Part shown: positions 1 through 64,000 of the stretch, piece after piece | Layout of the letters: every line of letters begins with the position of its first letter | How positions within the stretch are numbered: the first letter of the stretch is position 1 | Source of the DNA: Flavisolibacter nicotianae | GTDB taxonomy: Bacteria; Bacteroidota; Bacteroidia; Chitinophagales; Chitinophagaceae | Direction of reading: 5' to 3' | Assembly (NCBI RefSeq): GCF_003628535.1 | Contig: NZ_RBCI01000001.1 | Coordinates: forward strand, 496,001-560,000 | Length of the DNA stretch: 64,000 nt | The notes under the pieces: model-generated | Databases searched by the model: none | Seen by the model: only the letters and a program-made list of their open reading frames with translations | What the model was told of the DNA's origin: nothing | Translations under genes and position numbers: made by a program

Positions 1-76
1 GCAACGGGTTGGAATAGTCCTGTTGATAAAAGGTCTCCACGCTCACCTTAACTCCTTCCGATATCATGCTGACCAT
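1..76 (-). CDS. apaG: ApaG family protein (N-terminal part only)
   Basis: The minus strand opens with ATG at 76 and reads MVSMISEGVKVSVETFYQ before running off the left edge, so about 25 residues are visible. The beginning 'EGxKVSVETFY' followed by 'DYSNP' resembles the first beta strands of Bacteroidota ApaG proteins, a small fibronectin-III-like fold whose biochemical role is not settled (linked to Co2+/Mg2+ tolerance in enterobacteria). It is divergent from the isocitrate dehydrogenase gene, with 123 bases between the two starts. The assignment rests on a short stretch and is a recognition, not an alignment. Confidence 0.6.
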   Translation of the reverse strand, partial: MVSMISEGVKVSVETFYQQDYSNPL

Positions 77-137
77 ACGTTACGATTTTTGCTAAATGTA
101 AAACAAAGTTGTTGCCACAAATGATCGCGTATTTTTT

Positions 138-172
138 TTGTGGAAATCCCTTAACAAGTCGGCCTATTTTTG
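138..172 (+). promoter_or_regulatory. Bacteroidota-type promoter for icd
   Basis: A -7 box TATTTTTG lies at 165-172 and a TTG at 138-140, matching the Bacteroidota pattern TTG...TAnnTTTG although the 24-base spacing is slightly long. The predicted transcription start is about 20 bases before the icd ATG at 200. Confidence 0.45.
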
Positions 173-199
173 CGGCAACTTAACCTCAAATAGTTCAAT

Positions 200-1651
200 A
201 TGAAAATAGCAGTAGCCAAAGGCGATGGAATCGGACCGGAAATCATGGACGCAGTCTTAAGCATTTTTGATGCAAATGGGGTGGATTTGCAATATGAATT
301 TGTGGATATGGGCAAATGGGTTTTTGACAAAGGTTTCAGCAACGGCATGACACCGCAGGCACAACAGACGATCGAGAGCCTTGGCATCCTCTTCAAAGGG
401 CCAATGGAAACGCCGAAGGGAAAAGGCGTGAAAAGCGTCAATGTCACAGCCCGCAAAACCTGGAACACCTATGCCAACAACCGGGTATTCAAGTCCTTGC
501 ATGGCGTGGATACCGTGTTTAGCAAAGCCGGCATTCCCATCGACCTTACCATCGTGCGGGAAAATATCGAAGACACCTATGGTGGCATCGAGCACATGAT
601 CACGCAGGACGTGGCCCTGAGCCGCCGCTTCATCACCCGTCCCGGCAGCATGCAGGTGATCCGGTATGCGTTTGAAATGGCAAAAAAGACCGGCGCCAAG
701 CGAATCACCTGCGGTCACAAGGCCAACATCATGAAGCTGACGGATGGTTTGTTCCTCGAAGTGTTTTACGAAGTGGCAAAAGAATACCCCGAATTGCAGG
801 CCGACGACAAGATCGTGGACGACCTGGCCATGCAACTGGTGGTTCGGCCAAATGTGTTTGACGTGATCGTGCTCACCAACCTGCAGGGCGACATTATCTC
901 CGATTTGTGCGCAGGATTGGTTGGCGGATTGGGCTTTGCGCCTTCGGCCAACATCGGCGATTTCATCTCCATTTTCGAAGCCGTGCACGGTACGGCCCCC
1001 GACATCGCCGGGAAAGGCATTGCCAACCCGACGGCATTATTGTTAAGCGGATTGGCGCTGCTGCGTCACTTAGGCCTCATGGAAAATGCGGCTATCATTG
1101 AGAACGCCCTTCTTTATACACTGGAACAAGGCATCCACACCGGCGACTTTGGCGACAAAAGCAAACAGGCGTTGAACACAAAAGAGTTTGCCGATGCCAT
1201 CATTTCGAATTTCGGCAAAAAACCCGGGCAGGGCGCAAAACCTGTAACACCCAATCATCCCGGCACGCCTTCCGTTTTCAAACTGGAACGGAACTCGATG
1301 ATGGTGACCAAAGAAGAACAACAGGAAAAGATTGTCGGCGTGGATATGTTCATCGAATGCGAAGAGCAGCCCGAAGTGGTAGCCAACCGTTGCCTGCACC
1401 ACGGTGGCACCAAGTTCAAATTGATCAACATCAGCAACCGCGGCACACAGGTGTGGCCAACCGGCTCCAAGTATACCAACCTCGTAAACCTGTTTAATGC
1501 ACGGTTTGAATCGATCAACGACCAGCCGTTGAACCAGCAGGACATCCTTGGCCTGTATGCAAGCCTGAGCGGCGATTTTAAAATTGCTTCGATCGAAGTG
1601 CTGAATATGTGGGGCGAGAAGAAAGGATACAGCCTGGCGCAGGGGCAGTAG
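200..1651 (+). CDS. icd: Isocitrate dehydrogenase (Thermus-like, probably NADP-dependent)
   Basis: Converts isocitrate to 2-oxoglutarate in the citric acid cycle in the cytoplasm. The 483-residue protein has the isocitrate/isopropylmalate dehydrogenase fold: GDGIGPEI at residues 8-15, the substrate motif VRENIEDTYGG at 119-129, the metal-binding NLQGDIISDL at 227-236, and the cofactor loop beginning FEAVHGTAPDIAGKG at 259-273. A C-terminal extension of about 130 residues beyond the core (from about 350) is typical of the longer Thermus/Bacteroidota enzymes. NADP rather than NAD use is inferred from the family. The gene stands alone between its promoter and a strong terminator. Confidence 0.93.
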   Translation: MKIAVAKGDGIGPEIMDAVLSIFDANGVDLQYEFVDMGKWVFDKGFSNGMTPQAQQTIESLGILFKGPMETPKGKGVKSVNVTARKTWNTYANNRVFKSLHGVDTVFSKAGIPIDLTIVRENIEDTYGGIEHMITQDVALSRRFITRPGSMQVIRYAFEMAKKTGAKRITCGHKANIMKLTDGLFLEVFYEVAKEYPELQADDKIVDDLAMQLVVRPNVFDVIVLTNLQGDIISDLCAGLVGGLGFAPSANIGDFISIFEAVHGTAPDIAGKGIANPTALLLSGLALLRHLGLMENAAIIENALLYTLEQGIHTGDFGDKSKQALNTKEFADAIISNFGKKPGQGAKPVTPNHPGTPSVFKLERNSMMVTKEEQQEKIVGVDMFIECEEQPEVVANRCLHHGGTKFKLINISNRGTQVWPTGSKYTNLVNLFNARFESINDQPLNQQDILGLYASLSGDFKIASIEVLNMWGEKKGYSLAQGQ

Positions 1652-1703
1652 GAAAAGGATATTGGGATATTCGATATCAAGATATTGGGTTTCCTAAAAT
1701 AGA

Positions 1704-1740
1704 AAGGGCTTCAAAGCAGTTGCTTTGAAGCCCTTTTTTA
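1704..1740. terminator. Bidirectional terminator between icd and the SUI1 gene
   Basis: A perfect 13-bp stem (gggcttcaaagca at 1706-1718 with its complement at 1721-1733) is followed by seven T on the plus strand. It sits between convergent genes and the opposite strand is also fairly T-rich after the stem, so it may serve both. Confidence 0.85.
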
Positions 1741-1780
1741 ATGCGTACAATATCTCAATATCCTATTATCCTAATATCAA

Positions 1781-2128
1781 TCATCCAACCCGCTTTGCAT
1801 TTTTGTAACCATTCTTTTGCAACCACTGCAGCACTTTGTCGCGCTGGTCGCCCTGCACAATCACCTCGTTGTCTTTGGCCGAGCCGCCGGTGCCGCAAAA
1901 GTTTTTCAGCTTTTTGCCCAGGTCCTGTAAATCTTCTTCCTTACCCACAAAACCTTCAACCAGCGTTACGGCTTTGCCGGCACGCTGCTTTGTATCCAGC
2001 CGCACTTTTAATTTCTGCTGCTGCGGCGGGAGAGTTTCCGCAGCACTTTCTTCCTCATGCTGAAATTGAAAATTGGGATCCGTGCTGTACACAAACCCCA
2101 GTTTATCGCTTTTATTTTTCTTGCTCAT
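1781..2128 (-). CDS. SUI1/eIF1-like translation factor (YciH family)
   Basis: A 115-residue protein whose C-terminal two thirds match the SUI1 fold: a basic strand 'KVRLDTKQRAGKAVTLVEGF', then 'DLGKKLKNFCGTGGSAKDN' and 'VQGDQRDKVLQWL'. The conserved GTGGS-type turn is present. Bacterial homologues are related to eukaryotic eIF1 and are thought to affect start-codon discrimination; their physiological role is unclear. The start at 2128 (MSKKNKSD) is chosen over an upstream in-frame ATG at 2143, because the -7 box at 2141-2148 would place transcription start between the two. Confidence 0.85.
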   Translation of the reverse strand: MSKKNKSDKLGFVYSTDPNFQFQHEEESAAETLPPQQQKLKVRLDTKQRAGKAVTLVEGFVGKEEDLQDLGKKLKNFCGTGGSAKDNEVIVQGDQRDKVLQWLQKNGYKNAKRVG

Positions 2129-2140
2129 AGGTTGAAAAAT

Positions 2141-2148
2141 CAAAAATA
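2141..2148 (-). promoter_or_regulatory. -7 box of the SUI1 gene
   Basis: The minus strand reads TATTTTTG, a perfect TAnnTTTG box, 13 bases upstream of the ATG at 2128. No well-spaced TTG at -33 was clear. Confidence 0.4.
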
Positions 2149-2191
2149 AAAAGCATCCCGCAACAAAAGACAGGCTTTTGATTTTGCCTAC

Positions 2192-3058
2192 TTATTTGTG
2201 AATGACGGCCTTCAAACTCAGGTCCAGGCTTTTTGCCTGGTGAATCAAGCCGCCAACGCTCACATAATCCACGCCTGTTGCGGCATAGGTTTCAATGGTA
2301 TCGAGGTTGATTCCACCACTGGCTTCCGTTTCAAATTCACCGCCAATCATATCAACGGCTTGTTTTACCTCTTCGGGTTTGAAATTATCGAGCATTACGC
2401 GAAAGACTTTTCCTTTGCCGATTGCCAAAACACGTTGAACATCCTCCAGGCTTCTTGTTTCCACCTCAATCTTCAAATCGGGCAGGTACAACTGTACATA
2501 ACGGGCTGCCCTGTCGATCGCCGCTTCCAGTCCGCCGCTGTAATCAATGTGGTTGTCTTTTAGCATAATCATGTCGAACAGGCCAAAACGATGATTCACG
2601 CCGCCGCCGATGCGCACCGCTTCTTTTTCCAGCAGGCGAAAATTCGGCGTTGTCTTGCGGGTGTCGAGCAATTTTGTTTTGTAGCCTTTCAGCTTGTCGG
2701 TGTAAAGCTTGGTCTGGGTGGCAATACCGCTCATACGCTGCATGCAGTTCAGCACAAGGCGCTCCAGTTGTAAAATAACATGGACGGCAGTTTCTACTTC
2801 AAATGCCACCTCACCTGCCTTCATTTCTTCGCCATCGCTTTTGTGCCGCACAAAGCTGCAGTTTGTTTTTTTATAGCGGAAGATTTTTTCCGCCACATCC
2901 ACACCGGCCAGGACGCCATCCTGCTTGATCTTTAAAACCGCCCTGCCTTTCACATCGGCGGGTATACAGCAAAGGGTCGAGTGGTCGCCATCGCCGACGT
3001 CTTCCTGCAAGGCTGCATCCACCAGTTTGAACAATCGTTCGTCAAAATCATTGATCAT
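2192..3058 (-). CDS. nadC: Nicotinate-nucleotide pyrophosphorylase (carboxylating)
   Basis: Quinolinate phosphoribosyltransferase, which joins quinolinate and PRPP to give nicotinate mononucleotide with loss of CO2 in de novo NAD synthesis. The 288-residue length is normal. Visible motifs are LDTRKTTP at 131-138 with the catalytic/substrate Arg-Lys pair, GGGVNHR at 151-157, MLKDNHI at 165-171, and a C-terminal ASGGIN / SVGGLIH phosphate-binding pair. nadA and nadB are not in the window. The DUF4783 gene upstream on the same strand is a frequent neighbour in Bacteroidota. Confidence 0.95.
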   Translation of the reverse strand: MINDFDERLFKLVDAALQEDVGDGDHSTLCCIPADVKGRAVLKIKQDGVLAGVDVAEKIFRYKKTNCSFVRHKSDGEEMKAGEVAFEVETAVHVILQLERLVLNCMQRMSGIATQTKLYTDKLKGYKTKLLDTRKTTPNFRLLEKEAVRIGGGVNHRFGLFDMIMLKDNHIDYSGGLEAAIDRAARYVQLYLPDLKIEVETRSLEDVQRVLAIGKGKVFRVMLDNFKPEEVKQAVDMIGGEFETEASGGINLDTIETYAATGVDYVSVGGLIHQAKSLDLSLKAVIHK

Positions 3059-3063
3059 GGCCG

Positions 3064-3071
3064 CAAAATTA
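3064..3071 (-). promoter_or_regulatory. -7 box immediately before nadC
   Basis: The minus strand reads TAATTTTG and ends only five bases before the nadC ATG, so transcription from it would start at or within a few bases of the start codon (leaderless or near-leaderless message). Confidence 0.4.
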
Positions 3072-3259
3072 ACCGCAGATTAGCGGGATTATGAACGGAT
3101 GCACAGGGATTATTTATCCTTTCTCCGGTAGCTGTTTCACGGATGCGAACTTGTGAATTAGCTAAAAAAATCTCCACCACGCCATGGTAATGCAAATGGC
3201 CACAGAATGTCTGTGGCCATCGATCAATACGTCTGTTTGTACTCCCGCCAACCCGTGGT

Positions 3260-3691
3260 TTACATGCTCTGGAAGCGGATCTCTTTCACCAGTTGCTTTC
3301 CGTTGCGGTTGGCAAGCAGGAACGTGGTGCGGAAGTTACCGGAACGGGTTTGCAAGGTGCCGATGCAATACTGGCTACCCCCGTTTTCACCCTTGAATTT
3401 TACATCGAAGTTTTTGACCCCGTTGGTCGAAAAGAAATCCTGCAGGATCACCACAGCCTGCGAGCGGCTGTAGCTATCGCTTTTGGAAGGAAGCGAGATT
3501 TCAATATTATCGTCAACGTATTTGGCCAATTCGCTGGCATTGCCGGTGCGCAGGGCATTGATGACGTCATCGATGCCGCTGAATGTCCTTGCTTCCGAAA
3601 CCGGCGCACCGGTACGGCCGCTTTCCGTTACGCCTGCATGGCCGGCGAGGAAAAACAGGATAACAAGTGATAAAGAATAGAACTTTTTCAT
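3260..3691 (-). CDS. DUF4783-like exported protein
   Basis: A 143-residue protein starting MKKFYSLSLVILFFLAGHAG, a clear signal peptide. The mature part has the small alpha/beta look of NTF2-like folds: a helix 'IDDVINALRTGNASELAKY', then strands ending 'TTFLLANRNGKQLVKEIRF'. This matches the DUF4783 family, commonly encoded next to nadC in Bacteroidota; its function is unknown. The ATG at 3691 is chosen because it starts the signal peptide; an in-frame upstream ATG would add a non-conserved, charged leader. Confidence 0.8.
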   Translation of the reverse strand: MKKFYSLSLVILFFLAGHAGVTESGRTGAPVSEARTFSGIDDVINALRTGNASELAKYVDDNIEISLPSKSDSYSRSQAVVILQDFFSTNGVKNFDVKFKGENGGSQYCIGTLQTRSGNFRTTFLLANRNGKQLVKEIRFQSM

Positions 3692-3789
3692 ACGTGGAAG
3701 GTTCGTTCGGCCTGCTGAGAGCGAAAAATATGCCACATCACAAGCGTTAATTTCGGGCGGTGAATATAAACAAAACCTTCACGAATGGT

Positions 3790-3797
3790 TAGATTTG
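3790..3797 (+). promoter_or_regulatory. -7 box of gpmI
   Basis: TAGATTTG, a perfect TAnnTTTG match, lies 18 bases before the ATG at 3816. It overlaps the in-frame TTG at 3795, arguing against translation starting there. Confidence 0.45.
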
Positions 3798-3815
3798 CAG
3801 CCTTTAAAGCATGTT

Positions 3816-5342
3816 ATGACACCAAACCGTAAAGTTATTTTAGTGATCATGGACGGCTGGGGCCTGGGCAAAGTACCGGCTGCCGATGCCATCCAGCACG
3901 CCAATACTCCTTTTGTTTCGTCGCTTTATGCCAAATATCCCAATACAACGCTGACCACTTGCGGCGAAGCCGTTGGCCTGCCGGCCGGACAGATGGGCAA
4001 CTCCGAAGTTGGCCACCTCAACCTCGGTGCGGGACGCATCGTGTACCAGGAACTGCAGCGCATCAATGTGGCCATCCGCGAAGGCGAACTGGCCCAAAAC
4101 CCGGTGATGCTCGAAAGCATCAACTATGCAAAGCAAAACAGTAAACCCCTGCACCTTTTGGGCTTGGTCAGCGATGGCGGTGTGCACTCCCACCTGAACC
4201 ACCTGAAGGCAATGCTCGACATCTGCAAAACCAATGGCCTGGAGAACGTCTTCATCCACGTGTTTACCGATGGCCGCGACACCGATCCGAAGAGCGGCCT
4301 GGGTTACGTGCGGGAACTGGAAGCGCATTGCCAGACGTCTGTCGGGAAGATTGCCACCGTCAACGGCCGGTATTACGCAATGGACCGCGATAACCGCTGG
4401 GAGCGGGTTAAGCTGGCCTACGATGCCATGGTAAAGGGAATTGGTCCCAAAGCCAAAAGCGCCGAAGAGGCTATCACAGCTTCATATAACCAGAACATCA
4501 CAGACGAATTTATCCTGCCGACGATCATTACCGGTGAAAACGACGAACCGGTTGCCACTATCAAAGACGGCGATGTAGCCATTTGCTTCAACTTCCGCAC
4601 CGACCGTTGCCGCGAAATCACCAAGGCCTTAACGCAGGTAGAGTTTCCGCAGCAGTCCATGAAGCCCTTGCACCTTCACTATACCACGATGACGGAGTAC
4701 GATGCCACGTTCCAGGGTATTCACGTCATTTTTGAGACGGATAATCTCAACAACACGCTGGGCCAGATCATGGAGCAAAACGGCTTGAAGCAGGTCCGCA
4801 TTGCGGAAACGGAAAAGTATCCCCACGTGACTTTCTTTTTCAGCGGCGGGCGGGAAAAGCCGTTTGAAGGGGAACAGCGAATCATGGTTTCTTCTCCTAA
4901 AGTGGCTACTTATGATCTGCAGCCGGAAATGAGTGCGCCGGAAGTAACGGCAGCCATTCTTACCGAGATCGAAAAAGCCGAAGCTTCATTCATTTGCCTC
5001 AATTATGCCAATGCCGACATGGTAGGTCACACCGGTGTGTGGGAAGCCGCTATCAAGGCAGTGGAAACGGTGGACAGCTGTGTGGGACGGGTTGTGACCG
5101 CCGGGCTCCAACATGGTTACACAATCTTCCTCACCGCCGATCATGGCAATGCCGATTTCATGATCAATCCGGATGGGACGCCAAATACCGCACACACGGT
5201 AAACCCCGTTCCGTTTTTCATCATCGATAACGAGTGGAAAGGAACCATCAAGCCGGGTAAACTCGGCGACCTTGCACCCACCATCCTAACGATGATGAAT
5301 GTGCCGATTCCGGCAGAAATGACGGGTGAAGTGCTGATTTGA
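3816..5342 (+). CDS. gpmI: 2,3-bisphosphoglycerate-independent phosphoglycerate mutase
   Basis: Interconverts 3- and 2-phosphoglycerate in glycolysis/gluconeogenesis using a phosphoserine intermediate and two metal ions. The 508-residue protein is of normal length. It starts with the metal-binding VILVIMDGWGLG (Asp13), has the catalytic serine in GQMGNSEVGH (Ser63), FTDGRDTDPKSG in the insertion domain, and FLTADHGNAD near the C terminus for the second metal site. The ATG at 3816 is preferred to an in-frame TTG at 3795, which lies inside the likely promoter. A terminator follows within 50 bases, so it is monocistronic. Confidence 0.95.
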   Translation: MTPNRKVILVIMDGWGLGKVPAADAIQHANTPFVSSLYAKYPNTTLTTCGEAVGLPAGQMGNSEVGHLNLGAGRIVYQELQRINVAIREGELAQNPVMLESINYAKQNSKPLHLLGLVSDGGVHSHLNHLKAMLDICKTNGLENVFIHVFTDGRDTDPKSGLGYVRELEAHCQTSVGKIATVNGRYYAMDRDNRWERVKLAYDAMVKGIGPKAKSAEEAITASYNQNITDEFILPTIITGENDEPVATIKDGDVAICFNFRTDRCREITKALTQVEFPQQSMKPLHLHYTTMTEYDATFQGIHVIFETDNLNNTLGQIMEQNGLKQVRIAETEKYPHVTFFFSGGREKPFEGEQRIMVSSPKVATYDLQPEMSAPEVTAAILTEIEKAEASFICLNYANADMVGHTGVWEAAIKAVETVDSCVGRVVTAGLQHGYTIFLTADHGNADFMINPDGTPNTAHTVNPVPFFIIDNEWKGTIKPGKLGDLAPTILTMMNVPIPAEMTGEVLI

Positions 5343-5385
5343 TCCGACTGACGGCGCTCGCCGAAAAAAGAATCTCTTCCTGTAT

Positions 5386-5416
5386 AAGCTGTCCCATACC
5401 GGGCAGCTTTTTTTAT
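5386..5416 (+). terminator. Terminator after gpmI
   Basis: An aagctg/cagctt plus ccc/ggg stem with a single bulged T and a five-base loop is followed by a run of T, 44 bases after the gpmI stop. Confidence 0.75.
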
Positions 5417-5520
5417 TCTCCTTTACTTCTATCTCTTATTCCGCAAGGGACTTTTTGTATCGGCTGTGCAGCATATTAACAAAATAATTGTCTTAACTTA
5501 CATGCAACCAACGTATTTGT

Positions 5521-6096
5521 ATGACTGAGGAAGCACTCTTGCAAGGTTGCAGGAAAAATAACGCAGCAGCGCAAAAGGCGTTGTACGACAGGTACAGCCA
5601 CAAAATGTTTGCTGTTTGCTACCGGTATGCCCACAATCGCGAAGATGCAGAAGACATGCTACAGGAAGGCTTCATAAAAGTATTCTCGCAAATCCACAAG
5701 TTTGAGAACCGCGGTGCCCTGGAAGGGTGGATCCGGCGAATCATGATTCACACCTGCATCAACAGCCTGAAAAAAAACAAGCGGTTTACCGAGAGTGTGG
5801 ACCTGATCCACGCCGGCAGCCTGCAGGTAAGGGAAGAATCCATTCCTTCCATCGTGCAGGCAAAAGAAGTGGTGGAATGTATCCGCATGCTGCCGCTTGG
5901 CTATCGGACGGTTTTAAACCTCTATGCGATTGAAGGTTTTTCGCACCGCGAGATCGCCGACATGCTCGACGTGGAAGAAAGCACCAGCCGCAGCCAATAC
6001 ACGAGGGCGAAAGCCATGCTGGAAGACATACTACTCCGGAAAAACATCCTTTATAAACCCAAAGAACCCATGTATGCTGCCATCGGCAGCCGCTAA
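5521..6096 (+). CDS. ECF-type RNA polymerase sigma factor
   Basis: A 191-residue sigma-70 family protein of the extracytoplasmic-function type. Region 2 covers about residues 22-90, with the core-binding and -10-contact helix around NREDAEDMLQEGFIKVF and EGWIRRIMIHTCINS. Region 4 covers about 125-175 with the helix-turn-helix SHREIADMLDVEESTSRSQYTRAK. There is no region 3 or 1.1. It is followed after 25 bases by a membrane-anchored protein that could be its anti-sigma partner (inference from order and an N-terminal cytoplasmic segment with one membrane helix). Confidence 0.92.
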   Translation: MTEEALLQGCRKNNAAAQKALYDRYSHKMFAVCYRYAHNREDAEDMLQEGFIKVFSQIHKFENRGALEGWIRRIMIHTCINSLKKNKRFTESVDLIHAGSLQVREESIPSIVQAKEVVECIRMLPLGYRTVLNLYAIEGFSHREIADMLDVEESTSRSQYTRAKAMLEDILLRKNILYKPKEPMYAAIGSR

Positions 6097-6121
6097 CCTT
6101 TTCCCAAAGCTTGACTGAAAT

Positions 6122-7462
6122 ATGAAGAGAGATTTACGAGATGAAAACTTTGAAGAATTTCTACGGCGCAGTGCGGACAATCTCCGCATGACGGCACCGG
6201 ACCGGGTGTGGGAGCATCTTTCCCAAAAGCTACATAACGACCGGCGCCGGTTTGGCGCAGGCACAAGTGCTTTTTTGCTCCTTGCAGGTTTGATCGGTTA
6301 TCTTACTATCAGCACCACCATCAGACCAACAGCCCTGAACCAGCCTGTCTTGCACCCTGCACAGGAAACTCCTGCAACCACAACCAGCCACGGTGCCAAA
6401 CAATCTGCCAACCTGATTGCCGCAACAGGCCAATTTGCTGCCCCAAACAGAAATGCAAGGAAAGGCAGCCATTCAATTGGTACAACCAATTCGCTTGTCG
6501 CAACTGCACCATTGCCTGAACCGGCATTGGCAACAGGAAACAGCGATGAAGTGACCGCACAAACGGAATTTACGCCTGCACCTGTAGACGACTATCCGGA
6601 CGCCAGGAACAGCAAGACGACAGTAACCGATAAAGCAACGGAAAAGCCATCCTTTCTGATGGCCCACAACACAGCTCCCTGGAGTATCGAAAGCGTGATC
6701 AATTCCTTTACACGCAAGCCAAGCCGCTTTCGCACCGAATTTCACTTTGCCCCAACCATCAGTTACCGCAAGCTAAGCGAGAACAAATCGTATTTGCGCA
6801 CGGCCTCCCTTTTGAACTCGCCTCCCAACGTTGCGGCGCTTTATGGCAGTGTCAACAACATGGTCACCCACAAGCCGGATCTAGGCTTTGAGCTGGGCGT
6901 TACAGAAAAATATGCGATTACCGACAGGCTGCGGGTTCGTGGCGGGCTTCAGTTCAACGTGAACCGTTACGATATCAAGGCTTTCAATGCACCGTATGCG
7001 CTGGCTACAATTGCGCTGAATCGCCGGGGCAGCAACAGGGTTGACTCGGTGTATACGCTGTCCAGCTACAGCAATGTAGACGCCAGCAGCAACAAATCGA
7101 ACTGGCTGCAAAACCTTTCCTTCCAGGTGTCTGCGCCTGTCGGTGTGGAACTGGCCCTGAAAAGCAACGACAAGATGCAGTTTGGCATTGCCGGAACGGT
7201 ACAACCCACCTACGTGATTGGCGACCGGGCTTACCTGATCACCACCAATTACAAAAACTACACGCAGGTGCCATGGCTCCTGCGCCGCTGGAACGTGAAT
7301 ACGGCCTTCGAAACCTTTGTTTCCTACCAGTCGGGCAAAGCCCGGTGGCAGGTTGGCCCCCAGGTGCGCTATCAGCTCCTTTCCAGCTTTATCAGCAACT
7401 ACCCGGTCAAGGAAAACCTGTTTGATTTCGGTTTGAAGATCGGCGTCTCGCTTACAAAATAA
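6122..7462 (+). CDS. Membrane-anchored outer-membrane beta-barrel-like protein, possible sigma partner
   Basis: A 446-residue protein of unknown function. Residues 1-45 are charged and helical (DENFEEFLRRSADNLRM ... VWEHLSQKL), followed by a single membrane helix at about 47-65 (SAFLLLAGLIGYLTIS). A long Ala/Thr/Pro-rich linker runs to about 200. From about 215 on, the sequence has alternating aromatic/polar strands (RTEFHFAPTISYRKL, RGGLQFNVNRYDI, QVGPQVRYQLLSS) like small outer-membrane beta barrels. The layout resembles Bacteroidota proteins following ECF sigma genes, with an anti-sigma-like cytoplasmic stub joined to a barrel-type domain. Regulation of the sigma factor is an inference. 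Confidence 0.7.
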   Translation: MKRDLRDENFEEFLRRSADNLRMTAPDRVWEHLSQKLHNDRRRFGAGTSAFLLLAGLIGYLTISTTIRPTALNQPVLHPAQETPATTTSHGAKQSANLIAATGQFAAPNRNARKGSHSIGTTNSLVATAPLPEPALATGNSDEVTAQTEFTPAPVDDYPDARNSKTTVTDKATEKPSFLMAHNTAPWSIESVINSFTRKPSRFRTEFHFAPTISYRKLSENKSYLRTASLLNSPPNVAALYGSVNNMVTHKPDLGFELGVTEKYAITDRLRVRGGLQFNVNRYDIKAFNAPYALATIALNRRGSNRVDSVYTLSSYSNVDASSNKSNWLQNLSFQVSAPVGVELALKSNDKMQFGIAGTVQPTYVIGDRAYLITTNYKNYTQVPWLLRRWNVNTAFETFVSYQSGKARWQVGPQVRYQLLSSFISNYPVKENLFDFGLKIGVSLTK

Positions 7463-7551
7463 GGTCAGGCTAATTGCTTTCTTTCATTCCCGCCTCTGCA
7501 ACAATAGCGACGGGAATTTTTCGTTTTGAGGTGTTCCCTAATTTTACCGCC

Positions 7552-8139
7552 ATGATTCGTGTTTTCGCCTGTCTGGCAACGTTGGTTCTTTTGGCCGGTT
7601 GCAAAGCAAAAAAGAAAAAGCCCGCGGCCCCCGCCGACCAGTTTTTCCCGGTAACCGCCTACCTGAAAGGCGAACTGGCGAGAATGGATACCTCGCTGGC
7701 CACTTTTTATAAAATTGAGGTGGCGGATGGCAAAAGCGACACAACGCCCATCCGCAATGCTGACGTTAAAAAATACGCCGGCGAATTTGCCACATTACCC
7801 GACATCAGTGCAGACCCGTTGCGAAACGATTACCAGGTCACCCATGAATACGACGACATCCTGAATGCCTTCGTCTTTATGTTTACGACGCAGGAAGACC
7901 ACCCGGTGCGCAGGGAGGACGTGGTGCTGGACCCGCAACCCAATGCCCAGGGTAAAAACGATATTCAGTCGATCTTTGTAGAACTTTGGCAGTCGCACAG
8001 CGATTCCACCGTTCGTAAAAACATGCTGTGGAACGCTGGCAAAAATTTTCAGATCACCACCATCACTGAAAAAGGCGGAACCGAAAAAACAAAAAAGCTA
8101 CAGGTAGTTTGGAATGGTTTTGAAGGCCTGAACCGGTAG
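7552..8139 (+). CDS. Hypothetical lipoprotein
   Basis: A 195-residue lipoprotein precursor starting MIRVFACLATLVLLAGCKAKKKK; the lipobox LLAGC puts the lipidated cysteine at residue 17, followed by a lysine-rich stretch. I do not recognise the mature domain; it contains alternating charged and hydrophobic strands (FMFTTQEDHPVRREDV, ITTITEKGGTEKTKKLQVVWNG). The ATG at 7552 is chosen over an earlier in-frame start because it begins the signal peptide. It is 89 bases downstream of the barrel protein and 16 bases before uvrC, so it may be cotranscribed with either. Confidence 0.75.
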   Translation: MIRVFACLATLVLLAGCKAKKKKPAAPADQFFPVTAYLKGELARMDTSLATFYKIEVADGKSDTTPIRNADVKKYAGEFATLPDISADPLRNDYQVTHEYDDILNAFVFMFTTQEDHPVRREDVVLDPQPNAQGKNDIQSIFVELWQSHSDSTVRKNMLWNAGKNFQITTITEKGGTEKTKKLQVVWNGFEGLNR

Positions 8140-8155
8140 CAGACAGGAAAACCGT

Positions 8156-9964
8156 ATGACGCAGAAAGAATTCCAGGAAATTGCCGGTACGCTTCCGCAG
8201 GAGCCGGGCATTTACAAATACTACAACGAAGAAGGCGAGTTGCTTTACGTAGGTAAGGCAAAGAATATCCGCAAGCGGGTCAGTTCGTATTTCAACAAAT
8301 CCATCCACAGCTATAAAACCCACGAGCTGGTGCGACGCATCCGGCGCATCGAATTTACCATCGTACACACGGAGCAGGATGCATTTTTGCTGGAGAACTC
8401 GCTGATCAAACAATATCAGCCGCTCTTCAACATCAACCTCAAGGACGACAAAACCTATCCGTACATCGTCATCAAAAACGAGCCGTTTCCCCGGGTGTTC
8501 CTGACCCGGCAAAAAATCGACGACGGCTCGCAGTATTTCGGCCCGTATACATCCGTAGGCAAAGTGCGGGAATTGCTTGATTTCATTAAGCAGACCATCC
8601 CGCTGCGCACCTGCCCGCTCAACCTGACGCAGCGCAACATCGAAAAAGGCAAGTTCAAAGTTTGCCTGGAATTTCACCTGGGCAACTGCAAAGGTCCCTG
8701 CGAGGCGCTGCAGTCCGAACAGGATTACGACGAAAATATCCGCCAGATCAAAAACATCCTCAAGGGCAACCTCGGCGAGGTGATCCAGCATTTTAAAAAG
8801 GAGATGAAAGGCCTCGCTGAGTCGCTGGAATTTGAAAAAGCCGAAACCATCCGGAAAAAAATCACCTACCTGGAAAATTACCAGTCGCGGTCGATCGTGG
8901 TGAATACGTCGTTGAAAGACGTGGATGTGTTCAACATTGTAAAGGACACGGAGATTGCCTACGTGAATTACCTGATGGTGAACAACGGCGCCATCATCCA
9001 AACCAAAACCATCCGGGTGGAAACGCATCTCGACGAAACAGTTGAAGAAACTCTGGCTGCCGCCATCGGCCAGTTGCGCACCACGTTCAACAGCGAAGCA
9101 ACCGAAGTGGTGGTGCCATTCGAGATCGAGTACGAGGAGCTGGGCGTTGTGCTGACAGTGCCCAGGGCCGGTGATAAAAAGAAACTGCTCGACCTGTCGC
9201 AGAAGAATGCACAGTATTTCATCGACAGTGTGAAGAGCAAAGAGCAGATGCGGGCATTGAAGATGGATAAATCGGCCGTATTGCTTCAAATCCAAAGAGA
9301 CCTGCAACTGACTGCCGTACCGCAGCACATCGAATGTTTTGACAACTCCAATTTTCACGGCAGTTATCCTGTCTCGGCCATGGTGTGCTTCAAAAACGGA
9401 GAGCCCAGTAAAAAAGACTACCGCGTATTCAACGTAAAGACGGTGGAAGGTATTAACGATTTTGCCACGATGCGGGAAGCCGTTTACAGGCGATACAGGC
9501 GCCTGAAAACCGAAGGCGATCCTTTTCCGCAACTGGTGATCATCGACGGCGGAAAGGGCCAGTTGAGCGCCGCCTACGAAGCCATTGAAGAATTGAGTCT
9601 GCAGGGGCAAATGACCCTGGTGGGACTGGCCAAAAATGAAGAGGAAATTTTCTTTGTCGGCGACCAGGAATCGCTAAAACTTCCCTACGACAGCGAAAGC
9701 CACAAACTGATTCGCCGCATCCGCGATGAAGTACACCGGTACGGCCTGAACTTTCACCGCGAGAAACGCAGCAAGGGGACATTCAAAAATTCATTGCAGG
9801 ATATCAAGGGAATTGGCAGCACCACGGCCAACCTTCTTTTGAAAACTTTCCGCTCTGTCAACAATATCAAACAACAACCCGAATCCGAACTGGCAAGAGT
9901 GGTAGGAGTTTCGAAAGCAAGGATCATCAAAAGCCATTTTGAAAGCCCGGAAGAAGACGAATGA
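8156..9964 (+). CDS. uvrC: Excinuclease ABC subunit C
   Basis: The nuclease of UvrABC nucleotide excision repair, making the 3' and 5' incisions around a lesion. The 602-residue protein has all expected parts in order: the GIY-YIG nuclease domain at about residues 13-95 (GIYKYYNEEGELLYVGKAKNI), a cysteine-bearing segment near 165-185, a UVR/UvrB-contact motif at about 205-240 (ESLEFEKAETIRKKITYLE), the RNase H-like second nuclease at about 385-545 (ECFDNSNFHG and VIIDGGKGQL), and a C-terminal helix-hairpin-helix (LQDIKGIGSTTANLLLKTF). uvrA and uvrB are not in the window. Confidence 0.96.
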   Translation: MTQKEFQEIAGTLPQEPGIYKYYNEEGELLYVGKAKNIRKRVSSYFNKSIHSYKTHELVRRIRRIEFTIVHTEQDAFLLENSLIKQYQPLFNINLKDDKTYPYIVIKNEPFPRVFLTRQKIDDGSQYFGPYTSVGKVRELLDFIKQTIPLRTCPLNLTQRNIEKGKFKVCLEFHLGNCKGPCEALQSEQDYDENIRQIKNILKGNLGEVIQHFKKEMKGLAESLEFEKAETIRKKITYLENYQSRSIVVNTSLKDVDVFNIVKDTEIAYVNYLMVNNGAIIQTKTIRVETHLDETVEETLAAAIGQLRTTFNSEATEVVVPFEIEYEELGVVLTVPRAGDKKKLLDLSQKNAQYFIDSVKSKEQMRALKMDKSAVLLQIQRDLQLTAVPQHIECFDNSNFHGSYPVSAMVCFKNGEPSKKDYRVFNVKTVEGINDFATMREAVYRRYRRLKTEGDPFPQLVIIDGGKGQLSAAYEAIEELSLQGQMTLVGLAKNEEEIFFVGDQESLKLPYDSESHKLIRRIRDEVHRYGLNFHREKRSKGTFKNSLQDIKGIGSTTANLLLKTFRSVNNIKQQPESELARVVGVSKARIIKSHFESPEEDE

Positions 9965-10492
9965 ACAGCGGAACAGGAATGAAGGATGGAGAAGGAACCT
10001 TCTCTGCTTATCCTTGTGTTTGAACAGCAGTTTGCCTCTAAGTTGAGCCGAACACTTCATCAGTTGAAATTATTGTTCGTCTGTTCTGCCGTTTAAAAAG
10101 AAAAAGGGCTGGATAGAAATCCTGCCCCGTTTTAAAATCCAATATCCTATGAAAAACCGAGGTAAAAATACAAACTTCGGCTACTTTTCCTACACGTACT
10201 TTCCACATTTTTTATCAGACACAAAGTGATTTTTGCGTTTGCCCCTTCCCGCATGATTGTAAGCAACCGCGTAGCATGATGGATCGCAATTTACGTTACC
10301 GGGATCGCTGCTACGAAGACGCTTCCAAGAAGATAATGCTGGTATTCAGTTGATGGATGACAGAAGACAGCAAATAAAAAGCAATGCTTTTCTCTGGCGC
10401 ATGTTGTTTAATCCTGATGATAGCTTGGTGGAAGAAATAAAAAAAATCCTGTCTTTCGACAGGATTTTTTTTATGCGAAACAAGTTTGTTCA
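9965..10492. other. Gene-free stretch between uvrC and gldN
   Basis: No convincing gene in 528 bases. It holds a short G+C hairpin around 10108-10133 that could be a weak uvrC terminator, and a 26-codon frame at 10149 that starts with ATG but has no other support. The gldN terminator occupies the right end. Confidence 0.5.
10437..10472 (-). terminator. Terminator of the gldKLMN operon
   Basis: A perfect stem aatcctgtc/gacaggatt with a TTTC loop (plus strand) is flanked by A and T runs on both sides; on the minus strand it lies about 20 bases after the gldN stop. Confidence 0.85.
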
Positions 10493-11515
10493 TTAATATG
10501 ACCAAAGGTCCTGCTCGTAGTTGAAAATGCGCTCTTTGATGTTCTCTCCTTCCAGGAGGGCAAGGATCGGATCCTTGATCATCTGGCGGATGGTTTTGTT
10601 ACCCGGGTTATCAAGCGTCGACTTGGTGATATACGAAGCAAACATTCTGGCTTCGAACAATTCTTCCCAGGTCATACGGCCATACCCAAGGTTTTTCGGA
10701 TTGTACACCTCGTAGCGTGCCAGGGTCTTGCGCAGGTCGGGATAGTACACCCAGAACAGAACTTCCGATTGCGTGGCCTTACCCCGCTGCACTTCCCGCA
10801 CCGGTGCAATACCGATGATGCGGCAAACCATGCGGCTCGACTCACGGTCAAACACCCACTCTTCTTTCATCCGGAGCTTGGTGATCGTCTTCGGGTCAAA
10901 AGCGGCTTTCGTGACCACATATTTCAGGATCTGGTTGGGATTTGCAGGGTTTACAACCGGCGTCGTATCGGCCGGACCGCCCTGTGTTTTTGCTTCCAGG
11001 TCGGTAGCCGTATAAGGCGTCGTGAAACGGTCATCGGCAAAAGCCACAACTGAATCTTTTTTCAGGGCATCGAGCAGGATGTTCATGAACATCTGGCTGC
11101 CGTTATCATCTTCTGCTTCGTAGCGGAAGGTCTGATTCATCTTTTCCCGCAGATCCAGTTCACGCCAAACCTTTTCGGAGAACAAGGCATCATCCCAGCG
11201 CAGGTGTTCATACGGCAGCGGCGTTCGTTCGTTGATAAAGCTTTTATCAACAATCCCGTCGTTGCGCAATGATTTCTTGACAATGTTCGGACCTGTGCCG
11301 GTGTCCGACTCAATGGGAACATTTCCATATGGATTGTATCCCGATGGCGGACGTGAATTGTTGTTCTGCTGCTGCGTTTGATCTTCTGTTCCCGTTGGCG
11401 GCGGGGCCGTCTGGCCTCTCCGTCTGCCGGCACGCTGGGCGTCTGCGGACGTTGCCAAAAGGGTCAGCGTCAAAGAAAACAAGCAGAATTTTATGAAACG
11501 GCTCCTCATGCTCAT
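10493..11515 (-). CDS. gldN: Type IX secretion/gliding protein GldN
   Basis: Periplasmic component of the type IX secretion system that forms a ring with GldK at the outer membrane. The 340-residue protein begins with a signal peptide (FIKFCLFSLTLTLLATSADAQ) followed by a Gln/Pro/Gly-rich stretch, then the conserved body with 'DDALFSEKVWRELDLREKMN', 'LRMKEEWVFDRESSRMVCRIIGIAPV' and 'LGYGRMTWEELFEARMFASYIT'. It is the last gene of the operon, starting two bases after the gldM stop. A second in-frame ATG two codons in cannot be excluded as the start. Confidence 0.95.
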   Translation of the reverse strand: MSMRSRFIKFCLFSLTLTLLATSADAQRAGRRRGQTAPPPTGTEDQTQQQNNNSRPPSGYNPYGNVPIESDTGTGPNIVKKSLRNDGIVDKSFINERTPLPYEHLRWDDALFSEKVWRELDLREKMNQTFRYEAEDDNGSQMFMNILLDALKKDSVVAFADDRFTTPYTATDLEAKTQGGPADTTPVVNPANPNQILKYVVTKAAFDPKTITKLRMKEEWVFDRESSRMVCRIIGIAPVREVQRGKATQSEVLFWVYYPDLRKTLARYEVYNPKNLGYGRMTWEELFEARMFASYITKSTLDNPGNKTIRQMIKDPILALLEGENIKERIFNYEQDLWSY

Positions 11516-11517
11516 GC

Positions 11518-13059
11518 TTATTTAATGTAATAGACTAATGAAGGAATTTTAAATGTGCGGCCATCCGGACCTTTTGCACGCAAACCGTCAACGGTCACTG
11601 TACGGCCAGGCTTTGCATACTGGTTGATGATCTGCTTGGCTCTGGAGTTGAAATACACGCCCTGTACATCAGCGGTTTCAATATCACCCTCGTCGTTGTC
11701 AACGCTGATGCTGTAGCTTACCACATCATATTGAATATCGAAGGGGAAATCCTTGATATAGGCACCCACACCGGCTTGCGCACGGAAGGCACCGGCGTTC
11801 ACATTGTCACCGGATGCAAAGCCACCCACCGTACCAACCGGTGCAGGAATGGGACGTACGCGGAAGCGGGAAGAACCAGCCACCTTTCCGTCTACACTTA
11901 CGGTAATGATGCAATCCTCAGTTGGCGAGCTTACGCGGACATTGTATTTACCGGCACCGATCTTGGAGATGGCACCACCGCCACCACTGATGGAAACGGC
12001 TACTTTGTCATCGCCACCGCCGGATGCGGCAACAGACACAGGGTTGTCAACACCAATGTAAAGCACGTTCATTTTATCAAGGGCGATCGATGCATTCGAC
12101 TGGCCTACGGTATACTCAACGTTGAATGTACGGGTCTGGGCTTTGCCATCCTGGTCGGTAAAGGAAACTGTAACCGGAACGCTGTGGTTACCGATGGTTC
12201 CGGCCGCTACTTTGTAAACCGCCATACCTTTTTCGTTCAGCGACACATTTGAACCGCCGATTGAAATCGTTGGCAGTTTTGATTTACTGAATGCACCCAA
12301 ACCTGCGGTGATTTCCAAATCCTGTCCCGGCATCAGGTATTTGGAGTTTTGACCAACGATGGCTTCGAAGGCATCGAAGATCACCTCTACTTTACCAACT
12401 TGCTCGTGGAGGTGGGAGATCACACGGTTTTCCGTTGTTTTTACGTCGTTTTCGAATTTGCGCAAAATGGTCAACGCAGCCACTGTCGGCACCATGTGGA
12501 AGTACGCGTCTTCCCATGTTTTGTTACCGCCTTTCAGGTTACGCGGCATGGAAGGATCTACCTGCAGGCTTTTTTCAAATTCGGCTTTTTTATCCGGTGC
12601 TACCAGGTTCACCATAGCGGCACGGTAGGCAGCCAGCTTTTGCTGGAGTTCCTTACCCTTGCCCTCCTTAATCATGATGCGGGTAGGAATATCCTGGTTG
12701 TCCTCTTTGTAGGTCGAGTCCTTTTTACGGGCAGGATCAAAATCAGCTGCCTTCAGGATCTCGTTCCGCAACTTTTCGATATCGTTATACAAGGCCGAAG
12801 TAAGCTGCTGCGCTTGTTGCGCTTTGGGATACCAGATTTCTGCTTTGGCCTTGCTAGTGGGGTCAGACAGTTTGTTCCGGAATGACTCCATGATATTTTC
12901 CGTCGAAATATTAACGGTGTTATTGGTTTTATCTAGGCTATTGTCCACAGTTTTAAACGCATTCAGAATCTCAGCCGAGACGTTCAGTGCCAACAGGGCT
13001 GTTAGCACCAGGTACATCAGGTTGATCATCTTCTGCCGTGGCTCTTTGGGAAGTGCCAT
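11518..13059 (-). CDS. gldM: Type IX secretion/gliding motor protein GldM
   Basis: Inner-membrane protein with one N-terminal membrane helix (about residues 10-30, INLMYLVLTALLALNVSAEI) and a long periplasmic part. With GldL it forms the proton-driven motor of type IX secretion and gliding. The 513-residue length is usual. The periplasmic region carries the family's helical first domain (about 35-220) and then beta-rich domains (ITAGLGAFSKSKLP; ISGGGGAISKIGAGKYNVRV; TVGGFASGDNVNAGAFRAQ). It lies 66 bases after gldL. Confidence 0.95.
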   Translation of the reverse strand: MALPKEPRQKMINLMYLVLTALLALNVSAEILNAFKTVDNSLDKTNNTVNISTENIMESFRNKLSDPTSKAKAEIWYPKAQQAQQLTSALYNDIEKLRNEILKAADFDPARKKDSTYKEDNQDIPTRIMIKEGKGKELQQKLAAYRAAMVNLVAPDKKAEFEKSLQVDPSMPRNLKGGNKTWEDAYFHMVPTVAALTILRKFENDVKTTENRVISHLHEQVGKVEVIFDAFEAIVGQNSKYLMPGQDLEITAGLGAFSKSKLPTISIGGSNVSLNEKGMAVYKVAAGTIGNHSVPVTVSFTDQDGKAQTRTFNVEYTVGQSNASIALDKMNVLYIGVDNPVSVAASGGGDDKVAVSISGGGGAISKIGAGKYNVRVSSPTEDCIITVSVDGKVAGSSRFRVRPIPAPVGTVGGFASGDNVNAGAFRAQAGVGAYIKDFPFDIQYDVVSYSISVDNDEGDIETADVQGVYFNSRAKQIINQYAKPGRTVTVDGLRAKGPDGRTFKIPSLVYYIK

Positions 13060-13125
13060 AAGTTATTTTGGATTTTCTGTTTTACTTATTTGTTTGTCTT
13101 TTCGATTTTTCCGATCCGTATGGGC

Positions 13126-13896
13126 TTATCGTCCCTGCATGGCGGTAAGCATGTTACCATAGATGCCGTTCAGGCGACCCAGGTTGCCAGCCAGCGAGGT
13201 AATCTGCTCCTGCACTTTCTTGGCGTCATCGGCGCTGTTGGTCATAACCGAAGCGGTTTCAGCCAGCTTGCCGTAGAAGCCGTTCAATGCTTTCAGGTGG
13301 TTGTTGCTTTCCTGCAGTTCCAGTTCATAGATGGTGTTCAGCGAAGAAAGGTTTTTGGTCAGCACCTGGATTTGATCGTGGAAAAGACGGGCACCGTCGG
13401 AGGCGGCATTAAAGGCACCAACAGAGTTGGCCGCATTTACATAGGCGTCTTTTACCTGTGTCAATGCAGTGGTTACTTCCCTTGTTTTCTTTGTATAGTC
13501 ACCGGTGGCGGCTACCACGTCGGTAATGTCATTCATGTTCGAGATCGTGGTGTTGAGCTTTTTAAAGCCTTCGCTCAGGCGGTTCAGGTTGGCCGGAGTG
13601 ATATCGGCTTCCAGCAGGGCCTTGTCCATCTGGCCCAAAACGCGGCCTTGCGGGGTCATGGTTTCCACGACGGCTTCTTCGCGGTGCGAGTTGTCTTTCA
13701 CTGCCGGGAAGATGAGGTACAATACACCGTAAAGCGCAAAGATGGCGGCTTCTGTTGTCAAACCAATCCAAAGCCATGTTTCGGCGTCGGGAGCATGGGT
13801 AATTTTGCGAAGGGCACCCCAGATTACCAGAGAGGCACCGAAAGAAACGGCTACGTCTACGTATTTACTAATTTTTGGAGGAATAGCAGCTGCCAT
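13126..13896 (-). CDS. gldL: Type IX secretion/gliding motor protein GldL
   Basis: Inner-membrane motor stator partner of GldM. The 256-residue protein has two closely spaced membrane helices, about residues 9-27 (VDVAVSFGASLVIWGAL) and 40-60 (WLWIGLTTEAAIFALYGVLYL), with a glutamate (Glu49) in the second that matches the membrane-embedded acidic residue proposed to take part in proton flow. The rest is cytoplasmic and predicted to be largely helical/coiled. It is the second gene of the operon, 104 bases after gldK. Confidence 0.95.
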   Translation of the reverse strand: MAAAIPPKISKYVDVAVSFGASLVIWGALRKITHAPDAETWLWIGLTTEAAIFALYGVLYLIFPAVKDNSHREEAVVETMTPQGRVLGQMDKALLEADITPANLNRLSEGFKKLNTTISNMNDITDVVAATGDYTKKTREVTTALTQVKDAYVNAANSVGAFNAASDGARLFHDQIQVLTKNLSSLNTIYELELQESNNHLKALNGFYGKLAETASVMTNSADDAKKVQEQITSLAGNLGRLNGIYGNMLTAMQGR

Positions 13897-14000
13897 AATT
13901 TACTTGTTTTTAATGGTTGATATTTAGATTTTAAAACTGAAAAAAACAAAAGGAAAAGAGGCACAATCGCCTCGTTATTGTCAGGTTTTGAGTGGTGAAC

Positions 14001-15299
14001 TTATTTACGGCGACCTGTTGAAGAAGCCGGCAAATCGATAACAGTACGGAAACCAATGTAGGATTTTGTCGAGTCCTGGTACTCGTAGGTACGGGTACCG
14101 GTTTGCAGATAATAGCCTACATCTTTCCAGCTACCGCCACGCAGCACTTTGCGCTTCATCTTGGGAGGATCGCTGTCTTTGGCATTGAACCGAACGTCAG
14201 GGTTCATGTCGTGTTGGAATGTGTACGAACCTTCGTAGTAAATAGAAGAAGTCCACTCGGCCACGTTTCCGGCCATATTGTACAGGCCAAAGTCGTTGGG
14301 CCAGTAGGCATCGGCACGGACAGTGTAGAAACCGCCATCCTCGGGATAGTTACCACGGCCAGGTTTGAAGTTGGCCAGCAGACAGCCTTTTTTATTGCGC
14401 AGGTAATAGTTACCCCAGGGGAACATGGATTGCGAACGGCCGCCACGGGCAGCGTATTCCCATTGGGCTTCTGTCGGCAGGCGGAAGTCGGATTCCTGCA
14501 CCCTGTTTTTAGAGTCGAGATAGCTGTTCAGGTATTGCGTTCTCCAGTTACAGAAGGCCTCGGCCATTTTCCAGTTCACCCCTACCACCGGGTAATTCCC
14601 AAAGGCCGGGTGAGAGAAATAGCGTTTGGTCATCGGCTCGTTGTACGAATACGAAAAGTCACGCATCCAAACCAGGGTATCGGGATAAACCGAAACCGGG
14701 AAACGCTCGATGAACTGTGAACGGGGTTTGCCGGCATTTTCTCTTTTGGCGGCCTCTTTCAGGTCAAAGCGCTCAACTTGGTAAACAATCTTGGAAGGAT
14801 CCAATTCTTTTTTACCACGGATACGGTCCGGCTCCGGGATAATCATGTCGTTGAGCTGCTCTACTACTTTCGGATCGTTCCATTTCAACGTGCGCATTTT
14901 GGCAAAGTCTACTGTTTCGGAACCATCCTGGTTTTGCTTTACATACGGTGCACCCAGTTTTTTGGCTGCAACAGAGTCGCGAACCCAGTAAATAAACTGA
15001 CGATATTCATTGTTGGTGATTTCAGTGGCATCCATCCAGAAACCGCTAATAGAAACAGAACGGTTACGGGCACTGAAAGCATAAGCAGGATCTTCATCGC
15101 TGGGACCCATGTGGAAAGTTCCCTGCGGGATATAGACCATGCCGGGTGGCTTGGGAAGAATGTAGCGGCTTCCTGGTGCAATTCCATGCACCTGGCCATC
15201 GTTCGGAAGGCCACCGCCTTTGTCTTTTTTCCCAAGGATGCCGCAGCTAGCCAAGGATAACGCCGAAAGGGCGATCAGGGTGTAGTAGTGGTTTTTCAT
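14001..15299 (-). CDS. gldK: Type IX secretion lipoprotein GldK
   Basis: Outer-membrane-associated lipoprotein that partners GldN in the type IX secretion ring. The 432-residue product has a lipoprotein signal ending LSLASCG (Cys19) and a formylglycine-generating-enzyme-like (SUMF1) domain: MVYIPQGTFHMG, MDATEITNNEYRQF, FRLPTEAQWEYAARGG, NMAGNVAEWTSS, VLRGGSWKD and YIGFRTV. No enzymatic role is implied. The start at 15299 begins the signal peptide (an ATG two codons earlier is equally possible); a far upstream in-frame ATG lies outside the promoter and is rejected. Confidence 0.95.
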   Translation of the reverse strand: MKNHYYTLIALSALSLASCGILGKKDKGGGLPNDGQVHGIAPGSRYILPKPPGMVYIPQGTFHMGPSDEDPAYAFSARNRSVSISGFWMDATEITNNEYRQFIYWVRDSVAAKKLGAPYVKQNQDGSETVDFAKMRTLKWNDPKVVEQLNDMIIPEPDRIRGKKELDPSKIVYQVERFDLKEAAKRENAGKPRSQFIERFPVSVYPDTLVWMRDFSYSYNEPMTKRYFSHPAFGNYPVVGVNWKMAEAFCNWRTQYLNSYLDSKNRVQESDFRLPTEAQWEYAARGGRSQSMFPWGNYYLRNKKGCLLANFKPGRGNYPEDGGFYTVRADAYWPNDFGLYNMAGNVAEWTSSIYYEGSYTFQHDMNPDVRFNAKDSDPPKMKRKVLRGGSWKDVGYYLQTGTRTYEYQDSTKSYIGFRTVIDLPASSTGRRK

Positions 15300-15321
15300 A
15301 TTCATAATCCGGGGTAAAGGA

Positions 15322-15355
15322 CAAAAATAGCGTTTTGCTTTTAAGGACATGGCAA
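15322..15355 (-). promoter_or_regulatory. Promoter of the gldKLMN operon
   Basis: The minus strand reads TTG (15353-15355), 23 bases, then TATTTTTG (15322-15329), matching the Bacteroidota vegetative promoter. The predicted start point is about 10-15 bases upstream of the gldK start codon. Confidence 0.6.
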
Positions 15356-15452
15356 GGTTAAATAGTTTTTTTCTCATTTCCAATAGTCAAAATCTTGTCT
15401 TGACGTAAAAACAGAAACGGACGAAGATGGGGAATATTGTATAAGTCTTAAA

Positions 15453-17483
15453 TTATTTGATAGATAACTGGTTCAGAGCTTCCGGGAGCGTATTTACCGG
15501 TTGTTTGCACACGTAATTCCTGCACAAAAAAATGTGGGTTCTACCCTGCTCTTTTTTTTGGGCAAGGAGGGGATATCGGGGCTGCTCGTCAGGCGAGGCC
15601 ATCACCATCGCATGCGGAACGGATGTTTGTAAAAAATCAAGCAAATACGCCTTGTAATCGGGGCCGACAATGGCCAATTCGGCTGTTCCGTTCAAATTCT
15701 CGTAGAGCAGGGAAAGCCAAACCCCAAAGGACGTGGGGTATTTGACCGGGAGTTCACCCATGGCCCGTACCATGTTTCCGGCTCTTTCCCGCCAGTCCGG
15801 GCGGTCGAGCAGGATGCCGAGCCGGTGGAGATTAAACGCCATGACGGAATTGCCGGAGGGAGTGGCGCCATCGTAAATCTCTTTTTTACGCAGGAGGATA
15901 TCGGCCTGTCCGGCTGCAGTGTAAAAGAAAAAAGGCGAAGCATCGTCCGCAAATTTCTCCCAGGCAATGGCTGTGAGTTCCGCGGCCTTATCGAGATAGG
16001 TATAATTGGCAGTGACTTGCGCCAGCTCAAGAAGAGCGGCCACCAGAAAGGCATAGTCGTCCAGAAAAGGCGGGTGCTTTGCCTGTCCTTCCTTCCAACT
16101 GTGATGCAGTTCTGCGAACGATGCGCCGAACGCAGACAGCAGGAAAGCCATATTTCGCTCGGCCACGACTTTGTAATGCGCATTCCCGGTGGCCGCAAAG
16201 GCGTTGCTGTAAGCGGCGTTCATCAGGGCATTCCAGTTGAGCAATTGTTTGTCGTCAAGCAAGGGCCGCACCCGTTTGCGCCGTTCCTGCAACAAAATCC
16301 GCTTGCCATCGGCAATCACCTGCGCCAGCATTTCTTCGTCCAGGTTATTTTGGCGGGCAAAGTCTTTTAGCGGACGTTTGATCCACGGAATGTTTCTTCC
16401 CTCCCAATTGCCCTGCGGCGTAATGTCGAAATAGTCGCAGAACAGCGCTGCCTCGCTCCCCAGCGCCTGGGTCACTTCATCGAACTGCCAGACATAAAAT
16501 TTCCCCTCTTCGCCTTCACTGTCGGCATCCAGTGCACTGTAAAAGCCGCCTTCCGGATGCAGCAGTTCCCGTTCCACAAAAGCAAGGGTTTCGTCCATCA
16601 CCTGCCGGTAGGTTTCGTTTTTTGTCAGCCGGTAGGCATTGGCCAGGGAAGAAACAAGGAGCGCATTGTCGTAAAGCATCTTCTCAAAATGCGGCACCAG
16701 CCATTCCGTATCAGTTGAATAGCGGGCAAAGCCGCCGCCGATCTGATCGTAAATGCCGCCCTGGAGCATTTTATCAAGACTGAAAAGCGACTGCTGCAAC
16801 GCTTCATCATTCCTGGTCAAATGTGTGTATGCCAGTAAGAAATTAATGGTAAAGGTTTGCGGAAACTTGGGTGCCCGCCCAAAGCCACCCCATTCCCGGT
16901 CGGCCGTCTTCATGATGGCTGTAAAAGCCTGGTCGATTTTGTCGGCGGTCAGTGGTGCGCCGGTGGCCAAAACGCCAAAGGCATTGGAGACCATCAGATG
17001 CTCCGTCAGGTTTTGCGCCTGCCCGTTGATCTCGTCACGCTTTTCTTTGAAGGATTGAGCCACGGCCTGCAGCACTTCGGTCCAGGAAGCACGGTTAAAG
17101 GCCCGCCGGGGCGGAAAATAGGTACCGCCATAAAAAGGCTTTCCATCGGGGGTTAAAAATACGTTCAGGGGCCAGCCGCCACTTCCGGTCATGGCCTGCA
17201 CAGCATCCATGTAAATGTGGTCTACATCGGGTCGTTCTTCGCGGTCGACCTTGATGTTGATGAAGTGGTCGTTCATCAGGGAAGCCACCTCTTCATTTTC
17301 AAAACTTTCCCGTTCCATCACATGGCACCAGTGACAGGCCGCGTAACCAATGCTGACCAAAATAGGCTTGTCTTCTTCTTTGGCGCGGCGCAGGGCTTCT
17401 TCCCCCCATGGGTACCAGTCGACGGGATTGTGCGCATGCTGGAGCAAATACGGGCTGGTTTCGTTGCGTAATCTGTTGGCCAT
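15453..17483 (-). CDS. Thioredoxin-fold / six-hairpin-like protein (YyaL/SPATA20 family)
   Basis: A 676-residue protein of the DUF255 family. Residues 1-165 form a thioredoxin-like domain with [13 protein letters not shown], the CxxC motif in [10 protein letters not shown] (about 49-58) and [14 protein letters not shown]; the remaining 500 residues resemble an (alpha/alpha)6 barrel ([40 protein letters not shown]). The family is widespread and conserved, but the substrate and reaction are unknown. It appears monocistronic, 70 bases upstream of gldK's far end and on the same strand. Confidence 0.88.
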
Positions 17484-17645
17484 GACAAAAATGTGCTAAT
17501 GTGATAATTCGATAATGGGATAATTGGATCAACAAGAGAGTCAAATAAATTTTGCGCCAAACAGCTCCTGTGAAAGCCTTTAACCGCTATCCACCGGAAT
17601 AGAACATCTGCCCTAATTCATTTAAGATCCTGCTAATCCGCGGTT

Positions 17646-17669
17646 AAAAAAAATCCCGCCGAAGCGGGA
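17646..17669 (-). terminator. Terminator of the Omp85/DUF4271/HemD-like operon
   Basis: The minus strand forms a tcccgc/gcggga stem with a four-base loop, followed by eight T. It lies 26 bases after the stop of the HemD-like gene. Confidence 0.75.
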
Positions 17670-17694
17670 CAACCTTTTTGTTTAGGCAAGCAGG

Positions 17695-18495
17695 CTATTT
17701 TTTGGGTACGTGAGCCGCAAGGTATTTTTCCAGGGCAGCCACCATTGATGGTGCCTGCGGCTGCGGTGCTTTAATCTCCAGTTTCAGGCCGGCTTCTTCC
17801 ACCGCCTTCGAGGTATTGTTGCCAAAAGCACCAATGATGGTACCGTTCTGTTTGAATTGCGGCACATTGTCAAAAAGGCTTTTTACGCCACTGGGTGTAA
17901 AAAAGCAAATCACATCGAATTCGGTCTTTGTCAGGATTTCCTTTACGTCGTTGCTGACGGTACGGTACATGAAAGCCAGCGAAAAGTCGCAGCTGTTGGT
18001 TTTCAACCAGCCGGTGATTTCGCTGTCCTGCTGGTTCTCGGAGCACACATAAAGGAACTTTTCGTTGTTTTTGTGCTTGTTGATGACATCGAACAGGCTT
18101 TTGTTACTGCCATCGGCGCCGTAGAAAACCTTGCGCTTGCGATAAAGAATGAACTTCTGCAGGTAGAGCGCAACCGCCTCCGTGATACAGAAATACTTGG
18201 TGTCCTGCGAAACAGAAACCTTCATCTCCTCGCAAACCCGGAAAAAATGATCGATGGCATTGCGGCTCGTGAGGATCACGGCCGAATGGGCAGCAATATC
18301 TATCTTCTGCTTCCGGAATTCTTTGGCTGAAATGGGTTCAAGCCGGATAAAAGGCTGAAACGCCAACTGCACGCCGTATTTGCGCTCCAAATCAAAATAA
18401 GGCGACTTATCGCTTTCCGGCCTGGGTTGGGTAATGAGTACTTGTTTTGTGCTTTGGGCCTCTTTGGCGGCCTTCGCCCCTGTGTGTTTTACCAT
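17695..18495 (-). CDS. HemD-like (uroporphyrinogen-III synthase family) protein, divergent copy
   Basis: A 266-residue protein with the two-lobed HemD fold: VLITQPRPESDKSPYFDLERK at the start of lobe 1, AVILTSRNAIDHFF (the family's 'TSxNAV' turn) at about 91-105, FLYVCSENQQDSE in lobe 2, VICFFTPSGVKSLF (the 'FTSPSAV'-like turn) at about 193-206, and IGAFGNNTSKAVEEAGL. It could make uroporphyrinogen III, but the haem cluster 12 kb away carries its own hemD. This copy is the last gene of an envelope operon after an Omp85 protein and a DUF4271 membrane protein. Whether it is catalytic is open; family membership is fairly sure. Confidence 0.75.
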   Translation of the reverse strand: MVKHTGAKAAKEAQSTKQVLITQPRPESDKSPYFDLERKYGVQLAFQPFIRLEPISAKEFRKQKIDIAAHSAVILTSRNAIDHFFRVCEEMKVSVSQDTKYFCITEAVALYLQKFILYRKRKVFYGADGSNKSLFDVINKHKNNEKFLYVCSENQQDSEITGWLKTNSCDFSLAFMYRTVSNDVKEILTKTEFDVICFFTPSGVKSLFDNVPQFKQNGTIIGAFGNNTSKAVEEAGLKLEIKAPQPQAPSMVAALEKYLAAHVPKK

Positions 18496-18523
18496 AGTGT
18501 GGCTCGACTAACGTTGAGCAAAA

Positions 18524-19462
18524 TTAATATATTTCCCTTAGAAAGAGGAACAACAGTTTGTTAATCAACAGCAGGGGTAGAATTTCAAACGCTGCGAGGT
18601 ACAGAACAAAGTGGAAAAAATGAATCCGTATCATCCGGTTAATGGAAATATAGGAGAGAAAGTAGCGGTACAAAAACATGCAGGCAACAACAAGAAGACC
18701 CAACGTAGCGGCGGCCGCATTCACATTGCCCGTGGTAAAGCCCAGCAAAATAATGAAGGGCAGAAAAAGAATTCCGAGGATTTTGTTGGTGGAAAAAATA
18801 ATGAATAAATACGTGTTGGCCGCTTCCGTAAACCGGAAAACCCAGCCAAAAAACTTCAGGAACAAAAACTTCCCGGTGTAAACAACAGTCAGTACCACGG
18901 CACAATAAAGCGCCAGTATCCAGAAGGGCGGCCCATCGGCAAGGGCAAAATGTTCCAGCATCAGGCTTAGAAACAGCGCCCCGCTCAATAAAAAGAAAAG
19001 ATTGAAAAGCAGTGACGGCAGCGGGTTTTGCAGCAGCTGTTCTTTGATCTGCCGCTGCCGCATGGTGGTTTGGAAATAGGAACTAAAGAGGTCGGACAGA
19101 TAGCGCCGAAAGCTGTTTTTGATCATCGCAAACAGGAGAAGAAGCGTTACCACGGAGTAAAAAATCACCTCCTTGCCCTCCCACCGCTTTTCCGATATGC
19201 TGTACCGGACGGGATTGGTAAACGAAAAGAAAAGCCGCCTGCGGTAAAGGAACGAGTCCGAGGTAAAGGGAAACTGGAGTGCCGGGCGGATCGAGTCCCG
19301 CACCGGCGGCGGCACACGGCTCAGCGAGTCGGCTTCGATGCGGCGCAACGAGTCGGCTACCTGCAGGGAATCGACAGGCGATTGCGCTACGGCACGGCCA
19401 CACAAAACAAAAAAAGCTATCAGCCAAAAAATTCTCACAAGGCGCAAAAATAGTCGCTCCAT
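18524..19462 (-). CDS. DUF4271 integral membrane protein
   Basis: A 312-residue protein with an N-terminal signal-like segment (IFWLIAFFVLCGRAVAQ) and, after a polar stretch of about 90 residues, about seven membrane helices (VVTLLLLFAMIK; LLFNLFFLLSGALFLSLML; ILALYCAVVLTVVYTGKFLFL; TYLFIIFSTNKILGILFLPFIILLG; AATLGLLVVACMFLYRYF; FVLYLAAFEILPLLLINKLLFL). It matches the Bacteroidota DUF4271 family, whose function is unknown. The ATG at 19462 is chosen because it avoids overlap with the Omp85 gene, which ends 8 bases upstream, indicating cotranscription. Confidence 0.82.
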   Translation of the reverse strand: MERLFLRLVRIFWLIAFFVLCGRAVAQSPVDSLQVADSLRRIEADSLSRVPPPVRDSIRPALQFPFTSDSFLYRRRLFFSFTNPVRYSISEKRWEGKEVIFYSVVTLLLLFAMIKNSFRRYLSDLFSSYFQTTMRQRQIKEQLLQNPLPSLLFNLFFLLSGALFLSLMLEHFALADGPPFWILALYCAVVLTVVYTGKFLFLKFFGWVFRFTEAANTYLFIIFSTNKILGILFLPFIILLGFTTGNVNAAAATLGLLVVACMFLYRYFLSYISINRMIRIHFFHFVLYLAAFEILPLLLINKLLFLFLREIY

Positions 19463-19469
19463 CACAGCA

Positions 19470-21254
19470 TTAGAAAAAAGACACAAATCCAATATGAATT
19501 TTGGATTGGCGCAGGTTAAAATCGGCGTCATCCCGTTTGCCAATCGCCCAGGTCACGTTGATCAATCCCGCCTTGGGCTGAAACGAAAGCCCCGCACCCG
19601 TACTGAGATAGGTGTGCGATTGTACGTTTTCCAGGGGATACTTGCCCCAGCCGCCGTCTACAAAACCAAAAAAATTCGAGTTTAGTCCCGTCAGCAACCG
19701 GAACTCCAGCGTACCGACCGCGTATTGCGAGACAAACTGGCTTTCTTCGTTAAAACCCCGCAGCAGGCGGTTGCCGCCAATCTGAAACAGTTCGTTACGG
19801 TAAATCGAAGGACTCTGGTAAATCCCTGTATTGCCAGCCAGTTTCAGGGTTGTTTGCCGGCCCAGCGGTACAAACTGCGCCCCCGAGAGGTTTACCCGGA
19901 ACTGGTAAGCACTGAGTTTCACCGTATCGTACAGGCTTTCGAACTTGAACGACGGATCGGAAGGGTCCTTCAGTTCAAGAATCAAATTATTCTTCTTTAG
20001 TTTTTTGGTACCGGCTGTCGTTGTCAGGACCAACTGTGTTCCCCGTCTTGGGTTAAACCGGTAGTCGGTATTGTTGTACTCGTAGCCCACGCCCAGGTTC
20101 AGCGAACTTACGTCGGCTTCCTGCGGCAGTTGCCGGCTTTGCATGATTGCCGCCGCGTTGATGCCATTGACGATCGTTGAACGGCGTTGCAGGAAAACAG
20201 CAGCGGTTTTCTTTTCCCCTAGCTTGTAGGTGGCACCGAGATTCATGTTGATGTTGAGGAAAATGCTGTCCCGCTTGTACATGTCCAGCGAAAACTGTGC
20301 ACCAAAGGCCGAATGAAAAATATAGGGCTGTTCGTATAGCAGGTTCAGTCGCGGCGAGCCTTTTTGCAGTTGCTGCCACACAAGGCCAAGGGTTTCGCCG
20401 GCGCCCAGCGAATTGCGCAAAAGAACATTGGCATCTACCGTCAACAGTAATTTCCGGTTCACCCCCGTGGGATCGCTGTTCGGCAGAAAACCCACCAGGG
20501 CGTTGATCTGACTGCTGCGCCTTGCTTTTAAATACAGGTTCAGCACCGAGCCGGTAGCGAGCATGGTCAGATCGGAAGGCTTTTCTTCTTCGACGTACGA
20601 AAGCTCAGCAAGCTTTTTACTGATGCCGGCCAGCTTGCTTTTACTATACATCGTTCCGTTGGGCAACTGAAGGTATTTCTGCAAAAATTCCGTGTTCACC
20701 TTTGCATCCCCGACAACCTGGATGCTGTCAATTTTGTAAAGAGGCCCCTGCTCAATCCGCAGCAGTGCGGTTACGTCTTCCCGGTCGATTTGAATGCTGT
20801 CGAGGTAGGTCTTTCCAAACGGGTGACCATGTTCCTCCATGTAATCCAGAATCCGTTTCTGCCAGGTATCGAGGGTGGAAAAATCCATTGCGCTTTTAGC
20901 GAGGGGAAAATGAATGGCTTCCAGGAGCGGGGCATCTTTTTCCGCCGTCCGCACCCGGCTCCATTTGTAGGCGTCGCCCAAAAAAAGCGACACAAAAGCG
21001 GCCGTGGAATCAACCTGCACACTGTCCAGCGAAGCCGTGACAAACCCTTTGCCTTGCAACAAGGGCAAGAGACCCGCGAGATAAGCATTGGCTTCCGGAC
21101 GCGAACGGAAAGACTCTGCGAGTTGAAGCCTGGCGAAAGAAAAAGAATCGGCAGGACTAAACCGGTATTTCACCGGGTAGGTTTGTGCGGCAGCACACCA
21201 CCACCAGAGTGTTAAAACCAAAACAGCCGCGAGCCTGTGCTTTACCTTCGCCAT
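19470..21254 (-). CDS. Omp85-superfamily outer membrane protein (BamA/TamA-like)
   Basis: A 594-residue precursor with signal peptide (LAAVLVLTLWWWCAAAQ). Residues about 25-250 contain POTRA-like segments (for example LYKIDSIQVVGDAKVNTEFLQKYL), and residues 260-594 form a surface-antigen barrel with the signature GGNRLLRGFNEE (the (V/L)RG(F/Y) lid motif) and strands ending in the aromatic C-terminal residues HIGFVSFF. It is shorter than BamA (about 800) and closer in layout to TamA-like or lipid/patatin-type Omp85 proteins. It is probably involved in inserting proteins or moving lipids at the outer membrane; the exact substrate is unknown. First gene of a three-gene operon. Confidence 0.88.
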   Translation of the reverse strand: MAKVKHRLAAVLVLTLWWWCAAAQTYPVKYRFSPADSFSFARLQLAESFRSRPEANAYLAGLLPLLQGKGFVTASLDSVQVDSTAAFVSLFLGDAYKWSRVRTAEKDAPLLEAIHFPLAKSAMDFSTLDTWQKRILDYMEEHGHPFGKTYLDSIQIDREDVTALLRIEQGPLYKIDSIQVVGDAKVNTEFLQKYLQLPNGTMYSKSKLAGISKKLAELSYVEEEKPSDLTMLATGSVLNLYLKARRSSQINALVGFLPNSDPTGVNRKLLLTVDANVLLRNSLGAGETLGLVWQQLQKGSPRLNLLYEQPYIFHSAFGAQFSLDMYKRDSIFLNINMNLGATYKLGEKKTAAVFLQRRSTIVNGINAAAIMQSRQLPQEADVSSLNLGVGYEYNNTDYRFNPRRGTQLVLTTTAGTKKLKKNNLILELKDPSDPSFKFESLYDTVKLSAYQFRVNLSGAQFVPLGRQTTLKLAGNTGIYQSPSIYRNELFQIGGNRLLRGFNEESQFVSQYAVGTLEFRLLTGLNSNFFGFVDGGWGKYPLENVQSHTYLSTGAGLSFQPKAGLINVTWAIGKRDDADFNLRQSKIHIGFVSFF

Positions 21255-21294
21255 CGGTTGATAAAAATAAACGACAAGAAAAACGAGAACGAAG

Positions 21295-22419
21295 TTGGCC
21301 GGAATTTATTTACATATCCCTTTTTGTAAACAGGCCTGCACCTATTGCAACTTTCATTTCACCACTTCCCTGCGCTACAAAGATGACCTGGTAAACGCAT
21401 TGGCAGGCGAAGCCGAAGCTGAAAAAGGCTATTTGAACGGCGAAATCGTGCACACCCTCTACTTTGGCGGCGGCACTCCCAGCCTGCTGGCAGTTGCGGA
21501 TTTGGGATTACTGATTTCGGCATTGAAGGAACACTACCCCCTTGCACCGGATGCAGAAATCACGCTGGAGGCCAATCCCGATGACGTGACGAAAGAAAAT
21601 GTGCGGCAATGGAAAGGCCTTGGCATCAACCGCCTGAGCATCGGTATCCAATCCTTTTTTGAGGAAGAATTGCGCTGGATGAACCGGGCACACAATGCCA
21701 CGCAGGCCAAAGCCTGCATCGAGGCCAGCTACGAAGCCGGTATCGATAACTTAAGCATTGACCTGATTTACGGTTCGCCGCTCCTGACCGATGCAATGTG
21801 GGAACAGAATGTAAAAACCGCCATTGCCTACAACATCAAACATCTCTCCTGTTATGCGCTGACCGTAGAGGAAAAAACACCGCTGCACAAAAACATTTTA
21901 CAGCACAAAACGCTGGATGTGGACAGCGAAAAACAGGCAAGACAGTTTTTGCAGTTAATGCACTGGCTGCGCACCGTCGGTTACGAACACTACGAAGTGT
22001 CCAACTTTGCCAAACCCGGGTTTCGCAGCCGGCACAACTCATCGTACTGGAAAGGCACGCCGTATTTGGGCCTGGGCCCTTCGGCGCATTCGTTCAACGG
22101 CACCGAAAGGCGATGGAACATTCCGAACAACAACGTTTACATTAAAACCACCAACGAAGGAAGTACAGAAAGAGAAGCGGAAGTATTATCCCTTGCGCAA
22201 CAACTCAACGAAACGATCATGATTTCGCTGCGGACGATGGAAGGCATTGACCTGAACAAAATTCAGGAGACATGGGGCGAAGGAGAAAGAAGACGCATGG
22301 AAGCTGAACTGGCCAAATACATCAACCATGGTTTGGTGCAAATTCACCAGCAACATGCACAACTCACCGACGAAGGCATGCTGCGGGCCGATGGCATCGC
22401 AGCCGACCTGTTTGTATAA
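21295..22419 (+). CDS. hemW: Radical SAM haem chaperone HemW
   Basis: A 374-residue radical SAM protein starting at TTG (21295), giving MAGIYLHIPFC; no ATG lies near this conserved beginning, so a TTG start is favoured. The cluster motif is C11-x3-C15-x2-C18 followed by N-F rather than the fourth cysteine of true HemN, which points to HemW, a haem-binding protein once annotated as oxygen-independent coproporphyrinogen oxidase. Other family motifs are TLYFGGGTPSLL, SIGIQSF, SIDLIYGSP and GLGPSAHSF. It is divergent from the Omp85 gene and lies just before the haem gene cluster. Confidence 0.9.
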   Translation: MAGIYLHIPFCKQACTYCNFHFTTSLRYKDDLVNALAGEAEAEKGYLNGEIVHTLYFGGGTPSLLAVADLGLLISALKEHYPLAPDAEITLEANPDDVTKENVRQWKGLGINRLSIGIQSFFEEELRWMNRAHNATQAKACIEASYEAGIDNLSIDLIYGSPLLTDAMWEQNVKTAIAYNIKHLSCYALTVEEKTPLHKNILQHKTLDVDSEKQARQFLQLMHWLRTVGYEHYEVSNFAKPGFRSRHNSSYWKGTPYLGLGPSAHSFNGTERRWNIPNNNVYIKTTNEGSTEREAEVLSLAQQLNETIMISLRTMEGIDLNKIQETWGEGERRRMEAELAKYINHGLVQIHQQHAQLTDEGMLRADGIAADLFV

Positions 22420-22488
22420 ATCAGAAGCAGAATTATAAAAGATAAAACCGTCATATTATCTTTCGCACCCAATTTAGAAAACGCACCA

Positions 22489-23619
22489 ATGAAAATTCCA
22501 TCGATTCTACTGTTCGTCTCCACCCTTATTCTTGCATCTGTTACTCATGCACAAGACCCCCTGGAGCAATACATCAAACGACTTCGCCAGTCGGAAGCTT
22601 CCGGCGGCAGTGAAACCGCCTTTCTCTCCGTTGGCTCCACTTTCCTGTATGGCCAAGGTTATTTTGAAAGCAAACAATACGACCTGGCCGCCATGTACTT
22701 CAAACAGGCTTATGAAAAAGACAGCACCAATGCGTTTGTCAATTACCAGATCGCCGCTTCCCTGTTGAAACAAAAAAATCAATACAAGGCCGAAGAAGCA
22801 AAACGGTACTGGCAAAATGCTGTTCGCCTGAATGCCGGCCTTCAGCAACGGCTGGAAAAAGAATTTCCGGAAGTAAAAACCGGCAAAGCCGATAGCATTA
22901 CTCCTTCCGGCAACGCAACGGCAAAAGGAATTGCTGCCTACATCGAAGCCTTAAAATATTCGCAGGCCACCGGCGGAAGCCGAACAGCCATGAACTCGCC
23001 GGGGTTGGATGTATTGTACGGTTATGGCTATTATGAAAAAGGCGACTACGATTTAGCCGTGATGCGTTTCCGGCCGGCCGTAACCAAGGACCCTGACGAT
23101 GTGAATGCCAATTACCTGCTGGGTGTCTCCCTGTTGGCGCAGGACCAGGTAAGGGAAGGAAGCACTTACCTCAACAAAGCGCTTGCCGGTGATCCTATGT
23201 TGAAACAAACAGCTGATGCAGATATAGCCAAAGCCAAAAGCCTGTTTCAACAAAAGCAAAAGGACAAATTACCCAAACCATCACCGGATACAAAGCCAAC
23301 ATTCGGCGGCAAACTGGTTTACGGCAATTATGTTTGTACCGAAACGGTGTGGAGCGGTTCGAACACCAATGGCGGATTTCAATCACCGATACAAAGGGGC
23401 TCTTTTTCTTTAAAGCCGGACGGCACTTACCGCTGGCTCGACAATGGCAACACAGGCCGTTACCGCTATGATGCCCAAACAGGTAACATCACCTGGCTTT
23501 CCGGACCGCTGCTCGAAAAGCAGGTAAAAACATCGCAGTTTCAGCCGGGAAAAAACATTGCGCAAATCACGCTCAACTTCTCAGAATCGTATCGCTGGGA
23601 ATGTGGCTGTAAAAAATAA
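22489..23619 (+). CDS. Exported TPR protein with duplicated N-terminal unit
   Basis: A 376-residue protein with a signal peptide (ILLFVSTLILASVTHAQ). It contains two homologous units, about residues 25-95 and 150-225: each begins YI(K/E)xL(R/K)xSxAxGGSxTA, continues LYGxGY(F/Y)E and ends in a tetratricopeptide helix pair (YDLAAMYFKQAYEKDSTNAFVNYQ; YDLAVMRFRPAVTKDPDDVNANY). Residues about 270-376 form a separate beta-rich domain with FSLKPDGTYRWLDNGNTGRYRY, reminiscent of small 'extracellular' or lipocalin-like domains, ending in WECGCKK. Function unknown; no operon partner. Confidence 0.75.
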   Translation: MKIPSILLFVSTLILASVTHAQDPLEQYIKRLRQSEASGGSETAFLSVGSTFLYGQGYFESKQYDLAAMYFKQAYEKDSTNAFVNYQIAASLLKQKNQYKAEEAKRYWQNAVRLNAGLQQRLEKEFPEVKTGKADSITPSGNATAKGIAAYIEALKYSQATGGSRTAMNSPGLDVLYGYGYYEKGDYDLAVMRFRPAVTKDPDDVNANYLLGVSLLAQDQVREGSTYLNKALAGDPMLKQTADADIAKAKSLFQQKQKDKLPKPSPDTKPTFGGKLVYGNYVCTETVWSGSNTNGGFQSPIQRGSFSLKPDGTYRWLDNGNTGRYRYDAQTGNITWLSGPLLEKQVKTSQFQPGKNIAQITLNFSESYRWECGCKK

Positions 23620-23658
23620 AAGAAAAAGGGTTGGCACTTGTCCAACCCTTTTTCTTTT
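23618..23658. terminator. Bidirectional terminator between convergent genes
   Basis: A perfect 17-bp stem (aaaagaaaaagggttgg with its complement) and a short loop give A and T runs on both sides, serving the TPR gene (plus) and hemL (minus). Confidence 0.88.
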
Positions 23659-23676
23659 ATCAAACGAAGGCTTGAA

Positions 23677-24978
23677 TCAAACCGAAACCTTCGCCAATTC
23701 GTTCAGGCTTTTTTTCGTGGCTTCAATGGTCCTGTCCAGATCTTCTTTGCTCAACGCATGGCTTAAAAACCAAGTCTCGAAGGCGGAAGGCGGAAGGTAG
23801 ACGCCTTTGTCCAGCATCGCATGAAAATAATTGTTGAACAAAGCATTGTTGGCAGAAGCCGCCGATGCAAAATCAACGACCGGCTTTTCACTGAAATGAA
23901 TGGAGATCATGGAGCCCAAATGATTGATGACATAAGGGATGCCGCTTTCCTGCAGAACCACTTTCAAACCTTTTTCGAGGTACGCCCCTTTTTCTTCCAG
24001 CTCCGTATAAATGGAAGGATTGTTTTTCAGGTGCGAAAGCAAGGTGTAACCGGCAATCATTGCCAATGGATTTCCGCTGAGCGTCCCGGCCTGGTACACA
24101 TTGCCCAGCGGCGCTATATGCTTCATGATTTCCAGCTTGCCGCCAAAGGCTCCCACCGGCATACCGGCACCAATGACTTTTCCATACGTGACCAAATCCG
24201 CATCGATTTTCAGGCGTTCCTGCGCACCACCCTGCGCCAGTCGAAAGCCGGTCATCACTTCATCAAAAATGAACACGATGCCTTCTTCCGTACACAGCTT
24301 GCGCAGGCCTTCCAAAAATCCGGGTTGTGGCAAAATGCAACCCATGTTACCGGCCACCGGCTCAATGATGATCGCGGCAATCTCTCCCTTGTTCTCAGCC
24401 ACCAACTGTTGAACGGCTTCCAGGTCGTTGTACGGCGCCGTCAACGTATCCGTCGAAACACCACCCGTTACACCAGGCACGGTCTGAATGTTGAACGTAG
24501 CCACACCGCTTCCGGCTTTTACCAGAAAGCTGTCGGCATGGCCGTGGTAGCAACCTTCAAACTTGATGAATTTATTCCGGCCGGTATAACCCCTGGCCAG
24601 GCGCAAAGCACTCATGCAAGCCTCTGTACCGCTGCTCACCATGCGAACGAGATCAACGTTGGGCACCATGCTTTTCACCAGTTCGGCCATCTCCACTTCC
24701 AGTTCGGTGGGTGCGCCAAAAGAAGTTGAATCGGCTGCCTTTTTTTGAATGGCTTCCACCACCGGTTCAAAAGCGTGCCCAAGGATCATCGGTCCCCAGG
24801 AGTTGATGTAGTCGATGTATCGGTTGCCGTCCACGTCATAGAGATAAGCGCCTTTAGCGCTTTGCAAAAAGACCGGGTTGCCGCCCACGCTTTTGAAAGC
24901 TCGTACCGGCGAGTTCACGCCGCCGGGAATGCTCCTTTGCGCTCTATCGAAAAGTTCTTTGCTCTTTTGAATGTTCAT
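23677..24978 (-). CDS. hemL: Glutamate-1-semialdehyde 2,1-aminomutase
   Basis: PLP enzyme that turns glutamate-1-semialdehyde into 5-aminolevulinate, step 3 of the C5 haem route (after GltX and HemA). The 433-residue protein starts [20 protein letters not shown], with NSPVRAF, FVSSG-type substrate loop ([18 protein letters not shown]), [21 protein letters not shown] and the PLP lysine in [15 protein letters not shown]. An upstream in-frame ATG would add 13 unlike residues and is rejected. It is separated from hemB by 80 bases and is the last of the minus-strand haem genes. Confidence 0.95.
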
Positions 24979-25058
24979 TAGTGTAATTTTTTTGAACCAC
25001 GGAGACACGGGGCACAAAGGAACACAAAGTTATTCGTGCATCGTCCGGCCTTTGCGCC

Positions 25059-26036
25059 TTAGTGGTTTAAAAGTTTAACTGCGTCTTTTGCAAAGTAAGT
25101 TGCAATCAGGTCAGCACCGGCTCTCTTAAATGATGTCAGCGTTTCCAAAATGGCTTTGTCTTCATTGATCCAGCCCATTTTCGCGGCCGCTTTGATCATG
25201 GCGTATTCGCCACTGATGTTGTAAACGCTCACGGGAACGTCAACAGCATTTTTTACGTCCCGTACAATATCCAGGTAAGGCAACCCGGGTTTCACCATTA
25301 CGATGTCGGCACCTTCTTCCACGTCCATCAGCGCTTCTTTTACTGCTTCGGTGCGGTTGGCATAATCCATCTGGTACGTCTTCTTATCGCCAAAACCCGG
25401 TGCACTGTCCAGTGCATTGCGGAAGGGACCATAAAAGCAGGACGCATATTTGGCGCTGTAGGCCATGATGCCCACTTTGGTAAAACCAGCCTTCTCCAAG
25501 CCTTCGCGAATGGCGCCAATGCGGCCATCCATCATATCGCTGGGTGCCACCATATCTACACCTGCTTCGGCATGCGAGGCACTCATCTTCACCAGTGCTT
25601 CCACTGTCAGGTCATTCACAATCTCGCCGTCTTTTACAATGCCGTCATGGCCATAGGAAGAATACGGGTCCAGCGCCACGTCGGTCATTACATACATCTC
25701 CGGCACGGCGTCTTTGATGGCTTTGATGCTGCGCTGCATCAACCCATCGGGGTTCCAGGCTTCACGGCCCGTATTATCTTTCAATTCGTCCTTGCACTTG
25801 ATAAAAAGCAGTACACTTTTAATACCCAGGCTCCACAATTCCTTTACTTCTTTTACCGTCAGGTCGATGCTTCTCCTGTAATAGTTCGGCATCGATGCAA
25901 TTTCCGTTTCCACATTTTCACCTTCATCAATGAAGAGCGGAACAATGAAATCGTTCGGTGTTAAACTGCTTTCGGCCACCATGCTACGGATAGCCGGTGT
26001 TGTGCGTAATATTCTGTTTCGTCGCTGTAAATACAT
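25059..26036 (-). CDS. hemB: Porphobilinogen synthase (5-aminolevulinate dehydratase)
   Basis: Condenses two 5-aminolevulinate molecules to porphobilinogen. The 325-residue protein has both active-site lysines: Lys196 in MAYSAKYAS and Lys249 in VMVKPG. The metal-site segment at 119-132 reads DVALDPYSSYGHDG, where the three cysteines of zinc enzymes are replaced by Ala/Asp/Asp, so this is the magnesium (or potassium/magnesium) type rather than the zinc type. It begins 11 bases after the stop of the isochorismatase-like gene. Confidence 0.95.
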   Translation of the reverse strand: MYLQRRNRILRTTPAIRSMVAESSLTPNDFIVPLFIDEGENVETEIASMPNYYRRSIDLTVKEVKELWSLGIKSVLLFIKCKDELKDNTGREAWNPDGLMQRSIKAIKDAVPEMYVMTDVALDPYSSYGHDGIVKDGEIVNDLTVEALVKMSASHAEAGVDMVAPSDMMDGRIGAIREGLEKAGFTKVGIMAYSAKYASCFYGPFRNALDSAPGFGDKKTYQMDYANRTEAVKEALMDVEEGADIVMVKPGLPYLDIVRDVKNAVDVPVSVYNISGEYAMIKAAAKMGWINEDKAILETLTSFKRAGADLIATYFAKDAVKLLNH

Positions 26037-26047
26037 CTTCGAAAATT

Positions 26048-26596
26048 TTAAAGTTGTTCAATCAGTTCAGCTGTGCTTTTCACATCAGCATAGAAATAAT
26101 TCAGGGCCGCCATAAACGCATGGTGCACATCGCTGGCCTCCATCTCTTTACCCTGAATGGAAAGATTTTTCGTTGCACAGGCATCCGCCGCAACGGTGAT
26201 GTCATAGCCAAGGTCTTTCGCGGCACGCACAGTTGCGTCGACACACATGTGTGACATCATTCCTGCTACCACCAGGTGTTTTATTTCCTGTTGCTGCAAA
26301 TGGTTTTGCAAGCCGGTTTCCCGGAAACTGTTCGGGTAATTTTTCGTGATGACGGTTTCACTTGCCTGCGGATACACATTTGCGTGAATTTCGGCACCGG
26401 TTGTATTCGGCACAAAAAAAGCAGAACCCGGCCGTACGGACAGGTGCTGGATATGGATGACAGGTAAGTTCTTTTGCCTGAATGTTTCCAATAGTTCTTT
26501 GGCTTTCAAACTGGCCCCGGTACTGTTGACCAGTTCATTTTTCCCGCCGGGGAAATAGTCGTTTTGAATGTCGATGATCACTAATGCTTTGTTCAT
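26048..26596 (-). CDS. Isochorismatase-like cysteine hydrolase
   Basis: A 182-residue protein of the isochorismatase/nicotinamidase superfamily. The triad residues are visible: Asp8 or its neighbour in VIIDIQNDYF, a lysine in the ITKNYPNSFRETGL region (about 88-100), and the nucleophilic cysteine in MMSHMCVDATVRAA (about 118). The HIQHLSVRPGSAFFVPNT segment lines the pocket. The substrate is unknown; nicotinamidase-type metal ligands are not obvious. The start at 26596 is chosen because a longer reading would run back through the end of hemF. It sits between hemF and hemB in the haem operon, which may be incidental. Confidence 0.82.
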   Translation of the reverse strand: MNKALVIIDIQNDYFPGGKNELVNSTGASLKAKELLETFRQKNLPVIHIQHLSVRPGSAFFVPNTTGAEIHANVYPQASETVITKNYPNSFRETGLQNHLQQQEIKHLVVAGMMSHMCVDATVRAAKDLGYDITVAADACATKNLSIQGKEMEASDVHHAFMAALNYFYADVKSTAELIEQL

Positions 26597-26606
26597 ATCC
26601 TTTCTT

Positions 26607-27539
26607 TTAATTCGTCCACTCTCTTGGATGCAGGCAGGCCTGCAACAACTTGTCTTCTTCACTTCCCGGTTGCGGCTGGTAGTTGTATTCAAACCGCACG
26701 GTTGGCGGCAGGCTCATTAAAATGCTTTCGATGCGGCCATTGGTTTTTAGTCCAAACAAGGTACCCCTGTCATGCACCAGGTTGAACTCCACGTATCGTC
26801 CCCTGCGGATCTCCTGCCAGTGCTTGTTGGCTTCCGTGTAAGGTGTATTCTTTCTCCTCTGAACGATGGAAACGTACGCCGGAACAAACGCATCGCCGCA
26901 AGCCTTTGCAAAGGAGAACCAGAAGTTCACATCCTTTGTTTCATCGGGACGTTGATAATCGTAAAAAATGCCACCAATCCCACGGCGTTCGTTGTTGCGG
27001 TGAACGTTCACAAAGTAGTCATCACAAACCTTTTTGAACTTCGGGTAGAATGCCGGATCAAACCTGTCGCAGGCATCTTTATACGTCTGGTGAAAATGTC
27101 TTGCATCTTCTTCAAACAAATAATAGGGCGTCAAATCCGTGCCGCCGCCAAACCAACGGTCAGTCACTTCGTCCTGCTCGTTATACAACTCAAACATGCG
27201 GTAGTTGCAATGTACCGTCGGCACAAAGGGATTGAGCGGATGAATGACCAACGACAGGCCGCAGGCAAACCATTTGGCGCCATTGATCTTTAACGCCGTT
27301 TTCATGGCATCCGTCACCTCGCCAAAAACAACCGACGTGTTCACACCGCCTTTTTCAAACACGGCACCGTTGGCAATCACTCTCGTTCTGCCACCGCCGC
27401 CTTCCGGACGGTCCCATTTGTCTTCGACGAACTTCGCTGTGCCATCCGCTTTTTCCAAAGCGGCACAAATGCGGTTCTGCAAATCGTGAATGTAGTTGAC
27501 GAATTGATCGGTGATGGGCTGTTGTGTTTCGGCACTCAT
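26607..27539 (-). CDS. hemF: Oxygen-dependent coproporphyrinogen III oxidase
   Basis: Oxidatively decarboxylates coproporphyrinogen III to protoporphyrinogen IX using O2. The 310-residue protein shows the family signature: WDRPEGGGGRTRVIANGAVFEKGGVN split over about 42-68, HPLNPFVPTVHCNYR, WFGGGTDLTPYYL, RGIGGIFYDYQ, GRYVEFNLVHDRGTLFGL and SLPPTVRFEYNY. Presence of HemF rather than a true HemN indicates aerobic haem synthesis. Its ATG overlaps the stop of the upstream hydrolase gene (ATGA), and it is followed by the cysteine hydrolase. Confidence 0.96.
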   Translation of the reverse strand: MSAETQQPITDQFVNYIHDLQNRICAALEKADGTAKFVEDKWDRPEGGGGRTRVIANGAVFEKGGVNTSVVFGEVTDAMKTALKINGAKWFACGLSLVIHPLNPFVPTVHCNYRMFELYNEQDEVTDRWFGGGTDLTPYYLFEEDARHFHQTYKDACDRFDPAFYPKFKKVCDDYFVNVHRNNERRGIGGIFYDYQRPDETKDVNFWFSFAKACGDAFVPAYVSIVQRRKNTPYTEANKHWQEIRRGRYVEFNLVHDRGTLFGLKTNGRIESILMSLPPTVRFEYNYQPQPGSEEDKLLQACLHPREWTN

Positions 27540-28543
27540 GTTTTCGATAGCGTTAATTTCTGGAGAAACCGGAGCAAGGGTTTGATAAACAAATCAAACC
27601 GTTCGATGTGCGGCAGGTGACCCACATTGTCCAGTTCCACCAGTGTTGAATTTTTTATGCGTTGCTGCGTGGTCCTGCCGAGTGCAGGATAATTTCCCAT
27701 GGTCTTTCGAACGTCGTCACTCACTAAATTTTTACCGATGGCGGTGCGGTCACGCTGGCCAATGATCAGCAATGTTGGTACTTTGATATTTTCCAGTTCA
27801 TACACCACCGGCTGCGTATAAATCATTTCAGAGGTTAGCGCGGCGTTCCAGGCAATGACCGGGTAGCCGGGATTTTTTGTCCAACCCGCCAGCATGTTCA
27901 CCCACTTGTCGTACTGCGGTTTCCACTGCCCGCCGTAATAGCTTTCCTGCTGGTAGTTTTTGATCTTGTTATAATCCTGCTTGAGTTCGTTCTGGTATAA
28001 AACGTCAACCGGTTGATAGGGCGTTTTCAGCTTGTAATCTTCCAGGCCGATCGGGTCTTCCAAAATAAACTTTTCCACCCGCTCCGGAAATAGTAACACA
28101 AAGCGGCTGGCTACCATGCCACCCATGGAGTGGCCCAGCACATTCACTTTATCGATACCCAAACTATCGAGCAGCGTTTTTGTATTCTGCGCCAGCAGGT
28201 GAAAAGAGTATTGAAAACTTGCCGGCTTTGATGATTTGCCAAAGCCAATCTGGTCGGGCATCACAACACGAAAGCCGTTTTGCGACAACACCATTGCCGT
28301 ACTGTCCCAATACGCACCATTGAAGTTTTTGCCGTGCAGCAGCAACACCGTTTGACCATTGGGCTTTGATGGCTTCACATCCATGTAGGCCATCCGCAGG
28401 TTTTGCTTTTGCTCGTTCAACGGCAGGTACCGAACAGGAAATGGATACGCAAAATTCTCCAGTTCCAGGCCCAGTTCACGTACCTGTGCTTTGGCACCAA
28501 AACCTAAAATCAAAATCAGAAAAAACAATCCGCCTCTTTTCAT
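27536..28543 (-). CDS. Exported alpha/beta hydrolase
   Basis: A 335-residue protein with a signal peptide (MKRGGLFFLILILGFGAKAQ). The alpha/beta hydrolase fold is clear: LLLHGKNFNG (oxyanion region), VVMPDQIGFGKSSKP, the nucleophile elbow VLGHSMGGMVASRF (Ser of GHSMGG at about 141), LIIGQRDRTAIG for the acid, and NVGHLPHIE for the histidine. Substrate unknown. It overlaps hemF by four bases and therefore is translationally coupled inside the haem operon, but a haem-related role is only suggested by position. Confidence 0.88.
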   Translation of the reverse strand: MKRGGLFFLILILGFGAKAQVRELGLELENFAYPFPVRYLPLNEQKQNLRMAYMDVKPSKPNGQTVLLLHGKNFNGAYWDSTAMVLSQNGFRVVMPDQIGFGKSSKPASFQYSFHLLAQNTKTLLDSLGIDKVNVLGHSMGGMVASRFVLLFPERVEKFILEDPIGLEDYKLKTPYQPVDVLYQNELKQDYNKIKNYQQESYYGGQWKPQYDKWVNMLAGWTKNPGYPVIAWNAALTSEMIYTQPVVYELENIKVPTLLIIGQRDRTAIGKNLVSDDVRKTMGNYPALGRTTQQRIKNSTLVELDNVGHLPHIERFDLFIKPLLRFLQKLTLSKT

Positions 28544-28625
28544 AACCTCATTTTAGTTGATGAGTGATCAGTTATGAGTCGTTGTTCGAGTCAATGGCGA
28601 TTGATCACTCATCATTCATCACTCA

Positions 28626-29654
28626 TTACTGATATTCCTTCACCGCTTCCACAAAGGCTTTGGCATGATCCACCGGAACGTTCGGCGTAATGCCGTGACC
28701 AAGGTTGGCGATGTAATTCTGCGCACCAAAACCATCGATCATTTCCTTCACCCACTGCTTGATTTGCGGAATGGGTGCCAGCAATTTTGCGGGATCAAAG
28801 TTACCCTGGAGTGTGATGTTGTTGGATGTTAATTCTCTGGCGGACTGCGGCGTAATGGTCCAGTCGATACCGATTCCGGAAGCGCTGCTCCGGCTTAAAT
28901 CTTTCAGCGCATACCAGGTACCTTTCGGGAACAAAATGACCGGCGCACTATCTTTCACCGCATCGGCAATTTGCAGCAAATACGGCTGCGCATAAGTCTT
29001 GAAATCTTCCGGCGACAGCGAGCCTGCCCAGCTATCGAACACCTGCACGGTATCGGCACCGGCTTTCACCTGTGCTTTCAGATAATCGATGGTGATGTCA
29101 GTAATTTTTTGCAGCAGGGCATGCGCCAGTTTGGGTTGCGTGTAAGCAAACTGTTTTGCCTTGTCCCAGGTTTTGCTGCCCTTGCCTTCGACCATATAAC
29201 AAAGGATCGTCCACGGCGCACCGGCAAAACCAATCAAGGGCACACGGCCATTCAATTCTTTTTTGGTGAGAGACAGTGCATCGAGTACATACTTCAAATG
29301 CACTTCGGCATTGGCCGTATTCAGGGCATCAATGTCCTGTTGCGTCCTGATGGTTTTTGGAAGTGAAGGTCCCTTGCCTTCTTCCATCAACACGTCCAGC
29401 CCCATCGCTTGCGGGATCACCAGGATGTCGGAAAAGATGATGGCTGCATCGACGCCAACCTGGTCAACCGGTTGCAGGGTAATTTCGGTAGCCAGCTCCG
29501 GAGTTTGCACACGGGTGAAGAAGTCGTACTTGTCGCGTAACTTGATATAATCGGGTAAATATCTTCCTGCCTGGCGCATCATCCATACCGGTGGACGCTC
29601 CACTCTTTCCTTCCGCAAGGCTCGTAGTAACAGATCGTTTTTTAACTCCGTCAT
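28626..29654 (-). CDS. hemE: Uroporphyrinogen decarboxylase
   Basis: Removes four carboxyl groups from uroporphyrinogen III to give coproporphyrinogen III. The 342-residue protein has the N-terminal signature [16 protein letters not shown], the second signature [16 protein letters not shown], the [11 protein letters not shown] segment and the C-terminal [14 protein letters not shown] loop. It lies 24 bases after hemD. An 80-base spacer with gatcactcat direct/inverted motifs separates it from the hydrolase gene. Confidence 0.96.
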
Positions 29655-29678
29655 AAATTGTATTTTCTGTGCTTATGG

Positions 29679-30386
29679 TTATTGTTTTTGCTGGCTCAAA
29701 TACCTGATTGCCTGCTGTGTCATTTCCACTTTATCGGTGACATGCGCCACCACTATTTTTTTGGCTTTCTGTTGCTGCAGTGCTTCTTCAGTGGTTTTGC
29801 CAATGGCAAATAAAACAGTGTTTTTGGCAGGCTGGTTTTGGCGGTAAAAGGCCTGGACAGCACTCGGGCTGAAAAACAAAATGCCGTCGTATTCTTTCAC
29901 CAGTTTTGATGACGTTTCCTGCGTTTCGTACACAACTATCTCTTCCGCTTTCCCGCCTTCGGAACGCATTTTATTCGGTAGTTCGTCCCTGCGTTTGTTG
30001 CCGCAAAAAAAGATCACGTCTTTTCTGCCATCGTCAATGAGACGTTCCCCCAGTCGCTGTGCATTTTCAGCCGTGGCAACGAGTTTGTCCTTGCCCCATT
30101 TTTCTTCAATTAATTTTCGTGTGGTATTTCCAATGGAATAAATCTTCCAGCCCGGAACCTCGGTCGCCTGGGACGCGACGGCTTCCACAGCGTTCATGCT
30201 GGTGAACACTACAACGTGTTCTTCGGCAGCAAGCGCTTTTATTTTTTGAAACAATTCTTCATCCTGTACCGGTGCGGTATCAATAAACGAGAATTCATCA
30301 ATGATCACATGGCTACGTGCGCCAGCCTCCACGACAGCTTTCGGAAGCGGACGGGTACTCAGCAAATATTTCTTACTGCTTTCCAT
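29679..30386 (-). CDS. hemD: Uroporphyrinogen-III synthase
   Basis: Cyclises hydroxymethylbilane with inversion of ring D to uroporphyrinogen III. The 235-residue protein is weakly conserved, as usual for HemD, but has YLLSTRPLPKAVVEA at the start, VVFTSMNAVEAV at about 58-69 (first-lobe turn), IYSIGNTTRKLIEEKWG, VIFFCGNKRRDELP, GILFFSPSAVQAFYR at about 166-180 (second-lobe turn) and FAIGKTTEEAL. It overlaps hemC by 14 bases and precedes hemE, the canonical position. A second HemD-like gene lies at 17695-18495. Confidence 0.9.
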   Translation of the reverse strand: MESSKKYLLSTRPLPKAVVEAGARSHVIIDEFSFIDTAPVQDEELFQKIKALAAEEHVVVFTSMNAVEAVASQATEVPGWKIYSIGNTTRKLIEEKWGKDKLVATAENAQRLGERLIDDGRKDVIFFCGNKRRDELPNKMRSEGGKAEEIVVYETQETSSKLVKEYDGILFFSPSAVQAFYRQNQPAKNTVLFAIGKTTEEALQQQKAKKIVVAHVTDKVEMTQQAIRYLSQQKQ

Positions 30387-31296
30387 TTCGCACGGTTTGA
30401 ATGATGCGTTGCGTACGCGGGTCTTTCAGCAACAGTTGCGCGGCTTCTTCACCCATATTTGCGCTGTTTTCCAGCTCCCGCTCCATCGCCACGGTCACCA
30501 GGTCAGTTCCGTCCGGCGCACAAACGTTTCCATCAAGGCGAACAATGTTTCCATTCTTTACCGCCAGTGCGCTAATTGGCGTAGAACAACCGCCCATCAG
30601 CGCACGCAGGAAATCACGTTCAATCTTTGTGCAAAGCGCCGTGGCTTCGTCGTTGAATGACTGGCAGGCTTCAAAAGCAAGATCATCATCTTCCCTGCAC
30701 ACGACCATGATGGCTCCTTGTGCAGGTGCCGGCAGCATCCAGTCCAGGTCAACGGATTTTTCGGGACGCAACTGAATGCGCTCCAATCCTGCTGCCGCGA
30801 AGATGGCACCGTTCCAATCGTTCTCCTGCACCTTGCGCAAACGGGTGTTCACGTTACCGCGGAGGTTTTCGACTTTATGGGCCGGGTACCGGTTCAGCCA
30901 TTGTGCAATGCGGCGGATACTTCCGGTGGCAATGGTGGCTTCGGAAGAAAAATCAGCCAGGAAATCAGCGCTGTGTTTGAAAACAAAAATGTCTTTATGC
31001 GAAGCCCGTTTCAGCACAGCGGCTTGTTGAATGCCCTGCGCCAGTTGCGTGGGCACGTCTTTCATGGAATGCACTGCAATGTCGATGCGATTATTGAGCA
31101 GCGCTGCGTCAAGTGTTTTGGTAAAAACGCCGGTTACACCCAAGGCATAAAGCGGCGTCACTGTATCCACATCGCCTTCGCTTTTCATATGCACCAGTTC
31201 CGAAGAAACACCTGCGTCTTTCAGTAAGCCTTGCACCAATGTAGCCTGCCACACAGCCAGTTGGCTGTCTCTTGTACCGATACGTAAAGGGTTCAT
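30373..31296 (-). CDS. hemC: Hydroxymethylbilane synthase (porphobilinogen deaminase)
   Basis: Polymerises four porphobilinogens to hydroxymethylbilane on a covalently bound dipyrromethane cofactor. The 307-residue protein has RIGTRDSQLAVWQA at 5-18, the catalytic aspartate in HSMKDVPT (Asp80), GSIRR, NLRGNVNTRL, and the cofactor-bearing cysteine in LMGGCSTPI (Cys237). Its ATG overlaps the hemA stop (TAATG), indicating translational coupling. Confidence 0.96.
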   Translation of the reverse strand: MNPLRIGTRDSQLAVWQATLVQGLLKDAGVSSELVHMKSEGDVDTVTPLYALGVTGVFTKTLDAALLNNRIDIAVHSMKDVPTQLAQGIQQAAVLKRASHKDIFVFKHSADFLADFSSEATIATGSIRRIAQWLNRYPAHKVENLRGNVNTRLRKVQENDWNGAIFAAAGLERIQLRPEKSVDLDWMLPAPAQGAIMVVCREDDDLAFEACQSFNDEATALCTKIERDFLRALMGGCSTPISALAVKNGNIVRLDGNVCAPDGTDLVTVAMERELENSANMGEEAAQLLLKDPRTQRIIQTVRNGKQ

Positions 31297-32522
31297 TAAT
31301 TATTTGCGTTGATAAAATTGTTCAGGGCAGAAAGGTATTGGCAGCCTCGCTGGTTTTGCACCTTGATCTTGCCGGCTGTGTCGTTCAGCACCCGCTGAAT
31401 ATGTATGTCGATTGTCTTGGGACAGGTGGTGGTGGGTTGCGCATAGTGTGGATGCGCATACAGTTCTTTCAGCTTTCCTTTCAGGTGCTTCAGCATGGGC
31501 ACATGCTTGCGCATTTCGCACCAGTCCTGGAACTCGATCAGCAGCTCGGAAATGATGCCCTTTGCTTTCGGCACTTCGGCAAGCCGCATTTTCAGCGTAT
31601 CGTCCTTGAGTTTGGAAAGCTTGTCCACGTTCACCATGTGTACGTTGGGGAGAACCTGTGCGTCGCTGGCCACATTGTACGGGATGGACAGGTCGAGGAT
31701 AATTTTTTCCCCTTTTCCTTCCACGTGTTCTTTCAGGATCACCGGCTGCGCTGCGTTGGTGGCAACAAGAATGATATCGGCCTTGGCCACTTCCTCGTTG
31801 AGACAGTCCAGCGAACTGTGTTGCAGATCCAGTTCACCGGCGAGGTCCTGCGCCTTTTCGGGTGAGCGGTTGATGAGGGTAATGTTTTTTGTTTCGAGAT
31901 AGTCCACCAGGTTTTTACAGGTGTTGCGACCGATCTTTCCCACACCGAGCAACAAAATCTTTTTGCCCGAAGGATTGGGAACCATGTTGGCGATGTATTG
32001 CACAGCGGCAAAAGCAACGGATACCGTTCCGCCACTCAGCGAGGTGGTATTCTTGATGATTTTGGAAGATTGCAAAACACAGTTGATCAGCCGCTCCGTA
32101 AATGCCCCGATAAAGCCGGCTTCCTTCGCCACCTTCACCGCCGATTTTAACTGGCCTACGATTTCATAGTCGCCTAAAATCTGGCTATCCAGGCCGGCAC
32201 CAACGTTGAACACATGCTCAATGGCTTCGATCCCGTTTTTAATATAGGCTGCTTTCTGAAAGGTTTCGGCATTCCCCACGGTTTGTGAACAAAGCAGTTC
32301 AATCAGTTGTTGGCTTGAATGTGCAAAGCCGTAGATTTCCGTGCGGTTGCAGGTGGAAAGAATGAAAAGCTCGTTCAATCCCTGGCCCGCCGCCTGCACC
32401 AGCAAGGCAGCGTATTGCTCGGCCCCAATGGCAAACTGGCCGCGAACCGAAGCATCCGACTTTTTATAGTTGATGCCTGCTACGTAAAAATTGGGGATAG
32501 TTTTGAAGTAGTGATTTTCCAT
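31296..32522 (-). CDS. hemA: Glutamyl-tRNA reductase
   Basis: Reduces glutamyl-tRNA(Glu) to glutamate-1-semialdehyde, the committed step of C5 haem synthesis. The 408-residue protein has the catalytic cysteine in FILSTCNRTEIYG (Cys58), the substrate segment GAGLDSQILGD, the NADPH site LLLGVGKIGRNTCKN and a C-terminal dimerisation helix region. The start at 32522 (MENHYFKTIPNFYVAGIN) is chosen over an in-frame ATG at 32621, because the -7 box at 32548-32555 lies between them. First gene of the hemA-C-D-E-hydrolase-F-hydrolase-B-L string. Confidence 0.95.
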   Translation of the reverse strand: MENHYFKTIPNFYVAGINYKKSDASVRGQFAIGAEQYAALLVQAAGQGLNELFILSTCNRTEIYGFAHSSQQLIELLCSQTVGNAETFQKAAYIKNGIEAIEHVFNVGAGLDSQILGDYEIVGQLKSAVKVAKEAGFIGAFTERLINCVLQSSKIIKNTTSLSGGTVSVAFAAVQYIANMVPNPSGKKILLLGVGKIGRNTCKNLVDYLETKNITLINRSPEKAQDLAGELDLQHSSLDCLNEEVAKADIILVATNAAQPVILKEHVEGKGEKIILDLSIPYNVASDAQVLPNVHMVNVDKLSKLKDDTLKMRLAEVPKAKGIISELLIEFQDWCEMRKHVPMLKHLKGKLKELYAHPHYAQPTTTCPKTIDIHIQRVLNDTAGKIKVQNQRGCQYLSALNNFINANN

Positions 32523-32547
32523 TCTCCTTTTGTCAACTGCGATGGTG

Positions 32548-32555
32548 CAAAAGTA
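32548..32555 (-). promoter_or_regulatory. -7 box of the hemA-led haem operon
   Basis: The minus strand reads TACTTTTG, a perfect TAnnTTTG box, 26 bases before the hemA ATG. A TTTTT run rather than TTG occupies the -33 position. Confidence 0.45.
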
Positions 32556-32776
32556 ATTTCGGGAAGCGCCGTAGCCTAAAAACATTGTCACTGGACTGTC
32601 ATTTGACAAACTGACTTTCATCAGGTTACACGGTGAGGAGCATCAAGTGGCGATTTTGTTGGATGAACTGTCAAGACTCGTGAAACGTCAACCGGCAGAC
32701 GTTCAACAAGCCATCATAAAACAGGAAAGCCTGTCTTGTTTGCCCTTTCTCCTTTCCCGTCTCCCGTTTCCTGCCC

Positions 32777-32784
32777 TACTTTTG
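32777..32784 (+). promoter_or_regulatory. -7 box of hemH
   Basis: TACTTTTG lies 10 bases before the hemH ATG at 32795. The hemA and hemH promoters point away from each other across about 220 bases, so a shared regulatory region is possible; I saw no clear operator palindrome in it. Confidence 0.4.
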
Positions 32785-32794
32785 ACGCTTTATT

Positions 32795-33841
32795 ATGAAA
32801 AGAGCAATCGTGTTAATGAACCTCGGTTCGCCGGACAGCACAGACGTCAAGGACGTGAAGCGTTACCTGGATGAATTCCTGATGGACGAACGGGTGATCG
32901 ACAAACCCTGGCTGTTCAGGGCTTTGCTGGTAAAGGGCATCATTGTTCCTTTTCGGGCACCCAAATCGGCCGAAGCGTACAAGTCTATCTGGACGGAAAA
33001 AGGTTCGCCGCTGATCGTGATCTCCGAACAATTACGCCATGCGTTGAAAAAAGAAGTGGACGAACCCGTGGCCATTGCCATGCGCTATGGCAACCCTTCT
33101 CCCAAAGCGGCGTTTGACAAACTGGTAAATGAAAACCCCGACCTGGAAGAGGTCATTGCCATCCCCCTCTACCCGCATTATGCCATGAGCTCTTACGAAA
33201 CGGCCGTGGAATATGCAAAAGAGCAGCACAAAAAAGGTGGCTATCCGTTTAAGCTCACCACCATCAAACCGTATTACAACAACGAAGACTACCTGCAGGC
33301 GCTGGCAGAAAGCATCAAACCACATCTGGAAGGCGATTGGGATCATATTTTGTTTTCCTACCATGGTGTTCCGGAGCGACACATTTACAAGGGCGACATT
33401 ACCGGGCAGCATTGCCTGAAAGTGCCCAACTGTTGCGAAGTGCCTTCTCCGGCATACGAATTTTGCTACCGCCACCAATGCTACGCAACAACAAAGCTGG
33501 TAGCCGACCGGCTAAACATCCCGAAAGAAAAATGGAGCCAGTCGTTTCAATCACGGCTCGGAAGAGACCCGTGGCTGCAGCCTTACACGGTAGCCCGCTT
33601 TGAAGAACTACCAAAGCAGGGTGTAAAAAAACTGCTGGTGGTGTGCCCCGCCTTTGTGAGCGACTGCCTGGAAACGCTGGAAGAAATTGCCGAAGAAGGA
33701 AAAGAAATTTTCCTGCACGCCGGCGGCGAACGCTTTGAAATGATCCCCTGCCTGAACGTGCACCCGTTGTGGGTGAATGCATTGGCAAAGTGGGTGAAAG
33801 AATATGTAGAAGGCAAGCAGGAAATGGTGCTGGAGAATTAA
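32795..33841 (+). CDS. hemH: Ferrochelatase, cysteine-rich internal segment
   Basis: Inserts Fe2+ into protoporphyrin IX, the last step of haem synthesis. The 348-residue protein has the catalytic histidine in FSYHGVPERH (His190), YRYGNPS-type substrate segment (AMRYGNPSP), FQSRLGRDPWLQPYT and the acidic VSDCLETLEEI (Glu293/297). Between the catalytic histidine and FQSRLG lie five cysteines (207, 213, 214, 224, 229), a pattern like ferrochelatases with an internal [2Fe-2S] cluster. It is 82 bases upstream of hemJ and divergent from hemA. Confidence 0.95.
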   Translation: MKRAIVLMNLGSPDSTDVKDVKRYLDEFLMDERVIDKPWLFRALLVKGIIVPFRAPKSAEAYKSIWTEKGSPLIVISEQLRHALKKEVDEPVAIAMRYGNPSPKAAFDKLVNENPDLEEVIAIPLYPHYAMSSYETAVEYAKEQHKKGGYPFKLTTIKPYYNNEDYLQALAESIKPHLEGDWDHILFSYHGVPERHIYKGDITGQHCLKVPNCCEVPSPAYEFCYRHQCYATTKLVADRLNIPKEKWSQSFQSRLGRDPWLQPYTVARFEELPKQGVKKLLVVCPAFVSDCLETLEEIAEEGKEIFLHAGGERFEMIPCLNVHPLWVNALAKWVKEYVEGKQEMVLEN

Positions 33842-33923
33842 TAATTAATTATGAACAATGAATAATTGCGCAATCAGGCCCATTCATTTTTAATTTTTTA
33901 ATTAGTCATTATTAATTAACCGC

Positions 33924-34475
33924 ATGTACTTCTACCTGAAAGCTCTCCATATCATTTTCGTGGTCACCTGGTTTGCCGGCATGTTTTACATTGTTCGCCT
34001 GTTTATCTACAATGCGGAAGCCAACGACAAAGCAGAACCGGAAAAAAGCATTCTGCAAAAGCAGTTCGCCATTATGATCAAACGGCTGTGGCTGGGTATT
34101 ACCTGGCCGTCGGCCATCCTGACGCTGGTCTTCGGGCCGCTGGTGATGTTCAACGGCGGCTGGAATAAAACCCTGGACAGTGAAGCGGGACGTTGGTTAG
34201 CGGTGAAGCTGGTTTTCGTTGTACTCCTGTATGTTTATCACTTTTCACTGCATGCCCTTTACAAGCAGCAGGCTGCCGGCATCTTTCGTTTTTCTTCGCA
34301 AAAGTTACGGGTGTGGAACGAAGTGGCGACGATCTTTCTTGTTCCCATTGTGATGCTGGCAACCGTGAAATCCAGTCTAAGCTGGTTGTGGGGATTGATT
34401 GGGCTGGTGGGTTTTATCATTGTTTTAATGAGTGCTATTAAGATTTATAAGACACTTCGCACCCGGAAAAGCTGA
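33924..34475 (+). CDS. hemJ: Protoporphyrinogen IX oxidase HemJ
   Basis: A 183-residue membrane protein of the HemJ (CopD/UPF0093) family, which oxidises protoporphyrinogen IX to protoporphyrin IX in the inner membrane. Four to five membrane helices are visible (ALHIIFVVTWFAGMFYIVRLFIY; ITWPSAILTLVFGPLVM; LAVKLVFVVLLYVYHFSLHALY; EVATIFLVPIVMLATVKSS; LIGLVGFIIVLMSAIKIY). The conserved haem-ligand histidine (His9) and the tryptophan in VTWFAG are present. Its place after hemH completes the pathway in this locus, since neither HemG nor HemY is present. Confidence 0.92.
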   Translation: MYFYLKALHIIFVVTWFAGMFYIVRLFIYNAEANDKAEPEKSILQKQFAIMIKRLWLGITWPSAILTLVFGPLVMFNGGWNKTLDSEAGRWLAVKLVFVVLLYVYHFSLHALYKQQAAGIFRFSSQKLRVWNEVATIFLVPIVMLATVKSSLSWLWGLIGLVGFIIVLMSAIKIYKTLRTRKS

Positions 34476-34676
34476 GTTCGCCGTTTTAGTTTGTTGGTAC
34501 ACTGGGGAATTGCTATTTTGTCGGCTTCCACCAACCCGAACTATGGAAGCATGACCGCCGCTACCACCACCAAAACAAAAGAACGACTGCTCGCATTGGG
34601 AGGAGTCGTCGACACAGCACGTGTACGCACTGCCCAACTTTACATACAGGTAAAGTTCCTTGGGTACTCCGAAACA

Positions 34677-35963
34677 ATGGACGACTACGAACAGCGAAAG
34701 CTCCGCATCTTTAATCAACTAAACTTTTTTCTTGCGCTTTCCGGCCTCCTGATTCCGCTGCTGGGAATGTTGCTGCCGGGCAATACTCCGCACACGATTT
34801 GGCTGATGACGTGTTGGCCCGCGGTGGTGAACATTGTGGTGCTGGCACTGAATGCTTTTCACAAGCACAACGCGGCCCTTTTAACCTGCTTTATTTCTTA
34901 CCCGCTCTGCATTTGCATTGTTTATCTCAACGGCATCAACCCTGGGATTGAGCTCCATTTTTTACTGCTGATCGTGCTGTCGGTTTTCTTTCTGAACGAC
35001 ATTGGGCTGATGCTCTTCAGCATTGGCCTGTCGATGATCTCGTTCTTTATTCTGGCCGTGGTGCTCAACCATTTTCTTTTTGAAGTCGCCAAAGAAAACA
35101 CGCTGGTATTTTTGCTGAACAAAGCCATCTCGCTGGCATTTATTTTTTATGGTTTGTTCCTGATCAAAAAAGAAAACGCACTTTACCAGTTCAACATCCT
35201 CACCAAGCAGAAAAACCTGCACGAAAAAAACCTGGAGATCGAAAAGCAAAAAGAAGAACTGGCAGATCTGAACACATTTAAAACAAAGCTTTTCTCCATT
35301 ATTTCGCACGACCTGAAATCACCGGTTTATGCGCTGCGGACCTTGTTTCAGCAGATCCACCAGTGCAACCTTCCGCCGTCGGAAATCAAAGCCATGGTTC
35401 CCGACGTGTTGAATGACCTGACGTACACCACCAGCCTGATGGAAAACCTATTGCAGTGGGCCAAATCGCAAATGGATGCCGATGTGGTCAACCCGCAGGA
35501 GATCAGGCTGGAGGCACTTGTTGTTGATGTGATAAGGCCTTTGCGTTTACAGCTTGAAACCAAAAAGCTTTCGCTGGAAGTCGAGATGGATTCCAATGTG
35601 CATGTTTACGCCGATAAGAACACCATTCACTTGGTGCTGCGCAACCTGCTGTCCAATGCCATCAAATTCACGCCAACCGGTGGACACATCCTGGTTGGCT
35701 GCACCGGCAAAAATGGCTGGAAGGAAGTGTATGTAAAGGACTCCGGTGTGGGCATTGATGAGGAGGCGCTGCAAAAAATCTGTCAGCAGATCTTTTATAC
35801 CACCAAAGGCACATCAAGCGAAGCCGGTACAGGACTGGGCCTAATGCTTTGCAACGAGTTCCTCGCCAAAAACAGGAGCAAGCTGGAAATAATAAGCTCC
35901 GTTGGACATGGCAGCCGCTTTTCCTTTTTGCTGCCGGAACGTGCGGAAGAAAATGCTGGCTGA
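34677..35963 (+). CDS. Membrane sensor histidine kinase
   Basis: A 428-residue histidine kinase. Six membrane helices occupy about residues 12-170 with very short loops, so the signal is probably sensed in the membrane or is internal. A coiled coil follows (about 175-205, NLHEKNLEIEKQKEELADL), then the H box FSIISHDLKSPVYALR (His about 213), the N box LVLRNLLSNAIKFTP, G1 VKDSGVGIDEEAL and G2 GTGLGLMLCNEFL. The ATG at 34677 begins just before the first helix; a longer TTG-initiated frame would add 62 low-complexity residues. No partner regulator is encoded next to it on the same strand; a receiver protein is convergent at 36592. Confidence 0.87.
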   Translation: MDDYEQRKLRIFNQLNFFLALSGLLIPLLGMLLPGNTPHTIWLMTCWPAVVNIVVLALNAFHKHNAALLTCFISYPLCICIVYLNGINPGIELHFLLLIVLSVFFLNDIGLMLFSIGLSMISFFILAVVLNHFLFEVAKENTLVFLLNKAISLAFIFYGLFLIKKENALYQFNILTKQKNLHEKNLEIEKQKEELADLNTFKTKLFSIISHDLKSPVYALRTLFQQIHQCNLPPSEIKAMVPDVLNDLTYTTSLMENLLQWAKSQMDADVVNPQEIRLEALVVDVIRPLRLQLETKKLSLEVEMDSNVHVYADKNTIHLVLRNLLSNAIKFTPTGGHILVGCTGKNGWKEVYVKDSGVGIDEEALQKICQQIFYTTKGTSSEAGTGLGLMLCNEFLAKNRSKLEIISSVGHGSRFSFLLPERAEENAG

Positions 35964-36162
35964 CCAAGCTGGCATTAACCTGGCTCTTTTTTGGCAAGAT
36001 CCGGACCTGCGTAATCCGTTCTTTTTTGCCCGTCCTGGTAGTTTCATTTTCCGGCTTACAACTTTGCTCAATGCGATCTTTACTTTTCCCCATCTCTCCG
36101 TCTGTTACGGGAATCATTTGCTGTCGTGCGGACGCACACCGCAGGTGAAATAAAACGGACTT
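35964..36162. other. Non-coding stretch after the sensor kinase
   Basis: I see no coding signal or clear terminator in this stretch; together with the degraded gene to its right it makes a 630-base region without an intact gene. Confidence 0.4.
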
Positions 36163-36416
36163 CTACACTTCGCCGTTGACTTTGATGTACGTCACTTTTG
36201 CCGCGGCTTCGTCCACCATGTAGTTGGAGTTGTTGATCCCTTCCAATCCTTTGATTCCACCCAGAACGCCAATGCCGTAATTGCTGTTGGAAGCCGTGAC
36301 GGATTGCGCTACTTCAACTTGGCCGCTTTTGTTTCGTTTCAGCTTCTGTTTTTCAGGACGTCGAGGGAAAACAGGTCCGGTTCATTTTGGGCATCGTAGA
36401 GAAAGTATGCGCTCAT
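36163..36416 (-). pseudogene. Degraded gene with a likely frameshift
   Basis: On the minus strand one frame from ATG at 36416 reads MSAYFLYDAQNEPDLFSLDV and stops; a second frame, taking over around 36340-36355, reads GQVEVAQSVTASNSNYGIGV and continues to GLEGINNSNY and TYIKVNGEV, ending in TAG at 36163. Both parts have protein-like composition and join if one base is gained or lost. Codon use fits the genome. I do not recognise the family. It may be a decayed gene or a sequencing error. Confidence 0.35.
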
Positions 36417-36591
36417 AAGAAGTTGGATGGAGCGCCTGAGCCAAGGAAAAATGACGGCTGCCAAATTCAATCCAAATCGCGAGCACACGAGGGCTGGCCT
36501 GTTCGCAGTCGCTGGATTAAAAAGCATCGCGAAAGGGCAGCCTTCTGCACAAACGACGATACAACATTGAAAAGAGTTTGGCTTGTCCCTA

Positions 36592-36966
36592 TCAGGCTTC
36601 CACGCCGGCCATCTGGCGGTTCACCCGTTCCAGCAAATCGTCGTAGTCAAATGGTTTGGGAATGAAATCGTCGGCGCCGATCGCCTGCAGGTTGTTGCTC
36701 CCGTCTTCGATGCCCGACATCAAAATGATTTTAATGCCTTTGGTCGCCGGATCGGCTTTCAACTGGCTGCACAACTCCCGCCCATCTTCTTCCTTAATAA
36801 AAACATCCATCATGATCAGCGAGGGTTGATGAATTTTAATCTTCTGCACAGCCTCGCCGATGCAGCAGGCCTGCACCACTTCATAACCTTGTCCTTTGAG
36901 GATGATCTGTACGATCAGGAGAAGGTCTTTGTTATCGTCCAGCAGAAGAATCTTTCGTTCACGCAC
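36592..36966 (-). CDS. Single-domain response regulator
   Basis: A stand-alone receiver domain of about 124 residues. KILLLDDNKD carries the acidic pair, SLIMMDVFIKEEDGREL the phosphoacceptor aspartate, ILMSG the conserved Ser/Thr, and DDFIPKPFD the lysine. There is no output domain, so it probably passes phosphate on or acts by protein contact. The start is uncertain: GTG at 36966 just before the domain is used; TTG codons up to about 37005 are possible. It follows a small gene on the same strand by about 90 bases and converges on the sensor kinase region. Confidence 0.82.
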   Translation of the reverse strand: MRERKILLLDDNKDLLLIVQIILKGQGYEVVQACCIGEAVQKIKIHQPSLIMMDVFIKEEDGRELCSQLKADPATKGIKIILMSGIEDGSNNLQAIGADDFIPKPFDYDDLLERVNRQMAGVEA

Positions 36967-37055
36967 AAAACGGCTTTTCGCCCTTTCTTCCAAAAACCTT
37001 TCCAAACTTTCAAAACGCGGCAAAGATCTGCTGCAGCGCAGCCGTGCCGGTCCAG

Positions 37056-37283
37056 TCAGGCCCCGTTTGCCTCCAGGGCGTGTACCAGGCTGGAAGTAAT
37101 TTCGTCGTGCGGCGGTGAAGCCTGCCATCCACCAGGCTCTTTTTGCAGCCATATTTCGGCCGGCAGGTCATCCCGTTGACCATTGTCGCTGCGCAAAACA
37201 GCTTTGTACACACCCTCGCCTTCCCTTTGTACGCGGTACGATGCCAGGGAACCGTTCGCCGAAAACACGCAAAAAAAATCCAT
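37056..37283 (-). CDS. Small hypothetical protein
   Basis: A 75-residue frame starting MDFFCVFSANGSLASYRVQR, with plausible secondary structure (strands VYKAVLRSD, AEIWLQKEPGGW and a final helix DEITSSLVHALEANG) and normal codon use. It has no signal peptide and I do not recognise it. It lies between recQ and the receiver gene on the same strand, 68 bases after the recQ stop. Confidence 0.5.
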   Translation of the reverse strand: MDFFCVFSANGSLASYRVQREGEGVYKAVLRSDNGQRDDLPAEIWLQKEPGGWQASPPHDEITSSLVHALEANGA

Positions 37284-37351
37284 AAAGCTGCATTTCCAAT
37301 CCGAAAGCAAAGTTCCCGGCTCGGGCCGAGCCTACCAATAGCAGAATATGC

Positions 37352-39418
37352 TTAAACGGCCGGTTTGTTTTGCAGCAAACCCCGGCTGTTAACGGCAACC
37401 TGCTTTTCCGCCTGGAGAAACTGGAGCACCTGCCAGGCTTTTTCCTTCCAGTTGGCGGGAAGCTGCGCCACCAGTTCATCGGCCGTCAGCGCTTTTTGAG
37501 CCAGGTGATTTTTGATCGCGGAGGCGATCGTTGTAAATTCATCGGTTGTCATGCCGGCCCGGCGCCGGGAGAGGCAGTTGTCGCAAATGCCACAGTCGGC
37601 TGCCGCCCCGTCGCCAAAATAGGTGCTGATGAAACGGCTACGGCAGGAACCGGTCTTCAGGTAGTCCACCATTGTTTTTACCCGCTCAATAAATTGCTCT
37701 TTGCGCCGGTTGTATTGCGCCAGGTTGATCTTCAGGTCCCGGGTGGCTACACGGTTTTTGCGGAGGATGATCTGCGGCGAATCGTTTTGCGGCGTATAGC
37801 TGATGATACCAAAGGCCGTAATGCGGCGAAGCTGTTCTTTGACCCTGGCTTCGTCTTCCCGCAGCAGGCGTGCTACAACGGCTTCGGAAATAAACACCGG
37901 GAAATCATAAATGCCTTCGTAGGTGCGAAGCAGCAGGACCAACAGCTCTTCGTGCTCCGGGTGGTTCCGGTAAAATTCGTACAACTGTTCTTTCGTGGTG
38001 GTAAAGCCAAGGGTCGATGGAATGAAATTCTTTTCGTTGTAGCTGATCCAGCCATCGCTTTCCAGCGCCTGCAGGGCATAGAGGGCCTGGTGAACATTCA
38101 GTTTGAAGTTGCGCACAAATTCATCAAAACGAAAGTCATAGCTCCTGTCCTGCCCCGTGTGCACGTGGATTTGGAGGTAGTTTCCCAGCGCTTCATAAAC
38201 CGCCTGGATTACCTCGAAGGTCGGAAACCGGGTAATATGGAGATTTTCCAGTTCCTCCACATCCTTTTCGTGGTAGAGCAGCACGGCATAGGCTTTTTTC
38301 CCGTCGCGGCCGCAACGCCCTGCTTCCTGGTAGTAGTTTTCGAGGCAGTCGGGGGCATCCACATGCACCACCAACCGCACGTCGGGCTTGTCGATGCCCA
38401 TGCCAAAAGCATTGGTGCAAACGATGATGCGGGTTTTGTTGTCGATCCAGTCCTGCTGGCGCCTGTTGCGCTGGTCCTGTGGCAGGCCCGCATGGTAAAA
38501 ATCTGCCGACAGGCCGTGCATCTGCAGCAGGGCCGCCATCTCGGTTGTGCGCTTGCGGCTTTTGCAATACACGATGGCACTACCGCCTACCTTTTTCAGA
38601 ATATCGACCAGCTTTGCAGGCTTGGCGTCTTCGCGAAAAACAGAGTAGGATAAATTTTCCCGCTTAAACGACTGCCGGAAAATCGTAAAGCCCCCCCGCC
38701 CCTCAAGGGGGGATTGGCTAGTGCACAAAGGCCCGCTTTTCGACGATACCGTGTTTTCTGCAGACTGTTTGATAGGCGAGGTTCGTGCGGTGGAAAATCC
38801 TCTCTTAGGAGGCAGGGGGGCCGCTAATTTTTCGCAGATGTCTTCCTGCACCCTTGCCGTTGCCGAAGCCGTTACAGCCAGCACCGGCACGCCGGGCAGC
38901 TCTTCCCGCAGCGCCGCAATCTTTAAATACGAAGGCCGGAAGTCGTATCCCCATTGCGAAATACAGTGTGCTTCGTCAACGGCTATCAGGTTGACATCCA
39001 GCGCGGGCAGGTATTCTTTAAAGAGCGACGTCTCCAGGCGCTCCGGCGAAACATAGAGAAACTTGAAATACGACTGCCGGGCATTTTCCAGTGTGCGGAT
39101 CACATCTTTCCGCTGCATGCCGGAATAAATAACCAGAGCGCCGATGCCGCGGCTTTTGAGGTTCTCCACCTGGTCCTTCATCAGGGCAATGAGCGGCGAC
39201 ACTACCAGGCAGATTCCTTCCTGCGCCAGGGCCGGCACCTGGTAGCAGATGGACTTGCCGCCACCGGTGGGCAGCAGGGCCAAGGTATCCTTTCCGTCAA
39301 GAATGGACTGGATAATCTCCTCCTGTTGCGGACGAAAGGCCTCATAGCCCCAGTAACGGGATAAAATGTCGTGGATAAGCAAAATGCAAAACGTCAAACG
39401 CGAGACGTGAAAATTCAT
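37352..39418 (-). CDS. recQ: RecQ-family DNA helicase carrying an in-frame repeat insertion
   Basis: A 688-residue ATP-dependent 3'-5' DNA helicase of recombination repair. Motif I is LLPTGGGKSICYQ (49-60), motif II AVDEAHCISQWG (147-157), motif III AVTASATA (181-188), motif VI YYQEAGRCGRDG, and the zinc/RQC module has CRSRFISTYFGDG ... CGICDNC. Residues 200-243 (nt 38690-38821), between motif III and motif IV, are an insertion with unusual composition (PLPPKRGF ... SPLEGRGG) that coincides exactly with a palindromic DNA element. Activity should be retained if the insert forms a surface loop. A -7 box lies 17 bases upstream. Confidence 0.93.
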   Translation of the reverse strand: MNFHVSRLTFCILLIHDILSRYWGYEAFRPQQEEIIQSILDGKDTLALLPTGGGKSICYQVPALAQEGICLVVSPLIALMKDQVENLKSRGIGALVIYSGMQRKDVIRTLENARQSYFKFLYVSPERLETSLFKEYLPALDVNLIAVDEAHCISQWGYDFRPSYLKIAALREELPGVPVLAVTASATARVQEDICEKLAAPLPPKRGFSTARTSPIKQSAENTVSSKSGPLCTSQSPLEGRGGFTIFRQSFKRENLSYSVFREDAKPAKLVDILKKVGGSAIVYCKSRKRTTEMAALLQMHGLSADFYHAGLPQDQRNRRQQDWIDNKTRIIVCTNAFGMGIDKPDVRLVVHVDAPDCLENYYQEAGRCGRDGKKAYAVLLYHEKDVEELENLHITRFPTFEVIQAVYEALGNYLQIHVHTGQDRSYDFRFDEFVRNFKLNVHQALYALQALESDGWISYNEKNFIPSTLGFTTTKEQLYEFYRNHPEHEELLVLLLRTYEGIYDFPVFISEAVVARLLREDEARVKEQLRRITAFGIISYTPQNDSPQIILRKNRVATRDLKINLAQYNRRKEQFIERVKTMVDYLKTGSCRSRFISTYFGDGAAADCGICDNCLSRRRAGMTTDEFTTIASAIKNHLAQKALTADELVAQLPANWKEKAWQVLQFLQAEKQVAVNSRGLLQNKPAV
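38690..38821. repeat. 132-bp palindromic element inserted in frame in recQ
   Basis: The two 26-base ends (38690-38715 and 38796-38821) are inverted repeats of each other with 20 of 26 matches, and each end is itself nearly palindromic (cccctcaagggg; cctctcttaggagg). The total is 132 bases, exactly 44 codons, corresponding to residues 200-243 of RecQ. The core between the ends is less G+C-rich and not palindromic. Similar ends occur in the non-coding region near 59585-59635. No target duplication was obvious. Confidence 0.8.
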
Positions 39419-39434
39419 CGCGCAGATGACTGGT

Positions 39435-39442
39435 CAAAAGTA
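39435..39442 (-). promoter_or_regulatory. -7 box of recQ
   Basis: The minus strand reads TACTTTTG, a perfect TAnnTTTG box, 16 bases before the recQ start. Confidence 0.4.
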
Positions 39443-39506
39443 GAGGGATTTAGGCACAGCAGAAAGCTTCTCCTGTTTCACATTTGACCTTTGTCGTTTC
39501 ACGTCA

Positions 39507-41627
39507 TCAAACCACCTTCTTTTGGAACAACCGCACGGAATTAATGCCCAGCACCACGTCGCTGACGCCCATGGCCAGCGCGGCAAAGGTGGGACTAAGA
39601 AAGCCCAGCGCCGCAATGGGAATAGCCACGATGTTATAGGCAAAGGCCCAGAAAAGATTTTGCTTGATGGTAAGATAGGTATGCCGGCCCAAGCCCAACG
39701 CCATGGGGAGTTTTTGCAAATCATTTCCCATCAATACCACGTGTGCGCTTTGCATAGCCATCTGCGAGGCCTCGCTCATGGAAATGCCGATTGTGGCTTT
39801 GGCCAGCGCCGGCGCATCGTTGATGCCGTCGCCAATCATTACGGTTGGCGTTGCCGCCGAAAGTTCGGCCACCTTCTGCAGTTTTTGTTCAGGTGTTTGT
39901 TCGGCAATCACGTCGCTGATGCCCAACGAGTCGGCCAGTTGACGGCAGTTGGCATACAGGTCGCCACTCAGTAAAATGGTTTTAATCCCCCTGCCCTGGA
40001 GGTACTGCACCACGGCTTTGGCCTCGGGCCTGATTTCATCGCCAAGGTCTATCCAGCCAAGCAAAGCGCCGTTGCGAAGAACGTAGACGTTGTGATTTTT
40101 CTCACCGGTTACGTCGCCGGCGATCCTGGAAGAGCCGATCGCGTACGCATTGCCCTGCATATCGGTTGCGGTCAGGCCAAGACCCTTTGTTTCTTCAATT
40201 GTTTTCCAGCGGATCTCTTCTCTCGTTTTCCACGCAGCCGCAATGCTTTTGGCCAGCGGGTGCGCCGAATATTTTTCCAGTGAATACACAATGCGTTTGA
40301 ACTCCTCTTGCGAAACATCATCCGTTGCCAATTGCCAGTTGTGGATTGCAAATTTCCCCGTGGTCAGCGTTCCGGTTTTGTCAAACACGGCCTGCGTGAT
40401 GTCTTTGAACAGTTCGAGGCTTTTCGCGTTGCGAAACAGGATGCCGTTACGGGCTGCACGGCCCAAACCCACAGCGATCGCAGCCGGTGTGGCCAGGCCC
40501 ATTGCACAGGGACAGGAAATCACCAGCACGGCAATGCTGCGCAGCAAGGCCGGCGTAAATTCTTTCAGCACGAGCCAGTTCACCACCAGGGTCACCAGCG
40601 CAATGCCGATCACCGTCGGAACAAAAATGGCGCTGATGCGGTCGGCCATCTGCTGCATGGGTGGCTTTTCGCCCTGGGCTTTTTTTACCAGGTTGATGAT
40701 GCCCGAAAGAACCGTGTCACCGCCTACCGCTGTAACCTGGGCTTTCACCGCGCCTTCTTCCACTATACTGCCGCCGATGAGGAAATCTTTTTTTGTTTTG
40801 GACACCGGCAGGCTTTCGCCGGTCAGCAGCGACTCGTTCAACTGTGCGTCGCCCCACAGGATTTTACAGTCGGCCGGCACTTGCTCACCCGTATTGATCT
40901 GTACCAGGTCGCCGACTTTCAACTGCGTGTTTTCGATGGGGAAAATATGCTCCTGGTGCTGGTCGTCGAAGGCGATCATGTTGGCCATCACCTTTTGCGA
41001 TTTCACCAGTGCCGAAAGCGACCGCTGGGTCGATTGAACGGACGCATGTTCCAGGTATTCGCCCAGAAAAACCAGCGTGATAATGGTGGCGGCCGTTTCG
41101 AAAAAAAGATAATTGTCACCCAACCCGAGGATGGCACCGGTAAGGCTATACACAAAGGCCGCCAGCGCACCGGTGGTGATCAGCACATTCATGTTGGGAA
41201 TCCCATTGCGCAGGCTCTTGATAGCCGAGCGGCCGAAAAAGGACATTCCCACGATAAATACCGGAAGCGTTAAGGCAGCCTGCACCCAGGGGTTCATGAG
41301 AAAATGAATGTGCACACCCGGTAACATGTGCAGCAACAGTACCAGTGTAAAGGGCAGACAAAACAAAAAACGCTGCAGGTGATTTTTCAGGAAGGGCTTT
41401 CGCTCCGCTGCTTTTGCCACGCCTTCCGCTTCCACTTTGTAGCCCATTGCTGCCACGCCTTTGGCCAGCTCCTGCGATTTTTGCGCTTCCACTACATCAA
41501 ATGAAACATTGCCATCGATGGCGTTGACGGAAACGTTGGAAGCGCCGCCTTTCTGCAAATATTTATTGATGGACAATGCGCAGTTGGCGCAATGCATACC
41601 ATCGACTTTCCATTGTACTTTTTCCAT
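39507..41627 (-). CDS. copA: Heavy-metal P-type ATPase, probably copper exporting
   Basis: A 706-residue P1B-type ATPase. Residues 1-70 form one heavy-metal-associated domain with DGMHCANC (Cys13/Cys16). Eight membrane helices follow in the usual order, with the transport motif CPC in VISCPCAMGLATP, the phosphorylated aspartate in VFDKTGTLTTGKF, HPLAKSI, and the hinge GDGINDAPALAKA. CPC plus a CxxC domain indicates Cu(I) (or Ag) export across the inner membrane. It is not next to a chaperone or metal regulator, and lies 195 bases from the divergent tsaE. Confidence 0.92.
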   Translation of the reverse strand: MEKVQWKVDGMHCANCALSINKYLQKGGASNVSVNAIDGNVSFDVVEAQKSQELAKGVAAMGYKVEAEGVAKAAERKPFLKNHLQRFLFCLPFTLVLLLHMLPGVHIHFLMNPWVQAALTLPVFIVGMSFFGRSAIKSLRNGIPNMNVLITTGALAAFVYSLTGAILGLGDNYLFFETAATIITLVFLGEYLEHASVQSTQRSLSALVKSQKVMANMIAFDDQHQEHIFPIENTQLKVGDLVQINTGEQVPADCKILWGDAQLNESLLTGESLPVSKTKKDFLIGGSIVEEGAVKAQVTAVGGDTVLSGIINLVKKAQGEKPPMQQMADRISAIFVPTVIGIALVTLVVNWLVLKEFTPALLRSIAVLVISCPCAMGLATPAAIAVGLGRAARNGILFRNAKSLELFKDITQAVFDKTGTLTTGKFAIHNWQLATDDVSQEEFKRIVYSLEKYSAHPLAKSIAAAWKTREEIRWKTIEETKGLGLTATDMQGNAYAIGSSRIAGDVTGEKNHNVYVLRNGALLGWIDLGDEIRPEAKAVVQYLQGRGIKTILLSGDLYANCRQLADSLGISDVIAEQTPEQKLQKVAELSAATPTVMIGDGINDAPALAKATIGISMSEASQMAMQSAHVVLMGNDLQKLPMALGLGRHTYLTIKQNLFWAFAYNIVAIPIAALGFLSPTFAALAMGVSDVVLGINSVRLFQKKVV

Positions 41628-41811
41628 GCTCTTAAGAGTTCACAAGTTGGAGAGTTCGCGAGTTCACAGGTTGGTGTTTGATGAAGCAAGTCCCCGGTTT
41701 TATCAAACCTAACTCGTAAACGTGTAAACTTGTTTTGCAAAATTACCCAAGGGCTTTCCGGCAGGCTTTGGCAGGCCGGATTATCTTTTCAACGCCGTTG
41801 CAAACAGGCGT

Positions 41812-41819
41812 TAAATTTG
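41812..41819 (+). promoter_or_regulatory. -7 box directly before tsaE
   Basis: TAAATTTG ends four bases before the tsaE ATG at 41823, so a transcript from it would be leaderless or nearly so. Confidence 0.35.
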
Positions 41820-41822
41820 TGC

Positions 41823-42272
41823 ATGACTGTTGCATTTTCCCTGGATGAATTGCCTTCGTTTGCCCACCGGTTCTGGCAGGCGGTAAAGGACACGAACGTC
41901 TTTCTTTTTTACGGCGAGATGGGTGCCGGCAAAACCACGCTCATCGAAGCACTTTGCGCAGCAAAAGGCGTGAAAGAGCGAATGGGCTCGCCAACATTTT
42001 CCATCATCAACCAGTATGCGTACCGGGAGAACGGCGAAGAGAAACTCATTTACCACATCGACCTTTACCGACTCAAAGACGAAGAAGAAATTATCCAGGC
42101 CGGCGTGGAAGACTGCGTGTACAGCGGCGCGATCTGCATGATCGAGTGGCCGCAGAAAGCACCAGGCCTGTTTGACAACAACGTGGCCAACGTCTTCATC
42201 GAACCCATCGACTCCACGCACCGCAGGGTAAAAATCGAACGGCCCGGTGGCAGTATGACGGAACAATTGTAA
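41823..42272 (+). CDS. tsaE: tRNA threonylcarbamoyladenosine biosynthesis ATPase TsaE
   Basis: P-loop protein that helps the TsaB/TsaD complex make the t6A37 modification of tRNAs reading ANN codons. The 149-residue length is typical. Walker A is FYGEMGAGKTTLIEALC (about 29-45), followed by GSPTFSIINQY, the Walker-B-like IYHIDLYRLKDEEE and CMIEWPQKA. An upstream in-frame start would add 31 residues before the conserved beginning and lies outside the -7 box. It is 32 bases upstream of alanine dehydrogenase. Confidence 0.92.
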   Translation: MTVAFSLDELPSFAHRFWQAVKDTNVFLFYGEMGAGKTTLIEALCAAKGVKERMGSPTFSIINQYAYRENGEEKLIYHIDLYRLKDEEEIIQAGVEDCVYSGAICMIEWPQKAPGLFDNNVANVFIEPIDSTHRRVKIERPGGSMTEQL

Positions 42273-42304
42273 TTTGAGCCTCCAATTGGATAGACCAACT
42301 TCTT

Positions 42305-43516
42305 ATGACGTCAAAGCCGTTAATCAGCACATCGTTCAACTACGAAACCTTAGAGGAAACACTCGACATTAAGCCCAAAGGTGCCCAGCTGCACATCGGC
42401 ATTCCCAAAGAGATTGCCTTTCAGGAAAACCGGGTTGCCCTCACACCCGACGCCGTCGGCGTTCTGGTAAGTAACGGCCACGAAGTCACCATCGAACACA
42501 ATGCCGGCGAGGGAGCCCATTTTGCAGACAGGGATTACAGTGAGGCCGGGGCCAAAATTGTTTACAACCGCGAAGACGTTTTCAAAGCGCCAATCCTGGT
42601 AAAAAGCGCTCCGATTATCGATGAAGACCTGCCGCTGTTGCAATACAACCAGCTGATCATTTCACCCATTCACCTAAGCATCCTGAAAGCGGAACTGCTG
42701 CAAAAGATGATGGAGAAACGGGTCACGGCCATCTCGTTCGAAAACCTCAAAGACGACAGCGGCTCCTATCCCATTGTGCGCAGCATGAGCGAAATTGCCG
42801 GCAGCGCAGTGATGCTGATCGCGGCACAGTACCTCGGCTCGGCCAACCACGGAAAAGGCGTTTTGCTGGGTGGCATCTCGGGCATCGCCCCTACCAAAGT
42901 GATCATTATCGGCGCCGGCATTGTGGGAGAAAACGCTGCAAGGGCGGCACTGGCACTGGGCGCATCGGTCAAGGTTTTCGACAACAGTGTTTACCGGCTG
43001 AAACGGTTGCAGGACAATATCGGCCACCGCCTGTGGACCTCGGTCATCGAGCCACGCCTGCTGGCCAAGCAGCTAAAAACATGCGAAGTGGCCGTTGGTG
43101 CATTGAGCAACGAAAGCGGCCGCACACCGATCGTTGTGACGGAAGAAATGGTGAGCAGCATGCGTCATGGCAGCGTGGTCATTGATGTCAGCATCGACCG
43201 CGGCGGCTGTTTCGAAACCTCCGAGATCACCACGCACCAGTCTCCCATTTATACAAAGTATGGCGTGATCCATTACTGTGTTCCCAATATCCCATCGGGC
43301 TTTGCCCGCACCGCTTCACAGGCCATCAGCAACGTGCTGATGCCACTCCTCCTGGAGGCTGGCGACGATGGCGGCTTTGAGCAAATGGTATGGCACCGGG
43401 TGCACCTGCGCAGCGGCATTTACATGTTTAAAGGTGCGCTGACAAACTTCTACCTGAGCGAACGCTTCAACCTGAAATACACGGACCTGAACCTGCTCAT
43501 CGCCAGCCAGCGCTGA
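42305..43516 (+). CDS. ald: Alanine dehydrogenase
   Basis: Reversibly deaminates L-alanine to pyruvate and ammonium with NAD. The 403-residue protein has IGIPKEIAFQENRVALTP near the N terminus (substrate arginine and lysine), a nucleotide-binding VIIIGAGIVGENAARAALALGASV at about 199-222, and SVVIDVSIDRGGCFETS with the aspartate and the 'DQGG'-like turn as DRGG. The Bacteroidota form has an N-terminal extension of about 25 residues here. Saccharopine-dehydrogenase-like proteins share the fold but lack this motif order. Confidence 0.88.
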   Translation: MTSKPLISTSFNYETLEETLDIKPKGAQLHIGIPKEIAFQENRVALTPDAVGVLVSNGHEVTIEHNAGEGAHFADRDYSEAGAKIVYNREDVFKAPILVKSAPIIDEDLPLLQYNQLIISPIHLSILKAELLQKMMEKRVTAISFENLKDDSGSYPIVRSMSEIAGSAVMLIAAQYLGSANHGKGVLLGGISGIAPTKVIIIGAGIVGENAARAALALGASVKVFDNSVYRLKRLQDNIGHRLWTSVIEPRLLAKQLKTCEVAVGALSNESGRTPIVVTEEMVSSMRHGSVVIDVSIDRGGCFETSEITTHQSPIYTKYGVIHYCVPNIPSGFARTASQAISNVLMPLLLEAGDDGGFEQMVWHRVHLRSGIYMFKGALTNFYLSERFNLKYTDLNLLIASQR

Positions 43517-43583
43517 TTTGTGTTTTCTTTTACCCGGTTTTCACGATACATTTATCCCGCTTAAATCTAAATACGTATTGACT

Positions 43584-44339
43584 ATGGGACTTTTTAAAGC
43601 AGGCAATCCAGCCTTCAACGAAAAAACAATCAGCAAGATTACTTATGAATCCGGCCAGGAACTGATGACCGCGAACGGCGCCATCAAAAAGTTTGGCCTT
43701 ATGCTCGTGATGCTTCTCGGTGCTGCCTCTTTTACCTGGAGCGCTTTTTACCAGGGCGTTAATGTATTACCCTGGGCAATGGGAGCTTCCATCGCCGGTT
43801 TCGTGGTAGCCCTTGTGATTATTTTCAAAAAATCGTGGGCACCCTACCTTGCCCTGGGCTATGCCCTGTTGCAAGGCTTGTTCCTCGGCGCCATTTCAGC
43901 GGTGTTTGAAGCGGCCTTCGCCGACAAATATCCCGGTATCGTTATGCAGGCTGTGATGCTGACATTCGGCGTGGCCATCGGCATGTTTGCACTTTACTAT
44001 TTCCGCATTGTTCAGGCAACGGAAACGTTTAAGAAAGTGGTGATCGGCGCCACCATCGGCATTGCCCTGTTCTACCTCGTTGCCTTGGTGATGAACCTGT
44101 TTGGCGCACAAATGCCTTACCTGCACTCGAACGGCCTCGTCGGCATCGGCATCTCTGTTTTTGTAGTTGTTGTGGCAGCCCTGAACCTGATCCTCGATTT
44201 TGACCTGATTGAGCAGGGAGCCGCACACGGCGCACCCAAATACTTCGAGTGGTATTGCGCCTTTGGCTTGCTGGTGACTATCGTTTGGCTCTATCTCGAA
44301 ATTCTGAAGCTGCTGTCGAAACTGGCTTCGCGAAAATAA
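43584..44339 (+). CDS. Bax inhibitor-1/YccA-like membrane protein
   Basis: A 251-residue integral membrane protein with about seven helices (LMLVMLLGAASFTWSAF; AMGASIAGFVVALVIIF; LALGYALLQGLFLGAISAVFE; MLTFGVAIGMFALYYF; ATIGIALFYLVALVMNLFG; GIGISVFVVVVAALNLILDFDLI; FGLLVTIVWLYLEILKLL). LQGLFLGAIS and LDFDLIEQGA are the BI-1 signatures, the latter with the paired aspartates of the pH-sensing pore. Related proteins are Ca2+ leak channels; the bacterial role is not settled. A terminator follows. Confidence 0.88.
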   Translation: MGLFKAGNPAFNEKTISKITYESGQELMTANGAIKKFGLMLVMLLGAASFTWSAFYQGVNVLPWAMGASIAGFVVALVIIFKKSWAPYLALGYALLQGLFLGAISAVFEAAFADKYPGIVMQAVMLTFGVAIGMFALYYFRIVQATETFKKVVIGATIGIALFYLVALVMNLFGAQMPYLHSNGLVGIGISVFVVVVAALNLILDFDLIEQGAAHGAPKYFEWYCAFGLLVTIVWLYLEILKLLSKLASRK

Positions 44340-44361
44340 CCGCTGCTTTTGCAAGGCACAG

Positions 44362-44402
44362 AAAAAGCCTCAACCGGTTTTTCCGGCAGAGGCTTTTTTT
44401 AT
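44362..44402 (+). terminator. Terminator after the BI-1 gene
   Basis: An aaaaagcctc/gaggcttttt stem with a 17-base loop that itself contains an accgg/ccggc-type pairing, followed by seven T. Confidence 0.8.
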
Positions 44403-44498
44403 TTCCGGCAACAGAATCCACCGTGGGCTTCTGTTGTGTCACTCACTTCAGGGTTCCGTAACGCTTCCCTGCAAGGGAAACTATTTTATCCTCTACGG

Positions 44499-44894
44499 CT
44501 AATTGGTCATCTCCGACACCCGTTTCAGGAACAGCATATCACCTTTGTCCGTGCTGAAATATGCCGGGCGGGTTTCGCTGTCAAACACCTGCCATTGAAG
44601 TAGGTCTTCGTTAACAAAGAGCAGGAGGCTTTTCAGGGTCACCACGTGCGAGGAGTCTTTTACCGCCAGGTCAAGCCAAACGGGAGATTTGCTGAAATCG
44701 GCTTTGCTGCGGGTTACCAGTTTTTTCTGCGAGCCATAAACAATGTAAATCGTGCCGCTGTCCACTATATCCAATCCTGCCCCGCTGCTGTTACGCCAAC
44801 TTCCTTTCAGGTTTTCAAAGCTGTACTTCTTTTGCGCATTTGCCACGACATTCATCGATAGAAAGAGCACCAATCCCAGGATCACCTTTTTCAT
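44499..44894 (-). CDS. Exported hypothetical protein
   Basis: A 131-residue protein with a signal peptide (MKKVILGLVLFLSMNVVANAQ). The mature part is beta-rich (FENLKGSWRNSSGAGL, DSGTIYIVYGSQKKL, VWLDLAVKDSSHVVTLKSLL, GDMLFLKRV), in the style of small lipocalin-like or 'extracellular' Bacteroidota proteins. The GxW near the start of the mature part resembles the lipocalin GxW. Function unknown; monocistronic. Confidence 0.7.
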   Translation of the reverse strand: MKKVILGLVLFLSMNVVANAQKKYSFENLKGSWRNSSGAGLDIVDSGTIYIVYGSQKKLVTRSKADFSKSPVWLDLAVKDSSHVVTLKSLLLFVNEDLLQWQVFDSETRPAYFSTDKGDMLFLKRVSEMTN

Positions 44895-45015
44895 GTCACA
44901 CATTTTTCGTTACATAATTCGTCTACATCTTTTGTAAGTGCATACGCTGTGCCATTTCCCAACTTGTGGCTTTTCACGGGCACTATTTTTTCTGCAAAAC
45001 AGCAAAAGCATTGCT

Positions 45016-46551
45016 ATGAAAAGAGACGGCGCTACGATCAGTTTGTGGCAGGAAACAGCTCAGGACGCAACCTTTGCCGGTGCCAATACCGGCGACGCCG
45101 TCTTCGATGTATTGATTGTTGGCGGGGGGATCACCGGTGTGACCACTGCATTGCTCCTGCAAAAAGCAGGGAAGCAGTGCCTGGTTGCGGAAGCGCAAAA
45201 TCTTTGCTTTGGCACCACCGGCGGCACTACGGCGCACATCAACACCTTTCTCGATACGAGCTATGATATGATCAGGAGCGGCTTTGGTGCAGATGCTGCT
45301 CGATTGATTGCAGGGGCAACAAACAGGTCAAGAGATTTGTTTCAACAACACGTGGAGGACTACCGTATCGACTGCGGCTTTGAAGAAAAAGACGCCTACC
45401 TGTATGCGGTAGAGGAAAAGCAGGTGGCAGAACTGGACAAGATTTACACATCTTCCAGGGAAGCCGGCGTGGCCGTTGAATACGTTGATCGCATACCGGT
45501 GCCCGTGCCCTTTCTCAAAGCCATCGTGTACCGCCGGCAGGCGCAGGTTCACCCCACCCGTTATGTACAGGCGCTGGGCAAGGCCTTTGAAGCACTGGGC
45601 GGAACCATCTTTGAAAACTGTCCGGTGGAAAGCGTTGACAAAAAAGGCGACCTGCTGCATGTAAAAACCGGGCAGGGTGTGCTTATGGCGAAGGCGCTGG
45701 TGTATGCCACGCACATTCCGCCCGGCATCAACCTATTGCACTTTCGAAATGCGCCGTACCGCAGTTATGCCATCGCCGTAACCCTCAACGAGGGTGTTTA
45801 TCCCAACGCACTGGCTTACGACATGTTTGATCCCTACCATTATTACCGCACACAAAACATTGATGGTACCAATTACCTGATCGTCGGTGGCGAAGACCAC
45901 AAGACCGCACACGAAGCGAACACCGAAGCCTGCTTTAACAAACTGGTTGCCCACGTACGACAACTTTTTGACGTGGCGGCCGTCACGCATCGGTGGTCAT
46001 CGCAATATTTCGAACCCGCCGATGGCCTGGCTTACATTGGTCACCTGCCCGGCAACCCGGATAACGTTTACGTGGCCACGGGCTATGGCGGCAACGGCAT
46101 CACCTACAGCCATATCGCCGCCATCACGCTGACCGACCTGCTCACAAAAGGCGAAAGCGAATATGCTGACCTGTTCAGACCGGAGCGGATGAAACCGGTA
46201 GCGGGCTTTGAAGCCTTTGTCAAAGAAAACGCAGACGTGGTGACGCAGTTTGTCGCCAAGCGAATCAGTGCGGAAAAGATCAGCGGCTTTGCCGAGATTG
46301 CGCCGGGAGAAGGCCGCCTGGTGAGCTATGAAGGCGAACGCATTGCCGTGTACAAAGACGAATCGGGAAAGATCTATGCACTCAACCCGGTGTGCACGCA
46401 TGCCAAATGCGTGGTGGACTGGAACGGCGCGGAAAAAAGCTGGGATTGTCCCTGCCATGGCGCACGATACGACCTGGATGGAAACGTCCTCACCGGTCCT
46501 GCGCGGAAAAACCTGCAGCGAATTGAGCTCGAAGACCTGGCGAAAAAATAA
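45016..46551 (+). CDS. FAD-dependent oxidoreductase with C-terminal Rieske domain
   Basis: A 511-residue protein fusing a DAO-type flavoprotein to a Rieske iron-sulfur domain. FAD is bound by VLIVGGGITGVTTALLL at about 32-48, with FGTTGGTTAHIN and a C-terminal flavin contact GYGGNGITYSH at about 362-372. Residues about 420-510 carry the Rieske ligands CTHAKC and CPCHGARYD (C-x-H ... C-x2-H). The family is seen in many bacteria; the substrate is unknown, proposed as small amines or amino acids. The ATG at 45016 is chosen because upstream in-frame residues are not conserved in type. Confidence 0.88.
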   Translation: MKRDGATISLWQETAQDATFAGANTGDAVFDVLIVGGGITGVTTALLLQKAGKQCLVAEAQNLCFGTTGGTTAHINTFLDTSYDMIRSGFGADAARLIAGATNRSRDLFQQHVEDYRIDCGFEEKDAYLYAVEEKQVAELDKIYTSSREAGVAVEYVDRIPVPVPFLKAIVYRRQAQVHPTRYVQALGKAFEALGGTIFENCPVESVDKKGDLLHVKTGQGVLMAKALVYATHIPPGINLLHFRNAPYRSYAIAVTLNEGVYPNALAYDMFDPYHYYRTQNIDGTNYLIVGGEDHKTAHEANTEACFNKLVAHVRQLFDVAAVTHRWSSQYFEPADGLAYIGHLPGNPDNVYVATGYGGNGITYSHIAAITLTDLLTKGESEYADLFRPERMKPVAGFEAFVKENADVVTQFVAKRISAEKISGFAEIAPGEGRLVSYEGERIAVYKDESGKIYALNPVCTHAKCVVDWNGAEKSWDCPCHGARYDLDGNVLTGPARKNLQRIELEDLAKK

Positions 46552-46569
46552 ACGCCGGTGGCCGGGAAA

Positions 46570-48612
46570 TCAGAAAGGTAATTGGATGACAAAATCCGCA
46601 TACTCGCCTTCCCGTGTGTCCACTCTCAAATCACCGTTGTGACCTTTTGTAATAATGTCATAACTCAACGAAAGCCCAAGGCCTGTGCCCTGCCCGGGCG
46701 ACTTGGTGGTAAAGAAAGGCTGGTAAATTTTTTCCAAATTGGTTTGCGAAATGCCTATGCCGTTGTCTTTGACGTGAATCTCAACCATCCCTTTTCCAGC
46801 CGTTGACGGGGGAATGTAGTTGGTGCAAACCGAAACCGTGGGATGATAGTCGGCACCGGCACTCTTCTTTTTTTCGTTCACGGAGTGGAAGGCATTGGTA
46901 AAAAGGTTCAGTAAAACCCTTCCCAGGTCCTGCTGGTTGGCCACAACGCGTTCCACATTCTTATCGAAATGCGTTTCCAGCACGGCGTTGAAATTGTTGT
47001 CCTTGGCCCGCATGCCGTGAAACGACAGCCGCAGGTATTCTTCAATCAGGGCGTTGATGTCGACAGGCTGCATTTCGCTTTTTGCCGAGCGGGAATGCTG
47101 GAGCATGTTTTTAATGATGGAGTCGGCTCTTTTACCGTGGTGATGAATTTTCTCGAGGTTTTGCCGCAGGTTGTGCAAAAGGCTGATCGCATTTTCCTTT
47201 TTGCCTTTGTCGAGTTCCTGTTCGGCTTCATCGACCAGTTCGGAACCGATGTCGGAGAAGTTGTTGATAAAGTTCAGCGGGTTTTGAATTTCGTGGGCGA
47301 TGCCGGCCGTGAGTTCGCCCAGAGATGCCATCTTCTCCCGCTGGATCAACTGCGCTTGTGTGTCTTTTAATTCGGCATAGGCCTTTTCCACCCGCGCTTT
47401 TTGGATATCGGTTTTTTCTTTCTGCTGCTCCAGCAGCCGGAAAGACTTTTGCTTGTAGCGGATGTTGCGCCATAACAAAAGACCAACAATCATCAGCACG
47501 AGGATGGCAGCCAATAGGGAATAAAACCGGATCTTGTTCTGGTAGCGCACCCGTTCGGCTTCCACTTCCTGCGTACGGATGCGTTCACTGAACGTGATCT
47601 GCTGTACCCGCGACAGTTGTTCTTCGTTGAAAACCGTATCGCGGTACCGGTCCTTGAGCGCCAGATAGTAAAATGCACTGTCTGTCTGGTTGAGTTCTAC
47701 ATAGGTGTCGTACAACAAAGCAGCAGCATTGACAATACCCAGGTTATTGCCGCTGCTCTGCGCCGCCGAAAGGCTTAGTTGCGCATAGCGCTGCACGTCG
47801 TCGTAGCGTTTGTGCTCCAGCAGAAAAAGGCTGTAATAGCGGGTGGCATCGGCAAAATTGTACAGGTCCTGAATAGAGTCGGCCAGGGCGATGCTGCGTT
47901 TGAAATACTGTTCTGCCAGCCGCAGGCTGTCGAGCCGGTCGTACACCTGCCCGAAATCGTACAGGGCATTGATGTAGGCTTGGTCGTTTTTGTTTTTCTG
48001 CAACTCGGTATCTGCAAGTTGAATGTATTTCAGTGCCGAGTCGGAATTTCCCAATCCCAAAAAGCTTTCGCAAAAGTTGATGTACACATATTGCGGCATG
48101 GTCGGCGTTACCACCGACGCCTGCGACAGCAGGGCCTGTGCCTTGCGGAGGTAGACAATGGCCTGTTGATGATCTTTCAAACTGCGGTACTGGTCGGCTA
48201 TGTTGTTGTAAAGCTTGCACAGCTTTTCGGCATCCCTGCTTTTTTCGGCCATCCGCAGCGCTTTCAGGTAGTACGCCAGGGAAGAATGAAAATCGCTTTT
48301 GTTGGCAAAATAATTTCCGAGGTTGCCGTAAGAGATCACCAGCAGCGAGTCGTTGTTGAGGGTCTGGGCAATTCCCAGCAGTTCCTGCGACACGGCACCA
48401 TAGGCTTCGATGTCGCCGCTGGCACGGTAATAATTCGCCAGTTGCCGGCTGGCTTCAAACCGCTCCATTTCGCCTGTTGCTTTCCGCACCTTGGCTTTTA
48501 ACACTGGCAGGTCTTCGGTTTGGCAAAACGCCTGCAAGGGCAGAATCGTCAGCAGGAACAAATAGCCGGTAATCCGGAAAAGAATGTTTTTTATCAAAGG
48601 GATTTCGCACAT
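46570..48612 (-). CDS. Sensor histidine kinase with periplasmic TPR domain
   Basis: A 680-residue kinase. After a signal peptide (ITGYLFLLTILPLQAFC), residues about 30-350 are tetratricopeptide-type helical repeats (for example YYLKALRMAEKSRDAEKLCKL, AEQYFKRSIALADSIQDLYN), exposed to the periplasm. One membrane helix (about 373-392, LLAAILVLMIVGLLLWR) and a coiled coil lead to the H box SLGELTAGIAHEIQNPLNF, N box LLNLFTNAFHSVNEKKK, G1 VKDNGIGISQTNLE, F box and G2 GQGTGLGLSLSYD. This is a common Bacteroidota layout. No response regulator is adjacent. Confidence 0.9.
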   Translation of the reverse strand: MCEIPLIKNILFRITGYLFLLTILPLQAFCQTEDLPVLKAKVRKATGEMERFEASRQLANYYRASGDIEAYGAVSQELLGIAQTLNNDSLLVISYGNLGNYFANKSDFHSSLAYYLKALRMAEKSRDAEKLCKLYNNIADQYRSLKDHQQAIVYLRKAQALLSQASVVTPTMPQYVYINFCESFLGLGNSDSALKYIQLADTELQKNKNDQAYINALYDFGQVYDRLDSLRLAEQYFKRSIALADSIQDLYNFADATRYYSLFLLEHKRYDDVQRYAQLSLSAAQSSGNNLGIVNAAALLYDTYVELNQTDSAFYYLALKDRYRDTVFNEEQLSRVQQITFSERIRTQEVEAERVRYQNKIRFYSLLAAILVLMIVGLLLWRNIRYKQKSFRLLEQQKEKTDIQKARVEKAYAELKDTQAQLIQREKMASLGELTAGIAHEIQNPLNFINNFSDIGSELVDEAEQELDKGKKENAISLLHNLRQNLEKIHHHGKRADSIIKNMLQHSRSAKSEMQPVDINALIEEYLRLSFHGMRAKDNNFNAVLETHFDKNVERVVANQQDLGRVLLNLFTNAFHSVNEKKKSAGADYHPTVSVCTNYIPPSTAGKGMVEIHVKDNGIGISQTNLEKIYQPFFTTKSPGQGTGLGLSLSYDIITKGHNGDLRVDTREGEYADFVIQLPF

Positions 48613-48714
48613 GACAGGTAAATGAAACAGGCAACGGCGGCCGGAACGGGAAGCAAGCCGGCGTTTCTGTCTTGATGGTTTTGGTTGCAAGGGTAAAAGC
48701 AGGGAAACTCATTC

Positions 48715-49128
48715 CTAAAACGGCGCACGAATGCAGGCCACTGCATCGAACACATATCTAACCGGCTCGCCTTTTAATGACGGTATAAGCACGACTTCGC
48801 CGTTTGCTTTGAATTTAGCCGTCAACATGTTGAACGGGTTTGTATCATCACAACTCGAGAGCCCAAACCGGGCCGTCACCGTGTAAACGTTTTTATCCCT
48901 GGTCCAGGTAGTGGTTAGTTGCGTAATGTCCGACAAATGAAAATGGTAATCCTGTGATACTTCCAGCAACATTGCCTGGAAGGCCTGCTCCACCGGCGGT
49001 GGCACATGGATCGCCGCCCAATCACTCTTCAGCAGGTGCGGCGCAAAGGGAAGTGTCTCTGCATAGGATCGGTTGGCAATTGAAAAAACAGCCATAGCAA
49101 ACCAAAGGGTGAAGAAACGCTTTCTCAT
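48715..49128 (-). CDS. Exported hypothetical protein
   Basis: A 137-residue protein with a signal peptide (FFTLWFAMAVFSIANRSYA). The mature part reads as alternating strands (DYHFHLSDITQLTTTWTRD, VYTVTARFGLSSCDD, LTAKFKANGEVVLIPSL) with two cysteines (one in SSCDD and one near the C terminus, VACIRAPF) that may form a disulfide. I do not recognise the family. The start at 49128 begins the signal peptide; an upstream in-frame ATG would add 47 residues without one. Confidence 0.65.
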   Translation of the reverse strand: MRKRFFTLWFAMAVFSIANRSYAETLPFAPHLLKSDWAAIHVPPPVEQAFQAMLLEVSQDYHFHLSDITQLTTTWTRDKNVYTVTARFGLSSCDDTNPFNMLTAKFKANGEVVLIPSLKGEPVRYVFDAVACIRAPF

Positions 49129-49490
49129 ATGAGTAAATTTTACTAAATCTACTCTTTTTTTAAAAATGCCGGGAATTAAATCTTCCTGTTTTGCGGGGCT
49201 ACAGCAGCCGTTTTGCGTCTTCCACACCGGCCATTTTCCACCGTTGACCCGGCAATCCTTTCGGTTCACCTATTTGCTTGTAAACGATCGCCCTTCCCGG
49301 CTAATTTTATATCCGTAATCAATGCGAAAGCAACGATACAAAATCCTGAGAAAAACCAATATATATCCAATTCCGAAAAACCAAACCGTCCTAACTTCTT
49401 TTGAAAGGCCCTGCTCGCAAGAGCGGGGTTTTCTTTTTAAGCCAGCCGCCAGGTTTGCCGCAATCTTCATGGATCACTTTCAGGTTGTAT
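49129..49490. other. Gene-free stretch with a terminator-like hairpin
   Basis: No convincing gene. A plus-strand hairpin at 49409-49428 (ccctgctc/gagcgggg with one G-U pair) is followed by a T-rich run to 49438 although no plus-strand gene precedes it; it could end a small RNA or be a relic. Confidence 0.35.
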
Positions 49491-49523
49491 AAAATAAAAA
49501 GCCCTTGCGGGAACAAGGGCTTT
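49491..49523 (-). terminator. Terminator of the DUF4382 gene
   Basis: The minus strand forms aagcccttg/caagggctt with a short loop followed by a T-rich stretch, about 20 bases after the stop. Confidence 0.75.
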
Positions 49524-49540
49524 GCTAAAAAAGGTTTGTC

Positions 49541-50044
49541 TTATTTCAATTTGATCACGGGCCGCAGCTTGTACCCCCCGTTTTCTTCTTTGACTGAAAG
49601 AGAGGCGTCGAAATCCAGCGTAAAGGTGTTGAGTGTTTCCTGGAGGTCCTTGTCGATTTTCACCTTCAGGCCGGAGTCTTCGGCACTGGGTGCCTCCAGT
49701 GGATAGGTGGTTCCGTTCACTTTTATCGTGTTGTTATTGCCCAGGATAAACCGCACTTCTTTCAAAACCGCATCGGGCACGTCGCCTTTTGCCAACTCCT
49801 TCGTTGTACCGTTTTGCAAGGTGAGCAGGTTGTACACACCGGCGTTCACAGGAATATCAATCCAGCCGCTGGTGTCTTTGCTGGTTTTTACCCGCATCCC
49901 GATAATGTTGACGTTGACTTCCTGGTAAGCCGCCGGCTGATCGGTCAGCAAAAGCTGAATGGGAACAGACGCGTCTTTCTTACAGGCAACATAGGCCAGG
50001 CAGGTGAAGAGCAAAAGAGCCGCAGCGAAAAATCTTGTTTTCAT
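49541..50044 (-). CDS. DUF4382 lipoprotein
   Basis: A 167-residue lipoprotein precursor with lipobox LAYVACK (Cys21). The mature domain matches DUF4382: PIQLLLTDQPAAYQEVNVNI at the start, then GWIDIPVNAGVYNLLTLQNG, VRFILGNNNTIKVNG and the C-terminal LRPVIKLK. The fold is related to transthyretin-like domains; such proteins are found at the surface or periplasm of Bacteroidota. Function unknown. Confidence 0.85.
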   Translation of the reverse strand: MKTRFFAAALLLFTCLAYVACKKDASVPIQLLLTDQPAAYQEVNVNIIGMRVKTSKDTSGWIDIPVNAGVYNLLTLQNGTTKELAKGDVPDAVLKEVRFILGNNNTIKVNGTTYPLEAPSAEDSGLKVKIDKDLQETLNTFTLDFDASLSVKEENGGYKLRPVIKLK

Positions 50045-50116
50045 AAGAGTTCAAATTTGCCGCTAAAATACGGCGGAAACACCAGGAATGAAATAGAGGG
50101 AAACCGGTAGTGAAAC

Positions 50117-50452
50117 CTAAAGGTTACCGGCGAAAACCAGCCTGTTGCTGCAACCCTTTTGCGGAAAGCAGAAACTCATTTCGCAATAGCCGGCCTCCGG
50201 CGCTTCCAATTGAAGATAGAGACGGTGCCCGCAGTTTACAACCAGCGGAGATACCGTTTTGCCATTGCGCACACGGTAATAAATCAGCGCACGGAACACT
50301 TCAAATTGATCGCCGGGAAAAAAACGTTTACGCCTGAAAGCAATCGACCGTTCTTCCGGAAGCCAGGGTGAAAGTACCAGATGGGAATTCAGCAGTTTGG
50401 AACAGGACCTTTTTGCAGGAGGTCCGCAAGGAGATGGCGCAGCTTGTGGCAA
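50117..50452 (-). CDS. Small hypothetical protein
   Basis: A frame of up to 111 residues. The C-terminal 75 residues look convincingly coding (PGDQFEVFRALIYYRVRNGK, SPLVVNCGHRLYLQLEAPEA, YCEMSFCFPQKGCSNRL) with genome-like codon use and four cysteines. The first 30 residues are proline/cysteine-rich and less convincing, so the true start is probably internal at a non-ATG codon or the gene is shortened. I do not recognise it. Confidence 0.45.
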   Translation of the reverse strand: MPQAAPSPCGPPAKRSCSKLLNSHLVLSPWLPEERSIAFRRKRFFPGDQFEVFRALIYYRVRNGKTVSPLVVNCGHRLYLQLEAPEAGYCEMSFCFPQKGCSNRLVFAGNL

Positions 50453-50766
50453 AGTTTTTGGAAAGCAAGAAACAAACCTGCTTCAATCGAAGCACTTGTA
50501 TTTTCGCATCGTCAATGACCTGTATGCTTTTAGAAATCGCCTGTCTGTTATTCCCCGGTTTCCTTTTTGGAAAAGTGGCGTTGGCTCCATCTCAGGATTT
50601 TGCATTGACGGAAACAGACTCTTACCATTCAAACCTTTTTTCTCACCACTTCGGCAAAGCCGCTGGTTACGACACGGTCGACAATATTATTTCCTTTATC
50701 TGTAATACCTCCTTAAATTGATACCGCTAATCGATACGACTCTAGTTAACTTTTAAACAGAAGAAC
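50453..50766. other. Gene-free stretch
   Basis: Open frames exist on the plus strand but have atypical composition and no family signal; I see no repeat or clear hairpin. It probably contains the promoter of the lipoprotein at 50767. Confidence 0.3.
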
Positions 50767-51192
50767 ATGAAAGCAAAGATTTTTTTTAGTGTTGTTTTAT
50801 TGGTTTTGGTAGCTGCTGCCTGCCACAAAAAAGATAGCGACACCACGCCTTCAAAGAAAGAAATGTTATGCGGTGTAACCTGGAAATATTTTCAGTATTA
50901 CATCAACTATAGCCAAGCCAATACGCAGTTGGTTTACAGCATCTATAAACAAAACAACAGCCAGGACCTCTCCAGGGCCCGGATGAAATTTAATTTAGAC
51001 GGAACCTATACCGAAATCGACGCATCAGGAGCCAGCAAATCGGGAACCTATACGTTGAACGCAGACGAGACCGTAATCACACAAACGTCGAACAATACCA
51101 CGACAACAATAAGACTGGCAGCCATCGACAGCAAAAACTTCCAGTGGACAAGTATGGATGTCAACACGGTTGGCATAATGATCCCTGAATAA
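50767..51192 (+). CDS. Small lipocalin-like lipoprotein
   Basis: A 141-residue lipoprotein precursor with lipobox VAAAC (Cys19). The mature part begins 'CGVTWKYFQYYINYSQ' and has the KFNLDGTYTEIDASG ... SGTYTLNADETVI pattern of Bacteroidota lipocalin-like 'DUF4923/lipocalin_4-type' proteins, in which a reaction-neutral beta barrel measures or binds an unknown ligand. The exact family is uncertain. It stands alone. Confidence 0.72.
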   Translation: MKAKIFFSVVLLVLVAAACHKKDSDTTPSKKEMLCGVTWKYFQYYINYSQANTQLVYSIYKQNNSQDLSRARMKFNLDGTYTEIDASGASKSGTYTLNADETVITQTSNNTTTTIRLAAIDSKNFQWTSMDVNTVGIMIPE

Positions 51193-51209
51193 AAAACGGG
51201 AAACGGTAA

Positions 51210-51242
51210 AAGCCTCGCAGGTTTTGAAAACCTGTGAGGCTT
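51210..51242. repeat. Palindromic intergenic repeat
   Basis: Two 16-base arms (aagcctcgcaggtttt and its complement with one mismatch) around a single central base. Near-identical 'cctgtgaggc' palindromes are common between genes in Bacteroidota. No T run follows, so it is not an ordinary terminator, though it may protect the end of the preceding lipoprotein message. Confidence 0.6.
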
Positions 51243-51280
51243 GTCCAAGGAAGCAACAACGAGTTTTTGCGTTTTTTAGC

Positions 51281-51323
51281 AAAAAAAAAGCCCGCAATAC
51301 ATTGAAAGCAATCGGTTGCGGGC
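51281..51323 (-). terminator. Terminator of the unidentified RNA gene
   Basis: The minus strand forms gcccgcaa/ttgcgggc with an 18-base loop and is followed by nine T. There is no minus-strand protein gene in front of it, which indicates an RNA gene. Confidence 0.85.
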
Positions 51324-51593
51324 AAAATAAACACATGAGAAGTGCTGTAGGGGGAGGATTCGAACCTCCACGGGGCAGTTAGCTAGCGTGCAAAGTTTAG
51401 TGGTCAACCCTGGTCGGCCTTACCAATGGTAACGTCGGCTCTACACGTCGTTTGTCCTGTTTTCCCCACCCCCGAGACAAGAGGGCATGTCTGCCTAAGG
51501 TTTCATCACCCCACAGTAGATTTAATGAGTGGCGAATAATCAGTCGTGAATTTTCTTCACCGCTTTTGCATCACCACCGTTTCAATGAACTTG
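51283..51593 (-). ncRNA. Unidentified structured RNA, about 310 nt, with a tRNA-like T-arm
   Basis: The stretch has no plausible protein gene but has a well-formed promoter at its 5' side and a strong terminator at its 3' side on the minus strand. Near the 3' end is a perfect T-arm-like hairpin (ggagg-ttcgaat-cctcc, 51353-51369). The seven to eight bases 3' of it can pair with ctgtgggg (51509-51516), closing a roughly 170-nt folded domain. Other local stems are visible (agaca/tgtct, ttacc/ggtaa). Size and T-arm recall tmRNA, but I found no alanine-ending tag and no tmRNA 5' signature. Other candidates are a 6S-type RNA or a new family. Confidence 0.55.
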
Positions 51594-51599
51594 ACAAGT

Positions 51600-51628
51600 C
51601 AAAAATAGGACGCTTTTACAATTTTCAA
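51600..51628 (-). promoter_or_regulatory. Promoter of the unidentified RNA gene
   Basis: The minus strand reads TTG (51626-51628), 18 bases, then TATTTTTG (51600-51607), a close match to the Bacteroidota vegetative promoter, placing transcription start near 51593. Confidence 0.6.
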
Positions 51629-51694
51629 CCATTTTGAAAAAACTTTCGATTTCATCTAATATATTGCAAATGGATTTGAAAATATTTAATTTCC

Positions 51695-52174
51695 ATGGCA
51701 AATACTCCCCCCGATTTGAATCTTGACAAATTGGACCTGAACATCATCCAGCAACTGATGCACGACGCCAGCCTCTCGTATGCCGAAATCGGGAAAAAAC
51801 TGTTCGTTTCCGCCGGCACCATCCACGTCCGGATCAAAAAACTCCAGGAAGCCGGCGTGATCAGCGGGATGAAATACCAGGTGGACCTGAAAAAACTGGG
51901 TTACGACGTCATTGCTTTTATCGGCATCTATCTCGAAAAAAGCTCGCTGTACGATACGGTGGCCAAAGACCTCAAGAAAATTCCCGAGATCGTTCGCATG
52001 AACTACACCACCGGCAACTACAGCATTTTTGTGGAAGTCGTCTGCAAAGACATCAACCAGTTGCGTTACATCCTGCACGACGAACTGCAAAAGATCAAAG
52101 GCATCGAACGCACGGAAACCATCCTCTCCCTGGAAGAAAGCCTCCATCGAACAGTCACTGTCACGCCGGCCTGA
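51695..52174 (+). CDS. Lrp/AsnC-family transcription regulator
   Basis: A 159-residue regulator. The N-terminal helix-turn-helix is LDLNIIQQLMHDASLSYAEI / VSAGTIHVRIKKLQEAGVI (about 13-58), and the C-terminal RAM domain (about 70-150) has GYDVIAFIGIYLEK, VRMNYTTGNYSIFVEVVCKD and IERTETILSLEES. Such proteins form octamers and sense amino acids or other small molecules. Its stop (TGA) is separated by one base from the ATG of the flippase gene, so it is cotranscribed with the polysaccharide genes and may regulate them. Confidence 0.93.
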   Translation: MANTPPDLNLDKLDLNIIQQLMHDASLSYAEIGKKLFVSAGTIHVRIKKLQEAGVISGMKYQVDLKKLGYDVIAFIGIYLEKSSLYDTVAKDLKKIPEIVRMNYTTGNYSIFVEVVCKDINQLRYILHDELQKIKGIERTETILSLEESLHRTVTVTPA

Positions 52175-52175
52175 A

Positions 52176-53585
52176 ATGGGAGTCAAACATTTTTTCAAAG
52201 GTCTTTCCTGGCTGCTGGTTCTGAATCTGCTGATCAAGCCGGCCTGGATTTTTCTCATCGACCGGCAGGTGCAAAACATCGTTGGTCACGAATCCTACGG
52301 AACCTATTTTGCCCTGTACAACCTGACCTATGTTCTGCTGTTTGTTGCCGATGCAGGCCTGAGCAATATGCTGGCGCAACGGCTGGCAGCACAGCAGGCA
52401 CTGAACGTTCGGCAACTGCTCCGGATCAAACTGCTGCTTCTTTTATGCTACGCCCTTGCCTGCACCGGAGCGGCTGCACTCAGCGGCGTTACGCGTTGGG
52501 AGATTCTTTTCTACCTGGTCGGGATTCAAGCCCTTCAATCCCTCTTTGGTTTTTTGCGCAGCCTCCTAACAGCACGGCAGCTTTTCCAGCCCGACGCGTT
52601 TTTTTCCGTGCTCGACAAAATCCTCCTGCTTGCGCTTTGCATCGGGCCCGTGTACGGCGTTCTCCGGCCGATCACCATCCTGCTTTTCCTGCAGTTGCAA
52701 ACGCTTTCCTCCACGGTTGCTGTTGGCTGCCTCCTGTTGTTTCTCTGGCGGAAGCAAAGTTTTTCCAGCGGCCCGGCCACAACCCTCCGATCCATCGTGG
52801 CGTGGACGACACCCTTTGTCCTGATCCTTTTACTGATGTCGACCCACAACCGCCTGGATGCTTTCTTACTGGAACGACTACACCCCGATGGCGCCGTGCA
52901 GGCAGGCATTTATGCAACGGCCTTCCGCCTGCTCGATGCGGGCAACATGATCGGTTATCTCACGGCTTCCTTTCTTGTTTCATTCCTTGCACGGCACCAA
53001 AACGACAGGCGACTCTTTCAACAAGTGCTGCTTCTTTCCCGCCACGGGCTTTTGCTGATGGCGACCGGCGCCGTGGCGTTTGTTCTTGCCTTCACGCCCT
53101 GGGTGCAGGCGGCCCTCTACCATTCGGCCGATGCCAATAGCACCATCATCATGCAACTTTGCCTCGCCACGTTACCGGCATCCTACCTGACGCATGTTTA
53201 CGGCTCCGCGCTAACAGCAACGGCGCAGTTCAGGTTATTCATCCTGGTTGTCTTCTTTTTTGCCCTTCTCAATGTGCTGCTCAATCTTTGGCTGATCCCG
53301 CTTTATGGTGCCAGGGGTTGTTGCCTGGCAGCACTGGCAAGCCAGTATGGCTGTGGCATCACACTTTGGCTCACAACGTCGCGCAGGCTTGCCGTTTCAA
53401 CCGCAGCGGGCAGCATGGCTGCATTTGCAGCCCTTGCCTTGCTTCTCTATTTCCTGTTTTTCTACAGTCAAAAGCTCACCGGCAACGTCTGGATTATTTT
53501 GACTAGCATTGCCCTCCTCGCTGCCGTGCTTTTATTCACACAACGCAGCCGGGTTAAAAAACTTTTTTTACCGCTTTATTCGTGA
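52176..53585 (+). CDS. Polysaccharide flippase-like membrane protein
   Basis: A 469-residue protein with about 12-14 membrane helices, resembling Wzx/MATE-type (MVF superfamily) flippases that move lipid-linked sugar units across the inner membrane: VLNLLIKPAWIFLIDRQVQ and YGTYFALYNLTYVLLFVADAG near the N terminus, MSTHNRLDAFLLERL mid-protein, and LNLWLIPLYGARGCCLAALAS near residue 385. It follows the Lrp gene by one base and precedes the chain-length gene by four bases. Specific substrate unknown. Confidence 0.85.
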   Translation: MGVKHFFKGLSWLLVLNLLIKPAWIFLIDRQVQNIVGHESYGTYFALYNLTYVLLFVADAGLSNMLAQRLAAQQALNVRQLLRIKLLLLLCYALACTGAAALSGVTRWEILFYLVGIQALQSLFGFLRSLLTARQLFQPDAFFSVLDKILLLALCIGPVYGVLRPITILLFLQLQTLSSTVAVGCLLLFLWRKQSFSSGPATTLRSIVAWTTPFVLILLLMSTHNRLDAFLLERLHPDGAVQAGIYATAFRLLDAGNMIGYLTASFLVSFLARHQNDRRLFQQVLLLSRHGLLLMATGAVAFVLAFTPWVQAALYHSADANSTIIMQLCLATLPASYLTHVYGSALTATAQFRLFILVVFFFALLNVLLNLWLIPLYGARGCCLAALASQYGCGITLWLTTSRRLAVSTAAGSMAAFAALALLLYFLFFYSQKLTGNVWIILTSIALLAAVLLFTQRSRVKKLFLPLYS

Positions 53586-53589
53586 CACC

Positions 53590-54441
53590 ATGCCCGACAT
53601 TGTTTCTGTTCTTGCCCGACGCTGGAAGATGATCATGATCCTGACAGCCCTGGCAACTGCTGTAGCCCTGCTGGCTGCTTTGCTGGCACCCAAACTTTAC
53701 CTGGGTTCAACCACCGCCCTGCCGGCCAATCCCCTTCTTGCCGACAAGGCCAGGATTCTCAATCCCAACATCGAAGCGCTGTACACGGAGGTGGGAACAA
53801 TCGATGACCTGGACAAAATAGAAGGCACCACCAGGCTCGATACCCTTTACCGCGCCGCTGTCGATTCGTTTGGCCTCGCTGCACACTACGGGCTCGATAC
53901 CATGCAGGGCGATGCAGGCGAAAAAGCGGTACTGTTCTTAAAAAAAAATACGTCCGTTCACCGCACCGGGTTTGGCGAATTGAAGATTAACGTGTGGGAC
54001 AAAGACAGGGAAATGGCGGCAGCGCTTGCCAATGCCCTGATGCAACGCCTCAACGACATTCACAAGGAACTTCAAACCGCAAACAACCGCCTGGTATTGC
54101 AAGGCCTGAAGGAAGCGTATGCGTTGCAGTTGCAACAAACGGCAACTGGCGGTCCCTTGCCCGGCGACACGGCCTCTCTCACCGCTAAAAACGGGTACGG
54201 AACGCCGGAGGAACGGCCCGTGCGGATGGTTCACCTCCAACAATACCGTCAACTGATCGACGAATACGAGCTTGCCCTAAAAACGACACCCAATGCTTTA
54301 CTCATCGTGGAAGCCGCACGGCCCATGCCCTGGCCAGACAAACCCAAAGCCGGCCAGATTGCGCTTTTTGTTTTTCTCGGTGCCCTGCTGTTTTCATTTT
54401 TGCTGGCCGTGTCTGTCGAAAGCCGAAAAACAAAAACGTGA
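53590..54441 (+). CDS. Wzz-like chain-length/polysaccharide co-polymerase protein
   Basis: A 283-residue protein with two terminal membrane helices, about 17-37 (MIMILTALATAVALLAALLAP) and 257-277 (IALFVFLGALLFSFLLAVSV), and a periplasmic helical region between them, the layout of Wzz chain-length regulators. The proline-rich motif before the second helix (ARPMPWPDKPKAG) matches the Wzz pattern. There is no cytoplasmic tyrosine kinase domain. It overlaps the ligase gene by four bases (GTGA). Confidence 0.82.
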   Translation: MPDIVSVLARRWKMIMILTALATAVALLAALLAPKLYLGSTTALPANPLLADKARILNPNIEALYTEVGTIDDLDKIEGTTRLDTLYRAAVDSFGLAAHYGLDTMQGDAGEKAVLFLKKNTSVHRTGFGELKINVWDKDREMAAALANALMQRLNDIHKELQTANNRLVLQGLKEAYALQLQQTATGGPLPGDTASLTAKNGYGTPEERPVRMVHLQQYRQLIDEYELALKTTPNALLIVEAARPMPWPDKPKAGQIALFVFLGALLFSFLLAVSVESRKTKT

Positions 54442-55868
54442 CAACCACAAGCCATAGAATCCTTGTCCTGGCCGGGGCTGCATTCCTGCTCGCCTGCATT
54501 TTTGCTGCGGCTTATTTTACCCTTCCGGCGCTTTGCTTTCTGCCTTTTACCGCGGTGGCTTTGCTGCTGTTGGTGCAATACCCGCAGGCACTTTTTTATG
54601 CCTTACTTTTTTCCATTCCCTGGTCGACCGAATTCACTGTTTCGGGAAGCCTGGGCACCGACCTTCCCGACGAACCGCTCATGCTGCTGATGGCCTTTGC
54701 CGTGGTGGTCATGCATCTTTTCCGACGACGCGAAGAGCAACCCAAGCAAGGCCTTCCACTGCCTCTTTTTCTTCTTTATGCAGGCCTCGCATGGACGGTC
54801 ATTACGGTAGCCCTGTCAAGCCATGTTTTGCTTTCCGTTAAATACCTGCTGGCCAAAGGCTGGTACATCCTGGCCTTTGTTGGCGCTCCCCTGCTGCTTC
54901 GCGAAAAGGAAAAATTCCTGCAGCGGTCCGCAGGGGTTTTATTCATTTCCATGTTCCTTGTTACCTGCATTGCGCTGGCAAGGCATGCTGCGCTGGGATT
55001 TACGTTTGCCAAAATCAACGATGCGCTGGCGCCGTTCTTTCGGAACCATGTCAACTATTCGGCCTTGCTGGTCTTCATGGTACCGATAGGACTTGCTTTT
55101 CATCAGTTGGAGACGAAAAAATGGCGACGCGTTGCCTGGCGAATTGCCCTGGTAATCATTTTCGCTGCCCTGCTTCTTTCGTATGCAAGAGGCGCCTGGC
55201 TGGCACTGGCTGTCGGCCTACCGGCTTACTGGCTGTTGAAAAAGGGATGGCTGCTGAAAGCCTTTGTGCTTGCCTGGCTGCTCGTCGCTGCTGCGGTTTT
55301 TTGGCTGCAGGCCAACGACAACTACCTTCTTTTCGCACCCAAGCACGACACCACGATTTTTCACAAGGACTTCAGCGAACACCTTGTCGCCACCTACAAA
55401 GGCAAGGACGTTTCAACCGCCGAGCGATTTTACCGTTGGGTGGCCGGTGCCCGCATGGGCAGGGAAAGATGGCTCACGGGTTTTGGACCAACAACGTTTT
55501 ACCAGCACTACCAGTCGTATGCGGTGCCGGCTTTCCGCACCTGGGTGAGTACTAACCGCGAACAATCGACCGTTCACAATTATTTCCTGCTGCTGCTGAT
55601 CGAACAGGGCCTTGCCGGGCTGCTCTTTTTTGTTTTGCTCATTGGCGTACTGCTATGGCAGGCGCAAAGGATTTACCGGCGCACCACCGATCCCCTCTGG
55701 AAAACAACAGTGGCTGCCATTGCTGCCATCCTGCTGATGCAATGCACGGTAAATTTTCTGAGCGACCTGGTAGAGACAGACAAAGTGGGAAGCGTGTTTT
55801 ACCTCTGTCTTGCGTTTTTGGTTATTGCCGATGCAAAAACGAGAGAACCGCAAAAAATTGAAGAATGA
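54438..55868 (+). CDS. O-antigen ligase/polymerase-like membrane protein
   Basis: A 476-residue protein with about 12 membrane helices. The Wzy_C/WaaL signature region is present: HVNYSALLVFMVPIG, LLLSYARGAWLALAVGL (the conserved arginine in SYARGAW) and, in the large periplasmic loop, STNREQSTVHNYFLLLLIEQG with the conserved histidine. Proteins of this family polymerise or ligate polysaccharide units at the periplasmic face. It starts with GTG overlapping the Wzz-like stop, indicating coupling. No glycosyltransferases accompany these genes. Confidence 0.87.
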   Translation: MTTTSHRILVLAGAAFLLACIFAAAYFTLPALCFLPFTAVALLLLVQYPQALFYALLFSIPWSTEFTVSGSLGTDLPDEPLMLLMAFAVVVMHLFRRREEQPKQGLPLPLFLLYAGLAWTVITVALSSHVLLSVKYLLAKGWYILAFVGAPLLLREKEKFLQRSAGVLFISMFLVTCIALARHAALGFTFAKINDALAPFFRNHVNYSALLVFMVPIGLAFHQLETKKWRRVAWRIALVIIFAALLLSYARGAWLALAVGLPAYWLLKKGWLLKAFVLAWLLVAAAVFWLQANDNYLLFAPKHDTTIFHKDFSEHLVATYKGKDVSTAERFYRWVAGARMGRERWLTGFGPTTFYQHYQSYAVPAFRTWVSTNREQSTVHNYFLLLLIEQGLAGLLFFVLLIGVLLWQAQRIYRRTTDPLWKTTVAAIAAILLMQCTVNFLSDLVETDKVGSVFYLCLAFLVIADAKTREPQKIEE

Positions 55869-55939
55869 TAAAAGTCGAAGAGAAGAAAGAATGACTGCAT
55901 CAAACAACACCAAATCCCAGACTCCAAACGCCAAACTAC

Positions 55940-57025
55940 TCACAGCCTGCCCCGCACATTCAGCGCATCCCGCAACCCGTTTCCCAGGAGATTAAATGAA
56001 AGAACCAGCAGCATGATGGCAAAGCCCGGCGCCAGTGCCAGCATGGGGTTTTGCGTGATGATGAAGTTGTAGTTTTCTTTAATCATCAGTCCCCAGCTTG
56101 GCTGTGGCGGCTGCACGCCAACGCCGAGAAAACTCAAGCCTGCTTCGATCACGATGGCGGAGGCAAAATTGGAGGCGGCGATAACCAGGATCGGCCCGAA
56201 AATATTGGGAAGGATATGCCGTACGATCGTGCGGTAATGCGAGAAGCCAAGGGCCCTGGCGGCTTCCACGTATTGCAGTTCTTTTGTCACCATGACCTGC
56301 CCCCGCACCAGGCGGGCCACGTTCACCCACATCGTCAGTCCCACGGCAATGAACACCTGCCAAAATCCTTTGCCCAGCAAAAGCGTGATGGCAAAGACCA
56401 GCAGCAGGGTGGGGATGCTCCAGATCACGTTGATCAGCCACATGACGGCTTCGTCCAGCCTTCCGCGGAAATAGCCGGCCACTGCGCCCAGGAAAATGCC
56501 CACCGACAGCGAGATCAGGACGGTAATCAAACCCACGCTCAGGCTGACCCTTGTGCCGATGATCAGGCGGCTCAGGATGTCGCGGCCGTATTTATCGGTG
56601 CCGAGATAAAATGTTTTGGCGATCACCGGCGAAGGGGCCAATGCCGTTTTTGCAAATGCAATGCGTTCCGTCACGCCTTCATCAATAAAGCGCTGGGCAA
56701 CGAGGCTGTCGCCGGCGTGTTGCCAGGAAGCGAGCGGGATATAATCGTATGCATCCGGTTTGCCGGAAACGAGCCGGGTGAAAAATCCGGCTTCGGTAAC
56801 GCTTGTTTTTTTCACCAGTAAAAACTCCCGTTGGTAGCCCGGCTTTTCACCGCCGATTTCGAGGATGATGCGGTTGGCAAACGGCGAGGGATCCGGCGAA
56901 AGAAAATAACCAAAAACAGCAATGAACACGGCGATCCAGATCATCACCAAACCGGCCATGGCTCCTTTGTTTTTTTTCAGCCGGCGCCAGGAAGCCTGCC
57001 AGAAAGTGGGTGACGCATTCATCAA
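55940..57025 (-). CDS. ABC transporter permease, peptide (DppC/OppC) type
   Basis: A 361-residue inner-membrane permease. An N-terminal helix (LVMIWIAVFIAVFGYFLSP) is followed by an extracytoplasmic insert of about 110 residues, then GTDKYGRDILSRLIIGTRVSL, a five-helix permease core and the EAA loop EAARALGFSHYRTIVRHILPN; ASNFASAIVIEAGLSFLGVG is typical of DppC/OppC. Usual family length is about 290, so the enlarged N-terminal loop is notable but common in Bacteroidota. No OppB, ATPase or binding protein is next to it. An ATG one codon later is equally possible. Confidence 0.88.
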   Translation of the reverse strand: MMNASPTFWQASWRRLKKNKGAMAGLVMIWIAVFIAVFGYFLSPDPSPFANRIILEIGGEKPGYQREFLLVKKTSVTEAGFFTRLVSGKPDAYDYIPLASWQHAGDSLVAQRFIDEGVTERIAFAKTALAPSPVIAKTFYLGTDKYGRDILSRLIIGTRVSLSVGLITVLISLSVGIFLGAVAGYFRGRLDEAVMWLINVIWSIPTLLLVFAITLLLGKGFWQVFIAVGLTMWVNVARLVRGQVMVTKELQYVEAARALGFSHYRTIVRHILPNIFGPILVIAASNFASAIVIEAGLSFLGVGVQPPQPSWGLMIKENYNFIITQNPMLALAPGFAIMLLVLSFNLLGNGLRDALNVRGRL

Positions 57026-57127
57026 ACAAATATAGCCCCTGCGTGTTTACTCTTTCGAAGTGCCCAAAGGCGGTCGTGTGCAGAGCGAAGAACGACGCCG
57101 CTTTTATCCTGTACTACATTTGTTTGG

Positions 57128-58060
57128 ATGTCCTTCATCATCGACGTAAACGGCCTGACCAAACAGTTCGGGGAACTCACCGCGGTGGACGGGCTTTCGT
57201 TTTCCGTTGCCAAAGGCCACGTGTATGGCTTCCTGGGACAGAACGGTGCCGGCAAGTCCACCACCATCCGTATGCTGCTGACACTGATCCGGCCAACAGC
57301 CGGAAGCATTTCCATCCTGGGACAGGAACTCACCCACCACCGGAAAGCCATCCTGCAACAGGTGGGAGCCATCATCGAAAAGCCCGACCTCTATACCTAC
57401 CTCACGGCGCTGGAAAACATCGGCATCCTCTCCCGTCTCAGTGGTGTGCGGCTATCCAAAGCCGACCTCCTCCAACACCTGGAAAGGGTTGGCCTGGGAG
57501 AACGGGCGGCCAGCAAAGTGAAAACCTTTTCGCAGGGCATGAAGCAACGCCTGGGCATTGCCTGCGCCCTTGCCCACAACCCGCAACTGCTCATTCTCGA
57601 CGAACCAACCAATGGCCTCGATCCGCAGGGCATTGCCGATGTACGCAACCTGATTTTGCAACTGAGCCGCGAGGAAGGCAAAACCGTCTTCGTTTCTTCG
57701 CACCTGCTCAGCGAAATCGAAGTCGTTGCCGACTCGATGCTGATCATCGACAGGGGAAAAAAGGTAGCCGAGGGGAAAGTGGCCGAATTGCTTCACCCGT
57801 CTGAAACACTGGTCCTGTTAGACACGGCCGACAATGCAGCAACAAAGACACTGCTGGCACAAACACAGTGGCAACATTTTTTGCAGGAAGCTGCAGAAGG
57901 AATCCTGCTGCAAATGCACCGCGATGAGGTGCCGGCACTCAACCGCTTCCTGGTGGAAAACGGCGTGGCGGTTTTTTCGCTTCGGGCCAAACATTCGCTG
58001 GAAGATTATTTTTTATCACTCACAACGCCCAATCAGCATGTGGCAGCTTACACGGATTGA
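57128..58060 (+). CDS. ABC transporter ATP-binding protein
   Basis: A 310-residue ATPase of the ABC-2/CcmA type. Walker A is GQNGAGKSTTIR (about 38-49), the signature FSQGMKQRLGIACAL, Walker B LLILDEPTNGLDP, and the switch histidine in VFVSSHLLSE. The C-terminal 90 residues form the usual accessory domain of this subfamily. It overlaps the permease gene by 23 bases. Substrate unknown; NosF/GldA-like families are related. Confidence 0.93.
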   Translation: MSFIIDVNGLTKQFGELTAVDGLSFSVAKGHVYGFLGQNGAGKSTTIRMLLTLIRPTAGSISILGQELTHHRKAILQQVGAIIEKPDLYTYLTALENIGILSRLSGVRLSKADLLQHLERVGLGERAASKVKTFSQGMKQRLGIACALAHNPQLLILDEPTNGLDPQGIADVRNLILQLSREEGKTVFVSSHLLSEIEVVADSMLIIDRGKKVAEGKVAELLHPSETLVLLDTADNAATKTLLAQTQWQHFLQEAAEGILLQMHRDEVPALNRFLVENGVAVFSLRAKHSLEDYFLSLTTPNQHVAAYTD

Positions 58061-58877
58061 ACTCTATAAAATCTTTAAAAAACCCCGCACCTACATTGCC
58101 TTTGCCGCCATTGGCCTGATCATCCTCCTGATTCAACTGGCCATGTATGCCGACGGTGAAACGTACCTGGAGTTCATGCTGCAAAACATCAACGCGGCCT
58201 TCGATATTGAAGGCAAAAAGCTGAATGGCTTTTTTGTTTTTTACCTGATCCTCCATACCCTGCTGGTGCATGTGCCGCTGCTGATTTGCCTTGTCGCCGG
58301 TGATGCCGTTGCCGGTGAAGCGGCCATGGGCACCCTTCGCCTGCTGGTGGCAAAACCAATAAGTCGCACGAGGCTTCTGCTCAGCAAATTTATCGCGTCT
58401 TCCATCTACACCCTCCTGCTGCTTACGTTCATGGCCGTGCTTGGCCTGCTCGGTTCGGTAGCACTGTTTGGCGTCAGTGACCTGATGGTGCAAAAGAGCG
58501 ACATGTTTATCCTTCTCGATAAAAGCGATGTATTGTGGCGCTATGCGGCCGCCTATGGCTTTGCAGCGCTTTCCATGATGACGGTTGCCTCGCTTGCCTT
58601 CCTGTTTTCGGTGTTTGCCGACAACGCCATCGGGCCCATTATCGGCGCCATGAGTGTCGTGATTGTGGCAACGATTTTAACCACGATGGACATCCCGGTC
58701 TTCAATGCGCTGAAGCCCTTTCTTTTCACCAATCACATGCTCAACTGGAAGGGCTTTTTCGACCGGCCTGTAGATGTGCGGGAAGTGTTAAAGTCAGCGC
58801 TGGTGCTGCTTGCGCACATCGTTCTCTTTGTTTCTTTGGCCATCGCTTTTTTTCGAAAAAAAGACGTTTTATCCTAA
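58038..58877 (+). CDS. ABC-2 type transporter permease
   Basis: A 279-residue membrane protein with about six helices (YIAFAAIGLIILLIQLAMY; FFVFYLILHTLLVHVPLLICLVAG; SIYTLLLLTFMAVLGLLGSVALFG; AAAYGFAALSMMTVASLAFLFSVF; IIGAMSVVIVATILTTM; ALVLLAHIVLFVSLAIAFF). AGDAVAGEAAMGTLRLLVAKPISRTRLL is the cytoplasmic coupling segment typical of ABC-2/NosY permeases. It starts inside the ATPase gene and is followed after nine bases by a LolA-like gene. Confidence 0.88.
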   Translation: MWQLTRIELYKIFKKPRTYIAFAAIGLIILLIQLAMYADGETYLEFMLQNINAAFDIEGKKLNGFFVFYLILHTLLVHVPLLICLVAGDAVAGEAAMGTLRLLVAKPISRTRLLLSKFIASSIYTLLLLTFMAVLGLLGSVALFGVSDLMVQKSDMFILLDKSDVLWRYAAAYGFAALSMMTVASLAFLFSVFADNAIGPIIGAMSVVIVATILTTMDIPVFNALKPFLFTNHMLNWKGFFDRPVDVREVLKSALVLLAHIVLFVSLAIAFFRKKDVLS

Positions 58878-58886
58878 ATCATCATC

Positions 58887-59573
58887 ATGAAGTATGGATT
58901 GCTTTTCGCAGGTTTGTTTGTCGCATCGGTTGCCGTGGCGCAAAAAGAAGAAGCGCTGCTGCAGCGTGTCCGGGCAAAGATGGAAAAGGTGAACGACTAC
59001 ACGGCAGAAGGCCGGATGAAACTGGATGTTTCCTTTATCAATGCGCCGGCGTCGAAGGTGACCGTTTATTACAAAAAACCCGATCGCTTCAAAGTAAAAA
59101 AAGCCGGCGGCATCTCCATTCTTCCGAAGGGCGGCGTTAGTGTGAACGTCAACGCCTTGCTGGCCGGCGGAAGTTACCAGACGGTTCCCGGCGGTACATC
59201 CACGGTGAATGGCGTAGCAACAACAGTGGTCAAACTGATCCCAACCGATGAAGCCAGCGACGTAGTGCTTTCGGTGTTGCACGTCGATGAAAAAGAAGCC
59301 GTCATCCGCAAAGCAGTTGTGACCACCAAAGAAAGCGGCACCTACGAGATCCTGCTGAACTACGGCGCCTACACAGCCTGGGGATTGCCCGACAAGGTGG
59401 TCTTTACGTTCAACACGAAAGACTACAAACTCCCGAAGGGCATTACGTTCGAATACGAGAAAGGCGGCGAAAAAAAGGTGGAAGAAAAAGCAAAATCGAA
59501 AAAGGGTACGGTAGAAATCACCTATGCCAGCTACGCCATCAACAAAGGCGTTGACGAGAAAAATTTTCGCTAA
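58887..59573 (+). CDS. Exported LolA-like protein
   Basis: A 228-residue periplasmic protein with signal peptide (LLFAGLFVASVAVAQ). The mature part resembles LolA/LolB-type or DUF4292-like beta half-barrels: LLQRVRAKMEKVNDYTAEGRMKLD, VYYKKPDRFKVKKAGGISIL and TVEITYASYAINKGVDEKNF. These fold types carry lipids or lipoproteins through the periplasm. As the last gene of an operon with an ABC-2 ATPase and permease, it may act with that transporter; its substrate is unknown. Confidence 0.75.
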   Translation: MKYGLLFAGLFVASVAVAQKEEALLQRVRAKMEKVNDYTAEGRMKLDVSFINAPASKVTVYYKKPDRFKVKKAGGISILPKGGVSVNVNALLAGGSYQTVPGGTSTVNGVATTVVKLIPTDEASDVVLSVLHVDEKEAVIRKAVVTTKESGTYEILLNYGAYTAWGLPDKVVFTFNTKDYKLPKGITFEYEKGGEKKVEEKAKSKKGTVEITYASYAINKGVDEKNFR

Positions 59574-59941
59574 CGATGGCCAGCCTCCAAAGGAGGGAGT
59601 GGTGGCCTCCCCAAACCCCTCCAGGGAGGGGCTTACAACCGCACAGACCCTTGCTTTTGTACGATACTTCAAGCCTTCATCTTACTTTAGGATGGAGGCT
59701 TTTGCTGCCGTTTGGCGTCTTCGCCAAAGGCTTTTTCTTTTGCCCCGGAGGGGCCTCGTGTTAATAGAAAGAAAGCGTAGAGGTGAAATAAAGCTCCGCA
59801 GGAGCGATATATTTTATGTTTCCAGCGACAGAATAACGATTGAACACCTGTTGCGTCGCACTCTTCAACGTTCAGTACAATGATCGGCGCCACGGACATC
59901 CAAGGGAAAAAGCCTTCGCTGCCGCGGGGGCAGGGTCGCCC
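59574..59941. repeat. Intergenic region with G+C-rich palindromes
   Basis: No protein gene. At 59584-59632 are paired palindromes (cctccaaaggagg and cccctccagggaggggctt), the same style as the ends of the element in recQ. At about 59745-59815 a second motif set occurs (gccccggaggggcc; gctccgcaggagc followed by gatatatttta), also of a kind repeated in Bacteroidota genomes. Confidence 0.6.
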
Positions 59942-59949
59942 TATATTTG
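59942..59949 (+). promoter_or_regulatory. -7 box before the DinB-like/paaZ genes
   Basis: TATATTTG, a perfect TAnnTTTG match, lies 17 bases before the ATG at 59967. No TTG at -33 was seen. Confidence 0.4.
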
Positions 59950-59966
59950 CAGTATAACCCTTTATC

Positions 59967-60464
59967 ATGACGATGGAAGAAAAAGAGCAGTTTTTGCAAA
60001 GCCGTCTTATTCCACTCCTGGCCTCACTGCCTACGGAAGCCAGGGCCGCCTGGGGCAAGATGACCGTGCAGCAGATGATTGAGCATTTTGCCGACAGCGT
60101 ATGCATTGCATCCGGCAAAGTTGTCTATTCCGAAGTACTGACGCCGGAAGAGCAACTCGACAACATGCGCAACTTTCTTCAAAGCGAAAAACCGTTCCGC
60201 GAAAATACTGTCAACCCATTGATGCCCGAGGTGCCGGCGCCCGTGCGCAACCCTTCCAAAGCCGAAGCCCTCAAAGAGCTGCAAGAGGAACTCGATTATT
60301 TTTTTTCCGTTTTTGAAAAGAACAACCTGCAGGTCACACGCAACCCTTTTTTTGGCGACCTCAATTACGAACAGAATATCCAGCTTCTTTACAAGCACGC
60401 CTTGCATCACCTCAAACAATTCGGTCTAACGATTAATGCTGAAATAAACAATGAACAAACTTGA
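59967..60464 (+). CDS. DinB/DUF1569-like protein
   Basis: A 165-residue helical protein. The pattern TVQQMIEHFADSV in the first half and LYKHALHHLKQFGL near the C terminus place histidines as in the metal-binding DinB/YfiT four-helix bundle (DUF1569 branch). Function unknown; some members are thiol- or metal-dependent transferases. It overlaps paaZ by 14 bases and is therefore coupled to the phenylacetate genes. Confidence 0.72.
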   Translation: MTMEEKEQFLQSRLIPLLASLPTEARAAWGKMTVQQMIEHFADSVCIASGKVVYSEVLTPEEQLDNMRNFLQSEKPFRENTVNPLMPEVPAPVRNPSKAEALKELQEELDYFFSVFEKNNLQVTRNPFFGDLNYEQNIQLLYKHALHHLKQFGLTINAEINNEQT

Positions 60465-62505
60465 AAACTATGTAACAGGGCGCTGGATCACCGGTGATGG
60501 TGAAGGGCAACTGTTACACGACGCCGTTACCGGTGAAACGATTGCTGCTGCAACCACGAAAGGACTGGACTTTGCTTCCATTTTGCAGTATGGCCGGGAA
60601 GTCGGCAACAAAAACCTGCGCAAGCTGACCTTCCACGAACGGGGACGCATGCTGCGGGCACTGGCCCTGCACCTGCTGGCACAGAAAGAAAAATTTTACC
60701 CAATCAGCTACCGCACCGGCGCCACCAAAGCCGATAGCTGGATCGACATCGAAGGCGGCATTGGAAATCTTTTTGCCAATGCTTCGCTGCGTCGCAAATT
60801 TCCCGACCTGCCCTACTGCACCGACGGCGAACCGGTTGGCCTGAGCAAAGGCGGGTCCTTCATGGGACACCACCTGCTGGTACCAAAGGAAGGCGTAGCG
60901 GTCCATATCAATGCCTACAATTTCCCGGTCTGGGGCATGCTCGAAAAATGCGCCGTCAACTGGCTGGCCGGTGTGCCGGCGGTAGTGAAGCCCGCCAGCA
61001 TTACCTCGTACCTGACGGAAGCCGTAGTGAAAGAAATCATTGCGTCCGGTATTTTGCCCGACGGCGCCCTGCAACTTCTCTGCGGCAGCGCCGGCGACAT
61101 GCTGGCGCACGTCACGGCACAGGACGTGGTTACGTTCACGGGTTCCAAATCAACGGGACTGATGTTGAAATCGCAGCAAAGGATTTTGGAAGAGAGTGTC
61201 CCCTTTAACATGGAGGCCGATTCGCTGAACGCCATTGTACTGGGCCGCGACGTGGAACCCGGTTCGCCCGAGTGGGACATTTTTATCAAAGAGGTTCGCA
61301 AGGAGATGACGGTAAAAGCCGGGCAAAAATGTACCGCCATCCGCCGGATTTTTGTACCCGAACCGTTGCTGGAAGACGTGGCCATTGCACTTGGCCAGGC
61401 ACTTTCGGCAACCACCATTGGAAACCCCGCGAACGACAAGGTACGCATGGGCGCACTGGCCGGAAAAAGCCAGCGCGACGAAGTGAAAGGAGCCGTGCAA
61501 AAGCTCCTTGCATCGGCCCAACTGGTTTACGGTTCTTTGGACAGTGTGGAAGTGGTGGACGCTGATGCACAAAAAGGCGCTTTTCTTTCGCCCCTCCTGC
61601 TCCTGAGCGAACACCCTTTTCAAAGCGATGCGGTGCACGACATCGAGGCCTTTGGTCCTGTGAGCACCCTTATGCCTTATAAAGACCTGGACGAAGCGGT
61701 GCAACTGGCAAAAAGGGGCAAGGGTTCGTTGTGCTGTTCGATCGTGACCCATGACAACAAACTGGCTACCGAATTTGTGGTTGGTGCCGCCACCCACCAC
61801 GGGCGGATTTTGGTTCTGAACCGTGACGACGCCAAAGAAAGCACGGGTCATGGCTCGCCGCTCCCGCTGCTGATTCACGGTGGTCCCGGCCGGGCCGGCG
61901 GCGGCGAGGAAATGGGCGGCGTACGTGGCGTTAAACACTACATGCAACGCGTTGCGATCCAGGGTTCACCCACCGTGATCACCGCCATCACGCAGCAATA
62001 CCAACAAGGTGCAAAAGGACTTCAAACCAACGCACATCCCTTCCGCAAATATTTCGAGGACTTGCAGATCGGAGAACAGATCATCACCGAGAAACGCATT
62101 ATCACGTCGGAAGACATTGATGCCTTTGCCAACCTCAGTGGCGACCATTTTTACGCACACAGGAAAGACACGGATTTTAGCGGCACCATGTTTGAAAAAC
62201 AGGTGGCACACGGCTACTTCATCCTGAGTGCAGCCGCCGGTTTGTTTGTCGACGGCAGCGAGCTCGGTCCGGTTCTTTTAAACTACGGTATCGATGAACT
62301 GCGTTTTACCAAACCGGTTTATCCCGGCACCGAACTGTCCATCCGGTTCACCTGCAAGGAAAAAATTCCACAGGACCAAAAAGAAGAAACCGACATCCCG
62401 CGTGGCATTGTGAAGTGGCTGGTGGAAATGCTCGACGAAACCGGCGAAACGGTTGGCATCGCCACGATACTGACCATGGTGGCTAAGAGAGAAAGAGGAT
62501 TGTAA
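60451..62505 (+). CDS. paaZ: Bifunctional PaaZ: oxepin-CoA hydrolase / 3-oxo-5,6-dehydrosuberyl-CoA semialdehyde dehydrogenase
   Basis: Opens the oxepin-CoA ring and oxidises the resulting semialdehyde in aerobic phenylacetate degradation. The 684-residue protein has an aldehyde dehydrogenase domain (1-520) with Glu255 (NMEADSLN) and the nucleophile Cys294 (GQKCTAIR), matching the E. coli pair almost residue for residue, and a C-terminal MaoC hot-dog hydratase (about 530-680) with Asp565 and His570 in LSGDHFYAHR. It starts the paa cluster here, overlapping the DinB-like gene. Confidence 0.94.
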   Translation: MNKLENYVTGRWITGDGEGQLLHDAVTGETIAAATTKGLDFASILQYGREVGNKNLRKLTFHERGRMLRALALHLLAQKEKFYPISYRTGATKADSWIDIEGGIGNLFANASLRRKFPDLPYCTDGEPVGLSKGGSFMGHHLLVPKEGVAVHINAYNFPVWGMLEKCAVNWLAGVPAVVKPASITSYLTEAVVKEIIASGILPDGALQLLCGSAGDMLAHVTAQDVVTFTGSKSTGLMLKSQQRILEESVPFNMEADSLNAIVLGRDVEPGSPEWDIFIKEVRKEMTVKAGQKCTAIRRIFVPEPLLEDVAIALGQALSATTIGNPANDKVRMGALAGKSQRDEVKGAVQKLLASAQLVYGSLDSVEVVDADAQKGAFLSPLLLLSEHPFQSDAVHDIEAFGPVSTLMPYKDLDEAVQLAKRGKGSLCCSIVTHDNKLATEFVVGAATHHGRILVLNRDDAKESTGHGSPLPLLIHGGPGRAGGGEEMGGVRGVKHYMQRVAIQGSPTVITAITQQYQQGAKGLQTNAHPFRKYFEDLQIGEQIITEKRIITSEDIDAFANLSGDHFYAHRKDTDFSGTMFEKQVAHGYFILSAAAGLFVDGSELGPVLLNYGIDELRFTKPVYPGTELSIRFTCKEKIPQDQKEETDIPRGIVKWLVEMLDETGETVGIATILTMVAKRERGL

Positions 62506-62522
62506 AGAGACAAAAGCGAATT

Positions 62523-62905
62523 ATGGAGATGAGTGAATTGACAGGCATTGTTTTAGATGCTTGTATAAAAATCCATACAGAAATCGGTCCTGGATGTTTT
62601 GAACGGGTGTATGAAGAGGCTTTGAACTACGAGTTAGCAAAAAGGAAGATCCGTGTAGAGCGCCAACTGGCATTGCCAATTGAATACGAGGAAATCTTTA
62701 TAGAAGATGCCTATAAGGTTGACCTGTTGGTGGAGGACAAATTAGTAATCGAAATAAAATCTGTTGAAAAACTAAGCCCCATCCATTTCAAACAGGCAGA
62801 ACCTATCTGAAATTGATGAAACTTAAAAATGGAATTTTAATGAACTTTAATGTAGAATGGATGAAAGATGGTTTCCACAGAGTATTTAACAACGATGGTG
62901 TTTAA
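62523..62905 (+). pseudogene. Frameshifted GxxExxY protein gene
   Basis: The first frame (62523-62810) encodes MEMSELTGIVLDACIKIHTE, the defining GCFERVY (GxxExxY), RQLALPIEYEE, VDLLVEDKLVIEIKSVEKLS and HFKQ, then stops early. A second frame continues the family's normal C terminus (TYLKLMKLKNGILMNFN, WMKDGFHRVFN) from about 62797 to TAA at 62905. Joining needs one missing base near 62795-62800. GxxExxY proteins are related to PDDEXK nucleases and their role is unknown. The gene is more A+T-rich than its paa neighbours. Confidence 0.8.
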
Positions 62906-62950
62906 CTCTTTCTCTCCTTTTAACCCTTATCTCTTAGCTAAAACATTATT

Positions 62951-63730
62951 ATGGCAAAAGATCTCATCAACGGTTATGTGACCTCGGAAACACACAATGG
63001 CATTACGACGATTGAATTTTTTCACCCGCAAAGCAATTCCCTGCCGCACCGCCTGCTCACGGCGCTGGCCAACGAAATTCATACGGCCGGTATCGACCGG
63101 GAAACAAAGGTGGTGGTGGTGCGGTCGGCCGGCGAAAAAGCGTTTTGTGCCGGTGCTTCTTTTGATGAATTGACCGCAATTGAAACCAAAGAAAAAGGAT
63201 ATGATTTTTTTAGCGGCTTTGCCGAGGTGATCAACGCCATGCGCAAATGTCCCAAGCTGACGATCGGCCGCATTCACGGCAAATGCGTTGGTGGCGGCGT
63301 GGGCATCGCTGCGGCGCTGGACTACGCCATCGCAGTGGAAGGCGCCGAAATCAAACTGAGCGAACTGGCGATCGGCATCGGCCCGTTTGTGGTTGGCCCG
63401 GCTGTACAGCGTAAGATCGGCATGTCGGCTTTTTCGCAACTGGCCATCGATGCCACCATGTGGCGCAACGCCGACTGGGCCCGGCGCAAAGGCCTGTTTG
63501 CCGAATGCCATCCAACCATTGAAAGCATGGACGAATCGGTGAGGCGGCTTTCTCACCAACTGGCACATTCCAGCCCCGAAGCCATGAGCGAACTGAAAAA
63601 AATCTTTTGGCAGGACACGGAAGACTGGGACGCCCTGCTGACAAAGCGGGCAGAGATCAGCGGCCGCCTTGTGCTCAGCCATTTTACCCGTGAAGCCATT
63701 GCAAAATTCAAGGCAAAAGCAACGACCTAA
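62951..63730 (+). CDS. Enoyl-CoA hydratase/isomerase family protein
   Basis: A 259-residue crotonase-fold protein in the phenylacetate cluster, likely a PaaF- or PaaG-type step of ring-opening beta-oxidation. Oxyanion-hole motifs are KAFCAGASFDEL and GKCVGGGVGIAAALDYAIA (the GGG loop); both acidic positions of hydratases are present in VEGAEIKLSE. The family assignment is firm; which paa reaction it performs is an inference. Confidence 0.86.
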   Translation: MAKDLINGYVTSETHNGITTIEFFHPQSNSLPHRLLTALANEIHTAGIDRETKVVVVRSAGEKAFCAGASFDELTAIETKEKGYDFFSGFAEVINAMRKCPKLTIGRIHGKCVGGGVGIAAALDYAIAVEGAEIKLSELAIGIGPFVVGPAVQRKIGMSAFSQLAIDATMWRNADWARRKGLFAECHPTIESMDESVRRLSHQLAHSSPEAMSELKKIFWQDTEDWDALLTKRAEISGRLVLSHFTREAIAKFKAKATT

Positions 63731-63747
63731 GAAGGCAATCGACAGCC

Positions 63748-64000
63748 GTGAACGAAAGCGAACACCATAGCAACACATTGCTCACCGAAGAAGAAAAGCT
63801 CTGGCACATCCTGGAAGAGGTGAAAGACCCGGAAGTGCCAGTGCTTTCCGTGCTTGACCTCGGAATTGTCAGGGACCTCTCGTATAACAAGGGCAAAGTC
63901 ACCGTTGTGATTACCCCCACGTACTCGGGCTGTCCTGCCATGGATATGATCTCGATGGACATCCGCCTGAAACTGCTGGAAAAAGGCTACCGCGACATTT
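63748..64000 (+). CDS. paaD: Phenylacetyl-CoA epoxidase subunit PaaD (partial, runs off the window)
   Basis: At least 84 residues from GTG at 63748 to the right edge. The MIP18/DUF59 domain is clear: LWHILEEVKDPEVPVLSVLD, LGIVRDLSYNKGKVTVVITP and SGCPAMDMI with the conserved cysteine. PaaD helps mature the di-iron or Fe-S parts of the PaaABCE phenylacetyl-CoA epoxidase. It follows the hydratase gene by 17 bases. A general iron-sulfur assembly homologue (SufT) is the alternative, made less likely by the paa context. Confidence 0.85.
   Translation, partial: MNESEHHSNTLLTEEEKLWHILEEVKDPEVPVLSVLDLGIVRDLSYNKGKVTVVITPTYSGCPAMDMISMDIRLKLLEKGYRDI

Follow-up and report, generated by a model that had tools for sequence, protein, structure and literature searches.

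RPEs, the protein-coding palindromes known from Rickettsia, are described as palindromic elements of about 150 bp that fall into several families and have many in-frame copies in unrelated metabolic genes (PMC10969869), and an in-frame palindrome is also described for them elsewhere (PMC2635572). For homing nucleases, splicing by an intron or intein is what allows entry into conserved coding sequence, according to a further source (PMC3943268), and a DUF559 gene has been placed in the EDxHD homing family in the inteins section of a fourth (PMC9403480). Here, we describe a palindromic element that lies in frame in recQ of Flavisolibacter nicotianae, within a window of 64,000 nucleotides (the whole stretch of DNA that was analysed; features in Table 1), together with the family to which it belongs. 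Full-length members consist of two inverted palindromic arms flanking a DUF559 reading frame (EDxHD or PD-(D/E)XK type), and it is these members, not the recQ copy, that encode the homing-family nuclease (PF04480). To our knowledge, what moves protein-coding palindromes such as those of Rickettsia is a long-standing open question, and it becomes testable with the present family. We put forward tentatively, at slightly less than even confidence, that these elements are a new class of Bacteroidota selfish element, namely splicing-free homing nucleases that reside as in-frame domains of host proteins that are conserved and often essential, carry palindromic arms, and decay into protein-coding palindromes; if true, RPE-like elements in general could have arisen in this way. 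The open-access literature searched, judged mostly by titles and the openings of abstracts, yielded no account of such elements, with subscription papers and preprints outside the scope of the search.

The recQ element resembles RPEs in form (138 bp with inverted arms, and inward-facing pairs of 134-530 bp in its own genome) and in lying in frame in unrelated genes (as pairs in recQ, tryptophan 2,3-dioxygenase (TDO), NadE, PDH E1 and RlmD; as tandem or single units in a helicase and DnaE2), a likeness that rests on form and in-frame location and not on a comparison of arm sequences. The present family differs in belonging to Bacteroidota and in having a full form with a DUF559 nuclease between the arms; no such nuclease is mentioned for RPEs in the accessible part of the first report (PMC10969869). 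With EDxHD homing endonucleases such as I-Bth0305I it shares a related nuclease domain, conserved targets, recurrent sites, and empty, full and scar alleles, whereas here no intron or intein was found, the nuclease apparently remains within the host protein as one of its domains, the arms are palindromic, and cutting is presumed. Inteins and mini-inteins also lie in frame in conserved proteins and occur with and without a nuclease at one site, but the scanned insert-bearing proteins are without an intein-family match, and we assume that the arm peptides (SPLxGxGG-like) are not splicing blocks. The REP/BIME repeats associated with RAYT are likewise short, GC-rich hairpin units with inverted pairs and many copies; in contrast, the copies described here include genic, in-frame ones, the nuclease is of another family, and RAYT-like genes lie amid other repeats.

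Table 1. The recQ element and related features, in positions of the window
Feature	Position	Strand	Details
recQ host gene, 688 aa	37352-39418	-	single reading frame staying open across the insert
Palindromic element, 138 bp	38687-38824	not assigned	RecQ residues 199-244
Left arm unit (C-rich hairpin unit)	38687-38746	+	E 1.5e-18 against the unit model; unit in the training set
Spacer, 19 bp	38747-38765		no recognisable nuclease residue (translation read)
Right arm unit, inverted	38766-38824	-	E 1.3e-12 against the unit model; unit in the training set
Lone weak unit of the recQ-arm family (L234)	59613-59664	+	E 0.0012

RecQ was searched in 58 genomes including that of F. nicotianae, of which 32 matched at E ≤1e-100; 30 loci were obtained (G039 and G004 matched but gave no locus, and locus L066 was without a usable frame), and the alignment comprised the window protein and 28 relatives. 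The arms encode residues 199-244, after the DEAD domain (29-191) and before Helicase_C (266-373), and the insert is missing in 27 of the 28 relatives, so that it is not an ancestral loop common to them. The stretch between the motifs DIC and FRQSF holds 59 residues in the window RecQ; in the seven empty genus-mates shown it holds 18 residues (five proteins), 19 (one) or 29 (one). An earlier sequence-only reading had placed an in-frame block of 132 bp, or 44 codons, in recQ; the in-frame insertion stands, but the net gain against most empty genus-mates is 41 residues (59 vs 18), so that the proposed size slightly exceeds the true one, with a few residues of the loop replaced. The remaining relative (L055, in genome G001) has a different insert in the same place, with 174 residues between the two motifs. 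Its loop is 156 residues larger and contains DUF559 and inverted arms of a second type, unlike those of the window; the G001 assembly is incomplete (78% complete, 720 contigs). Among named relatives, Flavisolibacter longurius is the closest in RecQ sequence (73%).

The inverted ends of the recQ block match in 20 of 26 bases, exactly as the sequence-only reading had counted. A 40-base alignment of one arm against the other was equalled by none of 2000 dinucleotide shuffles of the recQ arms, its score was also attained by 6 of 5976 random 137-mers drawn from the window, and the single-strand fold of the whole element is unexceptional (z -1.16). Since random segments reach the same score and the fold is ordinary, the recQ palindrome by itself is weak evidence, and proof of the insertion comes from the family copies and the empty relatives. 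A repeat search of 301 bp with default settings found nothing.

A blast search with the recQ block against its own genome gave 22 matches at E ≤10, about 11 of them below 0.01. A model of the arm unit was built from 22 copies, all of which recur among its matches, and yielded at least 91 matches at E ≤1 and at least 79 with at least 23 bits, both lower bounds because 150 of 1319 candidates were scored. Among the matches listed, 25 pairs of neighbouring units lie less than 600 bp apart, with 23 inward, two tandem and none outward (five of the inward pairs include one unit below 23 bits), which makes the arm units the ends of elements that span 134-530 bp. The units form 66 clusters, whose surroundings were read except for six with all units below 23 bits. 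Five inward pairs lie inside a gene that continues on both sides (recQ, TDO, NAD synthase NadE, the fused pyruvate dehydrogenase E1 alpha/beta (PDH E1), and RlmD), a ligase-associated DEXH helicase contains a tandem pair, and the error-prone DNA polymerase DnaE2 contains one unit on its own. Arm units also supply the start of LeuB, HisC and a MurU-like transferase, and further units, by reading, are apparently C-terminal tails. The remaining units are intergenic, with many between genes, and most elements in this genome are without a nuclease. The half-palindrome suspected near 59.6 kb is the lone, weak unit of Table 1, around which no long host frame continues on both sides. A recent in-frame insertion with palindromic ends, belonging to a spread, RPE-like family with in-frame copies in other genes, is thus supported. 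Target duplications, also raised in the sequence-only reading, were looked for at the elements and none were found (the best-match sum was 40, whereas shuffles averaged 47.9 and 459 of 500 reached the observed value). Open frames number 4.2 of 6 per arm against 3.9 by composition (17 of 300 shuffles as high), and the openness of whole elements is 0.83 against 0.53 (3 of 200 shuffles as high), both weak differences. Three mosaic elements (L226, L248 and L265) combine a left arm of the recQ type with a second-type, GGAGAGGGCCGGGGTGAGGTG-like arm on the right. At L275, the upstream gene (by eye, HisD) seems to gain its C-terminal tail, and HisC its N-terminal leader, from the two arms of a single element at 2501-2744.

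DUF559 was found at E ≤1e-10 in 104 of the 244 genomes of the family Chitinophagaceae. Among the 150 matches listed, frame lengths are bimodal (89 of at least 280 aa, 61 of at most 220 aa, none between), and the long-frame matches examined are inserts or N-terminal fusions in conserved genes. A non-random set of 96 domains was read, consisting of the best-scoring loci, 60 further loci with a frame of at least 280 aa, L055, and those of the F. nicotianae genome. Their hosts are LeuS (33, at two sites), IcmF (10), MetH (10, at three sites), ArgB (8, N-terminal), AroC (7), MetG (4), CinA (4), adenine deaminase (3), Lhr-type helicase (2, including L118), RecQ (1) and TDO (1), the rest being seven other hosts (one in IspG) and six short frames. 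Host identity was confirmed by Pfam or NCBIfam in one or two proteins per named host, and was assigned by clustering and reading in the rest. Insertion sites recur across genera in LeuS, AroC, MetH, MetG, IcmF, CinA and ArgB. Inverted arms at p ≤0.01 surround the nuclease in 56 of the 76 copies inside a host, 8 of the 11 at an N-terminus and 5 of the 6 in short frames, and occur at 3 of 168 control positions 1.1 kb away; this test took 93 of the 96 domains, with 200 shuffles per test and 100 per control. In many genera, nuclease and palindromes apparently remain part of the protein, examples being chorismate synthase and leucyl-tRNA synthetase. In one LeuS (L078), tandem copies of an SPxERGxDIPN peptide lie to the left of the DUF559 insert.

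The F. nicotianae genome itself contains three good DUF559 matches and one weak match. In TDO, the domain lies in frame between two recQ-family arms and the frame is open for 517 codons; the second is fused in frame ahead of ArgB, and the third has a stop within the match and lies near a lone unit (L261/L030). The leader of the MurU-like transferase is an arm in this genome (L253) and DUF559 in G157 (L158). Compared with known structures, the TDO domain matches the endonuclease-like 3hrl (E 6.7e-21) and, weakly, the mobile intron protein 3r3p (E 0.0026), which we take to be I-Bth0305I. Residues E16, D45, E56, H62, D71 and R74 (alignment numbering) are kept in all 96 domains, these six being polar, catalytic-type or structural, and D58 is kept in 95. 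The nuclease is under purifying selection in close pairs, with dN/dS of 0.05-0.10 against 0.04-0.06 for the host flank in five pairs (nuclease dS 0.6-1.4) among the 30 closest listed, and it could be translated from its own start inside the host gene. With nuclease-bearing members in the family, one of them occupying the recQ insertion site of the genus-mate G001, the RPE-like reading of a palindromic in-frame insert holds as far as it goes but is incomplete, and the family appears to work more like a homing-endonuclease element than like a bare palindrome.

Empty, full and scar alleles were found for AroC, whose N-terminal half is present in 229 of the 244 genomes of the family. The full form (490-510 aa) accounts for 7 of the 150 frames listed. 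Among 50 loci read (the best 30 matches and 20 chosen for unusual length), four carry recognisable scars: QRELEGEV in L168, NPGPSPQVEKG in L186, LPNPSREG in L325, and, in L320, an arm and linker that are kept with the nuclease gone. The scars of L168 and L320 occur in the same genus as the full-length AroC of G167 and G179, and L172 and L182 have longer loops that are not among the recognisable scars. These scars fit the product expected from in-frame loss of the nuclease. The AroC frames of 432-446 aa that were read (L314, L315 and L316) have an extra C-terminal domain of about 100 aa, presumably DUF952-like.

On a tree of the 96 nuclease domains, site labels change 30 times against a shuffled mean of 67.6 (0 of 200 shuffles as low), showing that nuclease lineages follow insertion sites; many forks of this tree are open because the alignment has 104 columns only. 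The starred branches force at least four separate nuclease groups at LeuS site 1, at least three at the main MetH site, and at least two each at LeuS site 2, IcmF, AroC, MetG and adenine deaminase, and sites seem to have been invaded more than once by lineages that mostly keep to one site. Nuclease and host histories appear to disagree at some sites: the nuclease data reject the host-gene tree for LeuS1 (p 4e-5), ArgB (0.003), IcmF1 (0.029) and MetH2 (0.036), with LeuS1 and ArgB alone surviving correction for five tests, and do not reject it for AroC (p 0.085). The nuclease is more alike than the host in 1 of 231 pairs at LeuS1, 0 of 21 at AroC, 1 of 28 at MetH2 and 7 of 36 at IcmF1, with ArgB as the exception (18 of 28). 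Nuclease identity tracks that of the host at MetH2, CinA, MetG and Ade (r 0.76-0.94), and the correlation is low at IcmF1 (0.13) and LeuS1 (0.26). Because nucleases are mostly less alike than their hosts, long residence is a better fit than homing that is frequent and recent. Inheritance and a presumed horizontal movement both seem to play a part.

We infer that the nuclease would cut the empty allele at a conserved site and that repair would then copy the element into the cut allele, with no processing of the protein. Inserted in frame, in a loop, a linker or a terminus of a conserved protein, the element would be translated with its host without splicing; the nuclease would later be lost through in-frame deletion, in frame because the host gene has to stay open, and the palindromic arms would persist as a scar. 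The recQ block, with two arms and a 19-bp spacer, fits the stage expected after such a loss, and is probably either the remnant of a selfish, unspliced, homing-like element that no longer has its nuclease or a small version of one that is not autonomous. We infer that this copy formerly bore a nuclease rather than arriving without one; with no nuclease residue in the spacer, a small mobile form that never had a nuclease fits equally.

The short recQ spacer and the many intergenic pairs and single units would also suit a small palindromic transposon of RPE or MITE type, moved by an unnamed enzyme, with DUF559 as an occasional passenger and the recQ copy always without it, as would the involvement of DUF559 in only two of the 23 inward pairs or their neighbourhoods in the F. 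nicotianae genome (TDO clearly; L261/L030 with a free DUF559). We consider such a transposon unlikely, given that arms flank DUF559 in 56 of the 76 internal fused copies across the family, that in other genomes nuclease-bearing members occupy this recQ site and this MurU-like start, and that target duplications, which many transposases leave, were not found. Old domain fusions that help the host in repair or defence, with the arms as hairpin debris, would account for the low dN/dS of the nuclease (0.05-0.10 in five pairs, slightly above the host flanks) and for the correlated nuclease and host identities at several sites. However, the host functions are unrelated, the distribution is patchy (DUF559 in 104 of 244 genomes; the full form in 7 of the 150 AroC frames listed), seven sites have each been reached by at least two to four nuclease groups, and AroC carries scars, which together render old fusions improbable.

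Dispersal as REP repeats by RAYT, a Y1 transposase, would match the short, GC-rich palindromes, their frequent inverted pairing and the presence of Y1_Tnp genes in the same genome, but is very improbable, as the four Y1_Tnp loci are, by eye, surrounded by other palindromes and not flanked by recQ-family units. The palindromes amid which these RAYT-like genes lie (L103-L106), unlike the recQ family, include GCCCCGAAGGGGC and CACCCGGGGTCTTCGCAGA. An intein, a group I or II intron or an ancestral RecQ loop is hardly credible: the recQ block does lie in a variable loop between both helicase lobes, and DUF559 is assigned to the EDxHD homing family in the inteins section of one source (PMC9403480), but the segment is missing in 27 of 28 RecQ relatives and the frame runs through it. 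Against a group I or II intron, L233 and L236 gave no Rfam match at E values up to 0.1; against an intein, no intein family appeared among the matches of the scanned insert-bearing proteins.

Beyond the family, 162 of the 395 genomes searched in the phylum have DUF559 at E ≤1e-15. In another family of the same class, three loci carry it in LeuS, and DUF559 also occurs in MetH and restriction-enzyme-like proteins in that family and in other classes (all hosts by eye). In annotation, what look like DUF559 "fusions" or SPLxGxGG-like peptides of Bacteroidota proteins may be mobile inserts and not host domains. In other Bacteroidota, DUF559 also lies inside restriction-enzyme-like proteins (L294, L297, L302 and L290; hosts by eye).
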